DNA of 62,559 nt, taken from the NCBI GenBank assembly GCA_937961455.1, contig CALGNN010000028.1, positions 1-62,559 on the forward strand, given 5' to 3'. The notes beneath the pieces were generated by a model. The model was not told the DNA's origin and did not search any database. It saw nothing but the letters and a program-made list of their open reading frames with translations. The stretch is from an uncultured Saprospiraceae bacterium. Its GTDB lineage: Bacteria; Bacteroidota; Bacteroidia; Chitinophagales; Saprospiraceae. Shown here one piece after another: positions 1-62,559 of this stretch (positions are counted from its first letter, which is position 1; every line of letters starts with the position of its first letter). A program made the translations under genes and the position numbers.

Positions 1-77
1 AAATAGCGCCTGAGCGACTTTGAAAAATGCTTACTTAAATGAGAATACTTTACTTTCACACTAGTAAATAAATCAAT

Positions 78-368
78 ATGAATATTCTAGAATCACTATT
101 ATCATTCTTAAAAAAAGATCAAAGCACAGAAGAATCTTCAGCTCCTGAAGGCTTGTGTCCAAATTGTTGGGGAAGAGAAGAATATGGAGGTCAATTTTAT
201 GAAAGAGTGAAACAAGAAAATCTCGATATAAACAGCAAAGAATCTAATGTTGGATGGGTCAGTGCTTATGCAAATAAACATCTAATGGGTATCGCATTAC
301 AAAGAGGCAATGATGGTAAAGAGCTTGTTTGTCAAAAATGTAAAACAAGTTTTGCCGCTAAGGCCTAG
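78..368 (+). CDS. Small zinc-ribbon-like protein of unknown function
   Basis: Ninety-six residues with an ATG start. A CPNC motif near residue 27 and a CQKC motif near residue 85 form two Cys-x-x-Cys knuckles that could bind one zinc ion. The segment between them is polar, and there is no signal peptide or membrane segment, so a cytosolic protein is likely. It is convergent with the secreted-protein gene at 437-1075. I do not recognise the family, and the zinc site is inferred only from the cysteine pattern. Confidence 0.75.
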   Translation: MNILESLLSFLKKDQSTEESSAPEGLCPNCWGREEYGGQFYERVKQENLDINSKESNVGWVSAYANKHLMGIALQRGNDGKELVCQKCKTSFAAKA

Positions 369-436
369 ACAGTATAGCTCTTCAATTTATTTCATAAAGT
401 ATAAGACTTGTTTCAATGAACGAGTCATAGTCATGG

Positions 437-1075
437 CTAATTCACCCCTAAATTATATCCAAAGCCAATCTGCAAATTTCTCTGACCCCACAAATCAAAA
501 TCAAAATCCGTTTGTACCCTCCTACTTTCAGATAATATTGGATTGGCAATATATTGCCTTTCATAAAAGAAGGACCAGCTGAAAAAATTTGTGGCGAGCT
601 CAACATAGCATTTAGGAGTTAATTGATATTCAAAGCTACTGAATAAAGCCCATGAAATTCCTAAATGGTCTTTCCTGATTCCATAAGCATTAAACACTCT
701 TGAATCTATTTGCTCATTTAGAAATCCCAGCCAAACAGAATTCCCAAAAAACAGACTCGATTTTTTATTTTTCAGTTCAATATGCTTGGCCATATCAAAT
801 CTTATATCACCACCTATTAATTCATAACTTTGATCTTCTTCCCTGCTGTTTTTATAAAAAGGTTTTACTGAAAACTGTCGCATCTTTTCCCCATTCACTT
901 TTCGATAAGCAATTGATGTTCCATTGTAATTAGCAGTACTATTTTTTGCATTAAATACAATAGGTTTATAGTATTCTGAATAAGGTATAAATTGGTTGTA
1001 AATTTTCAGACTTCTTTCCTGGCAGTAAGAATTAACTGAAATAAATAAACATAATATTACAAGGAGATCTTTCAT
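437..1075 (-). CDS. Secreted, barrel-like outer membrane protein (paralogue A)
   Basis: 212 residues with a signal peptide (hydrophobic residues 3-17, cut near SYCQ). The rest has alternating polar and aromatic strands and ends in GFGYNLGVN, as small outer membrane beta-barrels often do. It clearly resembles the protein at 1223-1870: both share ERS-KIYNQF after the signal peptide, a YNG-SIA-R segment, a GGD-(R/K)FD-AK segment and a D-D-(W/F)GQRN-Q-G-GY C-terminus. A 147-bp gap separates the two, so a separate promoter is possible. Function unknown. Confidence 0.75.
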   Translation of the reverse strand: MKDLLVILCLFISVNSYCQERSLKIYNQFIPYSEYYKPIVFNAKNSTANYNGTSIAYRKVNGEKMRQFSVKPFYKNSREEDQSYELIGGDIRFDMAKHIELKNKKSSLFFGNSVWLGFLNEQIDSRVFNAYGIRKDHLGISWALFSSFEYQLTPKCYVELATNFFSWSFFYERQYIANPILSESRRVQTDFDFDLWGQRNLQIGFGYNLGVN

Positions 1076-1222
1076 TTGCTAAGTTTTGGTTCTATTAAAT
1101 TTTCTCTAAAAACGGAGGCGATTCTTTTTCTATTGCCTCTTGTAAAAATCTACCTCTTTCTAATTAGTCACATTTGATGGCTGAGTCCATCAAATGCTTA
1201 GGAAAGAATTTTATACCTTGAT

Positions 1223-1870
1223 CTATTCTTTATTCTTATTGGATCCGAACACATAGCCAAGGCCTACTTGCACATTCCGTTGACCAAACAAATCGATATC
1301 AAATCCAGATTGCGTTCTTTGCCTTTCTAGTAGATTTGGATTGTCCGTATATTGATGAGTCCAGCCAAATGCAGCACTAAAAAAATTAGCTGCAAGCTCG
1401 ACGTATAATTTTTTGGTAAAATGATATTCCACATTGGCAAATAAGGCAAATGAAATGGCTCCATGTGTGCGCTCAACAGGAAAAGATGTAATGCTTGAAT
1501 ACGCGATATCCTCCTGCAAAAACCCTAACCAGCTAGAACCACCCCAAAAAATATTAAACTTTTCATTATAGTTTTCTACTTCCTTAGCAAAGTCAAATTT
1601 TAAATCACCTCCTATGTACTCATATCGTGCTTGACCTTGATCTCGCATGAGATAGACCGGCTTGATTGAAATTTGCCTCAGCTTTTTATCCTTAACAGAT
1701 CGAAATGCAATCGAACTACCATTATATTTTAAGGGGGCTCTTTCTGCTAAAAGAGGTCTCGGCGAATAATAGGTATACACTAAAAATTGATTATAAATTT
1801 TGATACTCCTCTCCTGACTCTTTAGACAAGTACAACTTAGACACAGAAAAAAAACGAGTATTATTCTCAT
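1223..1870 (-). CDS. Secreted, barrel-like outer membrane protein (paralogue B)
   Basis: 215 residues with a signal peptide (residues 1-18), followed by a pattern of short beta strands that suggests a small outer membrane barrel. It is a tandem paralogue of the protein at 437-1075. It starts 22 bp after the radical SAM gene stops, so it is probably the last gene of the unit that begins at ilvE. No enzyme motif is visible. It could be a surface protein served by the upstream operon, but that is inference from order only. Confidence 0.75.
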   Translation of the reverse strand: MRIILVFFLCLSCTCLKSQERSIKIYNQFLVYTYYSPRPLLAERAPLKYNGSSIAFRSVKDKKLRQISIKPVYLMRDQGQARYEYIGGDLKFDFAKEVENYNEKFNIFWGGSSWLGFLQEDIAYSSITSFPVERTHGAISFALFANVEYHFTKKLYVELAANFFSAAFGWTHQYTDNPNLLERQRTQSGFDIDLFGQRNVQVGLGYVFGSNKNKE

Positions 1871-1892
1871 GACTTTGATTCTTTAGATTGGC

Positions 1893-3119
1893 TTATCGCT
1901 CAGTCAATTCATGGAAGCCACACTCCTTCTCTCTTAATAGGGCAACTGTATCTTCAACGCTGAATGCAAGCGCATCGCAGGTTTTATCAGCACAAAATGG
2001 ACAAGGATTCACATCGCCATCAGTGTCTATGTATAAATACCTATTGCCTGCACCAAAACAGCCCATCTCTTGTTGATGATATTCATGATACTGAGTCAGT
2101 GGATAGTGATTGTAGGCTGAATCATTATTCACTTTCAAATGCCAGGCTCTTAGCAAGGCTTGTTTCTCCTGAGAGAGTTTCACGGGTTTATCTTTGTAGT
2201 GACCCACTTCTTTTGGTTCGAGTAATTGGACGAAGGGCACCTCTAAGCTCATAGCTAATTGAAAATATGCTTCAAGGTTTTCTTCTGATATAAAAGTTTC
2301 GGTAGCACACAAAGAAAGCGCCGTGACCAAGCCTGCCTCTTTTGCATTACGCAATGCCTTCAGTGCCCAATCGTAAGCTCCTTGATATCCTCTAAAGGCA
2401 TCGTTTTTTTCTTTATCAAAATGATCTAAACTGATAATCACGCCTGTCAATCCATTGGACTTTAATATATGTGCTTTCTCTTTGCTTAGTTGGAAACCTG
2501 AGCTCACAATCCATAGATCAGAAGCATCGCTTGCATGCACCAGTAACTGATTCAGCAAGTCGAATTTTATCAAAGGCTCTCCACCTGAAAAAACAATTTG
2601 AGCAGCACCAAAGTCCATGTAGCGATCAACCATTTTGGAGAGTTTATCAAAATCCAAAACGTCCTTTTTGTTTAGCTGATCCCATTCAAAACAGTGCTCA
2701 CACTTATAAGCACATTTTTTTGTTATCGCCATAAATGCGACACGCAAGCCATTCAAGATTCCTGGATGTTGAATCCGGTCTAACTCTTTGGACATATAGT
2801 TGTCCCAAGCAGCTGAAGGAAATCCTGCAAGGGTCATGTCAAAATAGATCTTATCATCAGAGACAAACATTTTTCGATAACCTTCTATTCCAAAGGCCTT
2901 TTTTCTAAATGCTTTAAGCCCTCTAGCTAAGGTAAATGCTTCGAATATATTTTGCGTTTTGCTTCTTGCTAAATTTAGCAAGGCCCATTTTTTTTGAATG
3001 GATAATTTTCTTGCTTTCCATGTACCTGCAGAAACAAATTCTTGAGAGACCGTTTTTTGACTGGCAAGAGTTGAAGTCTTGACATTTGCTTGATCATGTA
3101 CATAAGTGTTTACTGCCAT
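1893..3119 (-). CDS. Radical SAM/SPASM-type enzyme
   Basis: 408 residues. C136-xxx-C140-xx-C143 is the radical SAM [4Fe-4S] motif, and SGGEP (178-182) is the SAM-binding glycine motif. The C-terminal part has Cys354, Cys373, Cys376, Cys381 and Cys400, the spacing of a SPASM or twitch auxiliary cluster region as in peptide-modifying and PqqE/anSME-like enzymes. About 120 residues precede the barrel and match no domain I know. The gene starts 2 bp after the lipoprotein gene stops, so the two are probably co-translated. The substrate is unknown; no obvious precursor peptide lies alongside. Confidence 0.85.
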   Translation of the reverse strand: MAVNTYVHDQANVKTSTLASQKTVSQEFVSAGTWKARKLSIQKKWALLNLARSKTQNIFEAFTLARGLKAFRKKAFGIEGYRKMFVSDDKIYFDMTLAGFPSAAWDNYMSKELDRIQHPGILNGLRVAFMAITKKCAYKCEHCFEWDQLNKKDVLDFDKLSKMVDRYMDFGAAQIVFSGGEPLIKFDLLNQLLVHASDASDLWIVSSGFQLSKEKAHILKSNGLTGVIISLDHFDKEKNDAFRGYQGAYDWALKALRNAKEAGLVTALSLCATETFISEENLEAYFQLAMSLEVPFVQLLEPKEVGHYKDKPVKLSQEKQALLRAWHLKVNNDSAYNHYPLTQYHEYHQQEMGCFGAGNRYLYIDTDGDVNPCPFCADKTCDALAFSVEDTVALLREKECGFHELTER

Positions 3120-3121
3120 AT

Positions 3122-4774
3122 TTAATTAGCTGAAGTGATCAATAATTCGTCTTCCAAAATAGTTTTGTACAAAGCTTTCGAGAAATCATTAAAATGACCT
3201 GGTTGTTTGAATTTTCTTAGCTCCTTGAAATCTGGTGGGCCTTGATAATCTCTAACATGTTTGTAATATCCAGAACTATGTGCAAAAAATGATCGAATCT
3301 TATTTTGAGGAATAGCTGTTGCATTAAAAACTACATTCGCCCGATCTCCTGTCACTTCTTGTGCTAGGAAGCTCCCATCATTATCATGAAGAATTGAAGC
3401 TTCGGTAGCTACACCATTATCTATTAAAGTTTCTGCATCTAATATTTGCACATCTACATCTTCTTTGACTGATGCCGATAAAGAAGCATGATCTAACTCC
3501 CAAAACATAAAGCCAGAACTCAGTTTGACCTCTATCGGAGATCCGTCGAGATATTGGCTGGGAATCTTGACCATCAGATCTCTGTCTATCAATGGACCAA
3601 ATGTGTATACGGATTCAATTAAATTCCATTCATCATTGGCCTTAACAAAGACATCAAGAAAAATTTCTTGATCCTTCATCCACTGCAAGAAGAATTCAGG
3701 ATCTTCTGCATCTTGTTTCTCTGACCATTTCTCATAAAAGCTTCCAAACTTTTGTGTGAATGCTCCAAAAGCATAATCTAACCAATAAGAGTTTTTCAGA
3801 TTCAATAAGAGCTGAGCTTCCTCTGTGTCGATGGGATCAAAGCTTAAAATGACAGCTTCTTGTTCTACAAAGTCTTCATTGAATTGATAAGAAAAATCAT
3901 CATCAGCAGCTACGGCTGATCCAATATCTTTTCCCATCAAGGTATGCGCTTTTACTGGTAATTTTGGATCTGTATGTGTGTAAAGTGCTCCTGACTGATC
4001 AATATAGATTTTCTGATCTGCAGGGTGATCGACCTGTATCAATTGAAATTGATCTGTATATTGCTTTTCCTTTAATTCATTGGATATCTGAAGATGATAC
4101 TTTCCATCTTGCGCTACCAGCCCATCTAATTTTAAGTAATCATCTCTTTCAATACTTTTAAAAATGGCGCCACCATATAACTCACCTGCTAATTTTTTAT
4201 CAGGTCCATCATTGATGTATAAAAATGGACAGGAGGACTTTAAAAGGGCGATCAAGACTACTAAAAGTACGAATGCACCACCACTACCAGCCATAAAAGT
4301 TCCTATGTTCACCAAGGTAGAAGTTTCGCGATCGTGCTCGTAAATTTCTAATCTTTCAATCTCATCAAAATTTGCTTCGAAGGTCGTTCCATCCAAATAC
4401 AAAGCTCCTTGCGAGGGCTTCATATACACATGCACTTCCTGTATGACATCCCTATTACCAGATTTATATCTTGTTGAAGACTTTGGGTCTGGATTTGTAT
4501 AGAGGTAAGAATTTCTATAATAGGGTAACTCTTCTAGCTCACCCTTTAAAATTTTACTATCGTAAGAACTTATTTTTAAATGCTTGACATTAGCTCCCTC
4601 ATGAATGATAAAATATCTATTGAGACCTTCAGGGTCTGCAAGGCTGGGAATCACGTCTGCTTCTTCGGGCACTACGTAATAATATTTACAACCACTTGTA
4701 GAAAATAAGATTAAAATTGACATGCTAATGCAGCATATCTTTTTTTGGAACTTATTCATAAATATTCGATTCAT
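3122..4774 (-). CDS. Large lipoprotein with one internal membrane segment
   Basis: 550 residues. The N-terminus is a lipoprotein signal with lipobox STSG|C at Cys29. A second ATG at residue 6 (4759) would also give a normal signal peptide. A hydrophobic stretch near residues 155-180 may be a transmembrane helix, which is odd for a lipoprotein. The remainder is acidic and soluble with no catalytic motif I recognise. It lies between the small TM protein gene (8-bp gap) and the radical SAM gene (2-bp gap), suggesting a shared envelope job. Confidence 0.7.
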   Translation of the reverse strand: MNRIFMNKFQKKICCISMSILILFSTSGCKYYYVVPEEADVIPSLADPEGLNRYFIIHEGANVKHLKISSYDSKILKGELEELPYYRNSYLYTNPDPKSSTRYKSGNRDVIQEVHVYMKPSQGALYLDGTTFEANFDEIERLEIYEHDRETSTLVNIGTFMAGSGGAFVLLVVLIALLKSSCPFLYINDGPDKKLAGELYGGAIFKSIERDDYLKLDGLVAQDGKYHLQISNELKEKQYTDQFQLIQVDHPADQKIYIDQSGALYTHTDPKLPVKAHTLMGKDIGSAVAADDDFSYQFNEDFVEQEAVILSFDPIDTEEAQLLLNLKNSYWLDYAFGAFTQKFGSFYEKWSEKQDAEDPEFFLQWMKDQEIFLDVFVKANDEWNLIESVYTFGPLIDRDLMVKIPSQYLDGSPIEVKLSSGFMFWELDHASLSASVKEDVDVQILDAETLIDNGVATEASILHDNDGSFLAQEVTGDRANVVFNATAIPQNKIRSFFAHSSGYYKHVRDYQGPPDFKELRKFKQPGHFNDFSKALYKTILEDELLITSAN

Positions 4775-4782
4775 CGTGTGAA

Positions 4783-5217
4783 TTAAAAAAACCGCTGTAA
4801 GGTACCAGAACCTAAAAGTGCTCCAAGTATACCCAATAAGATTGCTAGAAGTATAATAGAAAACGTGGTAAACTTACGCCCGCGCCATCGTTCTTTAGGT
4901 TCTTTTTTGATTCTTATTCTTGATCTGATAATGCATATAATTGCTACAAGAATTGAAAGAAGTCCTAAGGGCGGATGTATCGCCAGAAATATAATCGACA
5001 GAAATGATAAAATTAATGCGGCAGCTGCATTACCTTCTATCTTTGGTGGCGTGTAAGTCTTATTGGGTTTTTGAACAGCTTTTGTAACTGCCTGCTTCTC
5101 TGCTTGATGGTATTCAATAATTTTTGTTGAAGCTGGCACCGGGTGTTCAGCTGCTTGAATAGGAATGCAAAAGATTCCTATAAAAAGCATAAGTAGTAAA
5201 GTTATTCTCAAAATCAA
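4783..5217 (-). CDS. Small membrane protein with signal peptide and two TM helices
   Basis: 144 residues: signal peptide (1-22, cut near IQAA), a short polar linker, a hydrophobic hairpin (about 64-95), the basic loop RSRIRIKKEPKERWRGRK, and a final TM helix (about 118-138). The organisation resembles DUF4190-type proteins, but the match is weak. It begins 5 bp after the ilvE stop codon and 8 bp before the lipoprotein gene, so it is probably transcribed with both. Function unknown. Confidence 0.7.
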   Translation of the reverse strand: MILRITLLLMLFIGIFCIPIQAAEHPVPASTKIIEYHQAEKQAVTKAVQKPNKTYTPPKIEGNAAAALILSFLSIIFLAIHPPLGLLSILVAIICIIRSRIRIKKEPKERWRGRKFTTFSIILLAILLGILGALLGSGTLQRFF

Positions 5218-5222
5218 TTATT

Positions 5223-6296
5223 TTAAACAAGAATCGCTGATGGAACGGGCACTACCCAGTTAAATTTATCTTCAACTTTTCCTGTTCTAATGTTTGTTAA
5301 TTGTTTTTTTAGTTTCTTTGAAATGCCATCTTCTTTAATTTCAAAATTGATTTCATAATCTCTCAACTTCATTCTATTTACATGAGAAACTACAGCAGCA
5401 GTTCCTGCACCAAATACCTCATCAATCTTTCCATCTTTGCCAGCTTCAATCAATTCATCAATACTAATCTTTCGCTCTTCTACGGAGATATCCATGTCCT
5501 TACAAATCTCAATCAATGATTTTCTCGTGATACCCTTCAAAATAGCTCCATCTGTAGCTGGTGTAACTACAACTCCATCAATAACAAAAAAGATATTCAT
5601 CGTACCTACTTCTTGAATATACTTAAATTCTTTTCCATCCAACCATAGCGCCTGATCAAATCCTTTTTCTTTGGCCAATTTTGCAGGCAATAATGAAGCG
5701 GCATAATTTCCTGAAGCTTTTGCTTCTCCTACTCCGCCTTCCGCAGCTCTAACATATTTTTCTTCAGCAATTAAACTTACTGGATGATCATAATACTTAT
5801 TTACAGGCATCGTGAATATCAAAAGCTTATATTCAGTCGCGGCTCTTACTCCAAGAAAACTTTCAGAAGCAAACATAAAGGGCCTTATATAGAGAGAAGC
5901 TCCTTCAACATCAGAAATCCATTTTCTGTCTACATCTACAAGTGCTTTCAGCGCCTCTACAAACTCTTGCTCAGGAAAATCTGGCATGCACAATCTAGCA
6001 GCAGACTTATTCAATCTTTGTGCGTGTAATTCAGGTCTGAAGAGTACAGGTTCTCCATCGACATTCTTAAAAGCCTTCATACCCTCAAATATTGATTGAC
6101 CGTAATGCAAGGCAACCATTGCAGGGTGAAAACTCAAATTTTCAAGAGGTCTAATAACACCTTTAGACCATTCCCCATCTTTAAAATCAGCCTCAAACAT
6201 ATGGTCTGAAAAGACGGTTCCGAATTTTAGATTTTCAAAATCTGTCTCGTTAATTCTTGAATGATTTGTTTTAGTGATGTGAAATTTGCTTTCCAT
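5223..6296 (-). CDS. ilvE: Branched-chain amino acid aminotransferase
   Basis: 357 residues, the normal length for the class IV PLP aminotransferase BCAT group. The PLP lysine is K193 in the EAKASGNYAAS segment. HYGQSIFEG-KAF near residue 65 and a GTAAVVSHV segment near 297 are family signatures. It transfers the amino group between glutamate and the keto acids of leucine, isoleucine and valine in the cytosol. It is the first gene of a minus-strand run with gaps of 5, 8, 2 and 22 bp, which ties this housekeeping gene to an envelope/radical SAM group of unknown role. Confidence 0.95.
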   Translation of the reverse strand: MESKFHITKTNHSRINETDFENLKFGTVFSDHMFEADFKDGEWSKGVIRPLENLSFHPAMVALHYGQSIFEGMKAFKNVDGEPVLFRPELHAQRLNKSAARLCMPDFPEQEFVEALKALVDVDRKWISDVEGASLYIRPFMFASESFLGVRAATEYKLLIFTMPVNKYYDHPVSLIAEEKYVRAAEGGVGEAKASGNYAASLLPAKLAKEKGFDQALWLDGKEFKYIQEVGTMNIFFVIDGVVVTPATDGAILKGITRKSLIEICKDMDISVEERKISIDELIEAGKDGKIDEVFGAGTAAVVSHVNRMKLRDYEINFEIKEDGISKKLKKQLTNIRTGKVEDKFNWVVPVPSAILV

Positions 6297-6384
6297 ATTG
6301 CGTATTAAATTTATTAGATTAGGACTTATTAATTTAACTATGTCAAGTTAGTTATATTGTCATCCATTATCAAATAATATCAAA

Positions 6385-6831
6385 TTGGAATATCACTTCT
6401 TGGACTTCGATTATTATGACATAGCTCCTGACCAAAAGGTTGGGCTGCATACAAGATTATCAGGAAATAATAAAAAGAAGTTATTAATTCTGATAACAAA
6501 AGAAGATGCCGAAGAAGATAAGGCTATGACTACTTTAAAAGCGATCTTAAATGCCATAAAATATGATATGGAGGAAGATTGTGCCTTGCTTCCTATTGAC
6601 TCAAAAGAATCCATAGTTTTTCAAAAATTGCCTTTGGATGCATGCCATCATATTATAAGCTTTGGCATCAGCCCAAAACAAATGGGTCTTCAGATACAAC
6701 ATCATAATTATACCACGCTTAAAATATTAGAAAAAGAACTCCTTTTCGCAGATACCCTTAGTGTTATCACAAATGATGTATCAAAGAAGAAATTACTTTG
6801 GGCAGCCTTACAATCAATTTTCAGCTCATGA
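6385..6831 (+). CDS. Conserved-looking small protein coupled to rdgB
   Basis: 148 residues. The best start is TTG at 6385, as no in-frame ATG lies nearby upstream. Its stop overlaps the rdgB start in an ATGA (6828-6831), so translation is probably coupled. The sequence has an alpha/beta look: a KKLLILITKED strand near 30, a CHHIISFGISPKQMGL segment, then a C-terminal helix. This is somewhat like a DNA polymerase accessory (psi-type) or Rossmann-like protein, but I cannot name a family. Confidence 0.7.
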   Translation: MEYHFLDFDYYDIAPDQKVGLHTRLSGNNKKKLLILITKEDAEEDKAMTTLKAILNAIKYDMEEDCALLPIDSKESIVFQKLPLDACHHIISFGISPKQMGLQIQHHNYTTLKILEKELLFADTLSVITNDVSKKKLLWAALQSIFSS

Positions 6832-7409
6832 AAGAATTGATATTTGCCACTAGCAATGCGCATAAAATTGAGGAAATTCAATACCAACTAAAAGATGATG
6901 GTTTTAAAATCATCAGTTTGAAAGATATCGGAATTACTGAAGACATTCCAGAAACCGGTTCTAGCTTTGAAGAAAACGCTGCTCAGAAGGTAGATTATGT
7001 TTATCAAAAAACTGGAATGAATTGTTTCGGCGAAGATTCAGGTTTGGTAGTTGATGCGATTGATGGTGCTCCTGGAATTTATTCTGCACGCTTTGCAGGT
7101 CCTCAAAGAGATGCACAGGATAATATGGACAAGGTATTAGAAATGATGCTTGGTCAGTCAAATCGCAAAGCTCGATTTGTATCAGTGATTGCTTTGAGAA
7201 TTGAAACAGAGTTATTGCTATTTAGAGGGACCGTTGAAGGAATTATTTTACCAGAAAGACAAGGCACTGGTGGCTTTGGTTACGACCCCATATTCAAGCC
7301 CAATGGATATGAAAAAAGCTTTGCTGAATTAGGTATGGACATCAAAAGCGCTATCAGTCACCGAGCAGAATCTGTCCAGGCATTCATCCAATATTTACAA
7401 GGACTTTAA
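6828..7409 (+). CDS. rdgB: XTP/dITP pyrophosphatase (RdgB/HAM1)
   Basis: 193 residues from the ATG at 6828. A longer reading from 6798 adds ten residues before the conserved N-terminus and is unlikely. The SNAHKIEEI segment, the EDSGLVVDAI-GAPGIYSARF motif and the GFGYDPIF...SHR C-terminal motif are complete. The enzyme hydrolyses non-canonical purine triphosphates (ITP, XTP, dITP) to monophosphate and pyrophosphate, cleaning the nucleotide pool. It is translationally coupled to the upstream 148-residue protein, and a hairpin terminator follows. Confidence 0.95.
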   Translation: MKELIFATSNAHKIEEIQYQLKDDGFKIISLKDIGITEDIPETGSSFEENAAQKVDYVYQKTGMNCFGEDSGLVVDAIDGAPGIYSARFAGPQRDAQDNMDKVLEMMLGQSNRKARFVSVIALRIETELLLFRGTVEGIILPERQGTGGFGYDPIFKPNGYEKSFAELGMDIKSAISHRAESVQAFIQYLQGL

Positions 7410-7424
7410 ACGTATGTAAATAAA

Positions 7425-7453
7425 AAAAGCCCTTACAAATTGCAAGAGCTTTT
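7425..7453. terminator. Bidirectional terminator between rdgB and the DUF1573 gene
   Basis: Arms at 7425-7434 (AAAAGCCCTT) and 7444-7453 (AAGAGCTTTT) pair with one mismatch around a 9-nt loop. The A-rich and T-rich ends give U-tracts in both directions, which fits the convergent genes on either side. Confidence 0.7.
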
Positions 7454-7474
7454 GAATTAGAACAATGTTCTATT

Positions 7475-8014
7475 TTAGTTATTAACAGCTGTTTGAGCTT
7501 CTGCTTTCTTCACTTTACCAGTAATGGTTAAGAAAGTTTGTACAGGATCTGTATTCGCTGTAATGGTAACTTTTTTGGTCTGTGGTCCTGGTTTCCCTTT
7601 TGAATTAAATGAAACCAAAATTTCTCCTGAATCACCTGGAGCGATTGGAGTTTTTGGCCATTGAGGAACCGTACATCCACAAGATCCTTTTGCATTAGAT
7701 ATAACTAAAGGCTCATCACCAGTGTTTTTAAACTTGTAAATATGCTCTACTTTTTCTCCTTCATCAATTTCACCGAAATCAAATGTATTCTCACCGAAAC
7801 TCATCGTGGTCGTAGGACCAGCTGGAGCTGCAGGTTGAGCAGGTTGATTAGCTGCAGTAGGCTGAGCCGGTGCTGCTTGAGGTGCCGCTGTTGCGAGAGA
7901 TTCACGAGCTAATGCTCTTGTATCGTCAGAACTTTCATTTTGACAAGCTATAAACAATGAACTTACCAATGCAAAAGCCAGCAGAGTCAAAATTTGGATT
8001 CTAAAATGTTTCAT
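7475..8014 (-). CDS. DUF1573 lipoprotein
   Basis: 179 residues. A lipoprotein signal has its cysteine near residue 24 (SSLFIAC). A linker rich in Ala, Pro and Gln covers about 35-70. The DUF1573 Ig-like domain follows: FDFGEIDEGEKV-H-YKFKNTGDEPLVI, then KGSCGCTVP and APGDSGEI-V-FNSKGK-G-Q-K-VTI. DUF1573 proteins are common in Bacteroidota, and many carry the SCGCT motif; their role is not settled. It is probably anchored in the envelope. Confidence 0.9.
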   Translation of the reverse strand: MKHFRIQILTLLAFALVSSLFIACQNESSDDTRALARESLATAAPQAAPAQPTAANQPAQPAAPAGPTTTMSFGENTFDFGEIDEGEKVEHIYKFKNTGDEPLVISNAKGSCGCTVPQWPKTPIAPGDSGEILVSFNSKGKPGPQTKKVTITANTDPVQTFLTITGKVKKAEAQTAVNN

Positions 8015-8119
8015 CTAATGGAAAAATTTAAGTGTTATAATATTAATTAAAGCGTAAAATACGCATATATATTTAAAGTAACTACAGATAGTAACTATTT
8101 ATTGTTGACTTTTGTTCAG

Positions 8120-9766
8120 CTATTGAGCGAAAATAAACTCCTCAAATTCCCGCAAATCATAGCTATTTAAGCACTCTGAAGCTTTCAATCCTGCTTTTCT
8201 AGCTAAGCGTACACCATATTTGATATCGTCAATACCTTCTATCGAGTGGGCATCCGGATTTATGCTGATTAATACATCTTTTTCTGTTGCCATTCTAATG
8301 TATTTCCAATCCAAATCCAAGCGATGAGGGTTTGCATTCAACTCAATAGAAACTTCATTTGCCGCACATGCGTCAATAATTTTTTCATAGTCCAAAGGAT
8401 ATGCTTTTCGAGACAATAAGATTCTTCCTGATAAATGCCCTAGGATTTTCATGTAGGGATTTTCAATCGCCTTAATGAGTCTCTCCGTTGCAACCGCTTC
8501 TTTCATGTTTAAATTTGAATGGATTGATCCTATAATAAGATCAAACTGCTGCAATATTTCTTCTGGATAGTCTAGACTGCCATCGTTTAAAATATCACTT
8601 TCTATCCCTCTAAAAATATGAATGTCTAATTCTTTATTTACCGCATCGATTTCATCCCACTGCTTGATTAATTCTTCTTCTTTCAAGCCATTTGCATAAA
8701 AGGCTGTTTTAGAATGGTCAGTAATAACGATGTATTCATGTCCGTGGGCAGCAGCAGCCTCAGCCATTTGTCTTACCGTGTGCGTACCATCGCTATATAC
8801 TGTATGACAGTGAACTGTCCCTAATATATCTTCATCAGTTACGAGTTTCTTATAATCTCTGTCTAGGTCTTGTAAATTTTCTTCTTCTCGATATTCTGGA
8901 GGAATAAAGGCTAAACCCACTTGCTCAAAATAATCATTTTCCGAATTGAGCTCCTTTGATAGATCCATTCCTTTCTCTTGGAGGCTTTTCACAAAGCTAT
9001 CTGGACCTGTTAGTTGCAATAGTTTTGCATGAAATTGTTGAGCACTCGTACCATATAGTCTTAATGGAAATTGCGACTTATATGAATGATCAATGGATTC
9101 ATCAACTTTAAGGCTAAGTACTTTTTCATCTAGTGTAAGCTTGCCTTGTTCCAAAGCATCCACATTGATTAGGATTTCAATTCGTTCAGATATCTGAGAC
9201 TCACGTCTTAGCGCACCGCATAGCGCCCGATGCTCGTCGCCCATTTGTGCACCGATCCTTTCTAAGACTTCTATTCGAATGGGTTCCAATTCTGAGAGTA
9301 AATACTTGTCTTTTGATTCCAGATGATACTCCAGTTTTTTGAGAATGTCATCTTGAGTCTTTTTCGCAAAACCCTTAAGTTTTAGTAACTCATCATTTTC
9401 AATGGCCTTAATCAATTCATGTACATCATCAATTCCCATTTCTTTCCAAATGGCTTTGACTTTTTTAGGACCAATACCTCTAATGGACAAAAGATCTAGT
9501 ATGCCCGGAGGAGTCTGATTTTTATAGCTTTCCAAAACAGCTAATTGGCCGTTTTCAATTATTTCAAGGATGGAGGATTTAATTCCCTTTCCTATACCGG
9601 CTGCTTGATCAAATTCTTCTTCACTGGTTTCCATCAAGGCTTTCGGCCACGTCCGGAGACGTTGATAGGCTGATTGATAGGAACGTACTTTAAAAGCATT
9701 TTCGTCGTAAAGGTCCATCATCTTTGCGAGGTCCCTAAACATATTGGCTATTTCTTTATTCGTCAC
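8120..9766 (-). CDS. polX: PolX-family protein with PHP domain and degenerate palm
   Basis: 548 residues with the PolX order: an N-terminal 8-kDa region with helix-hairpin-helix motifs (GIGKGIK, RGIGPKKVK), a palm, then a C-terminal PHP domain. The PHP metal residues look intact: HCHTVYSDGTHT, ITDHS, GIESDI, GSIHSN, ELNANPHRLD, NPDAHS. The palm does not. Where family members have GD-I-D, this one reads ER-I-E (near 208), and the third aspartate of the DLR motif is proline (FPLR). Nucleotidyl transfer is probably lost, leaving a PHP exonuclease/phosphoesterase tied to DNA binding. Confidence 0.9.
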   Translation of the reverse strand: MTNKEIANMFRDLAKMMDLYDENAFKVRSYQSAYQRLRTWPKALMETSEEEFDQAAGIGKGIKSSILEIIENGQLAVLESYKNQTPPGILDLLSIRGIGPKKVKAIWKEMGIDDVHELIKAIENDELLKLKGFAKKTQDDILKKLEYHLESKDKYLLSELEPIRIEVLERIGAQMGDEHRALCGALRRESQISERIEILINVDALEQGKLTLDEKVLSLKVDESIDHSYKSQFPLRLYGTSAQQFHAKLLQLTGPDSFVKSLQEKGMDLSKELNSENDYFEQVGLAFIPPEYREEENLQDLDRDYKKLVTDEDILGTVHCHTVYSDGTHTVRQMAEAAAAHGHEYIVITDHSKTAFYANGLKEEELIKQWDEIDAVNKELDIHIFRGIESDILNDGSLDYPEEILQQFDLIIGSIHSNLNMKEAVATERLIKAIENPYMKILGHLSGRILLSRKAYPLDYEKIIDACAANEVSIELNANPHRLDLDWKYIRMATEKDVLISINPDAHSIEGIDDIKYGVRLARKAGLKASECLNSYDLREFEEFIFAQ

Positions 9767-9879
9767 TTAAAATAATTTTAAAAAAAACTTTAATTGTCTA
9801 GAACAAAAGTGGCTTTGATGGATTATTAAACTTGTAACATGTGTAGAAACAGATAACCCAATAAAAATTAAAAAATACC

Positions 9880-10046
9880 TTCAATATTAATCTTAATCTG
9901 TAACCAGTTTTGAGAAAGAATTTGAGAGAGATGAGCGAAAATAGAAAACATTTAATGTTTTCAATCTAAACTAGATTAAAGAAGAATAGCGAAGGTGAGT
10001 AGTTACCTGGTGGCTTAACAAGGTTAAGTTGCCAGGTTTTTTTTTT
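9880..10046 (+). ncRNA. Candidate small RNA ending in a strong terminator
   Basis: No ORF is supported between the polX start (9766) and 10046. The plus strand here has three hairpins in a row: GAAAACAT/ATGTTTTC (9944-9962), AATCTA/TAGATT (9963-9977) and the terminator at 10005-10037. A terminator on this strand has no upstream plus-strand gene to serve, because polX and the next gene are both on minus. A short independent transcript would explain it. I find no clear promoter, so the 5' end is a guess. I cannot assign an Rfam family. Confidence 0.35.
10005..10046 (+). terminator. Strong rho-independent terminator
   Basis: ACCTGGTGGCTTAAC (10005-10019) pairs with GTTAAGTTGCCAGGT (10023-10037), including three G-U wobbles, around a 3-nt loop and is followed by a run of T to 10046. 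Confidence 0.8.
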
Positions 10047-10079
10047 GCAAAAATTTAATGTCGCTGTTTTTTCTTTAAA

Positions 10080-10545
10080 ATCTTCGTTGCTGCTCAGCGC
10101 TTCCTCACTTTAATAATATCATTGCTGCTCAGCGTTTCCTCTCTCTAATATTATCGTTTCTGCTCAGCGCTTCCGAAATTCATTTCGGAAGAAAAAACGC
10201 GCTTGTAAACACTTCTGTTTTGCTAACGCTTTCCTCTCTAACATTCGGAAGAAAAAACATGCTTGTAAACACTTCTGTTTTGCTAACGCTTTTCTCTCTT
10301 CACTCGGAAAACAAAACTTTGTTGTAATTACTTCTTCTCTGCTTCCGCTGTTTCTTCTTCTAAAATCTTCGTCCCTGCTTAGCGCTTCCTCAATTAAATA
10401 TTATCGTTGCTGCTCAGCGCTTCCGAAATTCATTTCGGAAGAAAAAACATGCTTGTAAACACTTCTGTTTTGCTAACGCTTTTCTCACTTTTTTCGGAAG
10501 ACAGAAGTTTATTGTTATTACTTCTTCTCTGCTTCCGCTGTTGGA
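10080..10545. repeat. Tandem array of diverged 40-60 bp units overlapping a gene's 3' end
   Basis: Five units carry a TGCTCAGCGCTTCC-like core (10086-10104, 10122-10139, 10157-10174, 10374-10389, 10406-10424). Five further units start with CGGAA (10186, 10246, 10304, 10436, 10495); three of these, at 10186-10232, 10246-10292 and 10436-10482, are nearly identical over 47 bp. The last unit contains the final codons and stop of the lipoprotein gene ending at 10518, and the 10304 unit is a diverged copy of that same gene end. A palindrome, TTCCGAAAT/ATTTCGGAA, occurs at 10171-10190 and 10421-10440. A larger period of about 250-260 bp is visible. Confidence 0.85.
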
Positions 10546-11123
10546 ACTTCAATGATTTCGCCGCTTACTTTTTCACCATTTTCATATTTATAATCCAATG
10601 TTACATTCCCTTCTTCATCATAGTACCTAAAAATCCCGTGCTGGGCTCCATTTCTATATTCAACTTCCTTTTGGACTTTTCCATTTCCGTGATAAATTTT
10701 ATGCATTCCATCTAAGCTTCCCATTTTGTAATTATATATTTCTTGAAATCTTCCAAAGCGATAGGTAATGCTTTGACCATGAAGCTTATCTTCTTTATAA
10801 TTAATAAGTTTATCAATTTGTCCTCTTTCAGATATTTCATAATAAGGACCATCTAGTTTCCCATCTACATAATGATAAATTTGTTTAGGTCTCATATCAG
10901 CGTGATAAACGATCCAAGAACCAGACTTTTTACCTCCGACTAATAAACCCTCTTCTAAAATTCGATTGCCTGATTTTTTAAGTGCTCTTATTGTTTGATT
11001 TGGATATTCAATCAATTCATATCCTTCTATTTCTCCCATGGAGCTTCCTCCACCAGAATTTTGGTTACAAGAATAAAATACACCTATAAAGCACAGCAAT
11101 GCAAGACTAAGTATTTGTTTCAT
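10518..11123 (-). CDS. MORN-like/YwqK-type repeat lipoprotein
   Basis: 201 residues. A lipoprotein signal has its cysteine near residue 19 (GVFYSC). Several repeats of about 22 residues of the YwqK/MORN_2 type follow: GKLDGPYYE-SERGQ, DKLHGQSITYRFGRF, GSLDGMHKIYHGNGK, GAQHGIFRYYDEEGN. Such proteins are common surface lipoproteins in Bacteroidota; the antitoxin label attached to YwqK is not supported here. The C-terminal TAEAEKK tail lies within the tandem DNA array at 10080-10545. It is divergent from the helicase-like operon at 11262. Confidence 0.85.
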   Translation of the reverse strand: MKQILSLALLCFIGVFYSCNQNSGGGSSMGEIEGYELIEYPNQTIRALKKSGNRILEEGLLVGGKKSGSWIVYHADMRPKQIYHYVDGKLDGPYYEISERGQIDKLINYKEDKLHGQSITYRFGRFQEIYNYKMGSLDGMHKIYHGNGKVQKEVEYRNGAQHGIFRYYDEEGNVTLDYKYENGEKVSGEIIEVPTAEAEKK

Positions 11124-11261
11124 ATTTTATTACAATTAAGCTTTAGCAAATATAATAAGATGGAATAGGATTTTATATCAAATTCCATAGGCTAATAATG
11201 CAAACATAGTTGTATTAATACATATTATAAATTATATTTATATGTTTTAATCAACTAAACT

Positions 11262-13670
11262 ATGTCAACTGAATTTCAAGAAAGCAAAAATTGCTTTCCA
11301 ATCAGAATATTGGACCCTTTCCAATACAAAGCTTTTCAAGCTGTTCAAGAAGGTGGAACACACTTTATTTCAGGAAAGGCTTTTAGCGGAAAAAAATATC
11401 TATGCAGTGCCATTCTCGCAGAAGAACTATGGAAAAAAAGAAAATCTATAGTTGTCTACAAGGATGAAACACTGGAAGAAAATCTCCTCAACTTTTTCAC
11501 GCAAATAAAATTAAGCAGTTTTATTAATCACATGGGTGGTGCTATTGAATTAGACATTCACGATTTAAGCAAATCTGGAAAAAGCAGCACACTAGAAAAT
11601 GGACTTGAAGAATATGAAAGTCAAAAACAAAAATGTGTTTTAGTAATCCAGCAAGTCTATGAGCAATACAATCGAAAATTTAAAGCGGTTTTTGACCATC
11701 TTGAGCTAGATGAGATTATTCAAAAATTCATGCAATTGGACTCACATGAAGGCTCTCTCCTATTAGATGCATCTATAGAAAATGCCAAGTTTAATTTCAA
11801 TGTGGAAGAATATAAATTATTGCAAGATATCATTGCCAAGATGAAAGATATCGTGCTCCCTCCACTTCCCATCAGATACATATTCAACCCTATACAAAGC
11901 GCTTGGTTTTCAGACAATGATCAAGAAAAAAATAAAGAAAGCTTTTATACAATTGTAAAAACGCTTTTGAAAGAGGCTCGACTTTTAAGAAAAGAATATC
12001 TCCACAATATTCATTGGTATAAAAATTTAATAAGAGATCAGTTTGATAAAAAACTCAACCACTGGAATCATAGAATCGAAGCGCTAAAGCAACAATTGAT
12101 TTTTTCAAATGAACCATTTAAAAAAATCAATCAAGTTGGCCAGTTCGATAAAAATTCAACGGGTATCAATCTTGGGAAATTTATTAATCCTAAATCCAAC
12201 AAAAACTATTTCACTTCTACCCTACAAGCATTTCATGATGAGCTGGCTTCTGATAGTCATTTTGCTAAATGGCATATTCACTTCATTCAAGCTGCAAGTA
12301 AGGAATCTTGTTTAGAAAAATTAAATCTATTCCAACGCGAAATAGCAGAATATGAATTCCAAGAACAATATATAAGTGATCAAATAAAGAGACTGGGAAC
12401 ACACAGCATCATTCATGATAAATTTATACAAGACAACCTCGTCCAATTGGATGGAGCACACAAGTCATTTATTGAAAAATTAAACGCACAAAATGTATTT
12501 AGCGAAAAGTGTGAGAATCTTGCTATTAGCATTCAACTACAATTAGAATTCCTTCAATCTCAAATTAATAATCTTGAAGCCTTGTTGCAAAGCTCTGGAT
12601 TTTTTGAACAATACCGAAAATGGAGAAGCCTATTGGATGAAGTACCCAGTGAGGCAAAAAAAATATTAACCATTCTGTACTCTGAAAAAATTTCTCAACC
12701 GAAAGCTATTTTGGATGAATGGTTTTTAAAAAATATTATACGAAAAGCCGGAACAGGCCCCAATCAAAATCTTGGACAATTACAAAAGAGCTTACATGAA
12801 GAATTGAGGATTTTAAAACTCCTTAAAACTGATCTAAGTCATAAAATATTAGCAGACCACAGGAAGCATATTGTCAAACGATTATCTTCTGAACAAAAAA
12901 AACGATTGCTTTCCATATTGCATGCAAGTGATGAGTTAAAAAATTATCAAGCTTGGAATCAGCTGGGAAGCTTATGGTTGGATCTTAAACCCGTAGTCTT
13001 AGTTGCAGAGCAAGAATTAGCTAATTTTGAAGCACTTGCAGATGAACAATTTGACACCTTAATAGTTGCTGGTAAGTCATTGCAAGAAAATGCAAAAGTG
13101 CAACAGCTAGCACTAAAATCAAATAAGCAAATTTATTTTCAAATTCAGGAAGAAGAAGGTCAACATGCGAATATCCTTCAGATGAAGCATGGTAAGCATA
13201 TTCTCAAAAGAACGGAATTACATTTAGGCAATAAATACGAAGCACTCAGTGAAATTGCTTCTTTCATTCATCAAACGAGCCATTCTTACAGCATTATCCA
13301 AATGAATGCTTTAAACATCATATCACAACTGGATCCCAAAATGAATCTCATGGTTATGGAAGAATTGCGCCAAAACTATGATACTCAAATAAAAAATTCA
13401 AGGACCTCTGAACATCAAATATTTGAGGCCTTAATTGATGAGGAAATTCCCGTAGCTTTCTTGAGCTTGGACCAATTTATTCAAACAAGCAAAAACCCTG
13501 TTGTAGATTGGGAAGTTTATATGCAAACCCAATTAAAATATTACGGTTTTGAAATCATCAATAGTTGGTCATATGATTGGGTTAAAAACAAAAGTTATAC
13601 GGCAAAAAAAGTGGCGAGCCTCATCCATCAAAATCTCCTATTAAATCAAGAGAATAGGAAAGTGTCCTAA
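11262..13670 (+). CDS. Degenerate superfamily 1 helicase with C-terminal Vsr/MTES_1575-like region
   Basis: 802 residues. The N-terminus has a Q-motif-like QYKAFQAV (21-28) and a Walker-A-like segment, G38-KAFSG-K44-K45, ending in Lys where Ser/Thr is normal. A long helical, coiled-coil-rich region of about 70-570 follows. FDTLIVAGKSL (597-607) sits where UPF1/Dna2-type helicases have FD-hhh-DEAS, so the acidic Walker B pair is gone. The C-terminal end, LSLDQF (about 734-739) then GFEIINSWSYDW (to 773), resembles the nuclease tail of DUF4011-type helicases, again with the acidic motif weakened. Probably a pseudo-enzyme or scaffold. Seven bp upstream of the nuclease gene. Confidence 0.6.
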   Translation: MSTEFQESKNCFPIRILDPFQYKAFQAVQEGGTHFISGKAFSGKKYLCSAILAEELWKKRKSIVVYKDETLEENLLNFFTQIKLSSFINHMGGAIELDIHDLSKSGKSSTLENGLEEYESQKQKCVLVIQQVYEQYNRKFKAVFDHLELDEIIQKFMQLDSHEGSLLLDASIENAKFNFNVEEYKLLQDIIAKMKDIVLPPLPIRYIFNPIQSAWFSDNDQEKNKESFYTIVKTLLKEARLLRKEYLHNIHWYKNLIRDQFDKKLNHWNHRIEALKQQLIFSNEPFKKINQVGQFDKNSTGINLGKFINPKSNKNYFTSTLQAFHDELASDSHFAKWHIHFIQAASKESCLEKLNLFQREIAEYEFQEQYISDQIKRLGTHSIIHDKFIQDNLVQLDGAHKSFIEKLNAQNVFSEKCENLAISIQLQLEFLQSQINNLEALLQSSGFFEQYRKWRSLLDEVPSEAKKILTILYSEKISQPKAILDEWFLKNIIRKAGTGPNQNLGQLQKSLHEELRILKLLKTDLSHKILADHRKHIVKRLSSEQKKRLLSILHASDELKNYQAWNQLGSLWLDLKPVVLVAEQELANFEALADEQFDTLIVAGKSLQENAKVQQLALKSNKQIYFQIQEEEGQHANILQMKHGKHILKRTELHLGNKYEALSEIASFIHQTSHSYSIIQMNALNIISQLDPKMNLMVMEELRQNYDTQIKNSRTSEHQIFEALIDEEIPVAFLSLDQFIQTSKNPVVDWEVYMQTQLKYYGFEIINSWSYDWVKNKSYTAKKVASLIHQNLLLNQENRKVS

Positions 13671-13676
13671 GAAAGC

Positions 13677-14144
13677 ATGAGCTTAGATTTAAGATTAGAT
13701 TCCTATCAAGACCAACTGAAATTTTCTAAAAAAGAAAATAAGATTAAGCTCTATGACCCTATACGCAAAAAGTATTATATAAATCAACCAGAAGAGATCG
13801 TCCGTCAATTAATCATTCAATACTTGATTCTCGAAAAAAAGATATCTTCAAATCATATTGCAATAGAAAAGCAAATCCATGTTATGGGAATGGAAAAACG
13901 TTTTGATCTATTGATTTTCAATAAAAAAATGGAGCCAAGAATGCTTATTGAGTGTAAGGCTCCTTCTGTGCAAATAGATCAAAAAGTAGTTGATCAAATT
14001 GCGCTATATAATATTGACTTAAAAGCTCCTTATCTGCTCTTAAGTAATGGTATCCAAAATCTTTTTTTCCATATTGATTTTACATCCAAACGTGCCATCG
14101 CCCTCGACCACATTCCAGACAAAACCATCTTACTAAACCACTAA
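13677..14144 (+). CDS. Small PD-(D/E)xK nuclease-fold protein (HsdR_N-like)
   Basis: 155 residues resembling the N-terminal nuclease domain of type I restriction HsdR, as a free-standing protein. Candidate active-site residues are present: Glu39/Glu40 (PEEIVRQ), Asp77 (RFDLLI) and Glu92-x-Lys94 (IECKAP). Similar short HsdR_N-like proteins occur widely as apparently chromosomal genes in Bacteroidota, so this alone does not indicate a restriction system. It starts 7 bp after the degenerate helicase gene and is followed 4 bp later by a TerB-like gene. Unlike its neighbour it keeps its catalytic residues. Confidence 0.8.
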   Translation: MSLDLRLDSYQDQLKFSKKENKIKLYDPIRKKYYINQPEEIVRQLIIQYLILEKKISSNHIAIEKQIHVMGMEKRFDLLIFNKKMEPRMLIECKAPSVQIDQKVVDQIALYNIDLKAPYLLLSNGIQNLFFHIDFTSKRAIALDHIPDKTILLNH

Positions 14145-14147
14145 GCC

Positions 14148-14486
14148 ATGATTGAGACACACCCCAAATGGTCCAAAGAAGAATTCATTTGTTTTATATT
14201 AATATACGCCTCTTATGCAGACCTTGACTTTTCACAGGATGAAAAGCAAAACATTATGCATCGCATTTCTAATGGTCAATTCAATGACATAATGAATGAA
14301 TATCATTCAATGGTTGATTTAGAAAAAATCAAGATCATTGAATTGTATAAGCCCATGTATTATCAAAATAATAGTAAGCAAGAGGAATTATTATCAATAA
14401 TTGAAGAGCAATTCAAAATAGATGGAAGCTATGGTCTTTTTGAAAAAGCTCTAATGGAGCAGCTTAAACGAATTATTTCGGACTAG
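14148..14486 (+). CDS. TerB-like helical protein 1
   Basis: 112 residues, all helical by pattern. FICFILIYASYADLDFSQDE matches the start of TerB-like domains (hydrophobic helix, A-x-ADG-like turn, then E). The equivalent helix in the next gene reads LLLHASYADLKIHNKE. TerB-like domains bind metal or serve as partners in stress and membrane-linked complexes. The gene sits 4 bp after the nuclease gene in the same operon. Assignment is by motif only. Confidence 0.65.
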   Translation: MIETHPKWSKEEFICFILIYASYADLDFSQDEKQNIMHRISNGQFNDIMNEYHSMVDLEKIKIIELYKPMYYQNNSKQEELLSIIEEQFKIDGSYGLFEKALMEQLKRIISD

Positions 14487-14546
14487 TTTGCGTTGTGTAA
14501 ATAGCAAACAACAAATTTCAATTTATCACCGCTGCATTTTACACAA

Positions 14547-14864
14547 ATGAATCTCACCGAAAACGAATTTGCGTGCTACTTATTATTGCATGCGAGTTAT
14601 GCTGATTTAAAAATCCATAACAAAGAACTCAATTTACTGGTAAATAAATTTGGTCAAAATATCGTCAAACGAATTCAATCTTTTTATAAAGACCAAACAG
14701 ATTTTCAAAAGAAGTTATTTATAAAAAAGATGGCGGCCCAATACTTAAATGGGAAAGCAGAAAAAGAAAATCTTGCACTTGAGTTAATCAAAATGTATTA
14801 CTCCGATGATGAATTTCATATATTAGAGAAAAATCAAATTCTAAATTTTAGATCAATACTCTAA
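14547..14864 (+). CDS. TerB-like helical protein 2
   Basis: 105 residues, a diverged paralogue of the protein at 14148-14486. Both open with a hydrophobic helix ending in ASYADL, and their lengths and helix spacing are similar. A 60-bp gap separates them, and the SDR gene starts 10 bp downstream. Tandem TerB-like copies may form a heterodimer; that is inference. No membrane segment or signal peptide. Confidence 0.65.
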   Translation: MNLTENEFACYLLLHASYADLKIHNKELNLLVNKFGQNIVKRIQSFYKDQTDFQKKLFIKKMAAQYLNGKAEKENLALELIKMYYSDDEFHILEKNQILNFRSIL

Positions 14865-14873
14865 TACATAAAA

Positions 14874-15650
14874 ATGGATTTAGCATTAGCAGGCAAATTG
14901 TATTTAGTAACTGGAGGCACAAGTGGCTTTGGTAAAGCCATCAGTCAAAAACTCCTTCAGGAAGGTGCAAAAGTAATCATCAATGCACGAGGTGAAGAGA
15001 AGCTCCAGACCATGGCAAATCAATTTGGAGATCAAGTCGAAACCATTGCTGGAGACATTACAACTGATGCTACTATATCAAATGTCATTAGACTTATAGG
15101 GGATCGAAAGTTGGATGGCTTAGTAGTTAATGCAGGCGGTCCTCCGGCAAAATCATTTATCGAAACAGAAATTTCTGATTGGGATGAAGCCTATAAAAGT
15201 GTTTTGAGATGGAAGGTGAAATTGGTGAATCATCTGCTAGAAAAATTCATGAGTCAAAGCTATGGACGCATACTTTTTATTGAAAGCATCTCGGTAAAAC
15301 AACCCATTGAAGATTTGGTATTGAGCAACTCCCTAAGATTAGCTGTTATTGGTTTTGTAAAAACCCTTTCTCAAGAAATTGCTCAACATGGTATTACTTT
15401 AAATGTACTCGCACCAGGCTATCACGCTACTCCTGCGATGGATCGCCTTTTTGAAAAAAAGAGTCAATTGCTTGGAATAAGTCCTTCTGAAGCAAGAGTA
15501 GCTTTTGAGTCTGAAATCAAAACAGGTAAAATGGGTGATCCTGAAGATTTAGCTGAATTAGGCATTTGGCTGCTTTCTGAAAGTTCCCGTTACGTAACCG
15601 GTCAAACCATCTCTGTGGATGGAGGTTTAGCAAAAGGTACATTTAGCTAA
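14874..15650 (+). CDS. SDR-family oxidoreductase lacking the usual YxxxK pair
   Basis: 258 residues, the classical SDR length. The Rossmann motif TGGTSGFGKA (14-23) and the NAGG motif (about 85-88) bind NAD(P)H. The usual catalytic Tyr-xxx-Lys is replaced: the equivalent helix reads LSNSLRLAV, after the serine segment FIESIS. A related SDR subgroup carries this LSN--R form, so the protein may be active on an unknown substrate or act differently. C-terminal YVTGQTISVDGG is intact. It is the last gene of the helicase-nuclease-TerB operon (10-bp gap). Confidence 0.85.
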   Translation: MDLALAGKLYLVTGGTSGFGKAISQKLLQEGAKVIINARGEEKLQTMANQFGDQVETIAGDITTDATISNVIRLIGDRKLDGLVVNAGGPPAKSFIETEISDWDEAYKSVLRWKVKLVNHLLEKFMSQSYGRILFIESISVKQPIEDLVLSNSLRLAVIGFVKTLSQEIAQHGITLNVLAPGYHATPAMDRLFEKKSQLLGISPSEARVAFESEIKTGKMGDPEDLAELGIWLLSESSRYVTGQTISVDGGLAKGTFS

Positions 15651-15665
15651 TTGCCCACTAATGGT

Positions 15666-16940
15666 CTATGAATTTTTTCTTCTAATGGTTGGTACATCTT
15701 TGACTACAAGCTGAATGGTCTTTCGTATCCGCTCCTCTAGTACAACAATTTTCCCTTTAACTAATTCATTAATGACTGATTGATGATAATGGCGGATGGT
15801 AATAAGTTCTAAACCCTCATCCTTAATAATCTTAAACTCTGTCCCAAGTTCTTCCATAAAATTAGTAATGCGCTCTGTCTCATCTTGGACGCAGACTGAA
15901 AAACTAATAGCTGTATTTCTCATTACATTAACCTTGATTCGATGCTTGGCAAATAGTTGAAAAATTTTACTTAAATGATCTTCAGCTACAAATGAAAAGT
16001 CCTTGGTCGCAATATGAAGCATGGCTTGATTTTCAGCAACAACAATTACAGGAGGGTAGTTGATTGTGATCTCACCAGAAATTAAAGTTCCGTCTGCTTC
16101 CGGTTTAGTAAACGATTTTACATAAAGTGGTATCTGTTTATTTTGGAGTGGCTTGATCGTTTTTGGGTGAATTACCTTTGCTCCATAATAACTCATCTCT
16201 ACGGCTTCTTTATAAGTAAGCCTATCAATCTTTACCAAATTTTCAAATAGTTTTGGGTCTCCTGTTAAAATACCGGGTACGTCTTTCCAAATAGCTACAA
16301 GCTCGGCATTTGTACAATAAGCAAAAATGGATGCGGAATAATCAGAACCTTCCCGTCCAAGAGTTGTCGTATTTCCAGTTTCATTTGAACCTATAAAACC
16401 TTGCGTAACAACAATCTGATTTTTAAGCAAAGGCAGAACTTCTGATTGGACTTTTTCTTCAGTAAGTTTCCAATTCAATTTTCCTTCTCTATAGGTTTCA
16501 TCTGTTTTAATAATTTTGCGAGCATCTAACCATGATGCAGAAATATTTTGCTGCTTGAGATATTCTGCTAAAATCAAGTTAGAAGCCAATTCACCCAGAG
16601 ACACAATTTGATCATAAACCAAATCAAAATTTGATTCTTGATCATTTTTAATAAATGTTGAAACGTTATCAAAAAAAGCATCTAAAATCCCTTCATTAAG
16701 TGTAAGTTCCTTTAAACTTATTTTGTGTTGACTATGAATTTCAGTTAATAACACAAGTGATGCTTTTTTATCCGTAAAATAAGTATCAACCACCTTTTCT
16801 AAAGCATTGGTAACCTTGCCCATAGCTGAAACTACTAGAAGGAGTTCTGTCTCATTTCTTGAACTAATAATATTTGTAACATTCTTTATGGCTGCTGCAT
16901 TTTTCACTGAAGCACCACCAAACTTAAATACCTTTGCCAT
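15666..16940 (-). CDS. lysC: Aspartate kinase (monofunctional)
   Basis: 424 residues from the ATG at 16940. A reading from 16973 adds eleven residues before the conserved MAKVFKFGGASV start. The kinase domain shows KFGGASV (Thr replaced by Ala in the usual KFGGTSV), LGREGSDYSA, KDVPGI and a GAKVIHPKTI segment. ACT-type regulatory sequence fills about residues 310-400. It phosphorylates aspartate to open the Lys/Met/Thr and diaminopimelate pathway. Feedback control through the ACT domains is expected from the family. Convergent with the SDR gene and divergent from oadG. Confidence 0.93.
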   Translation of the reverse strand: MAKVFKFGGASVKNAAAIKNVTNIISSRNETELLLVVSAMGKVTNALEKVVDTYFTDKKASLVLLTEIHSQHKISLKELTLNEGILDAFFDNVSTFIKNDQESNFDLVYDQIVSLGELASNLILAEYLKQQNISASWLDARKIIKTDETYREGKLNWKLTEEKVQSEVLPLLKNQIVVTQGFIGSNETGNTTTLGREGSDYSASIFAYCTNAELVAIWKDVPGILTGDPKLFENLVKIDRLTYKEAVEMSYYGAKVIHPKTIKPLQNKQIPLYVKSFTKPEADGTLISGEITINYPPVIVVAENQAMLHIATKDFSFVAEDHLSKIFQLFAKHRIKVNVMRNTAISFSVCVQDETERITNFMEELGTEFKIIKDEGLELITIRHYHQSVINELVKGKIVVLEERIRKTIQLVVKDVPTIRRKNS

Positions 16941-17186
16941 GCAAATTGAATAATTTGATAAAACGTGTTTCAAATTACAAATAGTACGTAATTAAGCAGA
17001 CTAGCTTAAACTAAAAATTTGATTTCCTTTATGCCCAAAATCTAGATATGAATCAAAATGATCTTTGGCAAGTGTATTATTCTAAAAATATAATGGCTTT
17101 CTCCATTCAATATTTCAATGTTAAATTCTAAGTTTCTATTACTTAGCCTAGCATGAATTTTCTTACATTTAGGGTAAATAAAAGTA

Positions 17187-17456
17187 GTGCAGGAGATATT
17201 ATCACAATCATTCACGCTATTGTTGGTGGGGATGCTAACAGTTTTTACCATTTTGGCATTGTTAGTAGCCTCTGGAAATTTGTTGGTCATCCTGACCAAT
17301 AAATTAGACATTAATGATTCAGGTAATAACATGCTCGAAAATTTTGAATCTAAAGATTCAAACATTTCTTCTTCACATAGAAAAATTATTGAAGAAGCAG
17401 TGAAAAAGATTTCTGGAGGCAAATCAATGGTTTCAGAAATCAAAAAATTAGACTGA
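17187..17456 (+). CDS. oadG: Oxaloacetate decarboxylase gamma subunit (OadG family)
   Basis: 89 residues starting at GTG (17187). One transmembrane helix covers about residues 8-30 (TLLLVGMLTVFTILALLV), followed by a polar cytoplasmic tail, the usual layout of the small OadG anchor. It lies 22 bp upstream of oadA, and oadB follows, completing the Na+ pump trio. OadG stabilises the alpha-beta complex and may bind zinc, but I see no clear zinc ligands in the tail. The non-ATG start rests on the lack of an alternative before the TM helix. Confidence 0.85.
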   Translation: MQEILSQSFTLLLVGMLTVFTILALLVASGNLLVILTNKLDINDSGNNMLENFESKDSNISSSHRKIIEEAVKKISGGKSMVSEIKKLD

Positions 17457-17478
17457 CGACTAGGTTTAACGAAAGTAC

Positions 17479-19326
17479 ATGAAAAGAGAAATTAAATTGT
17501 GTCTGGTATACAGAGACATGTGGCAATCATCTGGTAAATTTATGCCTAGACAAGATCAGTTGGTGCAAGTGGCTGATGATATCGTTGCCATGAATTGTTT
17601 TCACAGAGTAGAAACCAATGGTGGAGGTTTTGAACAAATAAAACTACTTGCTGGAGAAAACCCAAACACCACTGTAAGATCTTGGACAGAAGCTTTCAAT
17701 AAAGCAGGTATTCAAACTCAAATGTTAGAACGAGGGCTCAATGGAATAAGGATGAGTCCTGTGCCTAAAGATGTTAGGCAGCTCATGTTTAAACTTAAAA
17801 AAATTCAAGGCACTGATATTTCCAGATCTTTTGATGGTTTGAATAATCCCCAAAACTTAGAATTATCATTTCAATATGCGAGAGAAGGTGGCATGATTGC
17901 TCAAGGAGCATTAAGTTTAACTTTTTCTCCAATCCACACCGTAGACTATTATGTCAATCTAGCCGATCAATATATTGAGCGAGGCGCAGAGGAAATTTGT
18001 ATAAAAGATATGGCTGGGATTGGTAGGCCTAGCTCAATTGGAAAAATCGTCAAGGAAATCAAAAGAAGACATCCTGATGTAACGGTCCAATATCACGGGC
18101 ATTCTACACCAGGCTTAAGTATCGTTTCTTCTTTAGAAGCAGCCAGAGCGGGAGCTGATTACATTGATGTAGGCATGGAGCCCTTATCTTGGGGAACAGG
18201 TCATGCAGATTTAATTTCTGTTCATGCTATGCTAAAAGATGATGGTTTTGCAGTTGCTGATTATGACATGGATGCTTATATGGAAGTGCGCAATAGAACG
18301 CAATCTTTTATAGATGATTTTTTGGGATACTTTATCAACCCTAAAAATAGATTCATGAATTCCATTCTCCTTAAAGCAGGATTACCTGGTGGAATGATGG
18401 GAAGTTTGATGGCCGATTTAGAAAAGAATTTGAAGAGCCTTAACAAATGGAAGGTAAAAAATAATCAAGCTGAGTTAAGTCAAGACGAGCTATTGATGAA
18501 ATTATTTAACGAGGTTGAATATGCTTGGCCAAAACTTGGTTACCCTCCCTTGGTGACCCCATTTAGTCAATATGTCAAAAACACCTCTTTAATGAATGTC
18601 ATTCAGATGGAGAAAGGGAAAGCGCGTTGGTCAATGATCGATGAAAATACCTGGGGCATGCTTTTAGGTAAGTCAGGAAAATTACCTGGTCAACTAGGGC
18701 AAGAAATTCTGGATTTGGCAAAAGCACAAAAGCGAACATTCTTCGAAGGAAACCCACAAGATCTTTATGAAGATGAGCTGGATATGTATCGCAAGAAAAT
18801 GGAAGAAAAAAATTGGGAAGTGGGACAAGATGAAGAGGAGCTATTTGAATATGCCATGCACCCAAAACAGTATGAAGATTTAAAATCTGGAATTGCCAAA
18901 TCGAGATTCGATGACATGCTTGCTGAAAAAAGATCAGAGACAGAGGCCAGTACAGGAAATGTAAATCTTCCGCAAGAATTAGAAATAGAACTTGAAGGGA
19001 AGAAATATTATGTAGGCATTAAATCTGTTGATGATATTGCTGCAGATAATTCAAGTGATAATAATATCAATCAAAACACACAAATACTTAGCAATTTAAA
19101 ATCCATCAACGCTCCACTTGAAGGCACATTTTACCTTACAAAAAATAATAATGAGTCGGGAGTAAAAATTGGAGATACGGTATCCATTGGAGATACAGTT
19201 GCATATATCGAATCTATGAAAGTAATTAATGCAGTGGCTGCAGATAAAGGCGGTGTCGTAATGGAGATCCTACCAAAACATGGCGCTGAGGTAGAAGAAG
19301 ATGATGTATTAATTAAAATTCAGTAG
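17479..19326 (+). CDS. oadA: Oxaloacetate decarboxylase alpha subunit (biotin-carrying)
   Basis: 615 residues. The N-terminal carboxyltransferase TIM barrel carries the RDMWQSS segment near 12 and the metal-site KDMAG motif near 176. After an association region, the C-terminal biotinyl domain has ESMKV, with the biotin lysine at K581 and 34 residues to the end, as usual. The subunit takes CO2 from oxaloacetate onto biotin, and the beta subunit releases it while exporting Na+. Pyruvate carboxylase B subunits are close relatives, but oadG and oadB beside it favour the sodium pump. Confidence 0.93.
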   Translation: MKREIKLCLVYRDMWQSSGKFMPRQDQLVQVADDIVAMNCFHRVETNGGGFEQIKLLAGENPNTTVRSWTEAFNKAGIQTQMLERGLNGIRMSPVPKDVRQLMFKLKKIQGTDISRSFDGLNNPQNLELSFQYAREGGMIAQGALSLTFSPIHTVDYYVNLADQYIERGAEEICIKDMAGIGRPSSIGKIVKEIKRRHPDVTVQYHGHSTPGLSIVSSLEAARAGADYIDVGMEPLSWGTGHADLISVHAMLKDDGFAVADYDMDAYMEVRNRTQSFIDDFLGYFINPKNRFMNSILLKAGLPGGMMGSLMADLEKNLKSLNKWKVKNNQAELSQDELLMKLFNEVEYAWPKLGYPPLVTPFSQYVKNTSLMNVIQMEKGKARWSMIDENTWGMLLGKSGKLPGQLGQEILDLAKAQKRTFFEGNPQDLYEDELDMYRKKMEEKNWEVGQDEEELFEYAMHPKQYEDLKSGIAKSRFDDMLAEKRSETEASTGNVNLPQELEIELEGKKYYVGIKSVDDIAADNSSDNNINQNTQILSNLKSINAPLEGTFYLTKNNNESGVKIGDTVSIGDTVAYIESMKVINAVAADKGGVVMEILPKHGAEVEEDDVLIKIQ

Positions 19327-19334
19327 CTCGTAAT

Positions 19335-20531
19335 TTGGACATACTCAACAAAATATATGACATGACTGCCTTTGGAGAAATATTTAATTCTCCATGGACC
19401 TTACTCATGCTTGCACTAGCCTTCGTACTGCTGTACTTAGGAATTCACAAAAAATATGAACCCTTGCTTTTGGTGCCCATTGCATTTGGGATGTTATTAG
19501 CAAATTTGCCTGGTGGCAATATGGCCATTGTTCAAGAGATTGACACGAGCCAATACAATATTTTTGACGTAGCTAAAAAATACGGGATAATGAATATGCT
19601 GTATTTTACTTTGCTTAAATCTGGGCTACTCCCACCTCTCATTTTTATGGGGGTTGGAGCAATGACCGATTTTGGCCCCATGTTGCGTAATTTAAAATTG
19701 GCCTTTTTTGGGGCAGCCGCGCAAATAGGCATATTCACTGTTTTGATAGGTTCTTTATTTTTAGGATTTGATATAAAAGAGGCAGGTGCTTTAGGTATCA
19801 TTGGAGGTGCCGATGGCCCCACTGCGATTTATACTTCTATCATTCTTGCGCCTCATTTATTGGGACCGATTGCTATTGCAGCCTATTCTTATATGGCTTT
19901 GGTTCCTGTGATCATTCCTTTTGTAGTACGTTTTACGACCACCAAAAAAGAACTAAAAATAAACATGAAAGCGCAGGATAAATTATTCCCTGCAAAACGA
20001 GAAATTAAAAATATCCGAACTACAAAAATTATTTTTCCGATTGTGCTGACTTTACTCGTCGTTCTTTTAGTACCTAGTTCAGCACCTCTTATTGGGATGT
20101 TGATGTTTGGAAATTTGGTAAAAGAAATTGGCAGTGCAACGAGCAGACTCGCAACTGGTGCTTCAGATACCATTATGAACACCGCTACTATATTTTTAGG
20201 ATTACTAGTTGGAGCAACTATGACTGTTGATACTTTTTTAAACAGTCAAACTTTAATGATCATCTTATTCGGCTTTCTTGCATTTGCTATTTCAGTAATG
20301 GGAGGCATATTCGCAGTAAAAATTCATAATCTCTTCGCAAAGAAAAAAATCAATCCATTAATTGGAGCTACAGGATTGAGTGCTGTGCCTATGGCATCAA
20401 GGGTCGCTAATGAAATTGCATTGAAGCATGATCCTCAAAATCATTTATTGCAGTATGCTATGTCAAGTAATATCTCTGGTGTAATTGGATCAGCAGTCGC
20501 GGCAGGAGTTCTTATTTCTTTCTTAGCTTAA
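19335..20531 (+). CDS. oadB: Oxaloacetate decarboxylase beta subunit (Na+ pump membrane subunit)
   Basis: 398 residues from TTG at 19335, 8 bp after oadA. An ATG at 19362 would give 389 residues. It is highly hydrophobic with about nine or ten TM segments. GGADGPTAIYTS, near residue 155, is the OadB motif with the conserved aspartate, and a later region contains GATGLSAVPMASRVAN. It decarboxylates carboxybiotin and couples this to Na+ export across the inner membrane. Its stop overlaps the stop of the convergent BioF-like gene by 4 bp. Confidence 0.93.
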   Translation: MDILNKIYDMTAFGEIFNSPWTLLMLALAFVLLYLGIHKKYEPLLLVPIAFGMLLANLPGGNMAIVQEIDTSQYNIFDVAKKYGIMNMLYFTLLKSGLLPPLIFMGVGAMTDFGPMLRNLKLAFFGAAAQIGIFTVLIGSLFLGFDIKEAGALGIIGGADGPTAIYTSIILAPHLLGPIAIAAYSYMALVPVIIPFVVRFTTTKKELKINMKAQDKLFPAKREIKNIRTTKIIFPIVLTLLVVLLVPSSAPLIGMLMFGNLVKEIGSATSRLATGASDTIMNTATIFLGLLVGATMTVDTFLNSQTLMIILFGFLAFAISVMGGIFAVKIHNLFAKKKINPLIGATGLSAVPMASRVANEIALKHDPQNHLLQYAMSSNISGVIGSAVAAGVLISFLA

Positions 20532-21556
20532 GAAAGTATTTCATCCAAAGATCTTAATAAGACATCTAAATCTTCCCGACTGTGAAGTGCATTAATGATA
20601 ATTCTTGATATCGGAGGATCCTCTGGATAAGGATAAGAAAAAGAGGAAATGATGATTTTCTCAGCTAAAAGTTTTTGTGCAATATCAGGATGCAAACATC
20701 GAAAGACTGGGAAAGAAGGTAGAAAATTAAAGTGCCGTTTATGACGCATTTTACTTTCGAAGTAAGCGAGGTTTTCTCTAAGCGATTGTAGCTTGGTGGG
20801 ATAATAGTCCATGGACTGATTGAATGCATAAGCAAAGGCTGGAGCCATGGGTGAGGCTCCTGCAAACACAGGGGCAGCTTTTATTTGTTGAAAAATCCTT
20901 TCGTTGTCCGTTGCAATAAATCCAGCATCTACACCCAATGCTTTGGCCATTGATCCATAGATAAGCAAATTTTTAAAACCGTGATCGTGCATAGTATAAC
21001 TTATCCCCTGCCCTTTTGGGCCTAAGACCCCTATCCCATGAGAATCATCAATGATAAAGATTCGATCATCCTTTTCGAATCGCTTTAGTAAGCTAAAATC
21101 TTGTGGTTCCAAGTTTAGTGGATCAACGGCGTTGAAGCAAATGGCATTAAGACCTGATGTAAGTTCAAGTGTATTCATCCAATTATTGAAATCTTGACTA
21201 TGTGCATTTTCGCTCAGAAGCGCTGGATGAGTATTAGATGCATAATGCCATTGGACATCTTTTTGTAAAACCTCCATTATGATCCTAGCGGCAAGCGTAC
21301 CAGAGCTGGCGCAAACAACGAAAGGTAAGTCAAGCATCTTTGCTAGATTATTTTCTAATTGTTCGTATACATCTATTTGGAGATTCCCATTCCTCGAACT
21401 TCCAAAATTATTACCATAACTTGAAAGTCCTTCCTTAAGCTTTTCAGTAAAGCATGCATCTTGAACCATCCCAAGGTAAGAGGTCCCTGAAAAATGCAAG
21501 TATTCTACATTTTTATGTCTAATGTTTCTACCAGGAACTTTTGAAAGTTTCATCAT
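20528..21556 (-). CDS. BioF-like PLP enzyme (alpha-oxoamine synthase family)
   Basis: 342 residues, shorter than typical BioF or KBL (near 385-400), mainly because the N-terminal arm is missing. The PLP signatures are clear: DDSHGIGVLG (aspartate and histidine of the ring pocket) and YGSMAKALG with the Schiff-base lysine. The family condenses an acyl-CoA with an amino acid; BioF makes 8-amino-7-oxononanoate for biotin, while relatives make other oxoamines. It lies tail to tail with a biotin-dependent decarboxylase operon, but no other biotin gene is nearby, so the exact reaction is open. Confidence 0.8.
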   Translation of the reverse strand: MMKLSKVPGRNIRHKNVEYLHFSGTSYLGMVQDACFTEKLKEGLSSYGNNFGSSRNGNLQIDVYEQLENNLAKMLDLPFVVCASSGTLAARIIMEVLQKDVQWHYASNTHPALLSENAHSQDFNNWMNTLELTSGLNAICFNAVDPLNLEPQDFSLLKRFEKDDRIFIIDDSHGIGVLGPKGQGISYTMHDHGFKNLLIYGSMAKALGVDAGFIATDNERIFQQIKAAPVFAGASPMAPAFAYAFNQSMDYYPTKLQSLRENLAYFESKMRHKRHFNFLPSFPVFRCLHPDIAQKLLAEKIIISSFSYPYPEDPPISRIIINALHSREDLDVLLRSLDEILS

Positions 21557-21879
21557 GTACTATTGCTTCCCTAAGTAACAAAATTTAATCCGATGCTTTT
21601 GAATTTACCGGTGATTCTTGAGGATAACAGAAAACAAAGGTCATCAGGTGCGTTTATCCAAATAATACATATTAAATAAAATTATATGTTTTTATCCACA
21701 CATCTTACTATATAATGCAAAATTATTTCCTGTTTATTTGTATTAAGAACAATTTGAAAACAATTGATCCGCTTTTTTAGATGATTAGGAAAAATAAAAT
21801 AATTTTGAGCCATGAACTTAAGTTGATCAAAGCGATCGACTTGATAGAAAATTCTGGATGTAAAAATTCAGTATTTTAT
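21557..21879. other. Gene-free region before tRNA-Ala
   Basis: 323 bp without a supported ORF. It holds the promoter region of the minus-strand BioF-like gene and of the plus-strand tRNA-Ala. TAATTTTG at 21800-21807 fits the TAnnTTTG -7 box but lacks a well-spaced -33 TTG. Nothing else stands out. Confidence 0.6.
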
Positions 21880-21956
21880 GGGGGATTAGCTCAGCTGGCT
21901 AGAGCGTTTGACTGGCAGTCAAGAGGTCACCGGTTCGACTCCGGTATCCTCCACCA
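21880..21956 (+). tRNA. tRNA-Ala(GGC)
   Basis: A full cloverleaf: acceptor GGGGGAT pairs with ATCCTCC including the G3-U70 pair that marks alanine tRNAs. D stem GCTC/GAGC, anticodon GGC at 21914-21916 in loop CTGGCAG, T arm with GGTTCGACTCC. The discriminator is A at 21953 and CCA is encoded (21954-21956). It sits 49 bp upstream of the first acyltransferase gene. Confidence 0.97.
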
Positions 21957-22005
21957 TTTTTTCTTTTTTTCTGGCTGCGTCGATCAAAGAAATATTCCAA
22001 CACTT

Positions 22006-22749
22006 ATGTTGTCTTATCTTTTTGCCTTCTTAAGATTTTTCATCTTGATCATTGCGATGATCTTGTTTCTCATACCATTATTCCTTATTCAATTAATATT
22101 CGGACATAATGCTTCTAGAAATTTTGGATACAGAAGGAATTATGTAAAACTATGCAATGCAGTTTTAGGCATCAAAATAGAACAGGATGGTACAGCAATC
22201 CTACCAGAAACTAAGGCATTATTTGTTGCCAATCACAGGACGCTTTCTGATCCCCTTTTAATATGTGGTATTTTAGATGCATATGTGGTTGCAAAAGCAG
22301 AGGTCGCTAGTTATCCTATTATTTCCACAGGAGCTACTGCTACGGGTGTACTTTATGTCAACAGAGAGAATAAGGAAAGTCGCACGGCAACTAGGAATAG
22401 TATTTATGATGTCGTAAAAGAAGGTAACAATGTTTTAATTTTTCCAGAGGGCACTACCTCCGGTTTACCATTGACCAAGGAATTTCACAAAGGTTCTTTT
22501 TACAAAGCTGCTGAAGCGGGAATTCCAGTCATCCCAATTGCAATTGAATATGACAATCCAGCATTAGACTATTGGACCGGAGGCTCACTTGCTGTTCAAT
22601 TTTTAAATCAATTTGGCAAAGCAACTACACGAACTAAAATAGCTTTTGGGCAACCCATATATTCTAAAGACGGTCAAGAAATTCTTGATCAAGCACAATC
22701 ATTTATAAATAAGAAACTTCAACAATTCCATACTGAATGGAATAACTAA
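22006..22749 (+). CDS. 1-acyl-glycerol-3-phosphate acyltransferase-like (PlsC family), copy 1
   Basis: 247 residues from the ATG at 22006. A longer reading from 21781 runs through the tRNA and is not real. Hydrophobic residues 5-31 form an N-terminal membrane anchor. The acyltransferase motifs are NHRTLSD (HX4D) near 85, the YVNRENKESR segment, and FPEGTTS near 147. The family acylates lysophosphatidate or related lipids at the inner membrane. A paralogue follows 13 bp downstream, and the two probably share an operon. Confidence 0.88.
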   Translation: MLSYLFAFLRFFILIIAMILFLIPLFLIQLIFGHNASRNFGYRRNYVKLCNAVLGIKIEQDGTAILPETKALFVANHRTLSDPLLICGILDAYVVAKAEVASYPIISTGATATGVLYVNRENKESRTATRNSIYDVVKEGNNVLIFPEGTTSGLPLTKEFHKGSFYKAAEAGIPVIPIAIEYDNPALDYWTGGSLAVQFLNQFGKATTRTKIAFGQPIYSKDGQEILDQAQSFINKKLQQFHTEWNN

Positions 22750-22762
22750 ACTACTTCCTAAA

Positions 22763-23557
22763 ATGAATTTATTTAAAAACATCATCAAAGTTATACTTGG
22801 CTTAGTTAGAGCCCTACTCCTAGGTCTTGCAGCAATAATAGTAGTGCTTAGTTTATTTGTGCTACACATTACAGGATCCAGAAATATGGACATTCGCTTA
22901 AAAATCCGCAGAGCATGGTGCAGACTAGGTATTGCTGTCTTAGGTGTGAGAAAAAATGTCAAAGGAAACATCCCTGAAGGTGGCCCATACCTTTTTGTAT
23001 GTAATCATAGAAGTAGCTTGGATCCGATGTTCATTTTGTGTGACGTACTTGCCTACCCAATTGCAAAGTATGAGGTAAAGAGTTGGCCAGTCATTGGTTT
23101 TGGAGCACAACTTTCTGGAATTCTTTACGTCAACAAATCAAATAAGGAAAGTAAAAGTGAAACTAAAGATGGAATTTACCATCACTTAAAAGCTGGCAAT
23201 AATATTGTGCTCTTTCCAGAAGGAAAGACTCATGGTGATCCATTGACCATCCAATATAAAAAGGGATCCTTTGAGCAAGCTGCGAAAGCTGGAATTCCTG
23301 TAGTTCCCATAGCGATAGAATATAAAGATCAGAGAGACTATTGGAGACATATTATGAATTTTGCTAAGCACTTCCTATTGAGATTCGGAAAGCCAGTTAC
23401 TCATTTGGATTTGAGCTATGGTAAAGCTTATTATGACAAGGATCCTTTAAAAATGCTAGCATACAGCCAACAATTTGCAAACCAAGAGATTAATAATATA
23501 AGAAGTGCTTACAACGTTTCTAATAAAACTAGCTCGAGAAATTTAGTGTCAAGCTAG
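22763..23557 (+). CDS. 1-acyl-glycerol-3-phosphate acyltransferase-like (PlsC family), copy 2
   Basis: 264 residues. N-terminal TM helix (about 9-36), catalytic NHRSSLD (HX4D), a YVNKSNKESK segment and FPEGKTHGDP. It parallels copy 1 throughout, so the pair arose by tandem duplication. The two copies may differ in acyl donor or act in successive steps; nothing in the sequence decides this. The C-terminal 15 residues are polar and unlike copy 1. Confidence 0.88.
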   Translation: MNLFKNIIKVILGLVRALLLGLAAIIVVLSLFVLHITGSRNMDIRLKIRRAWCRLGIAVLGVRKNVKGNIPEGGPYLFVCNHRSSLDPMFILCDVLAYPIAKYEVKSWPVIGFGAQLSGILYVNKSNKESKSETKDGIYHHLKAGNNIVLFPEGKTHGDPLTIQYKKGSFEQAAKAGIPVVPIAIEYKDQRDYWRHIMNFAKHFLLRFGKPVTHLDLSYGKAYYDKDPLKMLAYSQQFANQEINNIRSAYNVSNKTSSRNLVSS

Positions 23558-23593
23558 GAATTTACTTATCTTTGTATTACAAATAATTGTTAT

Positions 23594-24094
23594 ATGTACT
23601 TTCTAAAAAATTTAATGCTCTTAAGCTTTGTTGTTGTAGGTCTTTTTGCTTGCGGAAGCACAGCTAGTGAACCTGATAATTACACAGAAGTTCCATGGGT
23701 GAGCATCTCGGATGTTGAATCAAAGATTAATAAGAAATCAAAGAAAGTCATTGTTGACGTTTATACAGAATGGTGTGGACCATGTAAAATGATGGATCGA
23801 AATACTTTTACAGACCCAGCTGTTATTGATGTTTTGGGTAAAAAGTTTTATCCAGTAAAATTTAATGCAGAAGGTCCAGAAGCTGTAAAGTTTAAAGGTC
23901 AAGATTACACGAATGCCAACTTCAATCCTAACACACCTTCTAATAGAAGAAATTCTCCGCATGACCTTGCAAGGTTTTTCGCAGTGAGAGGATATCCTTC
24001 GTTGGTTATCATGGACGAAAATTTAAATATTATTGACAAAATCGTTGGCTATAAAACGCCTGCTCAGCTACTTCCACTTTTAGAGAAGTATTAA
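23594..24094 (+). CDS. Thioredoxin-fold lipoprotein
   Basis: 166 residues. A lipoprotein signal with Cys near residue 20 (LFACGS) anchors it in the envelope. The thioredoxin-like domain has WCGPCK as the redox motif and a cis-proline segment, RGYPSLVIMD. An insertion between the two (about residues 95-130) is longer than in thioredoxin. It is likely a periplasmic thiol reductase or oxidase. It overlaps the convergent msrAB gene by 4 bp; both handle thiol or sulfur redox, though opposite strands argue against an operon. Confidence 0.88.
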   Translation: MYFLKNLMLLSFVVVGLFACGSTASEPDNYTEVPWVSISDVESKINKKSKKVIVDVYTEWCGPCKMMDRNTFTDPAVIDVLGKKFYPVKFNAEGPEAVKFKGQDYTNANFNPNTPSNRRNSPHDLARFFAVRGYPSLVIMDENLNIIDKIVGYKTPAQLLPLLEKY

Positions 24095-25011
24095 CCCATA
24101 ATTTCCTGTCCGTCTTCGGCTGATTTGAATACCATTGACAAGGAATTCACGCAATGTCTTGTGTTTTTTTCTGTCAGCCTCTCTCCTACAAAAACATGAC
24201 CTAAGTGTCCTCCACAATTTTGACATGTGATCTCAGTACGACGTCCATCTGCATCAGTTGTCTTTTTTATGGCACCCTCAATTTCATCATCAAAACTTGG
24301 CCAACCACAACCTGAATCAAATTTATCTTTTGACTCATATAAAGCGGCGTCACATTGTTTACAATGATAAACTCCTTGCGTATCAATTTTATAAAGCTTG
24401 CCTGTGAACGCTCTTTCTGTACCTTTTTTATTTAGCACATAATCTTCTTCAGGGTTGAGAGATCTAAATGCTGTAGCATTCTTTTTGAGTAAGCTAATAT
24501 ATTTCTCCCTAAATTTTCTGAGCTTGGGTTCAATGACAGCTTGGCAATATCCTTGATTGGGATTTCTTTTAAAATAATTTTGATGATAAGCTTCAGCTGG
24601 ATAGAATGTTTCGATTGGGCTCACCTCAGTCACGATGGGATCAGACCATAGTTCATCCATACGAGTTTTTACTTTTGAAATACTTTGAAGTTGTTGATCA
24701 TCAAAATAGTACACGACAGAGCGATACTGAGTACCTCTATCATTACCTTGACGATTGAGGGTTGTTGGATCATGAGTAGTCCAAAATATTTCTAACAATT
24801 GTTCGTATGAAATAATCTGATTATCAAAATGGATCATGCATACTTCAGCGTGGCCTGTAGTTCCTGAACACACTTCTTTATAAGTTGGATTTTCTGTTTG
24901 TCCTCCCATATAACCCGAAACAACAAGTTCAACACCTTGCAATTCTTGAAACACAGATTCAAGACACCAGAAGCACCCACCACCAAAACAAGCTTTTTTT
25001 AAGTTTTCCAT
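24091..25011 (-). CDS. msrAB: Fused methionine sulfoxide reductase MsrA-MsrB
   Basis: 306 residues. MsrA domain (about 1-160) with the catalytic GCFWC (Cys13) and the HQNYF segment. After a linker of about 25 residues, the MsrB domain (about 185-300) shows two zinc CxxC pairs (CKQC, CQNC), the GCGWPSF motif and the catalytic RHCVNS (Cys287). The protein repairs both S- and R-methionine sulfoxide. No signal peptide, so it is cytosolic. The fusion order A-B is common in bacteria. Confidence 0.95.
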   Translation of the reverse strand: MENLKKACFGGGCFWCLESVFQELQGVELVVSGYMGGQTENPTYKEVCSGTTGHAEVCMIHFDNQIISYEQLLEIFWTTHDPTTLNRQGNDRGTQYRSVVYYFDDQQLQSISKVKTRMDELWSDPIVTEVSPIETFYPAEAYHQNYFKRNPNQGYCQAVIEPKLRKFREKYISLLKKNATAFRSLNPEEDYVLNKKGTERAFTGKLYKIDTQGVYHCKQCDAALYESKDKFDSGCGWPSFDDEIEGAIKKTTDADGRRTEITCQNCGGHLGHVFVGERLTEKNTRHCVNSLSMVFKSAEDGQEIMG

Positions 25012-25289
25012 TGTAGCGTTTATTTCATGTTTATAACTAATGTAACAATCTTTTGTTTAGGATGAACTCAATCAAATTATCATTTAAAGCAGTTTTATGT
25101 GCTAATAATAGCTTTTTAAAACAAGCTTTAACCATAAATGACTAAGGTATTTTATTATCGAAATTTAACAAAAAATACAACATTAAGTCATTGATAAACA
25201 ACATAATACATCAATACAATGTGCTTTAAGCATCACATTTTAAACACTAATTGGTCTAATAATGTATAGAGATTACTTTAGTTTCAAAA

Positions 25290-25297
25290 TAGTTTTG
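25290..25297 (+). promoter_or_regulatory. -7 box of a possible sRNA promoter
   Basis: TAGTTTTG matches the Bacteroidota -7 element TAnnTTTG exactly. No good -33 TTG lies at the usual spacing. It would start transcription near 25304, about 80 bp before the terminator ending at 25384. Confidence 0.35.
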
Positions 25298-25303
25298 AAG
25301 GAC

Positions 25304-25384
25304 GCAAAAGTGCATAATCTTTCATTAAGCTAGTCGAAAGTATTTAATATGAAAAAATGGAAAGTCAGCTTGACTTTCCATTTT
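25304..25384 (+). ncRNA. Candidate short RNA upstream of glnA
   Basis: Between msrAB (minus) and glnA (plus) there are 539 bp with no ORF. A TAnnTTTG box at 25290 and a perfect 14-bp hairpin at 25354-25384 frame a stretch of about 80 nt. No plus-strand gene upstream needs that terminator, so a small RNA is the simplest reading. The exact ends are guesses. Confidence 0.35.
25354..25384. terminator. Perfect hairpin terminator, first of two
   Basis: AAAATGGAAAGTCA (25354-25367) pairs perfectly with TGACTTTCCATTTT (25371-25384) around GCT. It is flanked by A and T runs and so could work in both directions. Confidence 0.7.
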
Positions 25385-25424
25385 AATTTAAACTTCATAA
25401 TTATTTCATGTTGATTCGACATTT

Positions 25425-25454
25425 AAAAGCCAGGAATATTCTTGACTTTTTTTT
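25425..25454 (+). terminator. Second terminator upstream of glnA
   Basis: AAAAG-C-CAGGAA (25425-25436) pairs with TTCTTG-A-CTTTT with one mismatch and one wobble, followed by T8. It lies 41 bp after the first terminator and about 100 bp before glnA. It may end a second short RNA or attenuate glnA read-through. Confidence 0.5.
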
Positions 25455-25550
25455 GTAGAATGTATATGAAAAATTCATATATATCTTATGACTATATTAT
25501 TTTTGTAATTAATTTTTACTAATATCTTAAACCAACAAATTCCTTGAGTA

Positions 25551-26567
25551 ATGTCTAGAGTTAAATTAGAGTACATATGGCTTGATGGTGGCGAGCCAAC
25601 TCAAATGATGAGGAGTAAAACCAAAGTCATTGATGAGTCAAAATTTTCTACCGATGCTTCAAAACTTCCTATGTGGTCATTTGATGGATCATCAACAAAT
25701 CAAGCACCTGGGAATTCATCAGACTGCCTTTTAAAACCTGTTCGTGTATTTACAGATCCAGCAAGAAAAAATGGATACTTAGTTATTTGTGAAGTTATGA
25801 ATGCAGACGGGACTCCACATGTTACAAATGGAAGAGCTACCATTGATGATGATGATGCAGATTTTTGGTTTGGTTTTGAGCAAGAATACACACTTTGGGA
25901 TGTTGATCATCACACGCCACTTGGATTTCCAGCTAGTGGATACTATCCTCCTCCACAAGGACCTTACTACTGTTCAGTAGGTACTGAATTTGCTGTAGGA
26001 AGAGAACTTGTAGAAAGACATCTTGATCTATGTATTGCTGCTGATATTAATATTGAAGGCATCAATGCTGAAGTTTTAAAAGGACAATGGGAATATCAAA
26101 TTTTTGCCAAAGGAGCAAAAGAAGCAGGAGATCAAGTATGGGCAGCAAGATACTTGATGGAAAGAGTAGGTGAAGAATTTGGCGTAAGAATTAATCTCCA
26201 TCCTAAGCCGGTAGATGGTGACTGGAATGGATCAGGTATGCATGCGAATTTTTCAAATACAGATCTAAGAGAATCAGGAAAGAAAGAAGTGTTTGAAGCA
26301 ATCTGTGAGAAGTTTTCACCACAGGAAAGAATAGATGCAGCAATTGCCGTATATGGTGCTGATAATGAAAAACGATTGACAGGTTTGCATGAGACTCAAT
26401 CCATAGATAAATTTTCTTATGGCGTATCGGATAGAGGAGCTTCAATTAGAATTCCTATTGCGGTGCCGGAAAATGATTGGAAAGGATGGTTGGAAGACAG
26501 AAGACCAGCCTCTAATGCGGATCCATATAAAGTAGCTTCTATGATAATAAAGACGGTAAAATCATAA
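25551..26567 (+). CDS. glnA: Glutamine synthetase, type II (eukaryote-like)
   Basis: 338 residues, the short GSII form rather than the roughly 450-residue type I or 720-residue type III. Signatures: the beta-grasp N-terminus with WSFDGSST, the FGFEQEYTL metal motif, an HPKPV--DWNGSGMH-NFS segment and the RGASIRIP motif near the end. It makes glutamine from glutamate, ammonia and ATP. Monocistronic: a terminator hairpin follows and candidate sRNA terminators lie upstream. TATTTTTG at 25498-25505 is a possible -7 box. Confidence 0.95.
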   Translation: MSRVKLEYIWLDGGEPTQMMRSKTKVIDESKFSTDASKLPMWSFDGSSTNQAPGNSSDCLLKPVRVFTDPARKNGYLVICEVMNADGTPHVTNGRATIDDDDADFWFGFEQEYTLWDVDHHTPLGFPASGYYPPPQGPYYCSVGTEFAVGRELVERHLDLCIAADINIEGINAEVLKGQWEYQIFAKGAKEAGDQVWAARYLMERVGEEFGVRINLHPKPVDGDWNGSGMHANFSNTDLRESGKKEVFEAICEKFSPQERIDAAIAVYGADNEKRLTGLHETQSIDKFSYGVSDRGASIRIPIAVPENDWKGWLEDRRPASNADPYKVASMIIKTVKS

Positions 26568-26601
26568 TTGCGACTAAAGATATTTTGAACATACCACTGA
26601 G

Positions 26602-26639
26602 AAAAAAAGCCAACTTTTAATAAAAGTTGGCTTTTTTTA
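26602..26639. terminator. Bidirectional terminator after glnA
   Basis: AAAAAAAGCCAACTTTTA (from 26602) pairs with TAAAAGTTGGCTTTTTTT around a very short loop. Long A and T ends suit termination of both convergent genes (glnA and the CAP gene). Confidence 0.85.
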
Positions 26640-26661
26640 TTGCTACTATTTTTTTATTGCA

Positions 26662-27780
26662 CTAAGGCGTTCCCGTCCAAACACAATCTCCAATTTCCGC
26701 AATGAATGATCCTCCTTGTTGAACAGAAAAATTTGGGTGAAGAATGATTTGATCTCCAGAGATAAACCAAACCAAGCCTGAATTATCGACGGTTTTAGAA
26801 GACTCAACAAGAACTGTGGCTTGATGTATTTGATCAGGGATGGGAGAAGTTGTGACATTTAAAGTTGTGGTACAAGGCGTACAAGTAGTGCATTGATAAT
26901 TACATGCTTCACTTTGAGAGACTGGATCTATCAAATCAATGATTAAAATATCAGCATGATCAGAGCCTTGCCAAGGACCTCCGCTTGCGATGCCAATCCC
27001 TAAGTAGCCTTCTTCACCTGGATATCCATAGTCATCAATTAAGCCCCAAGGATCAAATGAATGAGCGGTAAGATCATCGTCTTGCAAAAGAATGAATTCT
27101 CGAGACCCGGAACTTCCATTATAGGTCATTTTATACACCATTCTTGGAACATAGTAAGTTGCTACGATTGTATCAGTTGTAATGCCATTCCATGTAGAGT
27201 ATACCCGATTTTCAACTCTGGGAATATGCTGATGACAACAGTCAGGTATGGTGCCAAGAATATTGGTACAGCCTGTCCCTCCTATTGATGGGTCATCATC
27301 AATTCTTGATTCCGCAGTCCCATTTGCATTACCACCAATAGCATTATTAGCTAGCAGGAAATCTGCATAATCCTGTGCAACTTGATCGAGTGCTGCATCC
27401 ACTCCAATAAAGGTCCATCCTTTTACCGCTCCATTGCCGTAGTCGATACCTTCTCTTGAGCTTCTTTCATTATTGATAAGAAATAGAAATTTTTCATCTA
27501 TACTCATATTATCCCAAACTGTCTGAGAAGGTAAAACTAAATCAGCTATTGCTCCATTACCTAATCCTAATTGAGCCTCTTCTTGTCGTCGAGCATTATT
27601 AAAGCCCTGAGCTATAATTGTCAAATCTGCCCAAGATTGTTGATTCCCAGATGTTCCAGCATCTTCGTCATAAGGTATTGTAGCTGATAAATTTGCTGGG
27701 GATTGCGCTTGTACACCTGAGACTAATAAAATAAAGAGGGATACGAGAAGGGGAAACCTTTTGTAAGTTTTCATTGCCAT
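26662..27780 (-). CDS. Secreted CAP/SCP-domain protein
   Basis: 372 residues from the ATG at 27780 (27774 also possible). A longer reading adds thirty residues before a good signal peptide (LLVSLFILLVSGVQAQ). A CAP-like domain covers about 85-280: FLFLINNERSSR, LDQVAQDYADFL and a GYLGIGIA segment. A Cys-rich patch (CNYQCTTCTPC) leads to a C-terminal module with the pattern SGDQIILHPNFSVQQGGSF, common at the ends of secreted Bacteroidota proteins. CAP proteins are extracellular; their activity here is unknown. Confidence 0.8.
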   Translation of the reverse strand: MAMKTYKRFPLLVSLFILLVSGVQAQSPANLSATIPYDEDAGTSGNQQSWADLTIIAQGFNNARRQEEAQLGLGNGAIADLVLPSQTVWDNMSIDEKFLFLINNERSSREGIDYGNGAVKGWTFIGVDAALDQVAQDYADFLLANNAIGGNANGTAESRIDDDPSIGGTGCTNILGTIPDCCHQHIPRVENRVYSTWNGITTDTIVATYYVPRMVYKMTYNGSSGSREFILLQDDDLTAHSFDPWGLIDDYGYPGEEGYLGIGIASGGPWQGSDHADILIIDLIDPVSQSEACNYQCTTCTPCTTTLNVTTSPIPDQIHQATVLVESSKTVDNSGLVWFISGDQIILHPNFSVQQGGSFIAEIGDCVWTGTP

Positions 27781-27960
27781 TTTCAATAAGTTTAAAGGAT
27801 GCGAATTGCTAGTTATGGGAAGCTGATCTAAGTTAGGAAAAAAAATGGATTGATCTGTTAACAAAAACATGGTATCCGAAATTCTTATTAGTACTATTTA
27901 AGTAAAACCCTATGATTCCGTAACAAATAGCTTTAAGCTTTCAACAATTAGCATAAAATA

Positions 27961-27991
27961 TTGGGAGATATCATTGAAAAGTATATTTTTG
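27961..27991 (+). promoter_or_regulatory. Promoter of initiator tRNA-Met
   Basis: TTG (27961-27963), a 20-bp spacer and TATTTTTG (27984-27991) match the Bacteroidota -33/-7 pattern exactly. Transcription would start a few bases before the tRNA at 28003. Confidence 0.7.
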
Positions 27992-28002
27992 CAATCCAAT
28001 AT

Positions 28003-28075
<73 letters not shown>

Positions 28076-28080
28076 CAAAG

Positions 28081-28120
28081 AGCCTTGTAAGTCATAGATT
28101 TGCAAGGCTTTATTTTTTTT
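28081..28120 (+). terminator. Terminator after tRNA-fMet
   Basis: AGCCTTG (28081-28087) pairs with CAAGGCT (28103-28109), followed by TATTTTTTTT. Confidence 0.75.
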
Positions 28121-28213
28121 AGCCCTCTTGTTAGTTCTTTACATTACATCAATTCTATTAAATTTATGCTTTGCTAATTGATTATTTCTCATGGCTATTT
28201 TCTGCAATAATTT

Positions 28214-29578
28214 ATGATTCAAGATAATATTCACCTCCTGCATAGATCTAGCTTTGGATTAACGGTTGATGATTTTCATCTCGCAAAAAAGTACCATTTG
28301 ACCGAATTGGTTGATCATATAATCCAGACATCAAATACACAAGTAGACCTACCTGTTAATATCAATTTCAGAAAAAAGTTATTACAAAGCACCAAGGGTA
28401 AAAGAGTACAGCATCGATTAGAAAAAAGAGAAATTACCATGCGATGGCTTAACCAAATGGCTTTTGCCAAAGAGCAACTTAGAGAAAAAATGGGACTCTT
28501 TTGGCATGACCATTTTCCAGTAAATATAGAAGAACCAGAAGCCAATATCTCTTATGTAAATCAAATACGATACCATGCACTTGGCAAATTTGGAGATCTA
28601 ATAAAAGCGGTCTCTAAAGAAAAGGCTATGATCAAATATTTGCATCTCCATAAAAATGTAAAGGATCAACCCAATGAGAATTTTGCTCGAGAGCTGTTAG
28701 AACTTTTTACGCTTGGCATAGATAACTATACAGAGGATGACATTGTTGAAATTGCAAGAGCTTTTACTGGTTGGACCATTGTAGGTGCAGCAAAATTTAA
28801 GATTAGACCAAGATTTCATGATAAAGGTGTAAAAACCATTTTTGGTCAAAAAGGCAATTTTAATGGAGAGGATGTTTTGGATCTTGTTTTAGAAAACAGG
28901 AAAACGAGCATCTATATAACAAAAAAAATATGGACCTATTTTTCCGGGAATGCGATTTCAAAACCACTATTAAAAAAGCTTTCTTCAGATTTTTACGCTG
29001 ATGATTATCATATTGGAAACTTAATCAAAAAGATCTTTCTTTCACCTGAATTTTACCAGGAAGAAAATAAACACAATAGAATAAAGTCTCCAACTAATTT
29101 ATTGGTGAGTCATCTACGATTATGTCAACTTACATTGAAAGTGCCTGCGTTTGTAAATCAAATGCAAATTAAAATGGGTCAGGTTTTACTTGTCCCACCC
29201 AATGTATCCGGTTGGACTCAAGGTACTTCTTGGATCGATTTAAATAATGTTTACTTTAGACTTGAATTAGGATCCTATCTACTAAATAACACAGGCTTAA
29301 AAATTAAAAAAGCAGTCTTAAGCCTTGAAGGAGATGAAGAAGATTCTTATAAAAGCACTAAAGCTTCTTTTAATTTTTCATTAGATCAACTTGAGACATT
29401 TTACAAAGAACATTTAAGAAATGACGATTCTTATCTAATGTTACTATTATACAATAAGCAACACGCTCACTTGCAACCCCTTCTCGATTTGTTATCATTT
29501 AAATATCAAAAGAAGTTGATAACATTTCAAAATGTATATGAGACTTTATCAGCTCAGCCAGAATTTCAACTCAATTAA
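28214..29578 (+). CDS. DUF1800 family protein
   Basis: 454 residues. Family features: the LLHRSSFGLT start, MGLFWHDHFPV near 97, an ENFARELLELFTLG segment, EIARAFTGWTI, and VPPNVSGWTQG-SWID near 337. The role is unknown, but the DUF1800/DUF1501 pair is often co-encoded and predicted to be exported. I see no signal peptide here. The DUF1501 partner starts 4 bp downstream. Confidence 0.92.
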   Translation: MIQDNIHLLHRSSFGLTVDDFHLAKKYHLTELVDHIIQTSNTQVDLPVNINFRKKLLQSTKGKRVQHRLEKREITMRWLNQMAFAKEQLREKMGLFWHDHFPVNIEEPEANISYVNQIRYHALGKFGDLIKAVSKEKAMIKYLHLHKNVKDQPNENFARELLELFTLGIDNYTEDDIVEIARAFTGWTIVGAAKFKIRPRFHDKGVKTIFGQKGNFNGEDVLDLVLENRKTSIYITKKIWTYFSGNAISKPLLKKLSSDFYADDYHIGNLIKKIFLSPEFYQEENKHNRIKSPTNLLVSHLRLCQLTLKVPAFVNQMQIKMGQVLLVPPNVSGWTQGTSWIDLNNVYFRLELGSYLLNNTGLKIKKAVLSLEGDEEDSYKSTKASFNFSLDQLETFYKEHLRNDDSYLMLLLYNKQHAHLQPLLDLLSFKYQKKLITFQNVYETLSAQPEFQLN

Positions 29579-29581
29579 CAT

Positions 29582-30706
29582 ATGCAAAGGGACAGAAAAC
29601 TTATTATCATTCAATGGACCGGAGGCAATGATGGACTTAATACCTTTGTCCCAATTGAGAATGATATTTATTATAAGGCAAGGCCAAAATTGCACCTCAA
29701 GAAATCTCAAGTGTTGTCTTTGAATGACTTGTATGGATTTAATCCACAATTGAAATTTCTACATCAATTATATCAACAAGGACAACTCAGCATCGTCAAC
29801 AATGTTGGTTACCCTAATGCCACAAGATCCCATTTTCATGCTATGGATATTTGGCAATCTGGCATCGTCAAAAATGACAAAAAATTAACAGGTTGGCTTG
29901 GCAGGTATCTTGACAAACATCAAGCATATTTCCCTAATAAAGTCGGTGCCATAGAAACGAGTAGTATATTATCGACTGGCCTCAATGGAAATGAAACTAG
30001 TGGAATTTGCATTGATAATTTTTCACAAATGTGGTCACAATTGCAAAATCCTTTGTTCTCGAAAATTTTAGAACGTCTGCCCATTGTAAATGAGCATTCC
30101 AGTGAAGGACTTCAACATATCTACCAAAAAATACATGAAGGTATTAATGGTATCGAGTATTTACATAAAATGCATCACAAAAGTGCCAAAGCCATAAAGC
30201 CTAATAAATCTGAACTATCCCAAGACTTGAATTTCATAGCTGAATTAATAATAGCTCAAGCAGAGACACAAATATTCTATGTTTCTTTTGGTTCATTTGA
30301 CACGCATGCGAATCAGCAAAAACACCATGAAAAATTGTTGCGAAAATTTAATTCATCTTTCAAAGAATTTATCAATCGACTAAAAACTCATAATGCTTTC
30401 AAAGATGTATGCATCTTAATATTTTCAGAATTTGGTAGAAGAGTTCAAGAAAATGGAAGCTTAGGGACTGACCATGGACAAGCAAATAATCTTTATGTGG
30501 TAAGTGATCACCTTAATCAAGCTGGTATTTATAATGAACTTGATCATCTCTCTGCGCTTCAAGATGGTGATATTCCTTTTGAAATAGATTTCAGACAAGT
30601 TTATGCTAGCATTCTTGAAGACTGGCTGGCCGTAAACAGTGAAAGCATACTCTATCAAAAATTTAAAAAATTAGACATATTCAATAGTGCTAAAATCTTG
30701 ACATAA
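29582..30706 (+). CDS. DUF1501 family protein
   Basis: 374 residues of the alkaline-phosphatase/sulfatase-like DUF1501 group. QWTGGNDGLNTFVP near the start, an NVGYPNATRSHFHAMDIWQSG segment, GSFDTHANQ near 240 and SEFGRRVQENGSLGTDHGQANN are diagnostic. The His/Asp residues could form a metal site. It starts 4 bp after the DUF1800 gene, so the two are surely co-transcribed. No Tat or Sec signal is visible at this start. Confidence 0.92.
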   Translation: MQRDRKLIIIQWTGGNDGLNTFVPIENDIYYKARPKLHLKKSQVLSLNDLYGFNPQLKFLHQLYQQGQLSIVNNVGYPNATRSHFHAMDIWQSGIVKNDKKLTGWLGRYLDKHQAYFPNKVGAIETSSILSTGLNGNETSGICIDNFSQMWSQLQNPLFSKILERLPIVNEHSSEGLQHIYQKIHEGINGIEYLHKMHHKSAKAIKPNKSELSQDLNFIAELIIAQAETQIFYVSFGSFDTHANQQKHHEKLLRKFNSSFKEFINRLKTHNAFKDVCILIFSEFGRRVQENGSLGTDHGQANNLYVVSDHLNQAGIYNELDHLSALQDGDIPFEIDFRQVYASILEDWLAVNSESILYQKFKKLDIFNSAKILT

Positions 30707-30781
30707 GCATTATTTCCAGCATGAAATTTGCTGTAAAAAACATATCCAACTTGAGTGATTTTTTTTATTTAATGCAATTAA

Positions 30782-32065
30782 ATGAATTCATTCGACAATC
30801 ATTCTGTAAGTCTACTAGCACTCATAAGCTTTATCTTGTTGCTCCTTCTTGCTTATGCAATTTTCAAATTATTATTAAAAAATAAATCTGAGCAAATCGC
30901 ACTTTTTAAGCAAGAAAATCAAATACTCCAAACAGAATTAATTCAAGAACGCTCTTTGTTAAGTGAGACTAAACTCTTCAACCTTCAATTAGAAAAAGAA
31001 AATGCGGTTTTAGAAACCCAATATAAAAACCTCAAATCGAGTATAGAAAAACAGACAAATGATGACAAACGAGCAGTGGAAAAATTTGAAAATATTGCCA
31101 ATAAAATATTAGAACAAAAGTCTAAGAGTTTTGATATTCAACAACAAAAAGGGATTAGCCACTTATTAAATCCTTTGAAAGAAAGACTTGAAAAATTTGA
31201 GCATAAAATTGAAAAAACGCATCTTGCCTCGATTGAAAAACATGTTGCATTAAAAGAACAAATTGCACATCTATCTCAAATGAATAAGAAAATTTCAGAT
31301 GAGACCATTAATTTAACTAAAGCATTAAAGGGAGATAATAAGCAACAAGGGAATTGGGGCGAAATGATTCTGGAGTCGATTCTCTCTAAATCTGGATTAG
31401 AAAAAGATAGAGAATATACGCTTCAACAAAACTGTAAGACTCAAGCTGGCAAAAAAGACAAAAGACCTGATGTCATCATTCATCTTCCAAAGAATAAAAA
31501 ACTCATCATAGACTCCAAAGTCTCATTGAGTGCATACGAGCGTTTTGTAAATGCAGAAGATCAGGAGCAAGGTACACAAGCTTTGAAAGCACACTGTTTA
31601 TCGATCCAAAAACACATTGATGAGCTTTCTGAAAAAGCTTATCATGATATTTATACTATGGCTTCTCCAGATTTTGTATTGCTATTTATTCCAATAGATC
31701 AAGCTTTCTCTTCATCCTTAAAACTGAGACCTGATTTTTATCAGTACGCATTTGATAAAAACATCGTAATCGTCACTCCCGCTACTTTATTGGCTTCTTT
31801 AAAAACTGTGGAAACCATGTGGCGCAATGAAAAACAACAAAAATATGCGATTGAAATTGCTTTAGAAGCTGGTAAGATGTATGACAAATTTGCTGCCTTT
31901 GTTAGCGATATGAAAAACTTAGGCACTCGTATTGATCAGACTAAAGTCGCTTGGGACAATTCTATGAATAAACTCACAAATGGACGAGGGGATTTAATAT
32001 CTCGAGCTGAAAAATTGAGAAAACTCGGAGCTAAGGCACAAAAGAAAATCACAGTTAAAAATTAA
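30782..32065 (+). CDS. rmuC: RmuC-family DNA recombination protein
   Basis: 427 residues. An N-terminal TM helix (about 9-31), a long coiled coil (about 35-130), then the RmuC nuclease-like domain: GNWGEMILESIL, RPDVIIHLPKNKKLIIDSKVS-SAYE, and a C-terminal helical part with LVTP-like IVTPATLLASLKTV and W-NEKQQKYA. RmuC limits DNA inversions at short inverted repeats and is predicted to be a membrane-tethered nuclease. Its last 11 bp overlap the convergent histidine kinase gene. Confidence 0.95.
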   Translation: MNSFDNHSVSLLALISFILLLLLAYAIFKLLLKNKSEQIALFKQENQILQTELIQERSLLSETKLFNLQLEKENAVLETQYKNLKSSIEKQTNDDKRAVEKFENIANKILEQKSKSFDIQQQKGISHLLNPLKERLEKFEHKIEKTHLASIEKHVALKEQIAHLSQMNKKISDETINLTKALKGDNKQQGNWGEMILESILSKSGLEKDREYTLQQNCKTQAGKKDKRPDVIIHLPKNKKLIIDSKVSLSAYERFVNAEDQEQGTQALKAHCLSIQKHIDELSEKAYHDIYTMASPDFVLLFIPIDQAFSSSLKLRPDFYQYAFDKNIVIVTPATLLASLKTVETMWRNEKQQKYAIEIALEAGKMYDKFAAFVSDMKNLGTRIDQTKVAWDNSMNKLTNGRGDLISRAEKLRKLGAKAQKKITVKN

Positions 32066-33101
32066 CATCCGTACCTGTAAGGGCGGAAATTTCTGGAGCA
32101 TAGGTAGGAAGGCTTACATAAAAAGTACTACCGTAACCAGGTTCAGATTCAAGCCAAATATCGCCATTCATTTGTTCTACAATCTCCTTACAATTGGCAA
32201 GGCCTATTCCTGCTCCTTTGTACACATCGTTTGAATGTAATCTTTCAAAAGGATTGAAAATTTTGGTATGATATTTTTTATCAATACCAATTCCATTGTC
32301 ATTAATTGCTATTATGGTTTTTCCATACTCCTTTTTAAACTTTACTTGTATTTTTGGTTCCTCACTGATGTTATATTTTATCGCATTATCAATAAGGTTT
32401 TGAAAAAGGAGCCCCAGTTTTTGTTTGTCTGCATATACCGTCCCAAAATTATTGCTCATATATATTTTGGCGTTTTTCTTTTCTAAGTCTGTGAATAGCC
32501 TTGTTTGGATTAAATTAAATACTTCTTCTAAATCTATATTCTCAAAACTATCTTCTGGATTTAATTCCATAATCTTTGAGTGATCCAGCAATTGCTCCAC
32601 CAAGTTTGAAGTATCATTTACACTCTCAATTATTAGATTGAGATATTTCATGCCATCTACATTTAAAGAATCCGGCATTTTAGCTTTTAACAAAGTGGCA
32701 AAACTTCCAATATTTCTTAATGGTGACTTCAAATCATGAGACAACATCTTAGTGTATAGATCAAGCTCTTTGTTTTTCTTATTCAAAAGTTTATTGGTAT
32801 CTGTAGCTTCAATTAATTTTTTCATGGTAGAAAAACTGATGATCGTAACAAATAGCACAAATACTGATCCACTGAATAAAATCAGAGCTGTTAAATTTTC
32901 AAATAATTCTTTACGGTCAAATACAAATAGATAAATGGCGAATGCATAAAAAAGCATAAAACCAATTACCATCCCATAGAGCAACTTCCATTGCTTTTGC
33001 AAAGCATGGCTGTTTAGGAGTTTTATAAGCTTATCCGAAAAACTTAATGATAAGCCTAAGAGTATGATTCCTAGTGAAAAAAATATTATGGGGACATTCA
33101 T
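32055..33101 (-). CDS. Membrane sensor histidine kinase
   Basis: 348 residues. Three TM helices in the first 90 residues, a short coiled linker (about 95-115), a HisKA domain with SHDLKSPLRN (His122) and an HATPase domain with NLIDNAIKYN, NDNGIGI and a GAGIGLANC G2 box. There is no sensory domain outside the membrane, so it likely senses through its TM region or a partner. No response regulator gene is adjacent, so it is an orphan kinase. Confidence 0.92.
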   Translation of the reverse strand: MNVPIIFFSLGIILLGLSLSFSDKLIKLLNSHALQKQWKLLYGMVIGFMLFYAFAIYLFVFDRKELFENLTALILFSGSVFVLFVTIISFSTMKKLIEATDTNKLLNKKNKELDLYTKMLSHDLKSPLRNIGSFATLLKAKMPDSLNVDGMKYLNLIIESVNDTSNLVEQLLDHSKIMELNPEDSFENIDLEEVFNLIQTRLFTDLEKKNAKIYMSNNFGTVYADKQKLGLLFQNLIDNAIKYNISEEPKIQVKFKKEYGKTIIAINDNGIGIDKKYHTKIFNPFERLHSNDVYKGAGIGLANCKEIVEQMNGDIWLESEPGYGSTFYVSLPTYAPEISALTGTDVNF

Positions 33102-33353
33102 AATTCTCTAAAAAGTTTCGACAATGTTTTAATGCCAGCTCTGCAGTATTTGTTCGTGAGAAATTGATGATTCATGCTTATTTAATCTTTATTTTTTCAT
33201 TTGCAAATGAATTGAAATTTGAGATTTTCATTTATTTCATTCTAATCACATAAGTTTTTGGTTATCAGCATGTTTAAAGCCCTTAAAAATCAATCAAAAA
33301 CCCGCGAACAAGAAGACTAAATATCATCTTCTTAGTAATAGAAACTCTTTACT

Positions 33354-36300
33354 TTGTCTATTAACACTTCAAAATATTTCTACGCAGCTATTGCGCTTGG
33401 TTTGGTATTTCATGGTGTATGTATATTTTTCACTTTTGATAAGACCTATGATGCCTTTGTGCATATGTTTTTTGCAAGTCACTATGCTGAATCATGGTTT
33501 GAAAGCTGGAATTATAAATGGTACACTGGATTCACGATTACCAGTTATCCCCCTTTAGTACATCAAATCATTGCGCTTTTATCAAAAGTATTCGGATTAA
33601 AACTTTCCTTCATTCTTTGGGGAGCTATAGTGTCTGTATTATTTGTTAGAGGGGCTTTTCATTTTTCTAAAATTTGGGTCTCCGAACAAGCGGCGCTTGT
33701 TGCTGCTTTTGCTGCAGTTTTCAGTTTTTCATTTGTAGAAGCTTTACACGTTTTTGGTCAACTACCCAGTCTTACAGGAGCAAGCTTTCTATTAAATGCT
33801 TGTCCAGAGATTCATAAATGGTTTGTAAAAAGGAAATTTAGCCACTTTCTAATGGCGATAGGATTCCTGTCTCTGACGACTGCTGCTCACCATGTAACTA
33901 CAATCTTTGGGATGGTCTTTTTTGTACTCCCTGTAATGGCAACAGCTATTATGGATCGAGTCGCCATAAATAATAAGACTTATCGATTTTCATTAAAAGA
34001 CTTTTTACTAGAAATCAAGAAAAACCTTCCCACGGCTATTATTTTTGGAGTACTCGTAATTTTCTTAGTCGCCATCATTTTATTTCCATATTGGTACTGG
34101 TCGAAAACCGACCCCATTACACAAATCCCGATCCCACATGGATCTAGAGGTAATTTTTTTGAAGAGCTCAACTTGGGTATTGTATTTTTTCTAATCCCTT
34201 GGGCCTTGATGCTGCTAGCCTTGCCCTATTTTGTATTTAGACTTTTTAAAAGGAGAAATATATTCCTTGGCTTATCTTTTTCCTTACTATTCGTATTGGG
34301 AACTGGTGGAACTACTCCCATACCTAAGATGCTTTTAGGAGAAACGGCATTCAATATTCTGACCCTTGATAGGTTCACTTTCTGGGCGACACTCATTGCA
34401 ATTCCTTTTTGGGGAGAATTCCTTTTAAGTTTTTTCAAAGGAAATATAAAAGAAGGCTTGATAAAAAGTATCGGTGTAAGCGGTCAAAAACTGATCAGTC
34501 TTGTATCAGTAATTTGTTTTATACTATCGATCATTTTCATTATCAACTTAAATTATTTTAAACCTTTACAGCCCAAATCGATCGACATAAAACCCATTGC
34601 CAACTTCTTGAATAGTGACCAACACAATGAATGGAGGTATCTCACTTTAGGATTTGGAGATCAGATGGCATGGTTATCTGCGAATACAGATGCTTATACG
34701 GTTGATGGTAATTATCATTCAGTAAGAAGGTTGCCTGAACTTACATCAAGAGCGGTTGAGCGAATTGAAAACTCAAAATATTTAGGCTTGGAAGGCCTCG
34801 GAGCACTCCAACAATTTTTAACTGTCCCCAACAAATACAATCTGAAATACATTTTCTCTAATGATAAATTTTATGAACCCTTATTATTCTTTAGTGGTTG
34901 GAACAAAATTAATCAACTAGAAAACAACATCATCGTTTGGGAAAGACCGGACGTCCCTAAACTCTCTCCTATTCTACCCAAAAAATCCATTCCAAAATAT
35001 CAAAGTTTCATGTGGGGAACCCTTCCCTTGGCTAGTTTTATCATAACCATTCTCATCTATCTTATAACATTGAAAAGAAGGAATACTTTAGAAGAGCATT
35101 TTAATGCGCTCAATGATTATAAAAATATTGACCTTGGAAATACACGTAAATTCCTTTATGTTTTATTAGCCATTTGGGCCATCCTTCTGTCCATAACTTT
35201 TATAAGCACAAGCAGTGTTGATTTTTATAAATCACAAAAACAAATAAGTCCAGAAAATTGCATACTCAATTATTTCAAAGCGCTAGACTTAAAAGATTTT
35301 GATATCGCTCATGGATTTTTTAATCCTGACACAAGACCAAGTATTGATCAGTACAGACTTGAATTATCATTGGAAGATGGAATTTTGGCTTCTTTCGCAA
35401 AACTGGACAGCTTGGATAAAAAAATAGAGATGATCAGTGATACAGAAGCCAAAGCAAAAATATCAGCCTATTGGATTACCAGTCTCATGGCTTACACATC
35501 AGAACATCAGTTTGATTTAAGTAAGATTAATGGCAAGTGGTACATTGAACCTAAGGAGTTTGAAAAATTTATCCCAGCTGATAAATTTATTTCAAAACCC
35601 AGCATTGATTACTATCAGCATGGCCGACGTAAAGCTGTACCTAATAAAACTTTCAAGGAGGATATTCTTGACAGACCTAATGTATTTATAACTGATGCAA
35701 GTCTCGTAAAAAAAGATCAACATTATTCGATTGTAGGACAAATAAAAAACATCGATAATGTGCCAGCTTACTTGAGTATAGAGGCCATACTTTATAATGA
35801 TAAAGGCGAAGAGATCACTCGATATAATGCGAAAGATGCATTTAAAAATCATCTTTCACCCAAAGAATTTACGCCTTTCAGAATAGATTTTGAATCGATC
35901 GCACAAACAGGAGATTTAGGCGATCATCAGTTCAACCCTGATCAGATGATACAATTTGAAACTAAAGATTCAATCGTAAGTTTTTCCCTATTCATTAAAA
36001 GTATGGTGAGTAGCCAATCATCATATAAAAACATTGGCATTCAGAATCTACTTTTAAATGAGTCTAGTGAATTACTTGGAGAATTACACAATTATGGAAC
36101 AGACGAAATAAATATTCCACAAATCTTAGTTAGCTACTATGATGAAAATTCAGACTTATTCTGGGTGGATAAGGTGTATTATCCTATCGGGATTAGACCA
36201 CAAAGAAAAAAATCATTCTCATATAAAATCTCATCAGATGAATCTATAGATATCATCCTAAAAGGAGGCCGAGACAATTTGTTTGTAAATGGTGTGGCAA

Positions 36301-36434
36301 ATGATGCTTATCAAAAAAATCAAATTAGTGAGAGCTTATTAAACACTTTTAGGATACAAGACTTAAATAAGAATTATGAATATTCTGTCCTTTGTAATAG
36401 CTATATTTTTAAAGACCCTGTAATTAACCAATAA
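33354..36434 (+). CDS. Large GT-C-like membrane protein (PTPS-related type) with C-terminal domains
   Basis: 1026 residues. TTG at 33354 is the likely start, because the next Met lies inside the conserved first loop. That loop (D29-KTYD33-AFVH37, then a YTGFTITSYPPL segment) matches membrane proteins with a 6-pyruvoyl-tetrahydropterin synthase-related domain, a group like GT-C glycosyltransferases. About ten TM helices fill the first 400 residues and two more lie near 560 and 605. The C-terminal part holds an NTF2-like region (about 640-750) and FxLYD-like beta domains. It overlaps the next gene by one base (TAATG). Confidence 0.75.
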   Translation: MSINTSKYFYAAIALGLVFHGVCIFFTFDKTYDAFVHMFFASHYAESWFESWNYKWYTGFTITSYPPLVHQIIALLSKVFGLKLSFILWGAIVSVLFVRGAFHFSKIWVSEQAALVAAFAAVFSFSFVEALHVFGQLPSLTGASFLLNACPEIHKWFVKRKFSHFLMAIGFLSLTTAAHHVTTIFGMVFFVLPVMATAIMDRVAINNKTYRFSLKDFLLEIKKNLPTAIIFGVLVIFLVAIILFPYWYWSKTDPITQIPIPHGSRGNFFEELNLGIVFFLIPWALMLLALPYFVFRLFKRRNIFLGLSFSLLFVLGTGGTTPIPKMLLGETAFNILTLDRFTFWATLIAIPFWGEFLLSFFKGNIKEGLIKSIGVSGQKLISLVSVICFILSIIFIINLNYFKPLQPKSIDIKPIANFLNSDQHNEWRYLTLGFGDQMAWLSANTDAYTVDGNYHSVRRLPELTSRAVERIENSKYLGLEGLGALQQFLTVPNKYNLKYIFSNDKFYEPLLFFSGWNKINQLENNIIVWERPDVPKLSPILPKKSIPKYQSFMWGTLPLASFIITILIYLITLKRRNTLEEHFNALNDYKNIDLGNTRKFLYVLLAIWAILLSITFISTSSVDFYKSQKQISPENCILNYFKALDLKDFDIAHGFFNPDTRPSIDQYRLELSLEDGILASFAKLDSLDKKIEMISDTEAKAKISAYWITSLMAYTSEHQFDLSKINGKWYIEPKEFEKFIPADKFISKPSIDYYQHGRRKAVPNKTFKEDILDRPNVFITDASLVKKDQHYSIVGQIKNIDNVPAYLSIEAILYNDKGEEITRYNAKDAFKNHLSPKEFTPFRIDFESIAQTGDLGDHQFNPDQMIQFETKDSIVSFSLFIKSMVSSQSSYKNIGIQNLLLNESSELLGELHNYGTDEINIPQILVSYYDENSDLFWVDKVYYPIGIRPQRKKSFSYKISSDESIDIILKGGRDNLFVNGVANDAYQKNQISESLLNTFRIQDLNKNYEYSVLCNSYIFKDPVINQ

Positions 36435-37630
36435 TGAGAATGGTTCTTTACATATCGAGTTGTCTTATATTTCTGCTTTCTTGTTCTAAGCAAAAGGAGC
36501 CTTCTATTTCAGTTATTGACAAATCAATTTCGATAGAAGGATTTTCATCCATTTACAAAGCAGGAAGCTTAACAGAAATCAAAACAAACACTTCAGAAAA
36601 CATTGAAGCAAGACATTTAAAGCTTGTATGGATCAATAGCTATGGTGATTATATTTTACAGGCTAATCCATCATACAACTTTGATATTCCAAAGTCCCTA
36701 TCCATCAAATCTGGAGCAAGCAAAATATTGCTCTATTATGGTACTTATCTCAAACAAGAAATTGATTTTTACATTTCACCACTAAAAGCAAGTGGAACGC
36801 TGAGCACTTACACAGGTCCAGAGAGTCTTATCCTAGACCAAGAAGAAACCACAATGATGGTGAGTATTCCAACGGATATCTATAACAACCCAATGGAAGA
36901 CAACTATGAAATCACCTTCCAATATAAGCACCCAAAGAAAGATGCATCTAAAGAAAAAGCAAGCGTTAAAAATTTATTCAGCCATATTATATTGCCCTCA
37001 AAAAATATTTCAGGAAAACTCTTTCTTGCTGCTCAGGCAGGCCAATCAAATTCAAAAGAGCAAGAGGTAGTCATTGGCCCTGGATATGCAGATAATTTTT
37101 TAATAGAAATCAAAGATCTACATCCTTATGCCGATCAAAGACAGCAAGTAAAAATTCAAACTAGTGTATTAAAAGATGGATTTGGAAATACTGTTACAGA
37201 TGGCACCCAGGTCAATTTCATCCTTACTAACTCCGATGGTAAAAAAAGTGTATTCCATGCGTATACCATATTTGGAATTGCTTCCATCGAAATTCAAAAT
37301 CCTATAAAACCAGAATCATGGGTAATCTCTGCAAATGTGCCTAATGCAGGATCTTCCAAAGATTTAAATATAAAGTTTAATGCCTCTAACAATCAAAAGA
37401 TGCTACCCTATTACTTCAAAGAGCATACTTTAGTCATTGGACCATTAAAAGGTGCGCTGTCTCAGTTGATTACTGATGGCACGAAGATTCAATTAAAAAC
37501 GGGAAATCAAATCGAAAGTCAATTTAGCGAAAATGGGATGGTCAAATTTGACTTGAAAAAATCCAACATAGAAGCTGAAAAGAAATTTGAAATATTTATT
37601 AATGGAAATACTTATAATATAAGACGATGA
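36434..37630 (+). CDS. Lipoprotein with Ig-like (Big-1-type) domains
   Basis: 398 residues. The lipobox LLSC places the lipidated cysteine near residue 17. The rest is beta-rich; about 230-330 resembles a bacterial Ig (Big-1/invasin) domain, with LKDGFGNTVTDGTQVNFIL followed by an aromatic strand pair. Start overlaps the upstream stop (TAATG) and stop overlaps the downstream start (ATGA), so it is translated as part of the four-gene unit. It may bind or guide a glycan in the envelope; that is inference. Confidence 0.75.
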   Translation: MRMVLYISSCLIFLLSCSKQKEPSISVIDKSISIEGFSSIYKAGSLTEIKTNTSENIEARHLKLVWINSYGDYILQANPSYNFDIPKSLSIKSGASKILLYYGTYLKQEIDFYISPLKASGTLSTYTGPESLILDQEETTMMVSIPTDIYNNPMEDNYEITFQYKHPKKDASKEKASVKNLFSHIILPSKNISGKLFLAAQAGQSNSKEQEVVIGPGYADNFLIEIKDLHPYADQRQQVKIQTSVLKDGFGNTVTDGTQVNFILTNSDGKKSVFHAYTIFGIASIEIQNPIKPESWVISANVPNAGSSKDLNIKFNASNNQKMLPYYFKEHTLVIGPLKGALSQLITDGTKIQLKTGNQIESQFSENGMVKFDLKKSNIEAEKKFEIFINGNTYNIRR

Positions 37631-39297
37631 GTTTTTTCCATAAATATCCCATAGCCAAGTTGCTGTTAAAGCTGTTAATATTTTCATTCATTATATTAAT
37701 GGTTGTCCTATTTTCTAAGGTCTTAATTTATTTTAATTCAGGAGCTGACAGAAATAATTTACTCAATATTGGCAAAGAGTTTTATCAAGAACATTTACCT
37801 AATCTCAAATGGGATCAAAGTTCAGATTTTGTGGGAGTGGAGTTAAATGCTTATCAAGAAGAAATCATTAGTCGCGATTATTTTCTAGCTTGGCATTTAC
37901 TAAACCGCTCCATAAAAGAAGGCTCAACGGATCAACTTAAAGCCTATTTCACTGATAGCCTTTGTTTACAAATCAAAAACCAACAAGAGCTACAAAAGAC
38001 TTATTCCATAGAGCAAATAGACCTCAATCATGAAATAGAAATCCATCTGTATTCCTATGATAGACAAGTAATATCATTCACTGATAAATGTGTAAAAATA
38101 CATAAGAAAGCCTATGACAGTGAAGGACAGTTGATGTATCAAATTGAGACGATCAATGATTTTGAAGTGATCATGATTTTAGAAGATGGCAGGTGGAAGA
38201 TCAGTCATTTACTTAGACAGGAATCAAAGACTTGCGCCGATCCAGAAATAGCAGCCAGCCCCTTTGTGCAAATGAGTAAAGAAGGATTTGTTGAACAAGG
38301 AAAAACTTATCAATTAAAGGGTTTTAATTATTACCCCAAAGACTTTCCTTGGTCAGATTTTTGGAACAATTATCAAGACAGTATCATCACCAAAGATTTG
38401 GAGATCCTTCAAGAGCTTGACATGAATTCGCTTAGGATCTTTATCCCATATTATGATTTCGGAGCAGAAAATCCCTCTGAAAAAAGAATGAATCAATTAG
38501 AACAGCTTTTAGATTTAGCTGAATCTTATGGTGTAAAAATCATTGTTACGCTTTTTGATTTTCCTTCTTCATATCATTATGATCATTGGACCAGATGCGA
38601 AAGACATCTTAAAATTATACTTGAGCGCTTTAAAAATCACGCTGCGATATTGGCTTGGGACTTAAAAAACGAAATTGATCTAGACTATAATTCCTATACA
38701 AAGTCAACGGTGAATGAGTGGCTAGCCTATATGTTAAAAAGGGCAAAGGTCTATGACCCAAATCACCTTTTTACCCTTGGATGGAGTAATCCGGAAGATG
38801 CCATCCAATTTTCGGACGAATTAGATTTTATTAGTTTTCATTATTACAGACCTCTTTCACAATTTGCTGAAGACCTTAGCCTGCTTGAGTCTTTGGTCCC
38901 AAACAAGCATCTTTTACTAGGAGAATTTGGTCTTAGTACCTATAGTTCTTGGGTATTCCCCATCAACGGAAGTCCATACAAACAAGCAAAATATTATCAA
39001 GAAATCTTTAAGCAAATAGATGCAAAAGGCATTTCTTACCTAGGCTGGACGCTCCATGATTTCAGTCACATCCCTGCAAATATTTTTGGCATGAAGCCTT
39101 GGATCAAGAACACTCAAAGGCATTTTGGTATTATAGATAGTGAAGGACAAAAAAAGGCGGCATTTGAGATTTTTAAAGACAGAAAATTAAGTGTACGAAA
39201 ATCCTGGAATGATTACATTCCTCCATATGTGCTGAGCATTTTAATTTTCTTGTTGATGTCCTTTTTGATTTTGAAATATTTATTCAGATTTAAATAA
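37627..39297 (+). CDS. Membrane-anchored GH5-like glycoside hydrolase
   Basis: 556 residues. N-terminal TM helix (about 13-35), an NTF2-like region (about 75-205), a glycosidase TIM-barrel domain (about 215-525) and a C-terminal TM helix (about 532-552). The barrel has the two carboxylates expected of clan GH-A: Glu349 in DLKNE (acid/base) and Glu433 in GEFG (nucleophile), with FHYY between them. The catalytic domain should face the periplasm. Sitting in a glycosyltransferase operon, it may trim or release the polymer being made, as in cellulose and alginate systems. Confidence 0.8.
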   Translation: MSFFHKYPIAKLLLKLLIFSFIILMVVLFSKVLIYFNSGADRNNLLNIGKEFYQEHLPNLKWDQSSDFVGVELNAYQEEIISRDYFLAWHLLNRSIKEGSTDQLKAYFTDSLCLQIKNQQELQKTYSIEQIDLNHEIEIHLYSYDRQVISFTDKCVKIHKKAYDSEGQLMYQIETINDFEVIMILEDGRWKISHLLRQESKTCADPEIAASPFVQMSKEGFVEQGKTYQLKGFNYYPKDFPWSDFWNNYQDSIITKDLEILQELDMNSLRIFIPYYDFGAENPSEKRMNQLEQLLDLAESYGVKIIVTLFDFPSSYHYDHWTRCERHLKIILERFKNHAAILAWDLKNEIDLDYNSYTKSTVNEWLAYMLKRAKVYDPNHLFTLGWSNPEDAIQFSDELDFISFHYYRPLSQFAEDLSLLESLVPNKHLLLGEFGLSTYSSWVFPINGSPYKQAKYYQEIFKQIDAKGISYLGWTLHDFSHIPANIFGMKPWIKNTQRHFGIIDSEGQKKAAFEIFKDRKLSVRKSWNDYIPPYVLSILIFLLMSFLILKYLFRFK

Positions 39298-39304
39298 TAC
39301 TTTA

Positions 39305-40477
39305 ATGAGAATTGCAATCGTTTCTGCTTATCCTCCCAGTAAAGGTACACTCAATGAATACGCCTTTCATCTAGTTGAACAGTTTAAAGAAAAAGAAGAA
39401 GTGACAGAGATCATCATTCTTTCGGACAAATTACCTGAAGGAATGAAATACAAATCTGATCATCCGAAAATCACTATCGAAGAAACTTGGGAATTCAATA
39501 ATCTTTGGAATATTAGAAAAATCACAAAAGCACTTAAGAGACAAAAGCCTGATGTGGTATTATTCAATATTCAGTTTTTATCATTTGGAGACAAAAAAAT
39601 CCCTGCTACGATAGGGCTATTGACTCCTTTGATGTCTAGGCTATCAGGGGTACCTTCGGTTTCTCTTTTACATAATATCATGGAGACTGTAGATTTAAGT
39701 TCTGCAGGAATTACAAAAAATCCATTGTTAAAATGGATATATACTGCTTTTGGAACTATCATTACCAGATTCATTCTTGCATCTAATTTGATGACAGTTA
39801 CCATATCTAAATACGTAGAAATATTAGAGAAAAAATATAAAGCAAAGAATGTTGCACTCGTGCCACATGGAAGTTTTGAAACGCCACCAAAACCAAACCA
39901 TAATCAAGTCAATGGTCATTTCAATGTAATGAGTTTTGGAAAATTTGGCACTTATAAAAAGGTAGAACCTATTATAGAAGCTGTCAATCTTATCAGAACA
40001 AAATTTGACAAGGACATTCAAATAACCATCGCAGGAACAGACAGCCCAAATGTAAAAGGATATTTAGATGGTGTAGCCGATAAATACAAAGAAACGCCAG
40101 GATTGCACTTCACAGGATATGTAGAAGAAGAAGATGTTCCAAAAGTTTTTGACGAAAGTACCGTAGTTGTTTTCCCTTATACGTCTACGACAGGAAGTTC
40201 AGGTGTCTTGCATCAAGCAGGCAGTTATGGACGAGCTGCCATCCTCCCTAATATTGGAGATTTAAAATCTTTAATTGAGGAAGAAGGATATGCTGGTGCA
40301 TTTTTCGATCCTGACGACATTGATAGTTTAGCGCTAGCTATTGAAAAAACTTTAAGCGATGAAGATTATAGAAATCATCTAGGGACGCAAAACTATTTGG
40401 CAGCAAGTTCTTTACCAATGTCTGATATTGCAGATTGGTATTTGATACACTTTAATTCCGTTATAAAAAAGAAGTAA
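39305..40477 (+). CDS. Glycosyltransferase family 4-like
   Basis: 390 residues with the GT-B fold of GT4: N-terminal AIVSAYPPSKGTLNEYA, central FGKFGTYKKVEPIIEA, an ITIAGTDSPN strand, and a donor-site region, PYTSTTGSSGVLHQAGSYGRAAILP. The usual E-x7-E donor motif is altered: where a glutamate is expected there is SSGVLHQA. It lies 7 bp after the GH5-like gene and is probably cytosolic. A strong terminator closes the operon. Confidence 0.85.
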   Translation: MRIAIVSAYPPSKGTLNEYAFHLVEQFKEKEEVTEIIILSDKLPEGMKYKSDHPKITIEETWEFNNLWNIRKITKALKRQKPDVVLFNIQFLSFGDKKIPATIGLLTPLMSRLSGVPSVSLLHNIMETVDLSSAGITKNPLLKWIYTAFGTIITRFILASNLMTVTISKYVEILEKKYKAKNVALVPHGSFETPPKPNHNQVNGHFNVMSFGKFGTYKKVEPIIEAVNLIRTKFDKDIQITIAGTDSPNVKGYLDGVADKYKETPGLHFTGYVEEEDVPKVFDESTVVVFPYTSTTGSSGVLHQAGSYGRAAILPNIGDLKSLIEEEGYAGAFFDPDDIDSLALAIEKTLSDEDYRNHLGTQNYLAASSLPMSDIADWYLIHFNSVIKKK

Positions 40478-40500
40478 GTTAAACGATTGTGACTATAATG

Positions 40501-40538
40501 AGCCGCAGGAGAGCAATCTCTTGCGGCTTTTTTTTTTC
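40501..40538 (+). terminator. Terminator closing the glycan operon
   Basis: AGCCGCAGGAGA (40501-40512) and TCTCTTGCGGCT (40517-40528) pair with one G-U wobble around GCAA, followed by T10. Confidence 0.9.
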
Positions 40539-40603
40539 TACATATGACCTTTTTAGTTTTCAAGTTATAAAGAGCTATAACATAAAAACTTAAAAAGCAA
40601 ATC

Positions 40604-41332
40604 ATGAAAAAATTACTCTATTTATTGTTATTTCTTGGAATCGTGAGTTCTTGTCAAAAAGAAAATCTTGAATCGCAAAATATATTAACTACTGAACTGG
40701 TCAATCGATCTAACTTGGATGCTAATGATACTCAAGAGGAAGGATTACTCGGTTGTTGTGATTGGGTGGATATATCTTATGTATCCCTTGGATCTCCAAC
40801 GAACTCTTCAATCTGTGTTTACGAAATTACTGTTGTGAATGATGGACCGTGTGACCTATATGTATACAGTGGGTTCACCCAATTGAATATTACAATTCCA
40901 TCGGGAACTACACTTACTTTCAACATTAATGTAAATCCAAGCAATGGATTATTTACTAGAATTGCTATTGGAAATACATTATATGAAGCCTGCGAAGTTT
41001 TGGATCTTCCAGCTGTTTGTCCTGAAGATTGCTGCGAGTCTGGAGACATTAGCATTAACTCAATCATTTCTCATGGCCAAATACAACCAGGCCCATGCAG
41101 GTATACTGTAAACATTACCAATAATTCAGAATGTGATGTTTTTGTATTTGACCCACAAGGAAATATTGTTGGAACAATACCAGCTAACAGCACCGTTGAT
41201 GTGATGATAGGTGTACCTCCAGGTGGAAAAACAATACCTCCAGTTCCTCCAGTTTTATTTACTGTTGGAGAAACAGCGGCTACTGCTTGTGGAAATTTTG
41301 TACTCTCCCGATATTGTCAAATTGTTGGCTAA
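40604..41332 (+). CDS. Lipoprotein with two Cys-rich repeat modules
   Basis: 242 residues. The lipobox VSSC gives a lipidated cysteine near residue 17. The mature part is an internal duplication: each half starts with CC, has a C-Y-(I/V) strand, then N-(G/S)-(P/E)CD-(Y/F)V(Y/F), a proline-led strand TIP(S/A)-(T/S)T, and ends with A-C-(E/G) followed by a final Cys. Fixed cysteine spacing suggests disulfides in a surface domain. I do not recognise the family. It stands alone between two terminators. Confidence 0.75.
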   Translation: MKKLLYLLLFLGIVSSCQKENLESQNILTTELVNRSNLDANDTQEEGLLGCCDWVDISYVSLGSPTNSSICVYEITVVNDGPCDLYVYSGFTQLNITIPSGTTLTFNINVNPSNGLFTRIAIGNTLYEACEVLDLPAVCPEDCCESGDISINSIISHGQIQPGPCRYTVNITNNSECDVFVFDPQGNIVGTIPANSTVDVMIGVPPGGKTIPPVPPVLFTVGETAATACGNFVLSRYCQIVG

Positions 41333-41359
41333 TGCCACTTTAATATAAAGAAGTATTCT

Positions 41360-41395
41360 AAAGGGTCTTCTTACAAAACAGAAGGCCCTTTTTAT
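41360..41395 (+). terminator. Terminator after the Cys-rich lipoprotein
   Basis: AAAGGGTCTTCT (41360-41371) pairs with AGAAGGCCCTTT (41380-41391) with one wobble, then TTTATT. Confidence 0.85.
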
Positions 41396-41479
41396 TGAAA
41401 TAAAATATTGAAACATATCGTCATAATTGTAACATCAAAATGTCGCTATTCTTAAAGCAACAGTGTTACAGTATTAAGC

Positions 41480-41643
41480 CATATCATAATTTGGGAAATT
41501 ATTATAAACATGGAGTTAAAGCACAACGATAAGAACCCAATAAAGATTAGATAGTTTGCTAAGCAAAAAATTACTAAACAACACTGATTAATTTAATGAA
41601 GTTACTGAGTCCGTAGCCAAGAGCTTTGCCGGGCTTTTCTTTT
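41480..41643 (+). ncRNA. Weak small-RNA candidate in a gene-free gap
   Basis: The 315-bp gap after the lipoprotein gene has no ORF. On plus it carries ATAATTT/AAATTAT (41486-41502), TTTGC/GCAAA (41555-41567) and an imperfect hairpin before CTTTTCTTTTT near 41640. It shares an ACCCAATAAA string with the 9.85-kb gap. The following gene is on minus, so a plus-strand terminator would be unexplained. Weak. Confidence 0.2.
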
Positions 41644-41647
41644 TACA

Positions 41648-43573
41648 TTATGAGGCCAGATTAAATTTTGACATTTGCAATCTTATCCCAAAACCCTTCC
41701 CTTCTGTATATTCGATTTCACCTCCAAGCTTTGTGGCAAAGGCCTTAACCAAAGATTGACCAAATGATTTTTCTTTCAATTGCAATTTGTCAGGTGCACC
41801 TACTCCATCGTCTTTAATCTCAAGGATGATAAATTCATTTTTTTTATACAAGGCCACTTTCAATTTTCCATCAATCTCATCTGGGAAAGCGTGTTTCAAA
41901 GAATTGCTTATTAATTCATTTATCATTAGTCCCATTGGGATCATGGTGTCTACATCTAATAATATGGATTCAATATCCATTTCTAAATCAATCTTCCCTT
42001 CCGAAATATTATAGGATTCAAATAAATTATTGATGAGTTTTTCTAGATATTTTTTGGTATCAACACCTTTTAGATTATCATGTTGATATAAGTCTTTGTG
42101 AATTAAGGCCATCGAGTTGACTCGACTCAAACCACTCTTTAGGGCATCAACTGCATTTTCATCCTTGATATACCGACTCTGCAGTTTCAACAAAGAGCTG
42201 ATGGTTTGCAGATTATTTTTGACTCTATGATGTATCTCTTTAAGTAGTATTTCTTTTTCTTGATTGGCCTTAGTAATTATTTGATTCTTCTTTTGGAGTC
42301 TATCGTAAAGCCTTTTGAGTACAAATGATAATATGCCAAAAATCAACAAGCCTACACTCAATCCAACATTTCGCAAGTTTGAAACTTTTAACTGCGACTC
42401 GGCTAGTTGCTTTTCAGAATCAAGAATTTTAATTTGCTGTTCTTTCTGAATGGTCAGGTATTTGGTTTCTGTATCTTTTAGTAACTCTTTATTTTTAATA
42501 TCGGCTTTTTCAGATCTTAAGCGATTCAACTCGATTAGATGATTATATGCTTCTGTATCCTTAGCCATCTTGTGAGCATAATTAGATTTGAGCTCTAATA
42601 ATTCAATTTTGTAATCAATTAAATCAGAGGCCAATATTTCATCTCCAATGAGATTTAAATAAGGTGCCACATTTTTTAGATCATTCTTCGCTAAATAAAT
42701 CTCAGCAAGTCCTAGGTACAAGTTTGCCTTGTTTTCAAATTTAAGTGGAGGATCTTTCATTTTCCCAATGGGCGCTAGGACCTTTAAAGCCTTATCTAAT
42801 TGTCCAAGTTCTTGTAAGTTGGTCCCAATGACAATGTCACATAGGAAAACATCTTTTTCACTCTTTAAAATTTCATACAAAGTTCTCGCCTGATAAATAC
42901 TTTCCAGGGATTCGTTCGGCTTTTCTATAAAACTATAAGCTACAGATTGGTTAAGTAAGGTATTTGCCATACCCATAGTATCCTTCAATCCTTTTCGAAG
43001 AGTATAATTTTCTTTGTAAATAGCTATTGCTTCTTCATATCGTTCTAATGCTCTATAAAATATCCCTAGATTATTCAATAAGAATCCACGCTCCTTATCA
43101 AAGTTATTTTTTCGGCATAATTCACTGGCTAAAATATAATCTTCAAGTGCCGCATTAATGTTGCCCGAAAAGTAATACGATACACCCCGATTGGTTAGGA
43201 CATCAATTGTACTTTTGTCTCTTTGATAATCCTTGGCAATCTTTGCTAAGGCTTTATCATAATATCCTATGGCAATACTATCATTGGCCATATTCCCATA
43301 TACATTTCCTAAATTATTCCAAGAGTCTATGATGCCTTTATGATCATTTAGTTGCGTTGCCATCTTTTCTTCCATGAGAAAATAGTGCTTTGCGGTATCA
43401 TTTGATGAAGCATAATAATACTTAAGACCAATTTTATTTATGATCCTTACCTGATTGGTATCTATGATTTCTGGATCTAAAAGCTTAACTAAAGAGTCAA
43501 CATCTTGTCCAATTACTAATAAATTAGCAAAGGCAAAAATTGCAATAACTAGGGCTTTAAAAGGGCATTTCAT
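41648..43573 (-). CDS. TPR sensor histidine kinase (HisKA_2 type)
   Basis: 641 residues from the ATG at 43573, which gives a proper signal peptide (KALVIAIFAFANLLVIGQ). A reading from 43642 adds a second hydrophobic stretch and is less likely. Periplasmic TPR repeats cover about 40-370, then a coiled segment, one TM helix near 405-425, and a HisKA_2 domain with EIHHRVKNNLQTISSLLKLQ followed by an HATPase domain (LMINELISNSLKHAF, KDDGVGA). This is a common Bacteroidota design in which TPRs may sense envelope state or a partner. No adjacent response regulator. Confidence 0.9.
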   Translation of the reverse strand: MKCPFKALVIAIFAFANLLVIGQDVDSLVKLLDPEIIDTNQVRIINKIGLKYYYASSNDTAKHYFLMEEKMATQLNDHKGIIDSWNNLGNVYGNMANDSIAIGYYDKALAKIAKDYQRDKSTIDVLTNRGVSYYFSGNINAALEDYILASELCRKNNFDKERGFLLNNLGIFYRALERYEEAIAIYKENYTLRKGLKDTMGMANTLLNQSVAYSFIEKPNESLESIYQARTLYEILKSEKDVFLCDIVIGTNLQELGQLDKALKVLAPIGKMKDPPLKFENKANLYLGLAEIYLAKNDLKNVAPYLNLIGDEILASDLIDYKIELLELKSNYAHKMAKDTEAYNHLIELNRLRSEKADIKNKELLKDTETKYLTIQKEQQIKILDSEKQLAESQLKVSNLRNVGLSVGLLIFGILSFVLKRLYDRLQKKNQIITKANQEKEILLKEIHHRVKNNLQTISSLLKLQSRYIKDENAVDALKSGLSRVNSMALIHKDLYQHDNLKGVDTKKYLEKLINNLFESYNISEGKIDLEMDIESILLDVDTMIPMGLMINELISNSLKHAFPDEIDGKLKVALYKKNEFIILEIKDDGVGAPDKLQLKEKSFGQSLVKAFATKLGGEIEYTEGKGFGIRLQMSKFNLAS

Positions 43574-43738
43574 GTTTTCAACTTTCCACAGAAAAATAAG
43601 GGAAACAATCCACAAATAGGCGAAATTGCCTAAACTTCGCATACATAGTGGTTTCTTGGCTAAAATGTTGATAAAAATCCACCTGAAACTAATTTTTGAT
43701 TATTTTCTCAAAAGCTGATTTTCTTACTTTAATAGACT

Positions 43739-43746
43739 ATCTTTGC
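43739..43746 (+). promoter_or_regulatory. -7 box for the cold-shock gene
   Basis: TATCTTTG matches TAnnTTTG. A CTG at 43716-43718 sits 20 bp upstream as a weak -33. The leader would be near 40 nt. Confidence 0.45.
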
Positions 43747-43790
43747 ATGCTTAAATAGTAATATTTTTTTTTATACATATAACAATACAA

Positions 43791-43982
43791 ATGAGTAACG
43801 GTACAGTAAAATTTTTTAACGAAGAAAAAGGATTCGGATTTATCACACCAGATGATGGAGGTAAAGATGTTTTCGTTCACAAGAATGGCCTAACAAATTC
43901 AATTTATGAAGGCGACAAGGTTAGCTACGACGTTGAAGAAGGAAAAAAAGGATTGAATGCAGTAAATGTTAAAGTAATTTAA
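43791..43982 (+). CDS. Cold-shock domain protein (CspA family)
   Basis: 63 residues, a single cold-shock domain. RNP1 is KGFGFI and RNP2 is DVFVH, with the opening [11 protein letters not shown] typical of the family. It binds single-stranded RNA and DNA and melts RNA structure. It is monocistronic with its own terminator. The short leader is unlike the long thermosensor leaders of some cold-induced csp genes, so cold induction is not evident here. Confidence 0.96.
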
Positions 43983-44005
43983 TATTTCCATTCAGTAAAT
44001 CATAT

Positions 44006-44038
44006 AGCCTGTCAGCAAATTGTTGACAGGCTTTTTTT
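44006..44038 (+). terminator. Terminator after the cold-shock gene
   Basis: AGCCTGTCA (44006-44014) pairs with TGACAGGCT (44024-44032), followed by T7. Confidence 0.9.
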
Positions 44039-44130
44039 ATGTCCTTATTGAAATAGGAGTCCTCATCCTTGATTAATATTTAACTCAGTCTCGATATAAA
44101 AGATGCGAATATTTGTAAATTGTACATTCA

Positions 44131-45660
44131 ATGATTCGTATGAAAAAGCACATCTTATTCCTCTTCATTTTTACCTATTTCACTGCTCAATCCTTCAGTC
44201 AAGATATTGACACCACACATGAAAGCTATGCTACAGCTTTAGCCTCACTTGAAGAATTGAAGGAATTGCTTGCCATCCCAAATGATGCAAATTTTCCAAA
44301 AGACATTGCTCAAAATGTCAAATGGTGCGAATCCAAATTTCAAGAATATAATTTTACAACAACACAACTACCCACAGAAACCGTCCCATTGCTTTTAGCA
44401 GAATACAATAATAAAGTAAAAAGAGCTCCAACTTTTCTATTCTATTTTCACATTGACGGTCAACCTGTAGACCCTTCATTTTGGTTTCAAGAAAACCCAT
44501 ACCAAGCTGTTCTGAAAAAACAAGTAGAAGCTGAAGGCTGGGTAGACATACCCTGGTCAAATTTTCAAGCTGAAAGTATTGATCCAGATTGGAGAATATT
44601 TGCTCGATCATCTTCAGATGACAAGTCACCCTTCGTCATGTTTTTAGCTGCCTTAAAAACCCTGAAGTCATTAAATAAAGATCTTCCCTATAATCTTAAA
44701 ATCATCTTGGACTTTGAAGAAGAAAAGGGATCACCTAGATTAGCCAAGGCAGTACTTGAATACAAAGAAGCCTTGAAAGCTGATCAACTCATTATTTTCG
44801 ATGGACCAAAACATTTATCAAATAGACCTACCATTGCTTTTGGAGCAAGAGGTATCACTACCATGAGTTTGAAAGTTCATGGACCAACTTTCCCTTTGCA
44901 TAGCGGGCATTATGGAAACTATGCTCCCAATCCTGCCTTGCGCTTAGCTCAGTTATTGAGTAGCATGAAGGATGCAAATGGTCGTGTTTTAATTCCTGGT
45001 TATTATGAGGGTATTCAATTAACTGACGAGATCAAAGAAATCATGGCTGAAGTACCCGATGTACAAAGAGAAATCATGGCTAAAATTGGAGTTGGTGAAA
45101 TGGATTTAGTAGGAAGCAATTATCAAGAGTCACTTCAGTACCCTTCGCTCAATATTAGAGGCATGGCTTCTGCTTGGGTAGGTGATGAGGCGAGAACCAT
45201 TGTTCCAGCAACGGCCTTAGCTGAAATCGACTTGAGATTAGTCGTTGAATCAGACGGAGACAGACTTAAAAAATTGGTAAGAGATCATATAGAAAGACAG
45301 GGCTACATCATCCTCGATAGAAAACCCACTTCAAGAGAAAGGGTTAAGCATCAAAAAATTATTGAAATAAAAGAACGAGGTGTAACAGACGCTTTTAGAA
45401 CAGCCTTTGACGCTCCTATTGGAATCTGGGTCTTTGAATCAATTAATAAAACATTTGAAGAAAAACCCATTAGACTTAGAACTATGGGTGGAACACTTCC
45501 TACTTCTCCCTTCATTAACACCTTAGATGTTCCTGCTGTCATTATTCCGCTAGTAAATAGTGATAACAATCAACATAGCCCAAATGAAAACTTAAGAGTG
45601 GGAAATTATTTTGATGGAGTGAAATTAATCTATGGTCTGTTGTCTAGTCCCTTCAAGTAG
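44131..45660 (+). CDS. Secreted M20-family metallopeptidase
   Basis: 509 residues, with a possible alternative start at 44140. Signal peptide (KKHILFLFIFTYFTAQSFSQ). The M20 fold shows FYFHIDGQPVDP (metal His and Asp), ARSSSDDKSP (bridging Asp), ILDFEEEKGSP (catalytic Glu-Glu) and TMGGTLPTSPF near the C-terminus with later HSPNE. Such secreted enzymes act as di- or carboxypeptidases. HIDGQ-VDP replaces the more common H-D-V-P form, and the exact substrate is open. Confidence 0.88.
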   Translation: MIRMKKHILFLFIFTYFTAQSFSQDIDTTHESYATALASLEELKELLAIPNDANFPKDIAQNVKWCESKFQEYNFTTTQLPTETVPLLLAEYNNKVKRAPTFLFYFHIDGQPVDPSFWFQENPYQAVLKKQVEAEGWVDIPWSNFQAESIDPDWRIFARSSSDDKSPFVMFLAALKTLKSLNKDLPYNLKIILDFEEEKGSPRLAKAVLEYKEALKADQLIIFDGPKHLSNRPTIAFGARGITTMSLKVHGPTFPLHSGHYGNYAPNPALRLAQLLSSMKDANGRVLIPGYYEGIQLTDEIKEIMAEVPDVQREIMAKIGVGEMDLVGSNYQESLQYPSLNIRGMASAWVGDEARTIVPATALAEIDLRLVVESDGDRLKKLVRDHIERQGYIILDRKPTSRERVKHQKIIEIKERGVTDAFRTAFDAPIGIWVFESINKTFEEKPIRLRTMGGTLPTSPFINTLDVPAVIIPLVNSDNNQHSPNENLRVGNYFDGVKLIYGLLSSPFK

Positions 45661-45698
45661 AAAACTTTAAGAGCCATGAAGACAAAGATAATTTCAAT

Positions 45699-47009
45699 TT
45701 ATTCAAAAGCTAGGACCTTATTCTGCTTGGCTACAAAATTCACGTAGAAATAATATAGGCTCATACTTACAAACAATAGTAGCATCAAATAAATTTGGAC
45801 CCAGATTACTTCAAGTAATGAACCGTGGTAAAAGTAAATCAAAACCAATTGTAATATTCCAACGATGATACTAATCAGTACCGGAAGATATTTACTTAAA
45901 GACATAAAGTAATAAGCAAATACATTTGCGCATGCAAACAATGTAGTAGCGATTGCGTAAAGGTATAAATAAGGAGCAACCTCCATATATGCTGAACCAT
46001 AAAGTAGTTGGATGATCAGCTCATCCATAAAATAACAAGCTGCAATGATGAATAGGCCTACTGAGCCTACTATGGCCAAAGACTTCCAAAATAAATCAGC
46101 ATGCCTTAGTCCCTTTTTTTCACGTTCAATGACTTTTGGAAATAGTAAGGTTACAATAGTCCAAGTTGCAAAAAAGACGACTCTGCCAATGAGTGCTAAT
46201 GCACTGTACATTCCAGATTGTTCATTATCAAAAAAGTGCTTAACCAAAATAACATCGCTATTATTTATCAGTATTTGGCTAAACTCATAAAACATGATTA
46301 TAGAAATAAATTTGATCATGGCATTAAGCGTATCCGTATCAAAACTTTCTTCCAAGCTCTCTGATTTTGTACGCGAGACCCACCATGATGCTATAAATGA
46401 GCAAGCAAATCCAATGGCTATTGATTCAGAAGCTCCAAAGCCCATCAAGTAAAAGACCGCATACAACAATACAAATGTGACGATCAACCTAGCAAGCATT
46501 TCCACAACATAGGTTGAAGCCATTTTCTTAAAACTTTGAATCCCTTGTAGGTATCCCCTATTTATACTCATCTCAATGTAAAAGGGAATGGATGCAAACA
46601 AAATGATCAAGGGTAAGGCTGATTCAAATTGCAAATAAGATTGAATATATCCAGCACATAAAATGAATCCTGCACTTAAAATAATGCTAAGCCATCTAGC
46701 TTTTTTGGCAATGAAATTTTTTAATAAGGCAGTATCTTCTTGATCTACCTCGGCGGCGGCAACGAATTTTGCTGTTGTTAATTGAAATCCTAAAGCTATG
46801 AAAGATAGCATCAAAACAGCTGTGGCAAGAACACTTGCTTCAGCAAATATTACTGGACCTAGGAATCTTCCAAGTAGTAAATTTAAGGCATAATTTCCAG
46901 CGTTAACAAGAATGGTGGCAAGGAATAAAATCCCTGCATCTGCATTCTTCAAACTTGAAAATTGATTGAGAAGATTTTTATAATACTTGCTGATAGTCTT
47001 GCTTGCCAT
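45699..47009 (-). CDS. Polysaccharide flippase (MATE/Wzx-like)
   Basis: 436 residues with about twelve TM helices and no large loops, matching oligosaccharide flippases of the MOP superfamily. Features include LLGRFLGPVIFAEASVLAT at the start and an FFDNEQSGMYSALALIGRVVFF segment in the second half, both typical of Wzx-type proteins. It would move lipid-linked sugar units across the inner membrane. It starts 5 bp after a STAS-domain gene, an unusual pairing, and may serve the glycan made by the 33-40 kb operon or the sugar transferase at 61.6 kb. Confidence 0.88.
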   Translation of the reverse strand: MASKTISKYYKNLLNQFSSLKNADAGILFLATILVNAGNYALNLLLGRFLGPVIFAEASVLATAVLMLSFIALGFQLTTAKFVAAAEVDQEDTALLKNFIAKKARWLSIILSAGFILCAGYIQSYLQFESALPLIILFASIPFYIEMSINRGYLQGIQSFKKMASTYVVEMLARLIVTFVLLYAVFYLMGFGASESIAIGFACSFIASWWVSRTKSESLEESFDTDTLNAMIKFISIIMFYEFSQILINNSDVILVKHFFDNEQSGMYSALALIGRVVFFATWTIVTLLFPKVIEREKKGLRHADLFWKSLAIVGSVGLFIIAACYFMDELIIQLLYGSAYMEVAPYLYLYAIATTLFACANVFAYYFMSLSKYLPVLISIIVGILQLVLIYFYHGSLLEVIWVQIYLMLLLFVSMSLYYFYVNFVAKQNKVLAFE

Positions 47010-47014
47010 GAATG

Positions 47015-47383
47015 CTATTTGAATTGCACATTCAGAAAATCATTAAACTTGGTTAGCTTAATAAGTTCAGCAACTGGATTTTTCTTAGACACATGAAGCT
47101 CTACTTGTTTTCCTCTAACTTTTAAATACAATTGAACCTTGATTAAGGCATTTAGACCACTTAGGTCCAAGCTCTTCAATTTGGCTAGGTCAAGAATTAC
47201 ACGATCAGCATATCCCTTCACATCCTCAATAAGTTTGGATCTAAAGTCATAAGCGTTGAATGCGTTCACAGTTCCTTCAATAAATATGGTTTGGCTTTTT
47301 GGGTATGCAGGGGACTCATTTGGGTTAAGGGTAAAACTTGGAATACTTTGGTGAGTGTTTACAGTACTATTTGTGTTTGTCAT
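47015..47383 (-). CDS. STAS-domain protein (anti-sigma antagonist-like)
   Basis: 122 residues: a disordered 30-residue N-terminus and a STAS domain. SLDLSGLNAL carries the phosphorylatable serine position (Ser75) of SpoIIAA-like proteins. RVILDLAKLK is the preceding strand. It is 5 bp upstream of the flippase gene and so probably co-translated. STAS proteins act in partner switching; no RsbW-like kinase or sigma factor lies in the window. It may gate glycan export, which is inference from adjacency. Confidence 0.88.
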   Translation of the reverse strand: MTNTNSTVNTHQSIPSFTLNPNESPAYPKSQTIFIEGTVNAFNAYDFRSKLIEDVKGYADRVILDLAKLKSLDLSGLNALIKVQLYLKVRGKQVELHVSKKNPVAELIKLTKFNDFLNVQFK

Positions 47384-47621
47384 AATTGATAGAATTTTAA
47401 TTGTTAATTATTTATAGAACAAATATGGACCTAAAAACAGCTCCTTTTTAATCTTTTCGCTTAACAGCAGAATATTCAGATTTTCGGTAGTAAATGATAG
47501 ATTTTTAGAATTTAGCCATTTCCCTTACTGCTAAAATCTTTCCTAGACTTCATAAAACAAAGCCCAGTCAAGAACATTAAGCCCTGGAAGTGAATTATTG
47601 TTTTATATAAGCAAGATTTTA

Positions 47622-49649
47622 ATGAAGTATTTTTTATTCCTTTTCCTTTTATTCTTTGAAGCTCAGATATTCGCCCAAGACTTTTCTGTTGGCTTTGAAT
47701 ATTTGGAGACGGGTGCATTCGCAGATGCTGAGAATTATTTTGAAAATCAATTGCTTGAATTCCCTGATAACAAGACTGCCAGACTTTGCTATGCTAGAGC
47801 TATTGGATTAAATGGAAGACCAAGCTTATCGACTCAATTATTTTCTGATCTACAAACAGATTACCCCAATGATTATGAAATAAATCTCAATCATGCAGAA
47901 TCGCTGATTTGGGACAAAAATTTAGACAATGCGCTAATCTCTTACAGAAAACTTGTCATTGAAAAGCCGGATAACAAAATAGCAAAACTTGGACTAGCCA
48001 ATACATTATCTGGCTTAAAGATTTATGAAGAAGCCTATGAAATCATCAGCACGCTTTCATATGAGGAACCAGATTTTGAAGCTGCAAAAATTTCAGAAAA
48101 ATATATTGCACTTGGATTTGCAGATCTACTTAAATCCCAAGGCAATTTTGAAAAAGCACATAAGCTCATTGATCAAGTCTTGCTTAAAAACAAAAATGAT
48201 CATCAACTAAGTTTCAGTAAGAGCATCCTTTACTTAACCGAGCAGAGATTTGAGAAAGCTTACAAAATATTATACAAACTCTACGAGGATCAGTCCGAAG
48301 ATCTTGAAACCATTTTATTACTTGCTTATAATAGTTTTTTACTGGACAAAAACAAGCAATCACTCCAGCTCTCAAAGAAAGCTTTGTCTTTGTCATCAAC
48401 CGAAAAAGATAGTATCAGAGCTGCGTTAAGTATTATTGATACATATGGAAAAACAAAAGATTGGAAGCAAGCAAATTCTGAGATTGACGCTTTTGCCGCC
48501 AAATTCAAAAACGATAAAAGTTTTCTCTTAGCCAGAGCAAAAATGCTTTTTTGGAGCAGAAACTATGAGGAAGCAAGAGCATCTTTAAATGCCATGCTTA
48601 AAGCTGATCCTAGCTTTCAACAAGCAAGAGTACAATTATTAGAACTTTCTATTGCAACGAATAATTGGACTGAAGCCAAACAACAATTGGATCTAATTGA
48701 TCCCATTCAGAGAAATGGAATTGATATTCAGAGGATGGAACAAAAAATGAATCGACTGTCTTCTCCCAGCCTAGCGGTTCATGCCAAACATCAAAAAGAT
48801 CAAGCCGGAAATATTTCTGACATAGCTACCCTTGATTTTACCATTCCTATAAATGAACATAGTTCCATCAATGCGGGTTTGTCAAGAGTTAATACGCAAT
48901 TTGACCCACTGTCAATTAAAGCCAATCAAAATATCTTACATGCTGGATTCAAAAGAAGGATTAGCCCTTTTTTATCATTGAGTATTATTGGTGGATTAAC
49001 CAATTACCAAACTCTAAATGAGGCATCGAAAAGTGATTTCACTGGAGGGCTTAAAATTGAAAAATCTTTAAAAAGTGGACACTATTTTGAATTGAATGCC
49101 AAGAGGCACTTGCAAAACTATTCCTCTCAATTGATCTTAGCGGGACTGAGCAATAATGAATTTTCATTAAGCCATAATTACTTGCATAGATCAAACTTGG
49201 GCATCTTTAGCCAGTTGAATTTGATGAGTCAAAATGATGCTAATAGAAGAAATTTAATTTTCAGTTCCATATACTATGTCATTAAAAATGAGCCTAATAT
49301 TAAAATAGGTTTGAACGGAATGAGAATGGCATATGCCTTACAATTTCCTGAGCTATATTTCAGTCCAGAATCCTTTCAATCATATGAACTATTCGGAGTA
49401 TTAGATAATACTCAGATGGAACGCGCAAAAATATTATACCAATTACAACTAGCTGCAGGTAAACAAAAAGTTGCATCTCTTGAACAAGAGAACACCTTTA
49501 GAATTAACGCAGAATTGGGTTACCGATTTAAATCTAAGATGGTTGTATCAGGGCAGTATCAATTGACGAATGCATCAAGACTTTCTGTTGGAGGGTTTAG
49601 ATTTCAAATGTTTGGTATAAAACTGTCTTACAACTTTACCAACTTATAG
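47622..49649 (+). CDS. TPR protein with C-terminal outer membrane barrel (YaiO-like)
   Basis: 675 residues from the ATG at 47622 (a TTG at 47598 adds eight residues before the signal peptide). Signal peptide (KYFLFLFLLFFEAQIFAQ), then TPR-like repeats to about 380, then a beta-rich C-terminal part from about 390: HAKHQKDQAGNISD, INAGLSRVNTQFDP, and a final strand, GGFRFQMFGIKLSYNF. This resembles TPR-barrel proteins such as YaiO and poly-GlcNAc porin PgaA, suggesting glycan export across the outer membrane. Its stop overlaps the convergent response regulator gene by 6 bp. Confidence 0.8.
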   Translation: MKYFLFLFLLFFEAQIFAQDFSVGFEYLETGAFADAENYFENQLLEFPDNKTARLCYARAIGLNGRPSLSTQLFSDLQTDYPNDYEINLNHAESLIWDKNLDNALISYRKLVIEKPDNKIAKLGLANTLSGLKIYEEAYEIISTLSYEEPDFEAAKISEKYIALGFADLLKSQGNFEKAHKLIDQVLLKNKNDHQLSFSKSILYLTEQRFEKAYKILYKLYEDQSEDLETILLLAYNSFLLDKNKQSLQLSKKALSLSSTEKDSIRAALSIIDTYGKTKDWKQANSEIDAFAAKFKNDKSFLLARAKMLFWSRNYEEARASLNAMLKADPSFQQARVQLLELSIATNNWTEAKQQLDLIDPIQRNGIDIQRMEQKMNRLSSPSLAVHAKHQKDQAGNISDIATLDFTIPINEHSSINAGLSRVNTQFDPLSIKANQNILHAGFKRRISPFLSLSIIGGLTNYQTLNEASKSDFTGGLKIEKSLKSGHYFELNAKRHLQNYSSQLILAGLSNNEFSLSHNYLHRSNLGIFSQLNLMSQNDANRRNLIFSSIYYVIKNEPNIKIGLNGMRMAYALQFPELYFSPESFQSYELFGVLDNTQMERAKILYQLQLAAGKQKVASLEQENTFRINAELGYRFKSKMVVSGQYQLTNASRLSVGGFRFQMFGIKLSYNFTNL

Positions 49650-50342
49650 AATATTAAGTGACTTCATTAGAATGGGCTTATGAGCCCTACTTACCGGAAT
49701 GACTTTCTTATCAATAACAATGGTGTTTTCTTCTATGTCCTTTATTTTATCCATATTAACGATGTAAGATCGATGCACTTTTAACAATCTTGGGTTACTG
49801 ATTTTTTCATCTATGGCTTTCAAGGCTCCGTAGATTACAAAAACCCCTTTCGCACTTATAACTTTTACATAATCCCCTACATTTTCAAAATAAAGAATGT
49901 CATCATAAGCTAATCGAACATACTTTTTATCAGACTTAATATAAATCTCTTTTTCTGTTGATAGATGTGCGGTTGTATGTAAGCGTTCTTCAAAATCAAC
50001 CACCTTTTGAATGGCTTTTAAAAATCTGCTTTGGCTTACTGGTTTTTTTAAAAAATCAACTACATCATATTCAAAGGCATCATAGGCATAACCAGCTTCA
50101 GAAGAACTGATAATGATCTGTGGAAGTACTGTAAGTTTATCTAAAAACTCAAGCCCTGTCATTCCAGGCATTTCAACATCGAGAATAATGAGGGAAACAT
50201 TTTCAGTTTCTAGGTACTGAAGAGCTGTAGGGGCGTCTTCAAAACTTTTGATCAATTCTACCTGTGTAGATTTCCCACATAAATGTTCAAGTGATTTTCT
50301 TGCGATAGCGTCATCATCAATGACAATGGTGGATAGTTGCAT
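49644..50342 (-). CDS. LytTR response regulator of the H-NOX operon
   Basis: 232 residues. REC domain (about 4-120) with IDDD near the N-terminus, phospho-acceptor in LIILDVEMPGMTG and the switch lysine KKPV. LytTR domain (about 130-232) with KYVRLAYDDILYFENVGDYV and LKVHRSYIVNMDKI. It is the last gene of the operon that begins with H-NOX, 1 bp after the hybrid kinase, so NO sensing probably ends in transcriptional control by LytTR. Confidence 0.94.
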   Translation of the reverse strand: MQLSTIVIDDDAIARKSLEHLCGKSTQVELIKSFEDAPTALQYLETENVSLIILDVEMPGMTGLEFLDKLTVLPQIIISSSEAGYAYDAFEYDVVDFLKKPVSQSRFLKAIQKVVDFEERLHTTAHLSTEKEIYIKSDKKYVRLAYDDILYFENVGDYVKVISAKGVFVIYGALKAIDEKISNPRLLKVHRSYIVNMDKIKDIEENTIVIDKKVIPVSRAHKPILMKSLNIL

Positions 50343-50343
50343 G

Positions 50344-52473
50344 TTAGGAGTTATTGAATACTAAGAGTCTTTGTCGTTCATTTGAAATAAGTGTAAAGGC
50401 TTTATCAAGTTGAATTTTAGTTAAACTATATTTTTCAAAACCTTCGTCAAATTTACTTTCCTTGAGTAGATTTTCAACTGCATGCATATTGGTATGTAAT
50501 TGATTTAAGCCAATCATTTGCATAGAAGGTGCAATTTTATGTAATATTTTTCCCAGTTGATCTCCGTCCTTAGTTTCGTATGCTGTTTTAGCCGCTTCAA
50601 TATCAGCTGGCAGCGTTTCTACTAAAAGGTTAAATACGGTATAAGCATATTCTAAATCTTCTCCGAAATACATATTTAGGGTTTCGGCATCAAAATCTGT
50701 AGCAAAACTAAATTCTGATAAATCCTCTACTATTGCTTCGTTTGCATCACCTATGGTATTTTGATGCTTCATCATCATCTCCTTCAACTGGCTTGGGTTA
50801 AAAGGTTTTGATAAAAAGTCATTCATACCAGCTGACATGCTTTCTTGCATCTTAGACAGTAAAGGACTAGCTGTTAAAGCTATAATGATGCTATGCGCAT
50901 TTAAGCCCTCTTTTCGAATTTCTTTGGTTGCAGTGATCCCATCCATTTCGGGCATTTGGATATCCATAAAGATCAGACCATAGCTTTTGCTTTTACAAAT
51001 TTCAACAGCTTCTAAGCCATTGTTTGCAATATCATGAGTGATGCCCCACTTTTGCATTAATCGGGAAATATAAGTCTGATTGATCAAATTATCTTCAGCA
51101 ATTAAAATAGGATAATCTGTTCTAAATATATCTGTGGAACTCAGTTCGCTAGCAGCCATCGCTTCTATTTTACTGCTTGCTATTTTTTTAGCTTCAAGTT
51201 CAAAAAAGAATTGACTTCCCTTTCCAACTTCACTTATTACTTGAAGTGCGCCACCCATTTTTCCAACTAGCTTCTTTGATATGGCAAGACCGAGACCTGT
51301 GCCTCCAAATTTTTCTCGCATATCATTGTGAGACTGTTTGAATTCTTCGAAAATCAAGATTTGATCTTCTTTAGTAATTCCAATTCCAGTATCATTTACT
51401 TGGAATCGAATGATGTCTTTCTCAGTGCCAGCTTTTATTAATGAAACAACAACTCGTATTTCTCCTTCCTCCGTAAATTTTGAAGCATTACCTACCAAGT
51501 TGATTAGGACTTGATTCAAAAACAAAGGGTCTAATTCATAACTTAAGGCCAGGTTGCTATCGATCTCCCACATGAAGGCTAAGTCTTTACTATCTTCTTT
51601 AGTTTGAAAAGTATTCATTAGGGATTTAACCAAGGAGCCAATTTTACAAGGCTTTAAATTCAACTCCATAGATCCTGAATCGATTTTACTTAAATCCAAG
51701 ACATCAGAGATTAACGATTGTAACAGTTTAGATGAGCTCAATAGAATTTTTACATATTCATCTTGCTCTTCTGTCAAGGAAGTATCATCCAAAAGATGTA
51801 ACATTCCGATAATGGCATTAATAGGAGTTCGAATTTCATGACTCATATTTGCCAAAAATTGTGTCTCTGCATTTCGTGCTTCTTCGGCAATGTGTTTAGA
51901 ACGCTCTAATTCTTCTCTTAATTTTTCTGCTGCAAATTCGGCCTTCTTTCGAGAGGTAATATCTCTAGCCATTGCATTGAAAGAAATTTGGCCATCTTCA
52001 TCTTCTCTTCTTTTAACATTTTGTCCAATCCAAACACTTGAGCCATCTTTTGCCAATACAGGAAATTCATTGTAAGATTCGTCAATAGCAGTTTGAAGCA
52101 TCTTCCAATAAAATGCACCAACTTCCTCTTGATAATCTTCGCGGACAAAATTTAAAAATGATTCATTTATGAAGGCCTTTTCACTATATCCAAATTTTTC
52201 TATTGCTGTGGCATTGATAAATGTAAAAGTTCCAAACTGATCTGTTTGATAAATAATGTCTCCAGCAGTTTCTACAAGCTGACGATATTTTTCTTCACTA
52301 GTTGCAAGCTCTAGTGTCCGTCTTTCTATTTCTTGTTGTAAATTTTTATTTAAATCAGATAAAGCTTTATTGGCATTGAAAAGGTCAAATGCTTTTTCCT
52401 CAAGGATTCTTTCAGCTTCTTTCCTTGATGATTTTTCTCTCTCTAACTTCCTTAGTAATATTTCGGGATCCAA
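50344..52473 (-). CDS. Hybrid sensor kinase with PAS, HK, REC and HPt domains
   Basis: 709 residues, all cytosolic. Order: coiled coil (1-60), PAS (about 62-175), HisKA with NMSHEIRTPINAI (His near 213), HATPase (NLVGNASKF, NDTGIGI, GTGLGLAIS), REC (ILIAEDN, LIFMDIQMPEMDG) and a C-terminal HPt with ILHKIAPSMQMIG. It is the partner of the H-NOX protein whose gene ends 4 bp upstream. In characterised H-NOX/HK pairs, ferrous-NO H-NOX inhibits the kinase, and a phosphorelay then alters output. Confidence 0.94.
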   Translation of the reverse strand: MDPEILLRKLEREKSSRKEAERILEEKAFDLFNANKALSDLNKNLQQEIERRTLELATSEEKYRQLVETAGDIIYQTDQFGTFTFINATAIEKFGYSEKAFINESFLNFVREDYQEEVGAFYWKMLQTAIDESYNEFPVLAKDGSSVWIGQNVKRREDEDGQISFNAMARDITSRKKAEFAAEKLREELERSKHIAEEARNAETQFLANMSHEIRTPINAIIGMLHLLDDTSLTEEQDEYVKILLSSSKLLQSLISDVLDLSKIDSGSMELNLKPCKIGSLVKSLMNTFQTKEDSKDLAFMWEIDSNLALSYELDPLFLNQVLINLVGNASKFTEEGEIRVVVSLIKAGTEKDIIRFQVNDTGIGITKEDQILIFEEFKQSHNDMREKFGGTGLGLAISKKLVGKMGGALQVISEVGKGSQFFFELEAKKIASSKIEAMAASELSSTDIFRTDYPILIAEDNLINQTYISRLMQKWGITHDIANNGLEAVEICKSKSYGLIFMDIQMPEMDGITATKEIRKEGLNAHSIIIALTASPLLSKMQESMSAGMNDFLSKPFNPSQLKEMMMKHQNTIGDANEAIVEDLSEFSFATDFDAETLNMYFGEDLEYAYTVFNLLVETLPADIEAAKTAYETKDGDQLGKILHKIAPSMQMIGLNQLHTNMHAVENLLKESKFDEGFEKYSLTKIQLDKAFTLISNERQRLLVFNNS

Positions 52474-52477
52474 ATTC

Positions 52478-53017
52478 TTAGCTAAGTGTTATGATAAATT
52501 CCACTATTGAACCTTCCTCATTCATAGGTGTCATTTGTATTTCACCTTTTTCTTCGTAATGTTCTAGTGATTTCTCAATGAGACCTTTAGCCAACATAGA
52601 CATACTCCTCTCGCTTTTATAGACCATTTTCAATGATTTCTCATTGAGCATCTCTGTATCAAAAGAAGGTAGTGTTGCATCTGGGTACAACTTTTTCACT
52701 TCGACGTGAATGTATTCTTCTACGGAGGTTAGCAATTCAAAGGAACTGGTTGGTTTTTCAAAAAACATTCCATAGGAATTTTTAAATGTATCAAACAGTT
52801 TGTGTCCAAAAAGCCGAAGCAATTCTCCTGGAGACACTTTTGTTTGTTTACTCAATTCCATGAGTAGTATTACAATCTCTGTGTGGGAGTAAGTGCCCAC
52901 CGCGGTATATACTCCTTTAGAAGGTAAATCTGTATTAATGATAATCTTGTCTACCATTTCGTAACCAAAATTATCTTCGACTAATTCAAAAAACTCTGTA
53001 AAAACTATTCCTTTCAT
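52478..53017 (-). CDS. H-NOX heme NO-sensing protein
   Basis: 179 residues, the standard H-NOX length. MKGIVFTEFFELVE opens the domain and YTAVGTYSHTE follows. The proximal heme ligand should be His104 (EYIHVEV), and the heme-propionate Y-x-S-x-R motif is Tyr133, Ser135 and Arg137, all intact. It binds NO at ferrous heme and reports to the co-encoded hybrid kinase. I see no distal-pocket tyrosine that would clearly mark an O2 sensor, though that needs a model. Confidence 0.95.
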   Translation of the reverse strand: MKGIVFTEFFELVEDNFGYEMVDKIIINTDLPSKGVYTAVGTYSHTEIVILLMELSKQTKVSPGELLRLFGHKLFDTFKNSYGMFFEKPTSSFELLTSVEEYIHVEVKKLYPDATLPSFDTEMLNEKSLKMVYKSERSMSMLAKGLIEKSLEHYEEKGEIQMTPMNEEGSIVEFIITLS

Positions 53018-53203
53018 GTGACTATTTGACTTAAAAGTATTTCATTATAATAAGACCTAATCAACAACATATGTTCTTTTAAGATAAGGTATTTTTCAAG
53101 CTTTAATTTTGAATAAAAAATAATGCAAAAAATCTACTTGATTCAAGACCTTTCTAAACTTATATAAATCAACTTGGGCTTGGGATTCTTATAGGATTTG
53201 AGA

Positions 53204-54967
53204 TTATTCCAAATTGAGAATTTTTATCTCAACTCTTTGATTTTTCTTTCTGCCTGCAACATTATCGTTACTAGCAATTGGATTCCTTTTGCCATAACCT
53301 TTGTATGCAATACGACCCTCTTCAATTCCAAGATCATACAAAAATTGTGCAACACTTTTAGCTCTTGCAGAAGACAATCTATCGCAGTATTCATCTGGAG
53401 GTATGTTATTCGTATGCCCTCCTATTTCAATAACAACTCCTTTATTGGTGTCTAAAAATTCATAGATCTCTTCTAAAAGACCATAATTTCTTTCAGTAAT
53501 ACTGGTACTGTCTGCATTAAAAAATAGATTTTCTATTTGTAGGGTTTGCCCTAATTCCAGTCCTTCCATACTGAGGTCAGGAAGTAATTTAGGTTTTGCA
53601 ATTTCAATCGCATTTCTCCAAATACAATTATTGGCATCTACGACAGTAAATTCATTTTGACCATGTGAAAGTTTCTTGGCAATGGGTCCTTTTTCACCAT
53701 TAGCCCACGTAATCGAATAAGGGTAGCTTCCTCCAGAAACACTGATATTAGCAAAACCATCTTTTTCACTGATATCTGAAACCGGTTTTCTATCACTTAT
53801 GGTAAAATCAAACTTTTCTGGTGCATTCAGATTGATCTCTTCAATCGCAGTTTGACCAATACTATCTGTAACGGTCACTTGATACATCCCAGCAACAAGG
53901 TTTTGTGGGTTGTTTCCTTCCAAGGCTGGATCAGTCCATTGATAAGTATAAGGCGCTGTTCCTCCAAAAGCTTCTACCATGATACTCCCCCCAGAATCAC
54001 CTATACATTTTATTTCATTTTCGATAAGGCCTAAAATTCGAAGCTGCTTTAGCTTTTCTACACCTTCATAGATTTTATACAGACCCGCGCTAGCGGTCCC
54101 AACATAAATAGCACCGTCGTCATCCGACTCAAGTGCTAGACATTTTTGTGCAACCAAGCCAATGGTATTCCCCCATTGTTCAACAATATTATCATAGGGA
54201 TTAAATCTTACCAAGATATCTGAGGCAACATATAAATTGCCACTTTTATCTAAGATGATATCATTTACTTTCCCTTGAAATAGGCCTTTTTGCAGTGCAG
54301 CAGGATACCACCGATTTCCGCGATCTATTAACCATAATTCTTTGTCTGCTACGATCCAAGTTCCCTCATCATTCTCTGCAATTGCAAGGAAAGAGGCATC
54401 ATCTTCATAAGTTTTCCATCGATCATTTTTCACCCTTGTTAACCCTTTGTCAGTCCCTATCCAAAGCACATCATTCGCATCATTAAAAACGAAATTAATT
54501 TTGTTGGACAGCAATTGAGAGTTGGATGTTGTATAATGCTTTAACAATTTAGCCGTTGAACCATTGATACAAAATACTCCATTAGAACTGGCGATCCATA
54601 ATTTTGATTTATGAATGGCGATATCTTTTAATGCTATTTTCCCACCTTTGACATTATAGATTTCATCTTGATTCTTGTAAACGCGCTGATCTGCATGAAT
54701 CGAAAATAAATCTCCTGATCGAGAAGTGGTAAGAGCAATCGTATTTCTTTTTTTACTAAAGGAAGATGCAAAATCATCAGATCCATAAAGTTGATAAACG
54801 CCCTTATCACCTCCAATTATTAAGCCGCCATCCTTTTGCTTATGGATGTCACTTACATATTCTGAAGAAGAAACTCCAGAAATTTTGTCCACGACTAAAT
54901 CCTGGCCCGCTAGCGTGAAAAATGAAAATAAAAGTATAAGAAAACTGAAATTACATTTCATCTGCAA
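53204..54967 (-). CDS. Fusion of beta-propeller, SprB-like repeats and OmpA domain
   Basis: 587 residues. Signal peptide (FSFLILLFSFFTLAGQ), then propeller-like repeats (about 25-290) with LWIGTDKGLTRVK and IYVGTASAGLYKI, the reg_prop pattern seen in hybrid two-component sensors. Two SprB-like PKD-type repeats follow (GGTAPYTYQWTDP, GGSYPYSITWANG), then a C-terminal OmpA domain (about 470-587) with GGHTNN, LSSARAKSVAQFL and GYGKRNP. It should sit in the outer membrane bound to peptidoglycan. The mix of sensor-type propeller and adhesin-like repeats is uncommon. Function unknown. Confidence 0.85.
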   Translation of the reverse strand: MQMKCNFSFLILLFSFFTLAGQDLVVDKISGVSSSEYVSDIHKQKDGGLIIGGDKGVYQLYGSDDFASSFSKKRNTIALTTSRSGDLFSIHADQRVYKNQDEIYNVKGGKIALKDIAIHKSKLWIASSNGVFCINGSTAKLLKHYTTSNSQLLSNKINFVFNDANDVLWIGTDKGLTRVKNDRWKTYEDDASFLAIAENDEGTWIVADKELWLIDRGNRWYPAALQKGLFQGKVNDIILDKSGNLYVASDILVRFNPYDNIVEQWGNTIGLVAQKCLALESDDDGAIYVGTASAGLYKIYEGVEKLKQLRILGLIENEIKCIGDSGGSIMVEAFGGTAPYTYQWTDPALEGNNPQNLVAGMYQVTVTDSIGQTAIEEINLNAPEKFDFTISDRKPVSDISEKDGFANISVSGGSYPYSITWANGEKGPIAKKLSHGQNEFTVVDANNCIWRNAIEIAKPKLLPDLSMEGLELGQTLQIENLFFNADSTSITERNYGLLEEIYEFLDTNKGVVIEIGGHTNNIPPDEYCDRLSSARAKSVAQFLYDLGIEEGRIAYKGYGKRNPIASNDNVAGRKKNQRVEIKILNLE

Positions 54968-55080
54968 TATTAAAATAAAATCATAAATAAACCGCTCTTT
55001 AGAAACGTTTGTAAATCCTAAACATTATGAAATAAGCACAAATATTCTTTACTTGTTTACAATTACAAATTGCCATAATT

Positions 55081-56178
55081 ATGGATAAAAAGATTCATGT
55101 TGCCATTTTATATGGTGGCAAATCAACGGAGCATCAGATATCCCTTTTATCTGCTGAAAATATTTTCAAATCGCTAGATAAAGATAAGTATCAAGCTGTG
55201 ATGATTGCCATTGATCAAGATGGAGTTTGGTATTACCATGGATCTGAAATAAAAGTTAATAATCCTGGAAATGCACATCAAATCGCATTAGAAGATTTAA
55301 GTTGTCCATGCACGCTATCTGTGATTACCAACGACCATTGTTTATTAGAGCGAGCCACTGGTAAAACCCTTGCAAAGATTGATGTGCTTTTCCCAGTCTT
55401 GCATGGAGGAGCTGGAGAAGATGGCTCCATACAAGGTCTTGCTAGATTGGCAAATCTCCCCTGTGTCGGACCAGATGTCTTAGGCTCTTCTATGGGCATG
55501 GATAAGGATATCATGAAGCGTTTATTGAGAGATGCAAATATTGGCAATGCTAATTTTGTGACTCTTAGAAAATCTGTAGGTGATATTCCTACATATGAAG
55601 AGATAAGTCAGCAACTAGGTCCTGAACTTTTTGTAAAACCTGCAAATTTAGGTTCTTCTGTGGGAATCACATTTGTGAAAGATGAAGCCTCTTATCAAAA
55701 AGCCATTCCTTTTGCATTTGAGTTTGACGACAAAGTCCTTATTGAGTCTCGAGTCATCGGCAGAGAAATTGAAGTAGCTGTTTTGGGTAATGAGAATCCA
55801 AAGGCTTCCATTGTTGGGGAAGTTGTACCAAAGGATGGCTTCTATTCTTATGAAGGTAAATACTTGTCTGATGATGGAGCTTTATTAATGATTCCAGCAG
55901 AATTAGATGAGGCAAGCTCAGATCGAATTAGAAAGTTTGCCGTTGAAGTGTATATCCAATTGGAGTGCTTTGGACTCAGCAGAGTGGATATGTTTTTGCA
56001 AGAAAATGGAGAACTGTTTGTAAATGAAATCAATACCATTCCAGGTTTTACAGGTATAAGCATGTATCCAACATTGTGGAAAGAAACAGGAATTCAAAAT
56101 GATGACTTAGTAGACCAGTTGATCAACTTGGCTATTGAACGGCATCAAGCATTTGATTCTTTAAAAAAACGAATGTAA
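55081..56178 (+). CDS. ddl: D-alanine--D-alanine ligase
   Basis: 365 residues with the ATP-grasp fold. LYGGKSTEHQISLLSA opens it, LHGGAGEDGSIQG near 110 is the subdomain motif, and FVKPANLGSSVGI, then FVNEINTIPGFT carry the ATP and metal ligands (Glu, Asn). It joins two D-Ala for peptidoglycan crosslinks in the cytosol. It stands alone with a strong terminator after it. Target of cycloserine and, via its product, vancomycin-type drugs. Confidence 0.96.
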   Translation: MDKKIHVAILYGGKSTEHQISLLSAENIFKSLDKDKYQAVMIAIDQDGVWYYHGSEIKVNNPGNAHQIALEDLSCPCTLSVITNDHCLLERATGKTLAKIDVLFPVLHGGAGEDGSIQGLARLANLPCVGPDVLGSSMGMDKDIMKRLLRDANIGNANFVTLRKSVGDIPTYEEISQQLGPELFVKPANLGSSVGITFVKDEASYQKAIPFAFEFDDKVLIESRVIGREIEVAVLGNENPKASIVGEVVPKDGFYSYEGKYLSDDGALLMIPAELDEASSDRIRKFAVEVYIQLECFGLSRVDMFLQENGELFVNEINTIPGFTGISMYPTLWKETGIQNDDLVDQLINLAIERHQAFDSLKKRM

Positions 56179-56180
56179 AA

Positions 56181-56214
56181 AAGACTGGCTGAGCACATTT
56201 GCTCAGCCAGTCTT
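56181..56214. terminator. Perfect 15-bp hairpin terminator between ddl and luxR-type gene
   Basis: AAGACTGGCTGAGCA (56181-56195) pairs perfectly with TGCTCAGCCAGTCTT (56200-56214) around CATT. The A run before it gives a U-tract on minus, so it best serves the minus-strand gene ending at 56244, and perhaps both. Confidence 0.8.
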
Positions 56215-56243
56215 AACGTATAGATAGATTTATCTTGTAGGCC

Positions 56244-56441
56244 TTAAAGAGCTCCTGATTCGAATGCTCTTCTTACTAAACCAGCGGTATTTTTTGCGTG
56301 AAGTTTAATTAATAAACTTCTTCGGTGCGATTTCACTGTATTTGCGCTGATGTACAATTTTTCAGCAATTTCATCGGATGACATTTCTTGAGAAATCAAT
56401 GTTAGAATCTCAAATTCTCTTTTGGATAAATTACTAGTCAT
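56244..56441 (-). CDS. Stand-alone LuxR-type HTH protein
   Basis: 65 residues from the ATG at 56441, 1 bp after the upstream gene stops. It is only a LuxR/GerE DNA-binding domain: LSKREFEILTLISQEMS-DEIAEKLYIS, ANTVKSHRRSLLIKL. No receiver or ligand domain precedes it. Read together with the 97-residue gene upstream, it may work as a separate output module. It lies in the LytTR locus, behind one of the three LytTR-like boxes. Confidence 0.85.
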   Translation of the reverse strand: MTSNLSKREFEILTLISQEMSSDEIAEKLYISANTVKSHRRSLLIKLHAKNTAGLVRRAFESGAL

Positions 56442-56442
56442 A

Positions 56443-56736
56443 TCAATTGTTTTTTTTAAAAATCTGGAAGAAATCACCGTTTGAGATCATTTCTTCCAGT
56501 AAGGGTTTAATGGATTGGCTTGTTACAGATTCGGTTATCACCGAATTTGGGGCATACATATATTTATGTTGGGTTTTATATTTGTTGTATACGCGCTTGA
56601 GCACGGCTTTCATATTTAGCACACTCCCATAATAGATTTCTCCAGTATTGAGCCATACTACCACATCATAGGATTCTTCATCTCTAGTGGTAAAGTTCAC
56701 TTTGTCAATAAGTTTGTAATCATCAATTTGATTCAT
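56443..56736 (-). CDS. Small unknown protein upstream of the LuxR-type HTH
   Basis: 97 residues, no signal peptide or TM segment. Short beta-strand-like stretches (YDVVVWLNTGEIYYG) then helices. I do not recognise it. The gap to the LuxR-type gene is one base, so the two form a bicistron. Its upstream region carries a LytTR-like direct repeat (56793-56822), about 57 bp before the start codon. Confidence 0.7.
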   Translation of the reverse strand: MNQIDDYKLIDKVNFTTRDEESYDVVVWLNTGEIYYGSVLNMKAVLKRVYNKYKTQHKYMYAPNSVITESVTSQSIKPLLEEMISNGDFFQIFKKNN

Positions 56737-56792
56737 TTAGCTCCTTTGAACTAAAATTGCTTATTTTTTAATTGTTAGGTGCACCCTATTGA

Positions 56793-56822
56793 ACCATCGG
56801 TATGATTTGGGACATAAAAGGT
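56793..56822 (-). promoter_or_regulatory. LytTR-type direct repeat, box 1
   Basis: On minus: ACCTTTTAT, 12-bp spacer, ACCGATGGT. Each half has one mismatch to the LytTR-type consensus [TA][AC][CA]GTTN[AG][TG]. The second half continues as TTCAATAGG, as in boxes 2 and 3. It lies between the RR1 stop and the small-protein start. Confidence 0.6.
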
Positions 56823-56836
56823 CATAATGATTTATT

Positions 56837-57541
56837 TTAAACACTCATTGCCATCGTCTTACTAGCTATGATTTGGTCAGACTTGAATAATATGTGATCT
56901 CTATGGTTTAAATTAAATATTACTGCATGGACCAATTTAAAAAACCCAAGAGGAGAAAGGATTTTATTCAACTCACCTAAGCTATAGTCACAGTAAATGA
57001 TTTCGTCATTATGCAATGTCAACTTCACTTTTTTATGTGCCCTTTCACAACATAAAATATCATTGGCTTGGACAAATACAATTCCGGTTGAGCAAGGAAG
57101 TCCAATTTTTTTGTAATGGTCTGAATGTGCTACATTATGCAGTAGCACTTTATTTCTAATGGAGGATACTCTTAGTTCAATCCTAGCTCTTGCTAGTGTA
57201 ATGGCTGTTTCAAGATCATCTTTATCAATGGGTTTTAAAATATATCCACAAGCTGAAAGCTTAATGGCTTGCATTGCATATTGATCATAGCCTGTGATAA
57301 AAATGATTTCAAATTGCGGATTAATAAGTTTTGAGAGAAGATCAAATCCAGATAGGCCAGGCATATTTATGTCTAAAAAAATAAGATCTGGTTGGAGTAC
57401 ATTCAGAACATCAATCGCCTGAAAAGGATCTCTTATGAGGTCTGATATATGGATATTTTCATCAATTTCTGTGACCAAATTTTGAATAAGTTTCAAAGAT
57501 TTTGGTTCATCATCAATGATAACAGCTGAAATGGTTTTCAT
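56837..57541 (-). CDS. Response regulator RR1 with diverged LytTR domain
   Basis: 234 residues from the ATG at 57541 (a reading from 57580 adds thirteen residues before the conserved start). REC is intact: VIIDDE, LIFLDINMPGLSG, TGYD, LKPI. The C-terminal LytTR part is diverged: CERAHKKVKL is kept, but VHAVIFNLNH replaces the usual VH-S-L-NL basic segment, and the terminal basic R-R-R-K stretch found in RR2 is missing. DNA binding may be weak. It has its own LytTR-like box and a TAnnTTTG -7 box. Confidence 0.88.
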   Translation of the reverse strand: MKTISAVIIDDEPKSLKLIQNLVTEIDENIHISDLIRDPFQAIDVLNVLQPDLIFLDINMPGLSGFDLLSKLINPQFEIIFITGYDQYAMQAIKLSACGYILKPIDKDDLETAITLARARIELRVSSIRNKVLLHNVAHSDHYKKIGLPCSTGIVFVQANDILCCERAHKKVKLTLHNDEIIYCDYSLGELNKILSPLGFFKLVHAVIFNLNHRDHILFKSDQIIASKTMAMSV

Positions 57542-57559
57542 GATAAAAGTGTTGTTCCA

Positions 57560-57567
57560 CAAATTTA
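57560..57567 (-). promoter_or_regulatory. -7 box of the RR1 promoter
   Basis: On minus, TAAATTTG matches TAnnTTTG. It starts 33 bp downstream of the right half of LytTR box 2 and about 20 bp upstream of the RR1 start. There is no -33 TTG at normal spacing, as expected for an activator-dependent promoter. Confidence 0.55.
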
Positions 57568-57599
57568 TCTGATCCAGCAAGAATTATAGGGCCTATCGA

Positions 57600-57629
57600 A
57601 CGAACGGTAGCCATGCCTGTATATACGGG
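57600..57629 (-). promoter_or_regulatory. LytTR-type direct repeat, box 2
   Basis: On minus: CCCGTATAT, 12-bp spacer, ACCGTTCGT. The right half fits the LytTR consensus fully, the left half only partly. The right half continues TCGATAGG, close to boxes 1 and 3. It lies between the RR2 stop (57636) and the RR1 start. Confidence 0.65.
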
Positions 57630-57635
57630 AGTGTT

Positions 57636-58382
57636 TTAGTTGATTTTATTTATGACTTCTAGAAAATCATTTTTACGTCTACGAGCTAAGGGCACCGTAG
57701 ATCCATCATCCATAGTTATCGTACCATCCTTATAGTACTTTTTAATTTTATTCAAATTGATAAGGTGAGACTTATGAACACTAAAGAAGGAATGACCAGA
57801 AAGCAGCTTAACAAACTCGCCAATATTGTATGAACTTATTACACTTTGCTCTCCTTCAATAATCACTCTTGTTATTCTTTGTAGTGCTTCACAACGAACG
57901 ATCTTATCTACTTCGGTAAATTCTAAGCCATCCATTGTTGGGATGCCAATCTTTCTATGTTTCTTTTTGTGGTCAGCTAAATTTTCGATTAAAATGCGAT
58001 TTTTTTCTAAGCTGATTTTTTCTTTTAATCTCAACTTTGCTGTAGTGATGGCCTCTTTTAAATCATCTACATCTACAGGCTTTAAAACAAATCCTGAAGC
58101 AGAAAATTTGAAAGCTTGTATAGCATAGTCATTATGCCCAGTGACAAATATGATCTCAAAATCTGGACGAGCAACTTTTACTAAAAAATCAAAACCTGAC
58201 ATTTTAGGCATATCGATATCCAAAAAAATAATCTCAGGCTTTAAGGTATCAATCTGATCCAAGGCTTTCTCAGCTTCGGTAAAAATCTCTAACACTTCAA
58301 TTTCTGGATCTAAGTCAATGATGACCTGTCGCAAAAATTTTGCAAGCTTAATTTCGTCGTCTATTATTATCGCTTTAATCAT
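57636..58382 (-). CDS. Response regulator RR2 (LytTR family)
   Basis: 248 residues. REC with IIIDDE, phospho-acceptor Asp55 (IIFLDIDMPKMSG), VTGHND and LKPV. Full LytTR domain: DGLEFTEVDKIVRCEA, FFSVHKSHLINLNKIKKY and VPLARRRKNDFLEVI. It starts 7 bp after the sensor kinase gene and is the obvious partner. It is the best candidate to bind the three direct repeats in this locus. Confidence 0.94.
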   Translation of the reverse strand: MIKAIIIDDEIKLAKFLRQVIIDLDPEIEVLEIFTEAEKALDQIDTLKPEIIFLDIDMPKMSGFDFLVKVARPDFEIIFVTGHNDYAIQAFKFSASGFVLKPVDVDDLKEAITTAKLRLKEKISLEKNRILIENLADHKKKHRKIGIPTMDGLEFTEVDKIVRCEALQRITRVIIEGEQSVISSYNIGEFVKLLSGHSFFSVHKSHLINLNKIKKYYKDGTITMDDGSTVPLARRRKNDFLEVINKIN

Positions 58383-58388
58383 ATATGC

Positions 58389-61300
58389 TTAAGAAGGAAT
58401 AAAAATTTTCACCATGGTTCCTAATCCTTTTCCTTCTTCATCTAATTTATCTATGTATTTAATGTCGATTTCTAAGTCTTCATCTTTTTTCAACACGGCC
58501 AATCGTTCATTTATTATTTGAGTGGCTCGAGATTTATGCTTTTTTACTGATTTTTTCTGAATCTCCTCAGTTTTAGCTCTTCCTACTCCATTGTCATCAA
58601 CCACACATAATATCCCTCCCTTTACCTTATCAATAGACATTTGTATAAAACCTTGTCTGGTCTCCAAATGATTTACTCCATGTAAAAGGGCATTCTCGAT
58701 AAAAGGTTGAATAAGCATTGAAGGAATTTCAAAATCATATAGATCTATATCCTCGTCGACATCTATATCATATTCAAATTTGTCTTCAAACCTTAACTTT
58801 TCTAATTCCAAATATAAGCTAAGCGTTTCAATTTCATCATGTAACGAAACACGCTCATGTTTGGATGCCTCTAAAAACTGCCTCATAAGCTTTGCAAATT
58901 TTGAGAGGTATTTAGCTGCTATATTTTTTTCATTGTTTTGGATGTAATATTGTATCGCCCCTAATGAATTAAAAATGAAATGCGGATTCATTTGTGATCT
59001 CAGAGCTTCCAATTTAGTTTCAGCAATTCTTTGATTCAATTCTGTCCTCTCTTGTGCTACTTTATTATTCCTCCTGATAATTTGCCTTGCAACAAAAAAT
59101 GAGATTGCCAAGGTCAATATGGCGATTAAAATATTTTGTAAAATTTGATCCCAGTTTCTTTGAATTTCAAGTGTTGCTAACTCAAATTCATCCTTATTCG
59201 ATTTTCTATTCTTAGCAATTAACTGAAAGGATCCTTGCTTTGGATGGTTGATTACAATCTCATCCCCTTCTCTTACAATCTCACCAATATTGGGATTGGT
59301 GAAAACTTCAAGCTTTTTTAGAATATTAAAATCCTTCGATTCACTAAATCCGAATTCTCTTAAATTAAAACGTATTTGATCTGGAATACCTTTAACACTG
59401 TAGGTGTTTTCATTCTTAGAAAATAGCAATTCATTATTGTTTTTAATGGATCTCAGTGCTGTAATAAAATATCCCTCCGGAATGTAGCTTTCATAAAAAG
59501 CTTTGGGATCAATTTGGCATACGCCATTGATGGATCCAAAGTAAATTTGTCCATCAAAACTACAATATGCGCCTCCATTAAACTCATGCGAAGGCAAACC
59601 ATCCTTGGCAGATAAATGGGTTATATTTTTAAAATCTTGGTTTAATAAATCAATACCATTAAATGTTGAAACCCAATAATTGCCTTTGTAATCTTTGACA
59701 ACTCCAGCTACTTGATTATTATTCAAAGAATTATTAATGTCTGCTTGCTTGATCAATTTACCTTCTATATCTAGATTTAGTAAGCCAGTGCCATAAGTAC
59801 TAAGAAATAAAGATCCATCAATTTTTTCAATATTTTTAACATGAAGACCTTCAGTACCTTCGATCGTTTTCATACCTGCACGTTCATTAAAAATGGGTAA
59901 CTTAATTAAGCCTTTGCTCGATGTACCAAGCCACAAACACTCATCTACCACAACAGATCTAAATACGGTATCAAGACCAAACTCCATATGCCTTTGTTCT
60001 TTTGTTTTGGTGTTTATCAAACTGACATATCCATATCCTCTATCTCTAACATTGTTCTTAATGTAGTATCCAACGATTACAAGATGATCCTCATCGAATC
60101 GCTTGACATCTTCTGTCCTTCCTCTGCATGGATACTTTTCAAAAGTATTGCTACTATGATCATAAGCTAAGATGCTCCCCTCCCTTCCTTGAAATTCCAG
60201 AATCCAGCTCAAATTAGTTTCTGGGTCATAGTACGATCTTGTGTAACCTTTATTCCTTTGGCTGTTGTCTAAGATGCTTACATCATTGACACCAGCTGAT
60301 GACATTTCATGTAGACCAGCAGTTTCATTTATATAATAAATAGTTGAATCATTGTTTCCGTATACAAATCTAGTCATCGCTCCAAATTCACTTTTACTTC
60401 TAGCTGGATTTTGTCCAAATTTCAATATCCCAGAGTTATTAAATTTGTAATGGTATACACCATAATGACTGCTGCAGAGTAATTCATTAAACATATCTTC
60501 AGAGTATACATCAATGAGAAATTCATTGCGCTCTAACACATTTGGCAAGTGTATGATACTGTCAGCTTTGCTCAAAATTTGCAATTCTTTCACCCTCTTA
60601 TCACTTGTATTCCCAAAAAGCAAAATGATATTAGACTGCAAGTCTTCGCTTATATTGATCAATTGCTTGTCATTTGGGACATGTTCGATCGTCCTGTCAG
60701 GAAGTAATTTATAATAGCCATATCCATCGCGAAAAGAAAAATAAGTCTTTCCCCTTTTTGTTGTTTTTAGAATTGTGGGATAGCTATTAAGCTGCGACTT
60801 TTTATAATTTGGCTGAATGAGTTGATGCGTTTTTCCTTGGTTGATTCGAAGATTTGCATCAACTAAGAATATCCATTCTGATGCATTTTTTGTGAAAGTT
60901 TTGAATGATAGGGTATCTGTAAATTCATGAACAAGATCAAAACTATCAACTGCCATATCATAACGATAAATGCTGTGTTGATTTTCTCTCTTTATAGCTT
61001 TTCCTTTAGCATCTTTTTTGCCATATTGATCTTCTGCACAAAGCACATAGAATTCATTTTCTATGTTTAATAGATCTCGAACATTATTTTGAATACCAGA
61101 GCATTCTTTAAATCTCCCCTCTTCTTTTTTTAATTGAAATAGTACATCTCCTGTTTGCGCAAACACCTCATTTGCAAATAAAGAAAATTTAGCAATGCTC
61201 CTAGGCAAATCATTACCAAAGGTTCCAATGAATTGATCTCCATCATATTCTTGAAGTTTACCTCCGTTTAAAAACCAATACTGACCACTTTGATCTCTGT

Positions 61301-61439
61301 CTAATTGTTTGACATGTCTGTCCTCTAATCCATCTTCTGAAGCGATCACCTTTTCTTGGATTACTTCGAAACGCTGGCCAAAAATGTTGCTAAGACCTAA
61401 GAAAAAAAACAATGATGTGAGTAGTAAAATATACTTCAT
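58389..61439 (-). CDS. Propeller sensor histidine kinase (LytS/His_kinase type)
   Basis: 1016 residues. Signal peptide (1-21), a periplasmic beta-propeller region (about 30-670, with reg_prop-like LWLGTSSKGLIKLP and YWVSTFNGIDLL), a YYY-like beta module (about 690-765), a TM helix (about 775-796) and a cytosolic kinase: coiled coil, QMNPHFIFNSLGAIQYYI with the phospho-accepting His, then HATPase (LIQPFIENALLHG, DDNGVG). It resembles AlgZ/LytS-type kinases. Upstream are LytTR box 3 and a terminator-like hairpin directly before the AUG. Confidence 0.93.
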   Translation of the reverse strand: MKYILLLTSLFFFLGLSNIFGQRFEVIQEKVIASEDGLEDRHVKQLDRDQSGQYWFLNGGKLQEYDGDQFIGTFGNDLPRSIAKFSLFANEVFAQTGDVLFQLKKEEGRFKECSGIQNNVRDLLNIENEFYVLCAEDQYGKKDAKGKAIKRENQHSIYRYDMAVDSFDLVHEFTDTLSFKTFTKNASEWIFLVDANLRINQGKTHQLIQPNYKKSQLNSYPTILKTTKRGKTYFSFRDGYGYYKLLPDRTIEHVPNDKQLINISEDLQSNIILLFGNTSDKRVKELQILSKADSIIHLPNVLERNEFLIDVYSEDMFNELLCSSHYGVYHYKFNNSGILKFGQNPARSKSEFGAMTRFVYGNNDSTIYYINETAGLHEMSSAGVNDVSILDNSQRNKGYTRSYYDPETNLSWILEFQGREGSILAYDHSSNTFEKYPCRGRTEDVKRFDEDHLVIVGYYIKNNVRDRGYGYVSLINTKTKEQRHMEFGLDTVFRSVVVDECLWLGTSSKGLIKLPIFNERAGMKTIEGTEGLHVKNIEKIDGSLFLSTYGTGLLNLDIEGKLIKQADINNSLNNNQVAGVVKDYKGNYWVSTFNGIDLLNQDFKNITHLSAKDGLPSHEFNGGAYCSFDGQIYFGSINGVCQIDPKAFYESYIPEGYFITALRSIKNNNELLFSKNENTYSVKGIPDQIRFNLREFGFSESKDFNILKKLEVFTNPNIGEIVREGDEIVINHPKQGSFQLIAKNRKSNKDEFELATLEIQRNWDQILQNILIAILTLAISFFVARQIIRRNNKVAQERTELNQRIAETKLEALRSQMNPHFIFNSLGAIQYYIQNNEKNIAAKYLSKFAKLMRQFLEASKHERVSLHDEIETLSLYLELEKLRFEDKFEYDIDVDEDIDLYDFEIPSMLIQPFIENALLHGVNHLETRQGFIQMSIDKVKGGILCVVDDNGVGRAKTEEIQKKSVKKHKSRATQIINERLAVLKKDEDLEIDIKYIDKLDEEGKGLGTMVKIFIPS

Positions 61440-61472
61440 AAAAAAAGGATACCCCTAGCTAAAGAGGTATCC
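61440..61472 (-). terminator. Terminator-like hairpin abutting the sensor kinase AUG
   Basis: On minus: GGATACCTC (61472-61464) pairs with GGGGTATCC (61455-61447) with one wobble, 8-nt loop, then U7 (61446-61440) immediately followed by the start codon (61439-61437). It would end transcripts from the sugar transferase gene and also lies in any leader for the kinase. Confidence 0.75.
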
Positions 61473-61566
61473 CAAGTTAACAAAATGGGCCTAATCATTT
61501 TACCTTATTGCTAAGGATTTAAGTTGGATAAATTTGGAACTTGGGGTTCAATGCTTGTTTATACAT

Positions 61567-61574
61567 CAAAATAA
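61567..61574 (-). promoter_or_regulatory. Possible -7 box of the sensor kinase promoter
   Basis: On minus, TTATTTTG differs from TAnnTTTG at one base. It sits 34 bp after the right half of LytTR box 3, the same distance as in front of RR1. Confidence 0.4.
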
Positions 61575-61607
61575 CGGGAATTGTACCGAAGGTGTTGAGA
61601 TCATTCA

Positions 61608-61637
61608 ACCAACGGTATATAATTTAACATCAACGGT
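61608..61637 (-). promoter_or_regulatory. LytTR-type direct repeat, box 3
   Basis: On minus: ACCGTTGAT, 12-bp spacer, ACCGTTGGT. Both halves match the consensus [TA][AC][CA]GTTN[AG][TG] fully. It starts 3 bp after the sugar transferase stop and lies about 170 bp upstream of the kinase start. Confidence 0.8.
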
Positions 61638-61640
61638 TTA

Positions 61641-62559
61641 TTATTTACCTTTTCCTTGAATTAGGACTAAAATGGTGTAGAATAAGATTTTAAAATCTAA
61701 ACCAAGACTCATGTTTTCTATATATAAAATATCAAACTTCAGTCTTTGTATCATTTGCTCGACATTGGATGCGTAGCCATACTTTACTTGTCCCCAAGAT
61801 GTAATTCCAGGTCGCACCTTTAAAAGATGTTTGTAATGAGGCGCTTGTTCCATAATCTTTTCGATGTAATAGGATCTTTCCGGTCTTGGACCAACAATCG
61901 ACATATCTCCTATGATGACATTCCATAATTGCGGAAGTTCATCAAGACGCCATTTTCTCATAATTCGTCCAAAAGGTGTACATCGGTCATCTTCCTCACT
62001 ACTCAGTGCTGGACCTCCATCTTCAGCATCCAGATACATAGACCTAAATTTATTAATGGTAAAAGGCTTCCCATTAAATCCTATGCGCTCCTGACGGTAT
62101 ACAATGGGACCATCTGATGAAAATTTTACTCGGATAGCTATATAAATGAATAAGGGAGACAAAATCAATAAGACAATAGCCGAAACAAATATATCCATCG
62201 ATCTCTTGAACAATGCTTGCCATCTAGGCAACAAATTGGGTTCGATCTCAATAAGAACAGCTCCGTATAAATAATTCATTTTCACACTGCCTAATAGGAT
62301 ATCATACATATCAGGAATGATCTTAATAAGTAATTGGTCAGAATAGTCAAAAAGTATGTTTAAGATTTTTCTTAGACTCTGATGTTCGGAAGTTTCAATC
62401 GCAATAATGATTTCTTCTATCTTATTTTCGACTATGATTCGATCCATGTCCTGAATCTTTCCCAATTTTGGAAGATGCTTGAGCAATAGGTTTTCACTAT
62501 TTCCATTAGAATCTATAAATCCTAAAAAGCGATGTCCTAAACGTCTTTCCCTACTTTGT
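61641..62559 (-). CDS. Polyprenyl-phosphate sugar-1-phosphate transferase (partial)
   Basis: The gene runs off the right window edge, so its start is missing; about 305 residues are visible. The TTG at 62486 is not the start, because the frame stays open upstream ([13 protein letters not shown]), a CoA-binding-like segment normal for this family. The catalytic bacterial sugar transferase part: [18 protein letters not shown] (TM helix), [48 protein letters not shown]. It starts exopolysaccharide units by loading sugar-phosphate on undecaprenyl phosphate (WcaJ/WbaP-like). Confidence 0.93.
   Translation of the reverse strand, partial: [305 protein letters not shown]

Follow-up and report, generated by a model that had tools for sequence, protein, structure and literature searches.

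Introduction

LytTR-type regulators recognize half-sites of the consensus [TA][AC][CA]GTTN[AG][TG], and a kinase of the PF06580 type is a defining trait of AlgZR-like systems. AgrA of Staphylococcus aureus pairs with a histidine kinase and autoregulates. This receiver-LytTR regulator has direct-repeat sites at agr P2 and P3, the promoter-proximal repeats being centred at about −60 of both promoters (PMC4227749). HdrRM and BrsRM of Streptococcus mutans are described as positively autoregulated, their promoters being immediately preceded by direct repeats of 9 bp that are mostly spaced by 12 bp, and the same account gives 11-bp repeats 11 bp apart for Bacteroides operons that resemble LytTR regulatory systems (LRS) (PMC6193735).

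Here we analyse a signalling locus in a contig of 62,559 nucleotides (hereafter the window) from an uncultured Saprospiraceae bacterium, whose 4.62-Mb genome is assembled in 250 contigs. The locus resembles that of AgrA in combining a receiver-LytTR regulator with direct-repeat sites whose centre is likewise predicted at about −60 (PMC4227749), and those of HdrRM and BrsRM in having 9-bp direct repeats 12 bp apart and, as proposed here, autoregulation. However, HdrRM and BrsRM pair the LytTR regulator with a membrane inhibitor rather than a kinase and have different half-sites, for example ACCTCTTAG (PMC6193735). Unlike the AgrA system, the window carries a TAnnTTTG promoter of the Bacteroidota kind and an extended 3' core (about nnrAT). 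It differs further in having three distinct units, a second copy of the regulator whose DNA-binding domain is degraded, and a small protein from an unnamed family. Loci of Portibacter lacus and P. marinus (Saprospirales, Haliscomenobacteraceae in the NCBI taxonomy) share with it the order kinase, LytTR response regulator, box and small protein, with the same box, but they have no adjoining duplicated response regulator, no LuxR-type HTH gene was seen after their small protein, and a clear box stands only before the latter.

The proposed mechanism is known in kind, as AgrA/HdrR-like autoregulation; what is new is the small-protein family and the decayed duplicate. A search of titles and abstract openings on LytTR operators returned none describing this operator or one in Saprospirales. 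With it, one regulator clade gains a testable operator at a fixed promoter distance, which renders the targets of the clade predictable from sequence.

Results and discussion

Three LytTR-type boxes precede separate units of one locus

The original prediction placed on the minus strand three sites, each with two 9-bp halves exactly 12 bp apart, a common extended core in the right halves and a separate unit behind each site, and all of this was found as described. On this strand, the order is sugar transferase, box 1, sensor kinase, response regulator A (RR A), box 2, response regulator B (RR B), box 3, 97-aa ORF and 65-aa LuxR-type HTH. Box 1 (61608..61637) lies upstream of the kinase/RR A unit, in which the kinase (58389..61439) has a Pfam His_kinase domain (PF06580) and a Reg_prop match at the cut-off, and RR A (57636..58382) consists of a receiver and a LytTR domain (52 bits). 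Box 2 (57600..57629) is upstream of RR B (56837..57541), with an intact receiver and a degraded LytTR domain (25 bits). Box 3 (56793..56822) stands before the 97-aa protein (56443..56736) and the 65-aa stand-alone LuxR-type HTH protein (56244..56441), whose start codon directly follows the stop of the 97-aa ORF; a terminator-like hairpin (56181..56214) closes this unit. A PF06580-type kinase thus adjoins a receiver-LytTR regulator in the window, as in LytTR two-component systems, and the presence of a kinase and of receivers sets the locus apart from LRS. An Rfam scan of the window at the gathering threshold returned two tRNAs and no other match.

Read along the minus strand, the halves are ACCGTTGAT-12-ACCGTTGGT in box 1 (61637-61608), CCCGTATAT-12-ACCGTTCGT in box 2 (57629-57600) and ACCTTTTAT-12-ACCGATGGT in box 3 (56822-56793), with a start-to-start period of 21 bp in all three. 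The spacing of two 9-bp half-sites is that of LytTR-type operators (12 bp, range 11-13), and the halves are close to the consensus, with left and right matches of 8/8 and 8/8 in box 1, 6/8 and 8/8 in box 2, and 7/8 and 7/8 in box 3. The earlier statement that a single box, numbered as the third, fits the consensus in both halves consequently holds for the site at 61608 and not for that third site.

We then scored the window with a 36-column matrix built from 18 strong sites (score of at least 15) of other genomes, the window being excluded. Among 125,048 window positions, boxes 1, 3 and 2 ranked first, second and third, at 21.4, 14.9 and 14.7 bits, respectively, the next best position reaching 10.5 bits; these ranks did not change with a matrix lacking both Portibacter rows (16 sites). 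Boxes 1 and 2 were used in neither the motif search described below nor the matrix, while the box 3 region was one of the 25 regions fed to that search and its counts were excluded from the matrix. The pattern ACCGWTSGTTSRAT, derived from the boxes, has exactly four occurrences in the genome (4.62 Mb), three in this locus and one within a 578-aa open frame. A looser two-half pattern, also derived from the boxes, has no further exact match in the same genome; allowing up to two mismatches, it yielded 34 matches, fewer than the 64 of the reversed control, and the number of mismatched matches in this genome therefore carries no meaning. A one-mismatch match on contig C78 (14.4 bits) falls within an open frame of 330 aa and was discarded.

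We consider it highly probable that the boxes are operators of one LytTR regulator clade, through which RR A activates the kinase-RR A operon, RR B and the small-protein/LuxR-HTH pair. In such a circuit, a signal would reach the Reg_prop/His_kinase sensor and lead to phosphorylation of RR A. A dimer of RR A would then occupy both half-sites, which lie two turns of the helix from each other around a centre near −60, and recruit RNA polymerase to the TAnnTTTG promoter. The predicted targets would be its own kinase-RR A operon via box 1, which is the least certain of them, the tandem duplicate RR B via box 2, and the small-protein/LuxR-HTH pair via box 3.

A TAnnTTTG element lies at a fixed distance from the boxes

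A −7-like element had been predicted 33-34 bp downstream of boxes 2 and 3; this was right, and the observation extends to all three boxes. The elements, all on the minus strand, are TTATTTTG at offset 33 from box 1 (61567..61574; 5/6 letters of TAnnTTTG), TAAATTTG at offset 32 from box 2 (57560..57567; 6/6) and CAATTTTA at offset 33 from box 3 (56752..56759; 4/6, the weakest of the three). In the training set, for which we took the 19 of 25 sites scoring at least 15, the match to TAnnTTTG peaks with 3.68 of 6 at offset 33 past the right half, the remaining offsets yielding mostly 1-2.6, with 2.95 at 32 and 2.82 at 38. Nine sites that do not enter the matrix again peak at offset 33 (3.78), followed by 32 (3.22), and six pattern matches inside open frames show no peak at offset 32-33, one of them having 5/6 letters at offset 35; this division into nine and six by coding context was made after the −7 letters had been seen. 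In Flavobacterium psychrophilum, the TAnnTTTG box is placed at −12 to −5 (PMC9723704). This reckoning puts the end of the right half near −46, and the whole site of 30 bp is predicted to lie upstream of the promoter, as LytTR operators do, with its centre at about −60.

A terminator-like hairpin separates box 1 from the kinase gene

The estimated leaders measure 14 nt at box 2 and 11 nt at box 3 vs 123 nt at box 1, where a terminator-like hairpin of 11 pairs (61440..61473 on the minus strand, the hairpin itself at 61473-61446) carries a T tract that reaches the kinase ATG. This intervening hairpin makes the step from box 1 to the kinase the weakest link of the proposed autoregulation: either the hairpin acts as terminator of the upstream operon and transcription from box 1 passes through it, or box 1 may give rise to a short RNA or an attenuated leader. 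We regard as unlikely the second option, in which box 1, instead of driving the kinase, would produce a regulatory RNA of ~120 nt, or an attenuated leader, that stops at the hairpin. The T tract running up to the ATG and the length of this leader in comparison with the other two speak for such an RNA, as does the ability of a CCAAGUU stretch, in the centroid fold, to pair with AACUUGG beside the 5' arm of the hairpin. However, the leader fold has a z of just −1.7, with 10 of 200 shuffles equally stable, the hairpin could serve to terminate the upstream sugar-transferase operon, and no comparable hairpin turned up in a simple scan upstream of the kinase genes of both Portibacter species. Furthermore, a box precedes the kinase operon in one relative (G134) and sits between kinase and regulator in another (G086), which also argues against this option. 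No box was seen before the kinase of P. marinus. Upstream of that of P. lacus, inspection by eye revealed two degenerate half-sites, ACCTTTAAA and ACCGATGGA, 21 bp apart (L060, 3005-3034), with TATATTTA at offset 32; this pair lies 111 bp ahead of the kinase start and is not among the top matrix matches.

RR A belongs to the box-linked clade and RR B is its degraded duplicate

The genome that contains the window has 16 LytTR matches, and only two LytTR loci have the site within about 2.5 kb, their regulators both falling in one clade. The best site found in this genome outside the window (27.6 bits, contig C134) separates a LytTR regulator gene from a divergent LuxR-HTH gene of 72 aa, and has TACTTTTG at offset 32. 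The other 13 LytTR-domain regions of the genome (12 fetched and one in the window, with about 2.5 kb per side where the contig allows) have no matrix match above 12.0 bits; in three of the 13 (L194, L200 and L201), nothing matched the regulator profile. Phylogenetic analysis of 33 regulators grouped the 23 whose genes adjoin a box or the small-protein gene into a single clade (100/99, from a bootstrap that had not settled and with rows chosen by neighbourhood), to which the 10 further regulators from this genome do not belong. The 23 include the regulator of L073, a locus with no site in the motif search; the tree includes neither regulator fragments shorter than 181 aa (L051, L082) nor the L202-L209 regulators. 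Membership of this clade and its linkage to the box make RR A the likely ligand, and RR A therefore likely binds all three boxes.

RR A and RR B group together as sisters (98/88), with a branch of 1.32 for RR B vs 0.49. At the position of the LytTR signature, given as FhRhHRS in PMC4227749, RR A reads FFSVHKS and RR B FFKLVHA; RR B thus lacks the signature of DNA-binding LytTR domains. In addition, its VPLARRRK segment is missing or replaced, and the Pfam match to its LytTR domain covers just positions 2-67 of 98, while the receiver aspartates and lysine are kept. RR B, designated RR1 in the original prediction, probably serves as a target or modulator rather than as a regulator that binds DNA, and the simplest history that the sequences suggest would be a tandem duplication of the regulator together with its downstream box, followed by loss of DNA binding. 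It appears to be a regulator duplicate caught while losing this ability. Conservation of the receiver along with degradation of the LytTR domain would make RR B a probable source of negative feedback, draining phosphate or forming inactive mixed dimers.

It is improbable that the boxes serve another regulator, be it a different LytTR protein or RR B, which would turn autoregulation into cross-regulation. The number of LytTR matches in the genome leaves room for it, and regulators of this type from one genome can co-regulate, as PMC6193735 describes for HdrR and BrsR in S. mutans; but the boxes of relatives adjoin members of the RR A clade, the 10 regulators outside this clade have no strong box nearby, and RR B is devoid of the signature residues.

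The double half-site is conserved in relatives

The original prediction was staked on conservation of the repeats upstream of orthologous loci, and the operator reading survived this comparison. With a matrix made without Portibacter or window sites, the double half-site is the top match before the small-protein gene of both P. lacus (28.7 bits) and P. marinus (30.1 bits), the position orthologous to box 3. An unsupervised search of 25 regions upstream of small-protein genes retrieved the motif CCGtT.aTtccc..a..c...CCG.T.GtcaAAt, in which the two halves recur with a period of 21 bp and carry the extended core noted in the original prediction. Strong sites (at least 15) are present in 19 of these regions and weak ones (13.5-13.9) in four, with no site found in the remaining two (L057 and L073). 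The motif likelihood was 305.0 in a repeat run vs 105.0-117.5 in 12 shuffled sets. When the best pair of halves matching the LytTR consensus was sought in 30 upstream regions, the mean peaked at period 21 (12.97), compared with 11.57-12.23 for every other period between 14 and 30 and 11.85 in 200 shuffles (sd 0.15, highest 12.17). Separately, a second-best peak at 41 bp hints at a third half-site farther upstream. Two broken loci, that of G357, which is split over two frames (L079/L083), and the G044 copy (L084), were not counted among the 30 family loci; L053, L058, L080, L081 and L082 were removed before the motif search and kept in the period test, and some rows are close kin (L038, L040), so the counts are not independent. 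It is extremely improbable that the boxes are chance repeats within AT-rich intergenic DNA, a reading that can invoke short half-sites and the imperfection of boxes 2 and 3 but is at odds with their first three ranks under a matrix from other genomes, a motif likelihood far above that of shuffled sets and the constant distance from box to −7 element.

A pattern scan of 298 family genomes with one mismatch allowed retrieved 19 places vs 14 for the reversed pattern, so the number alone proves nothing and the matches are separable by context only. Twelve of the 19 adjoin LytTR regulator, kinase or small-protein genes, six lie within open frames of at least 155 codons and one is non-coding with no LytTR gene nearby, as judged for matches of the forward pattern. 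Fifteen matches are outside the training set, and eight of these adjoin LytTR regulator or kinase genes, among them the boxes of G134 and G086. Outside the window, a score alone is no proof of a site, since the matrix reaches 21 bits at places judged coding or unrelated (L186, L202). Together, the conserved site upstream of the orthologous small-protein gene and the regulator- and kinase-linked sites in relatives support the autoregulated circuit that had been put forward for the locus.

Elsewhere in the scanned DNA, a triple half-site array on the minus strand of L203 (4154) has TAACTTTC at offset 32. No LytTR regulator or kinase was found within 7.5 kb around it, and the array is possibly a distant target.

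A small-protein family travels with these LytTR regulators

The operator points to an unannotated protein family that accompanies these LytTR regulators, the unnamed family of the 97-aa protein, which is often encoded directly after one of them. Counting its own genome, relatives of this protein were found in 3 of 198 genomes of the order with a single-sequence query, in 22 of 398 family genomes with a 3-row profile and 20 of 298 with a 24-row profile, and in 11 of 296 genomes across the phylum. A LytTR regulator gene lies directly upstream on the same strand in 23 of 30 family loci, at a distance of up to 543 bp in 22 of them and of 1,175 bp in one. Eight loci with distant relatives from other Bacteroidota families (L085-L092) have no LytTR neighbour in 4.5-5 kb and were set aside.

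The 97-aa protein of the window has no Pfam match at 0.001, its relatives have weak sub-cut-off Pfam matches only (e.g., Imm8 at E 0.095), and the PDB yielded no credible relative, the best value being 0.092. An NCBIfam match at 0.03 was rejected as spurious, and a PADLOC match to PDC-S05 (E 0.0048), obtained with the window protein alone out of 24 family members, was not considered credible. AlphaFold2 modelling from three rows gave a pLDDT of 48.5, a value too low to justify looking for similar folds. A fusion to DUF7710 is seen in one family relative (L053, 1411-2019), and one distant relative is found among small ORFs that look immunity-like by impression (L091, 2478-2819).

A tentative and rather unlikely conjecture is that the 97-aa protein is a dedicated partner of the LytTR clade, belonging to a new family of feedback adaptors or inhibitors whose expression the regulator would induce and which would in turn act on that regulator, with RR B as a second, DNA-binding-dead brake. 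If this were true, Saprospirales would carry a self-limiting LytTR circuit with two feedback arms.

The LuxR-type HTH protein of the window and the 72-aa protein encoded on C134 are paralogues with 51% identity. Of 20 regions around LuxR-HTH genes, that of the C134 copy alone shows a strong neighbouring box (27.8 bits), which indicates that the LuxR HTH is no general part of the module; further matrix matches, of 12-21 bits, occur in L176, L183, L186 and L187. Including longer proteins, LuxR-type HTH matches number 28 in the genome of the window, 34 in G179 and 23 in G158. Stand-alone genes of this type, of 75-100 codons, abound in several genomes of the family and are exemplified by L170 (2880-3179), L180 (3054-3293), L182 (6491-6757), L185 (2942-3193) and L184 (2829-3053); each of these five is followed on its strand by a gene that, by eye, encodes a large and probably secreted protein.
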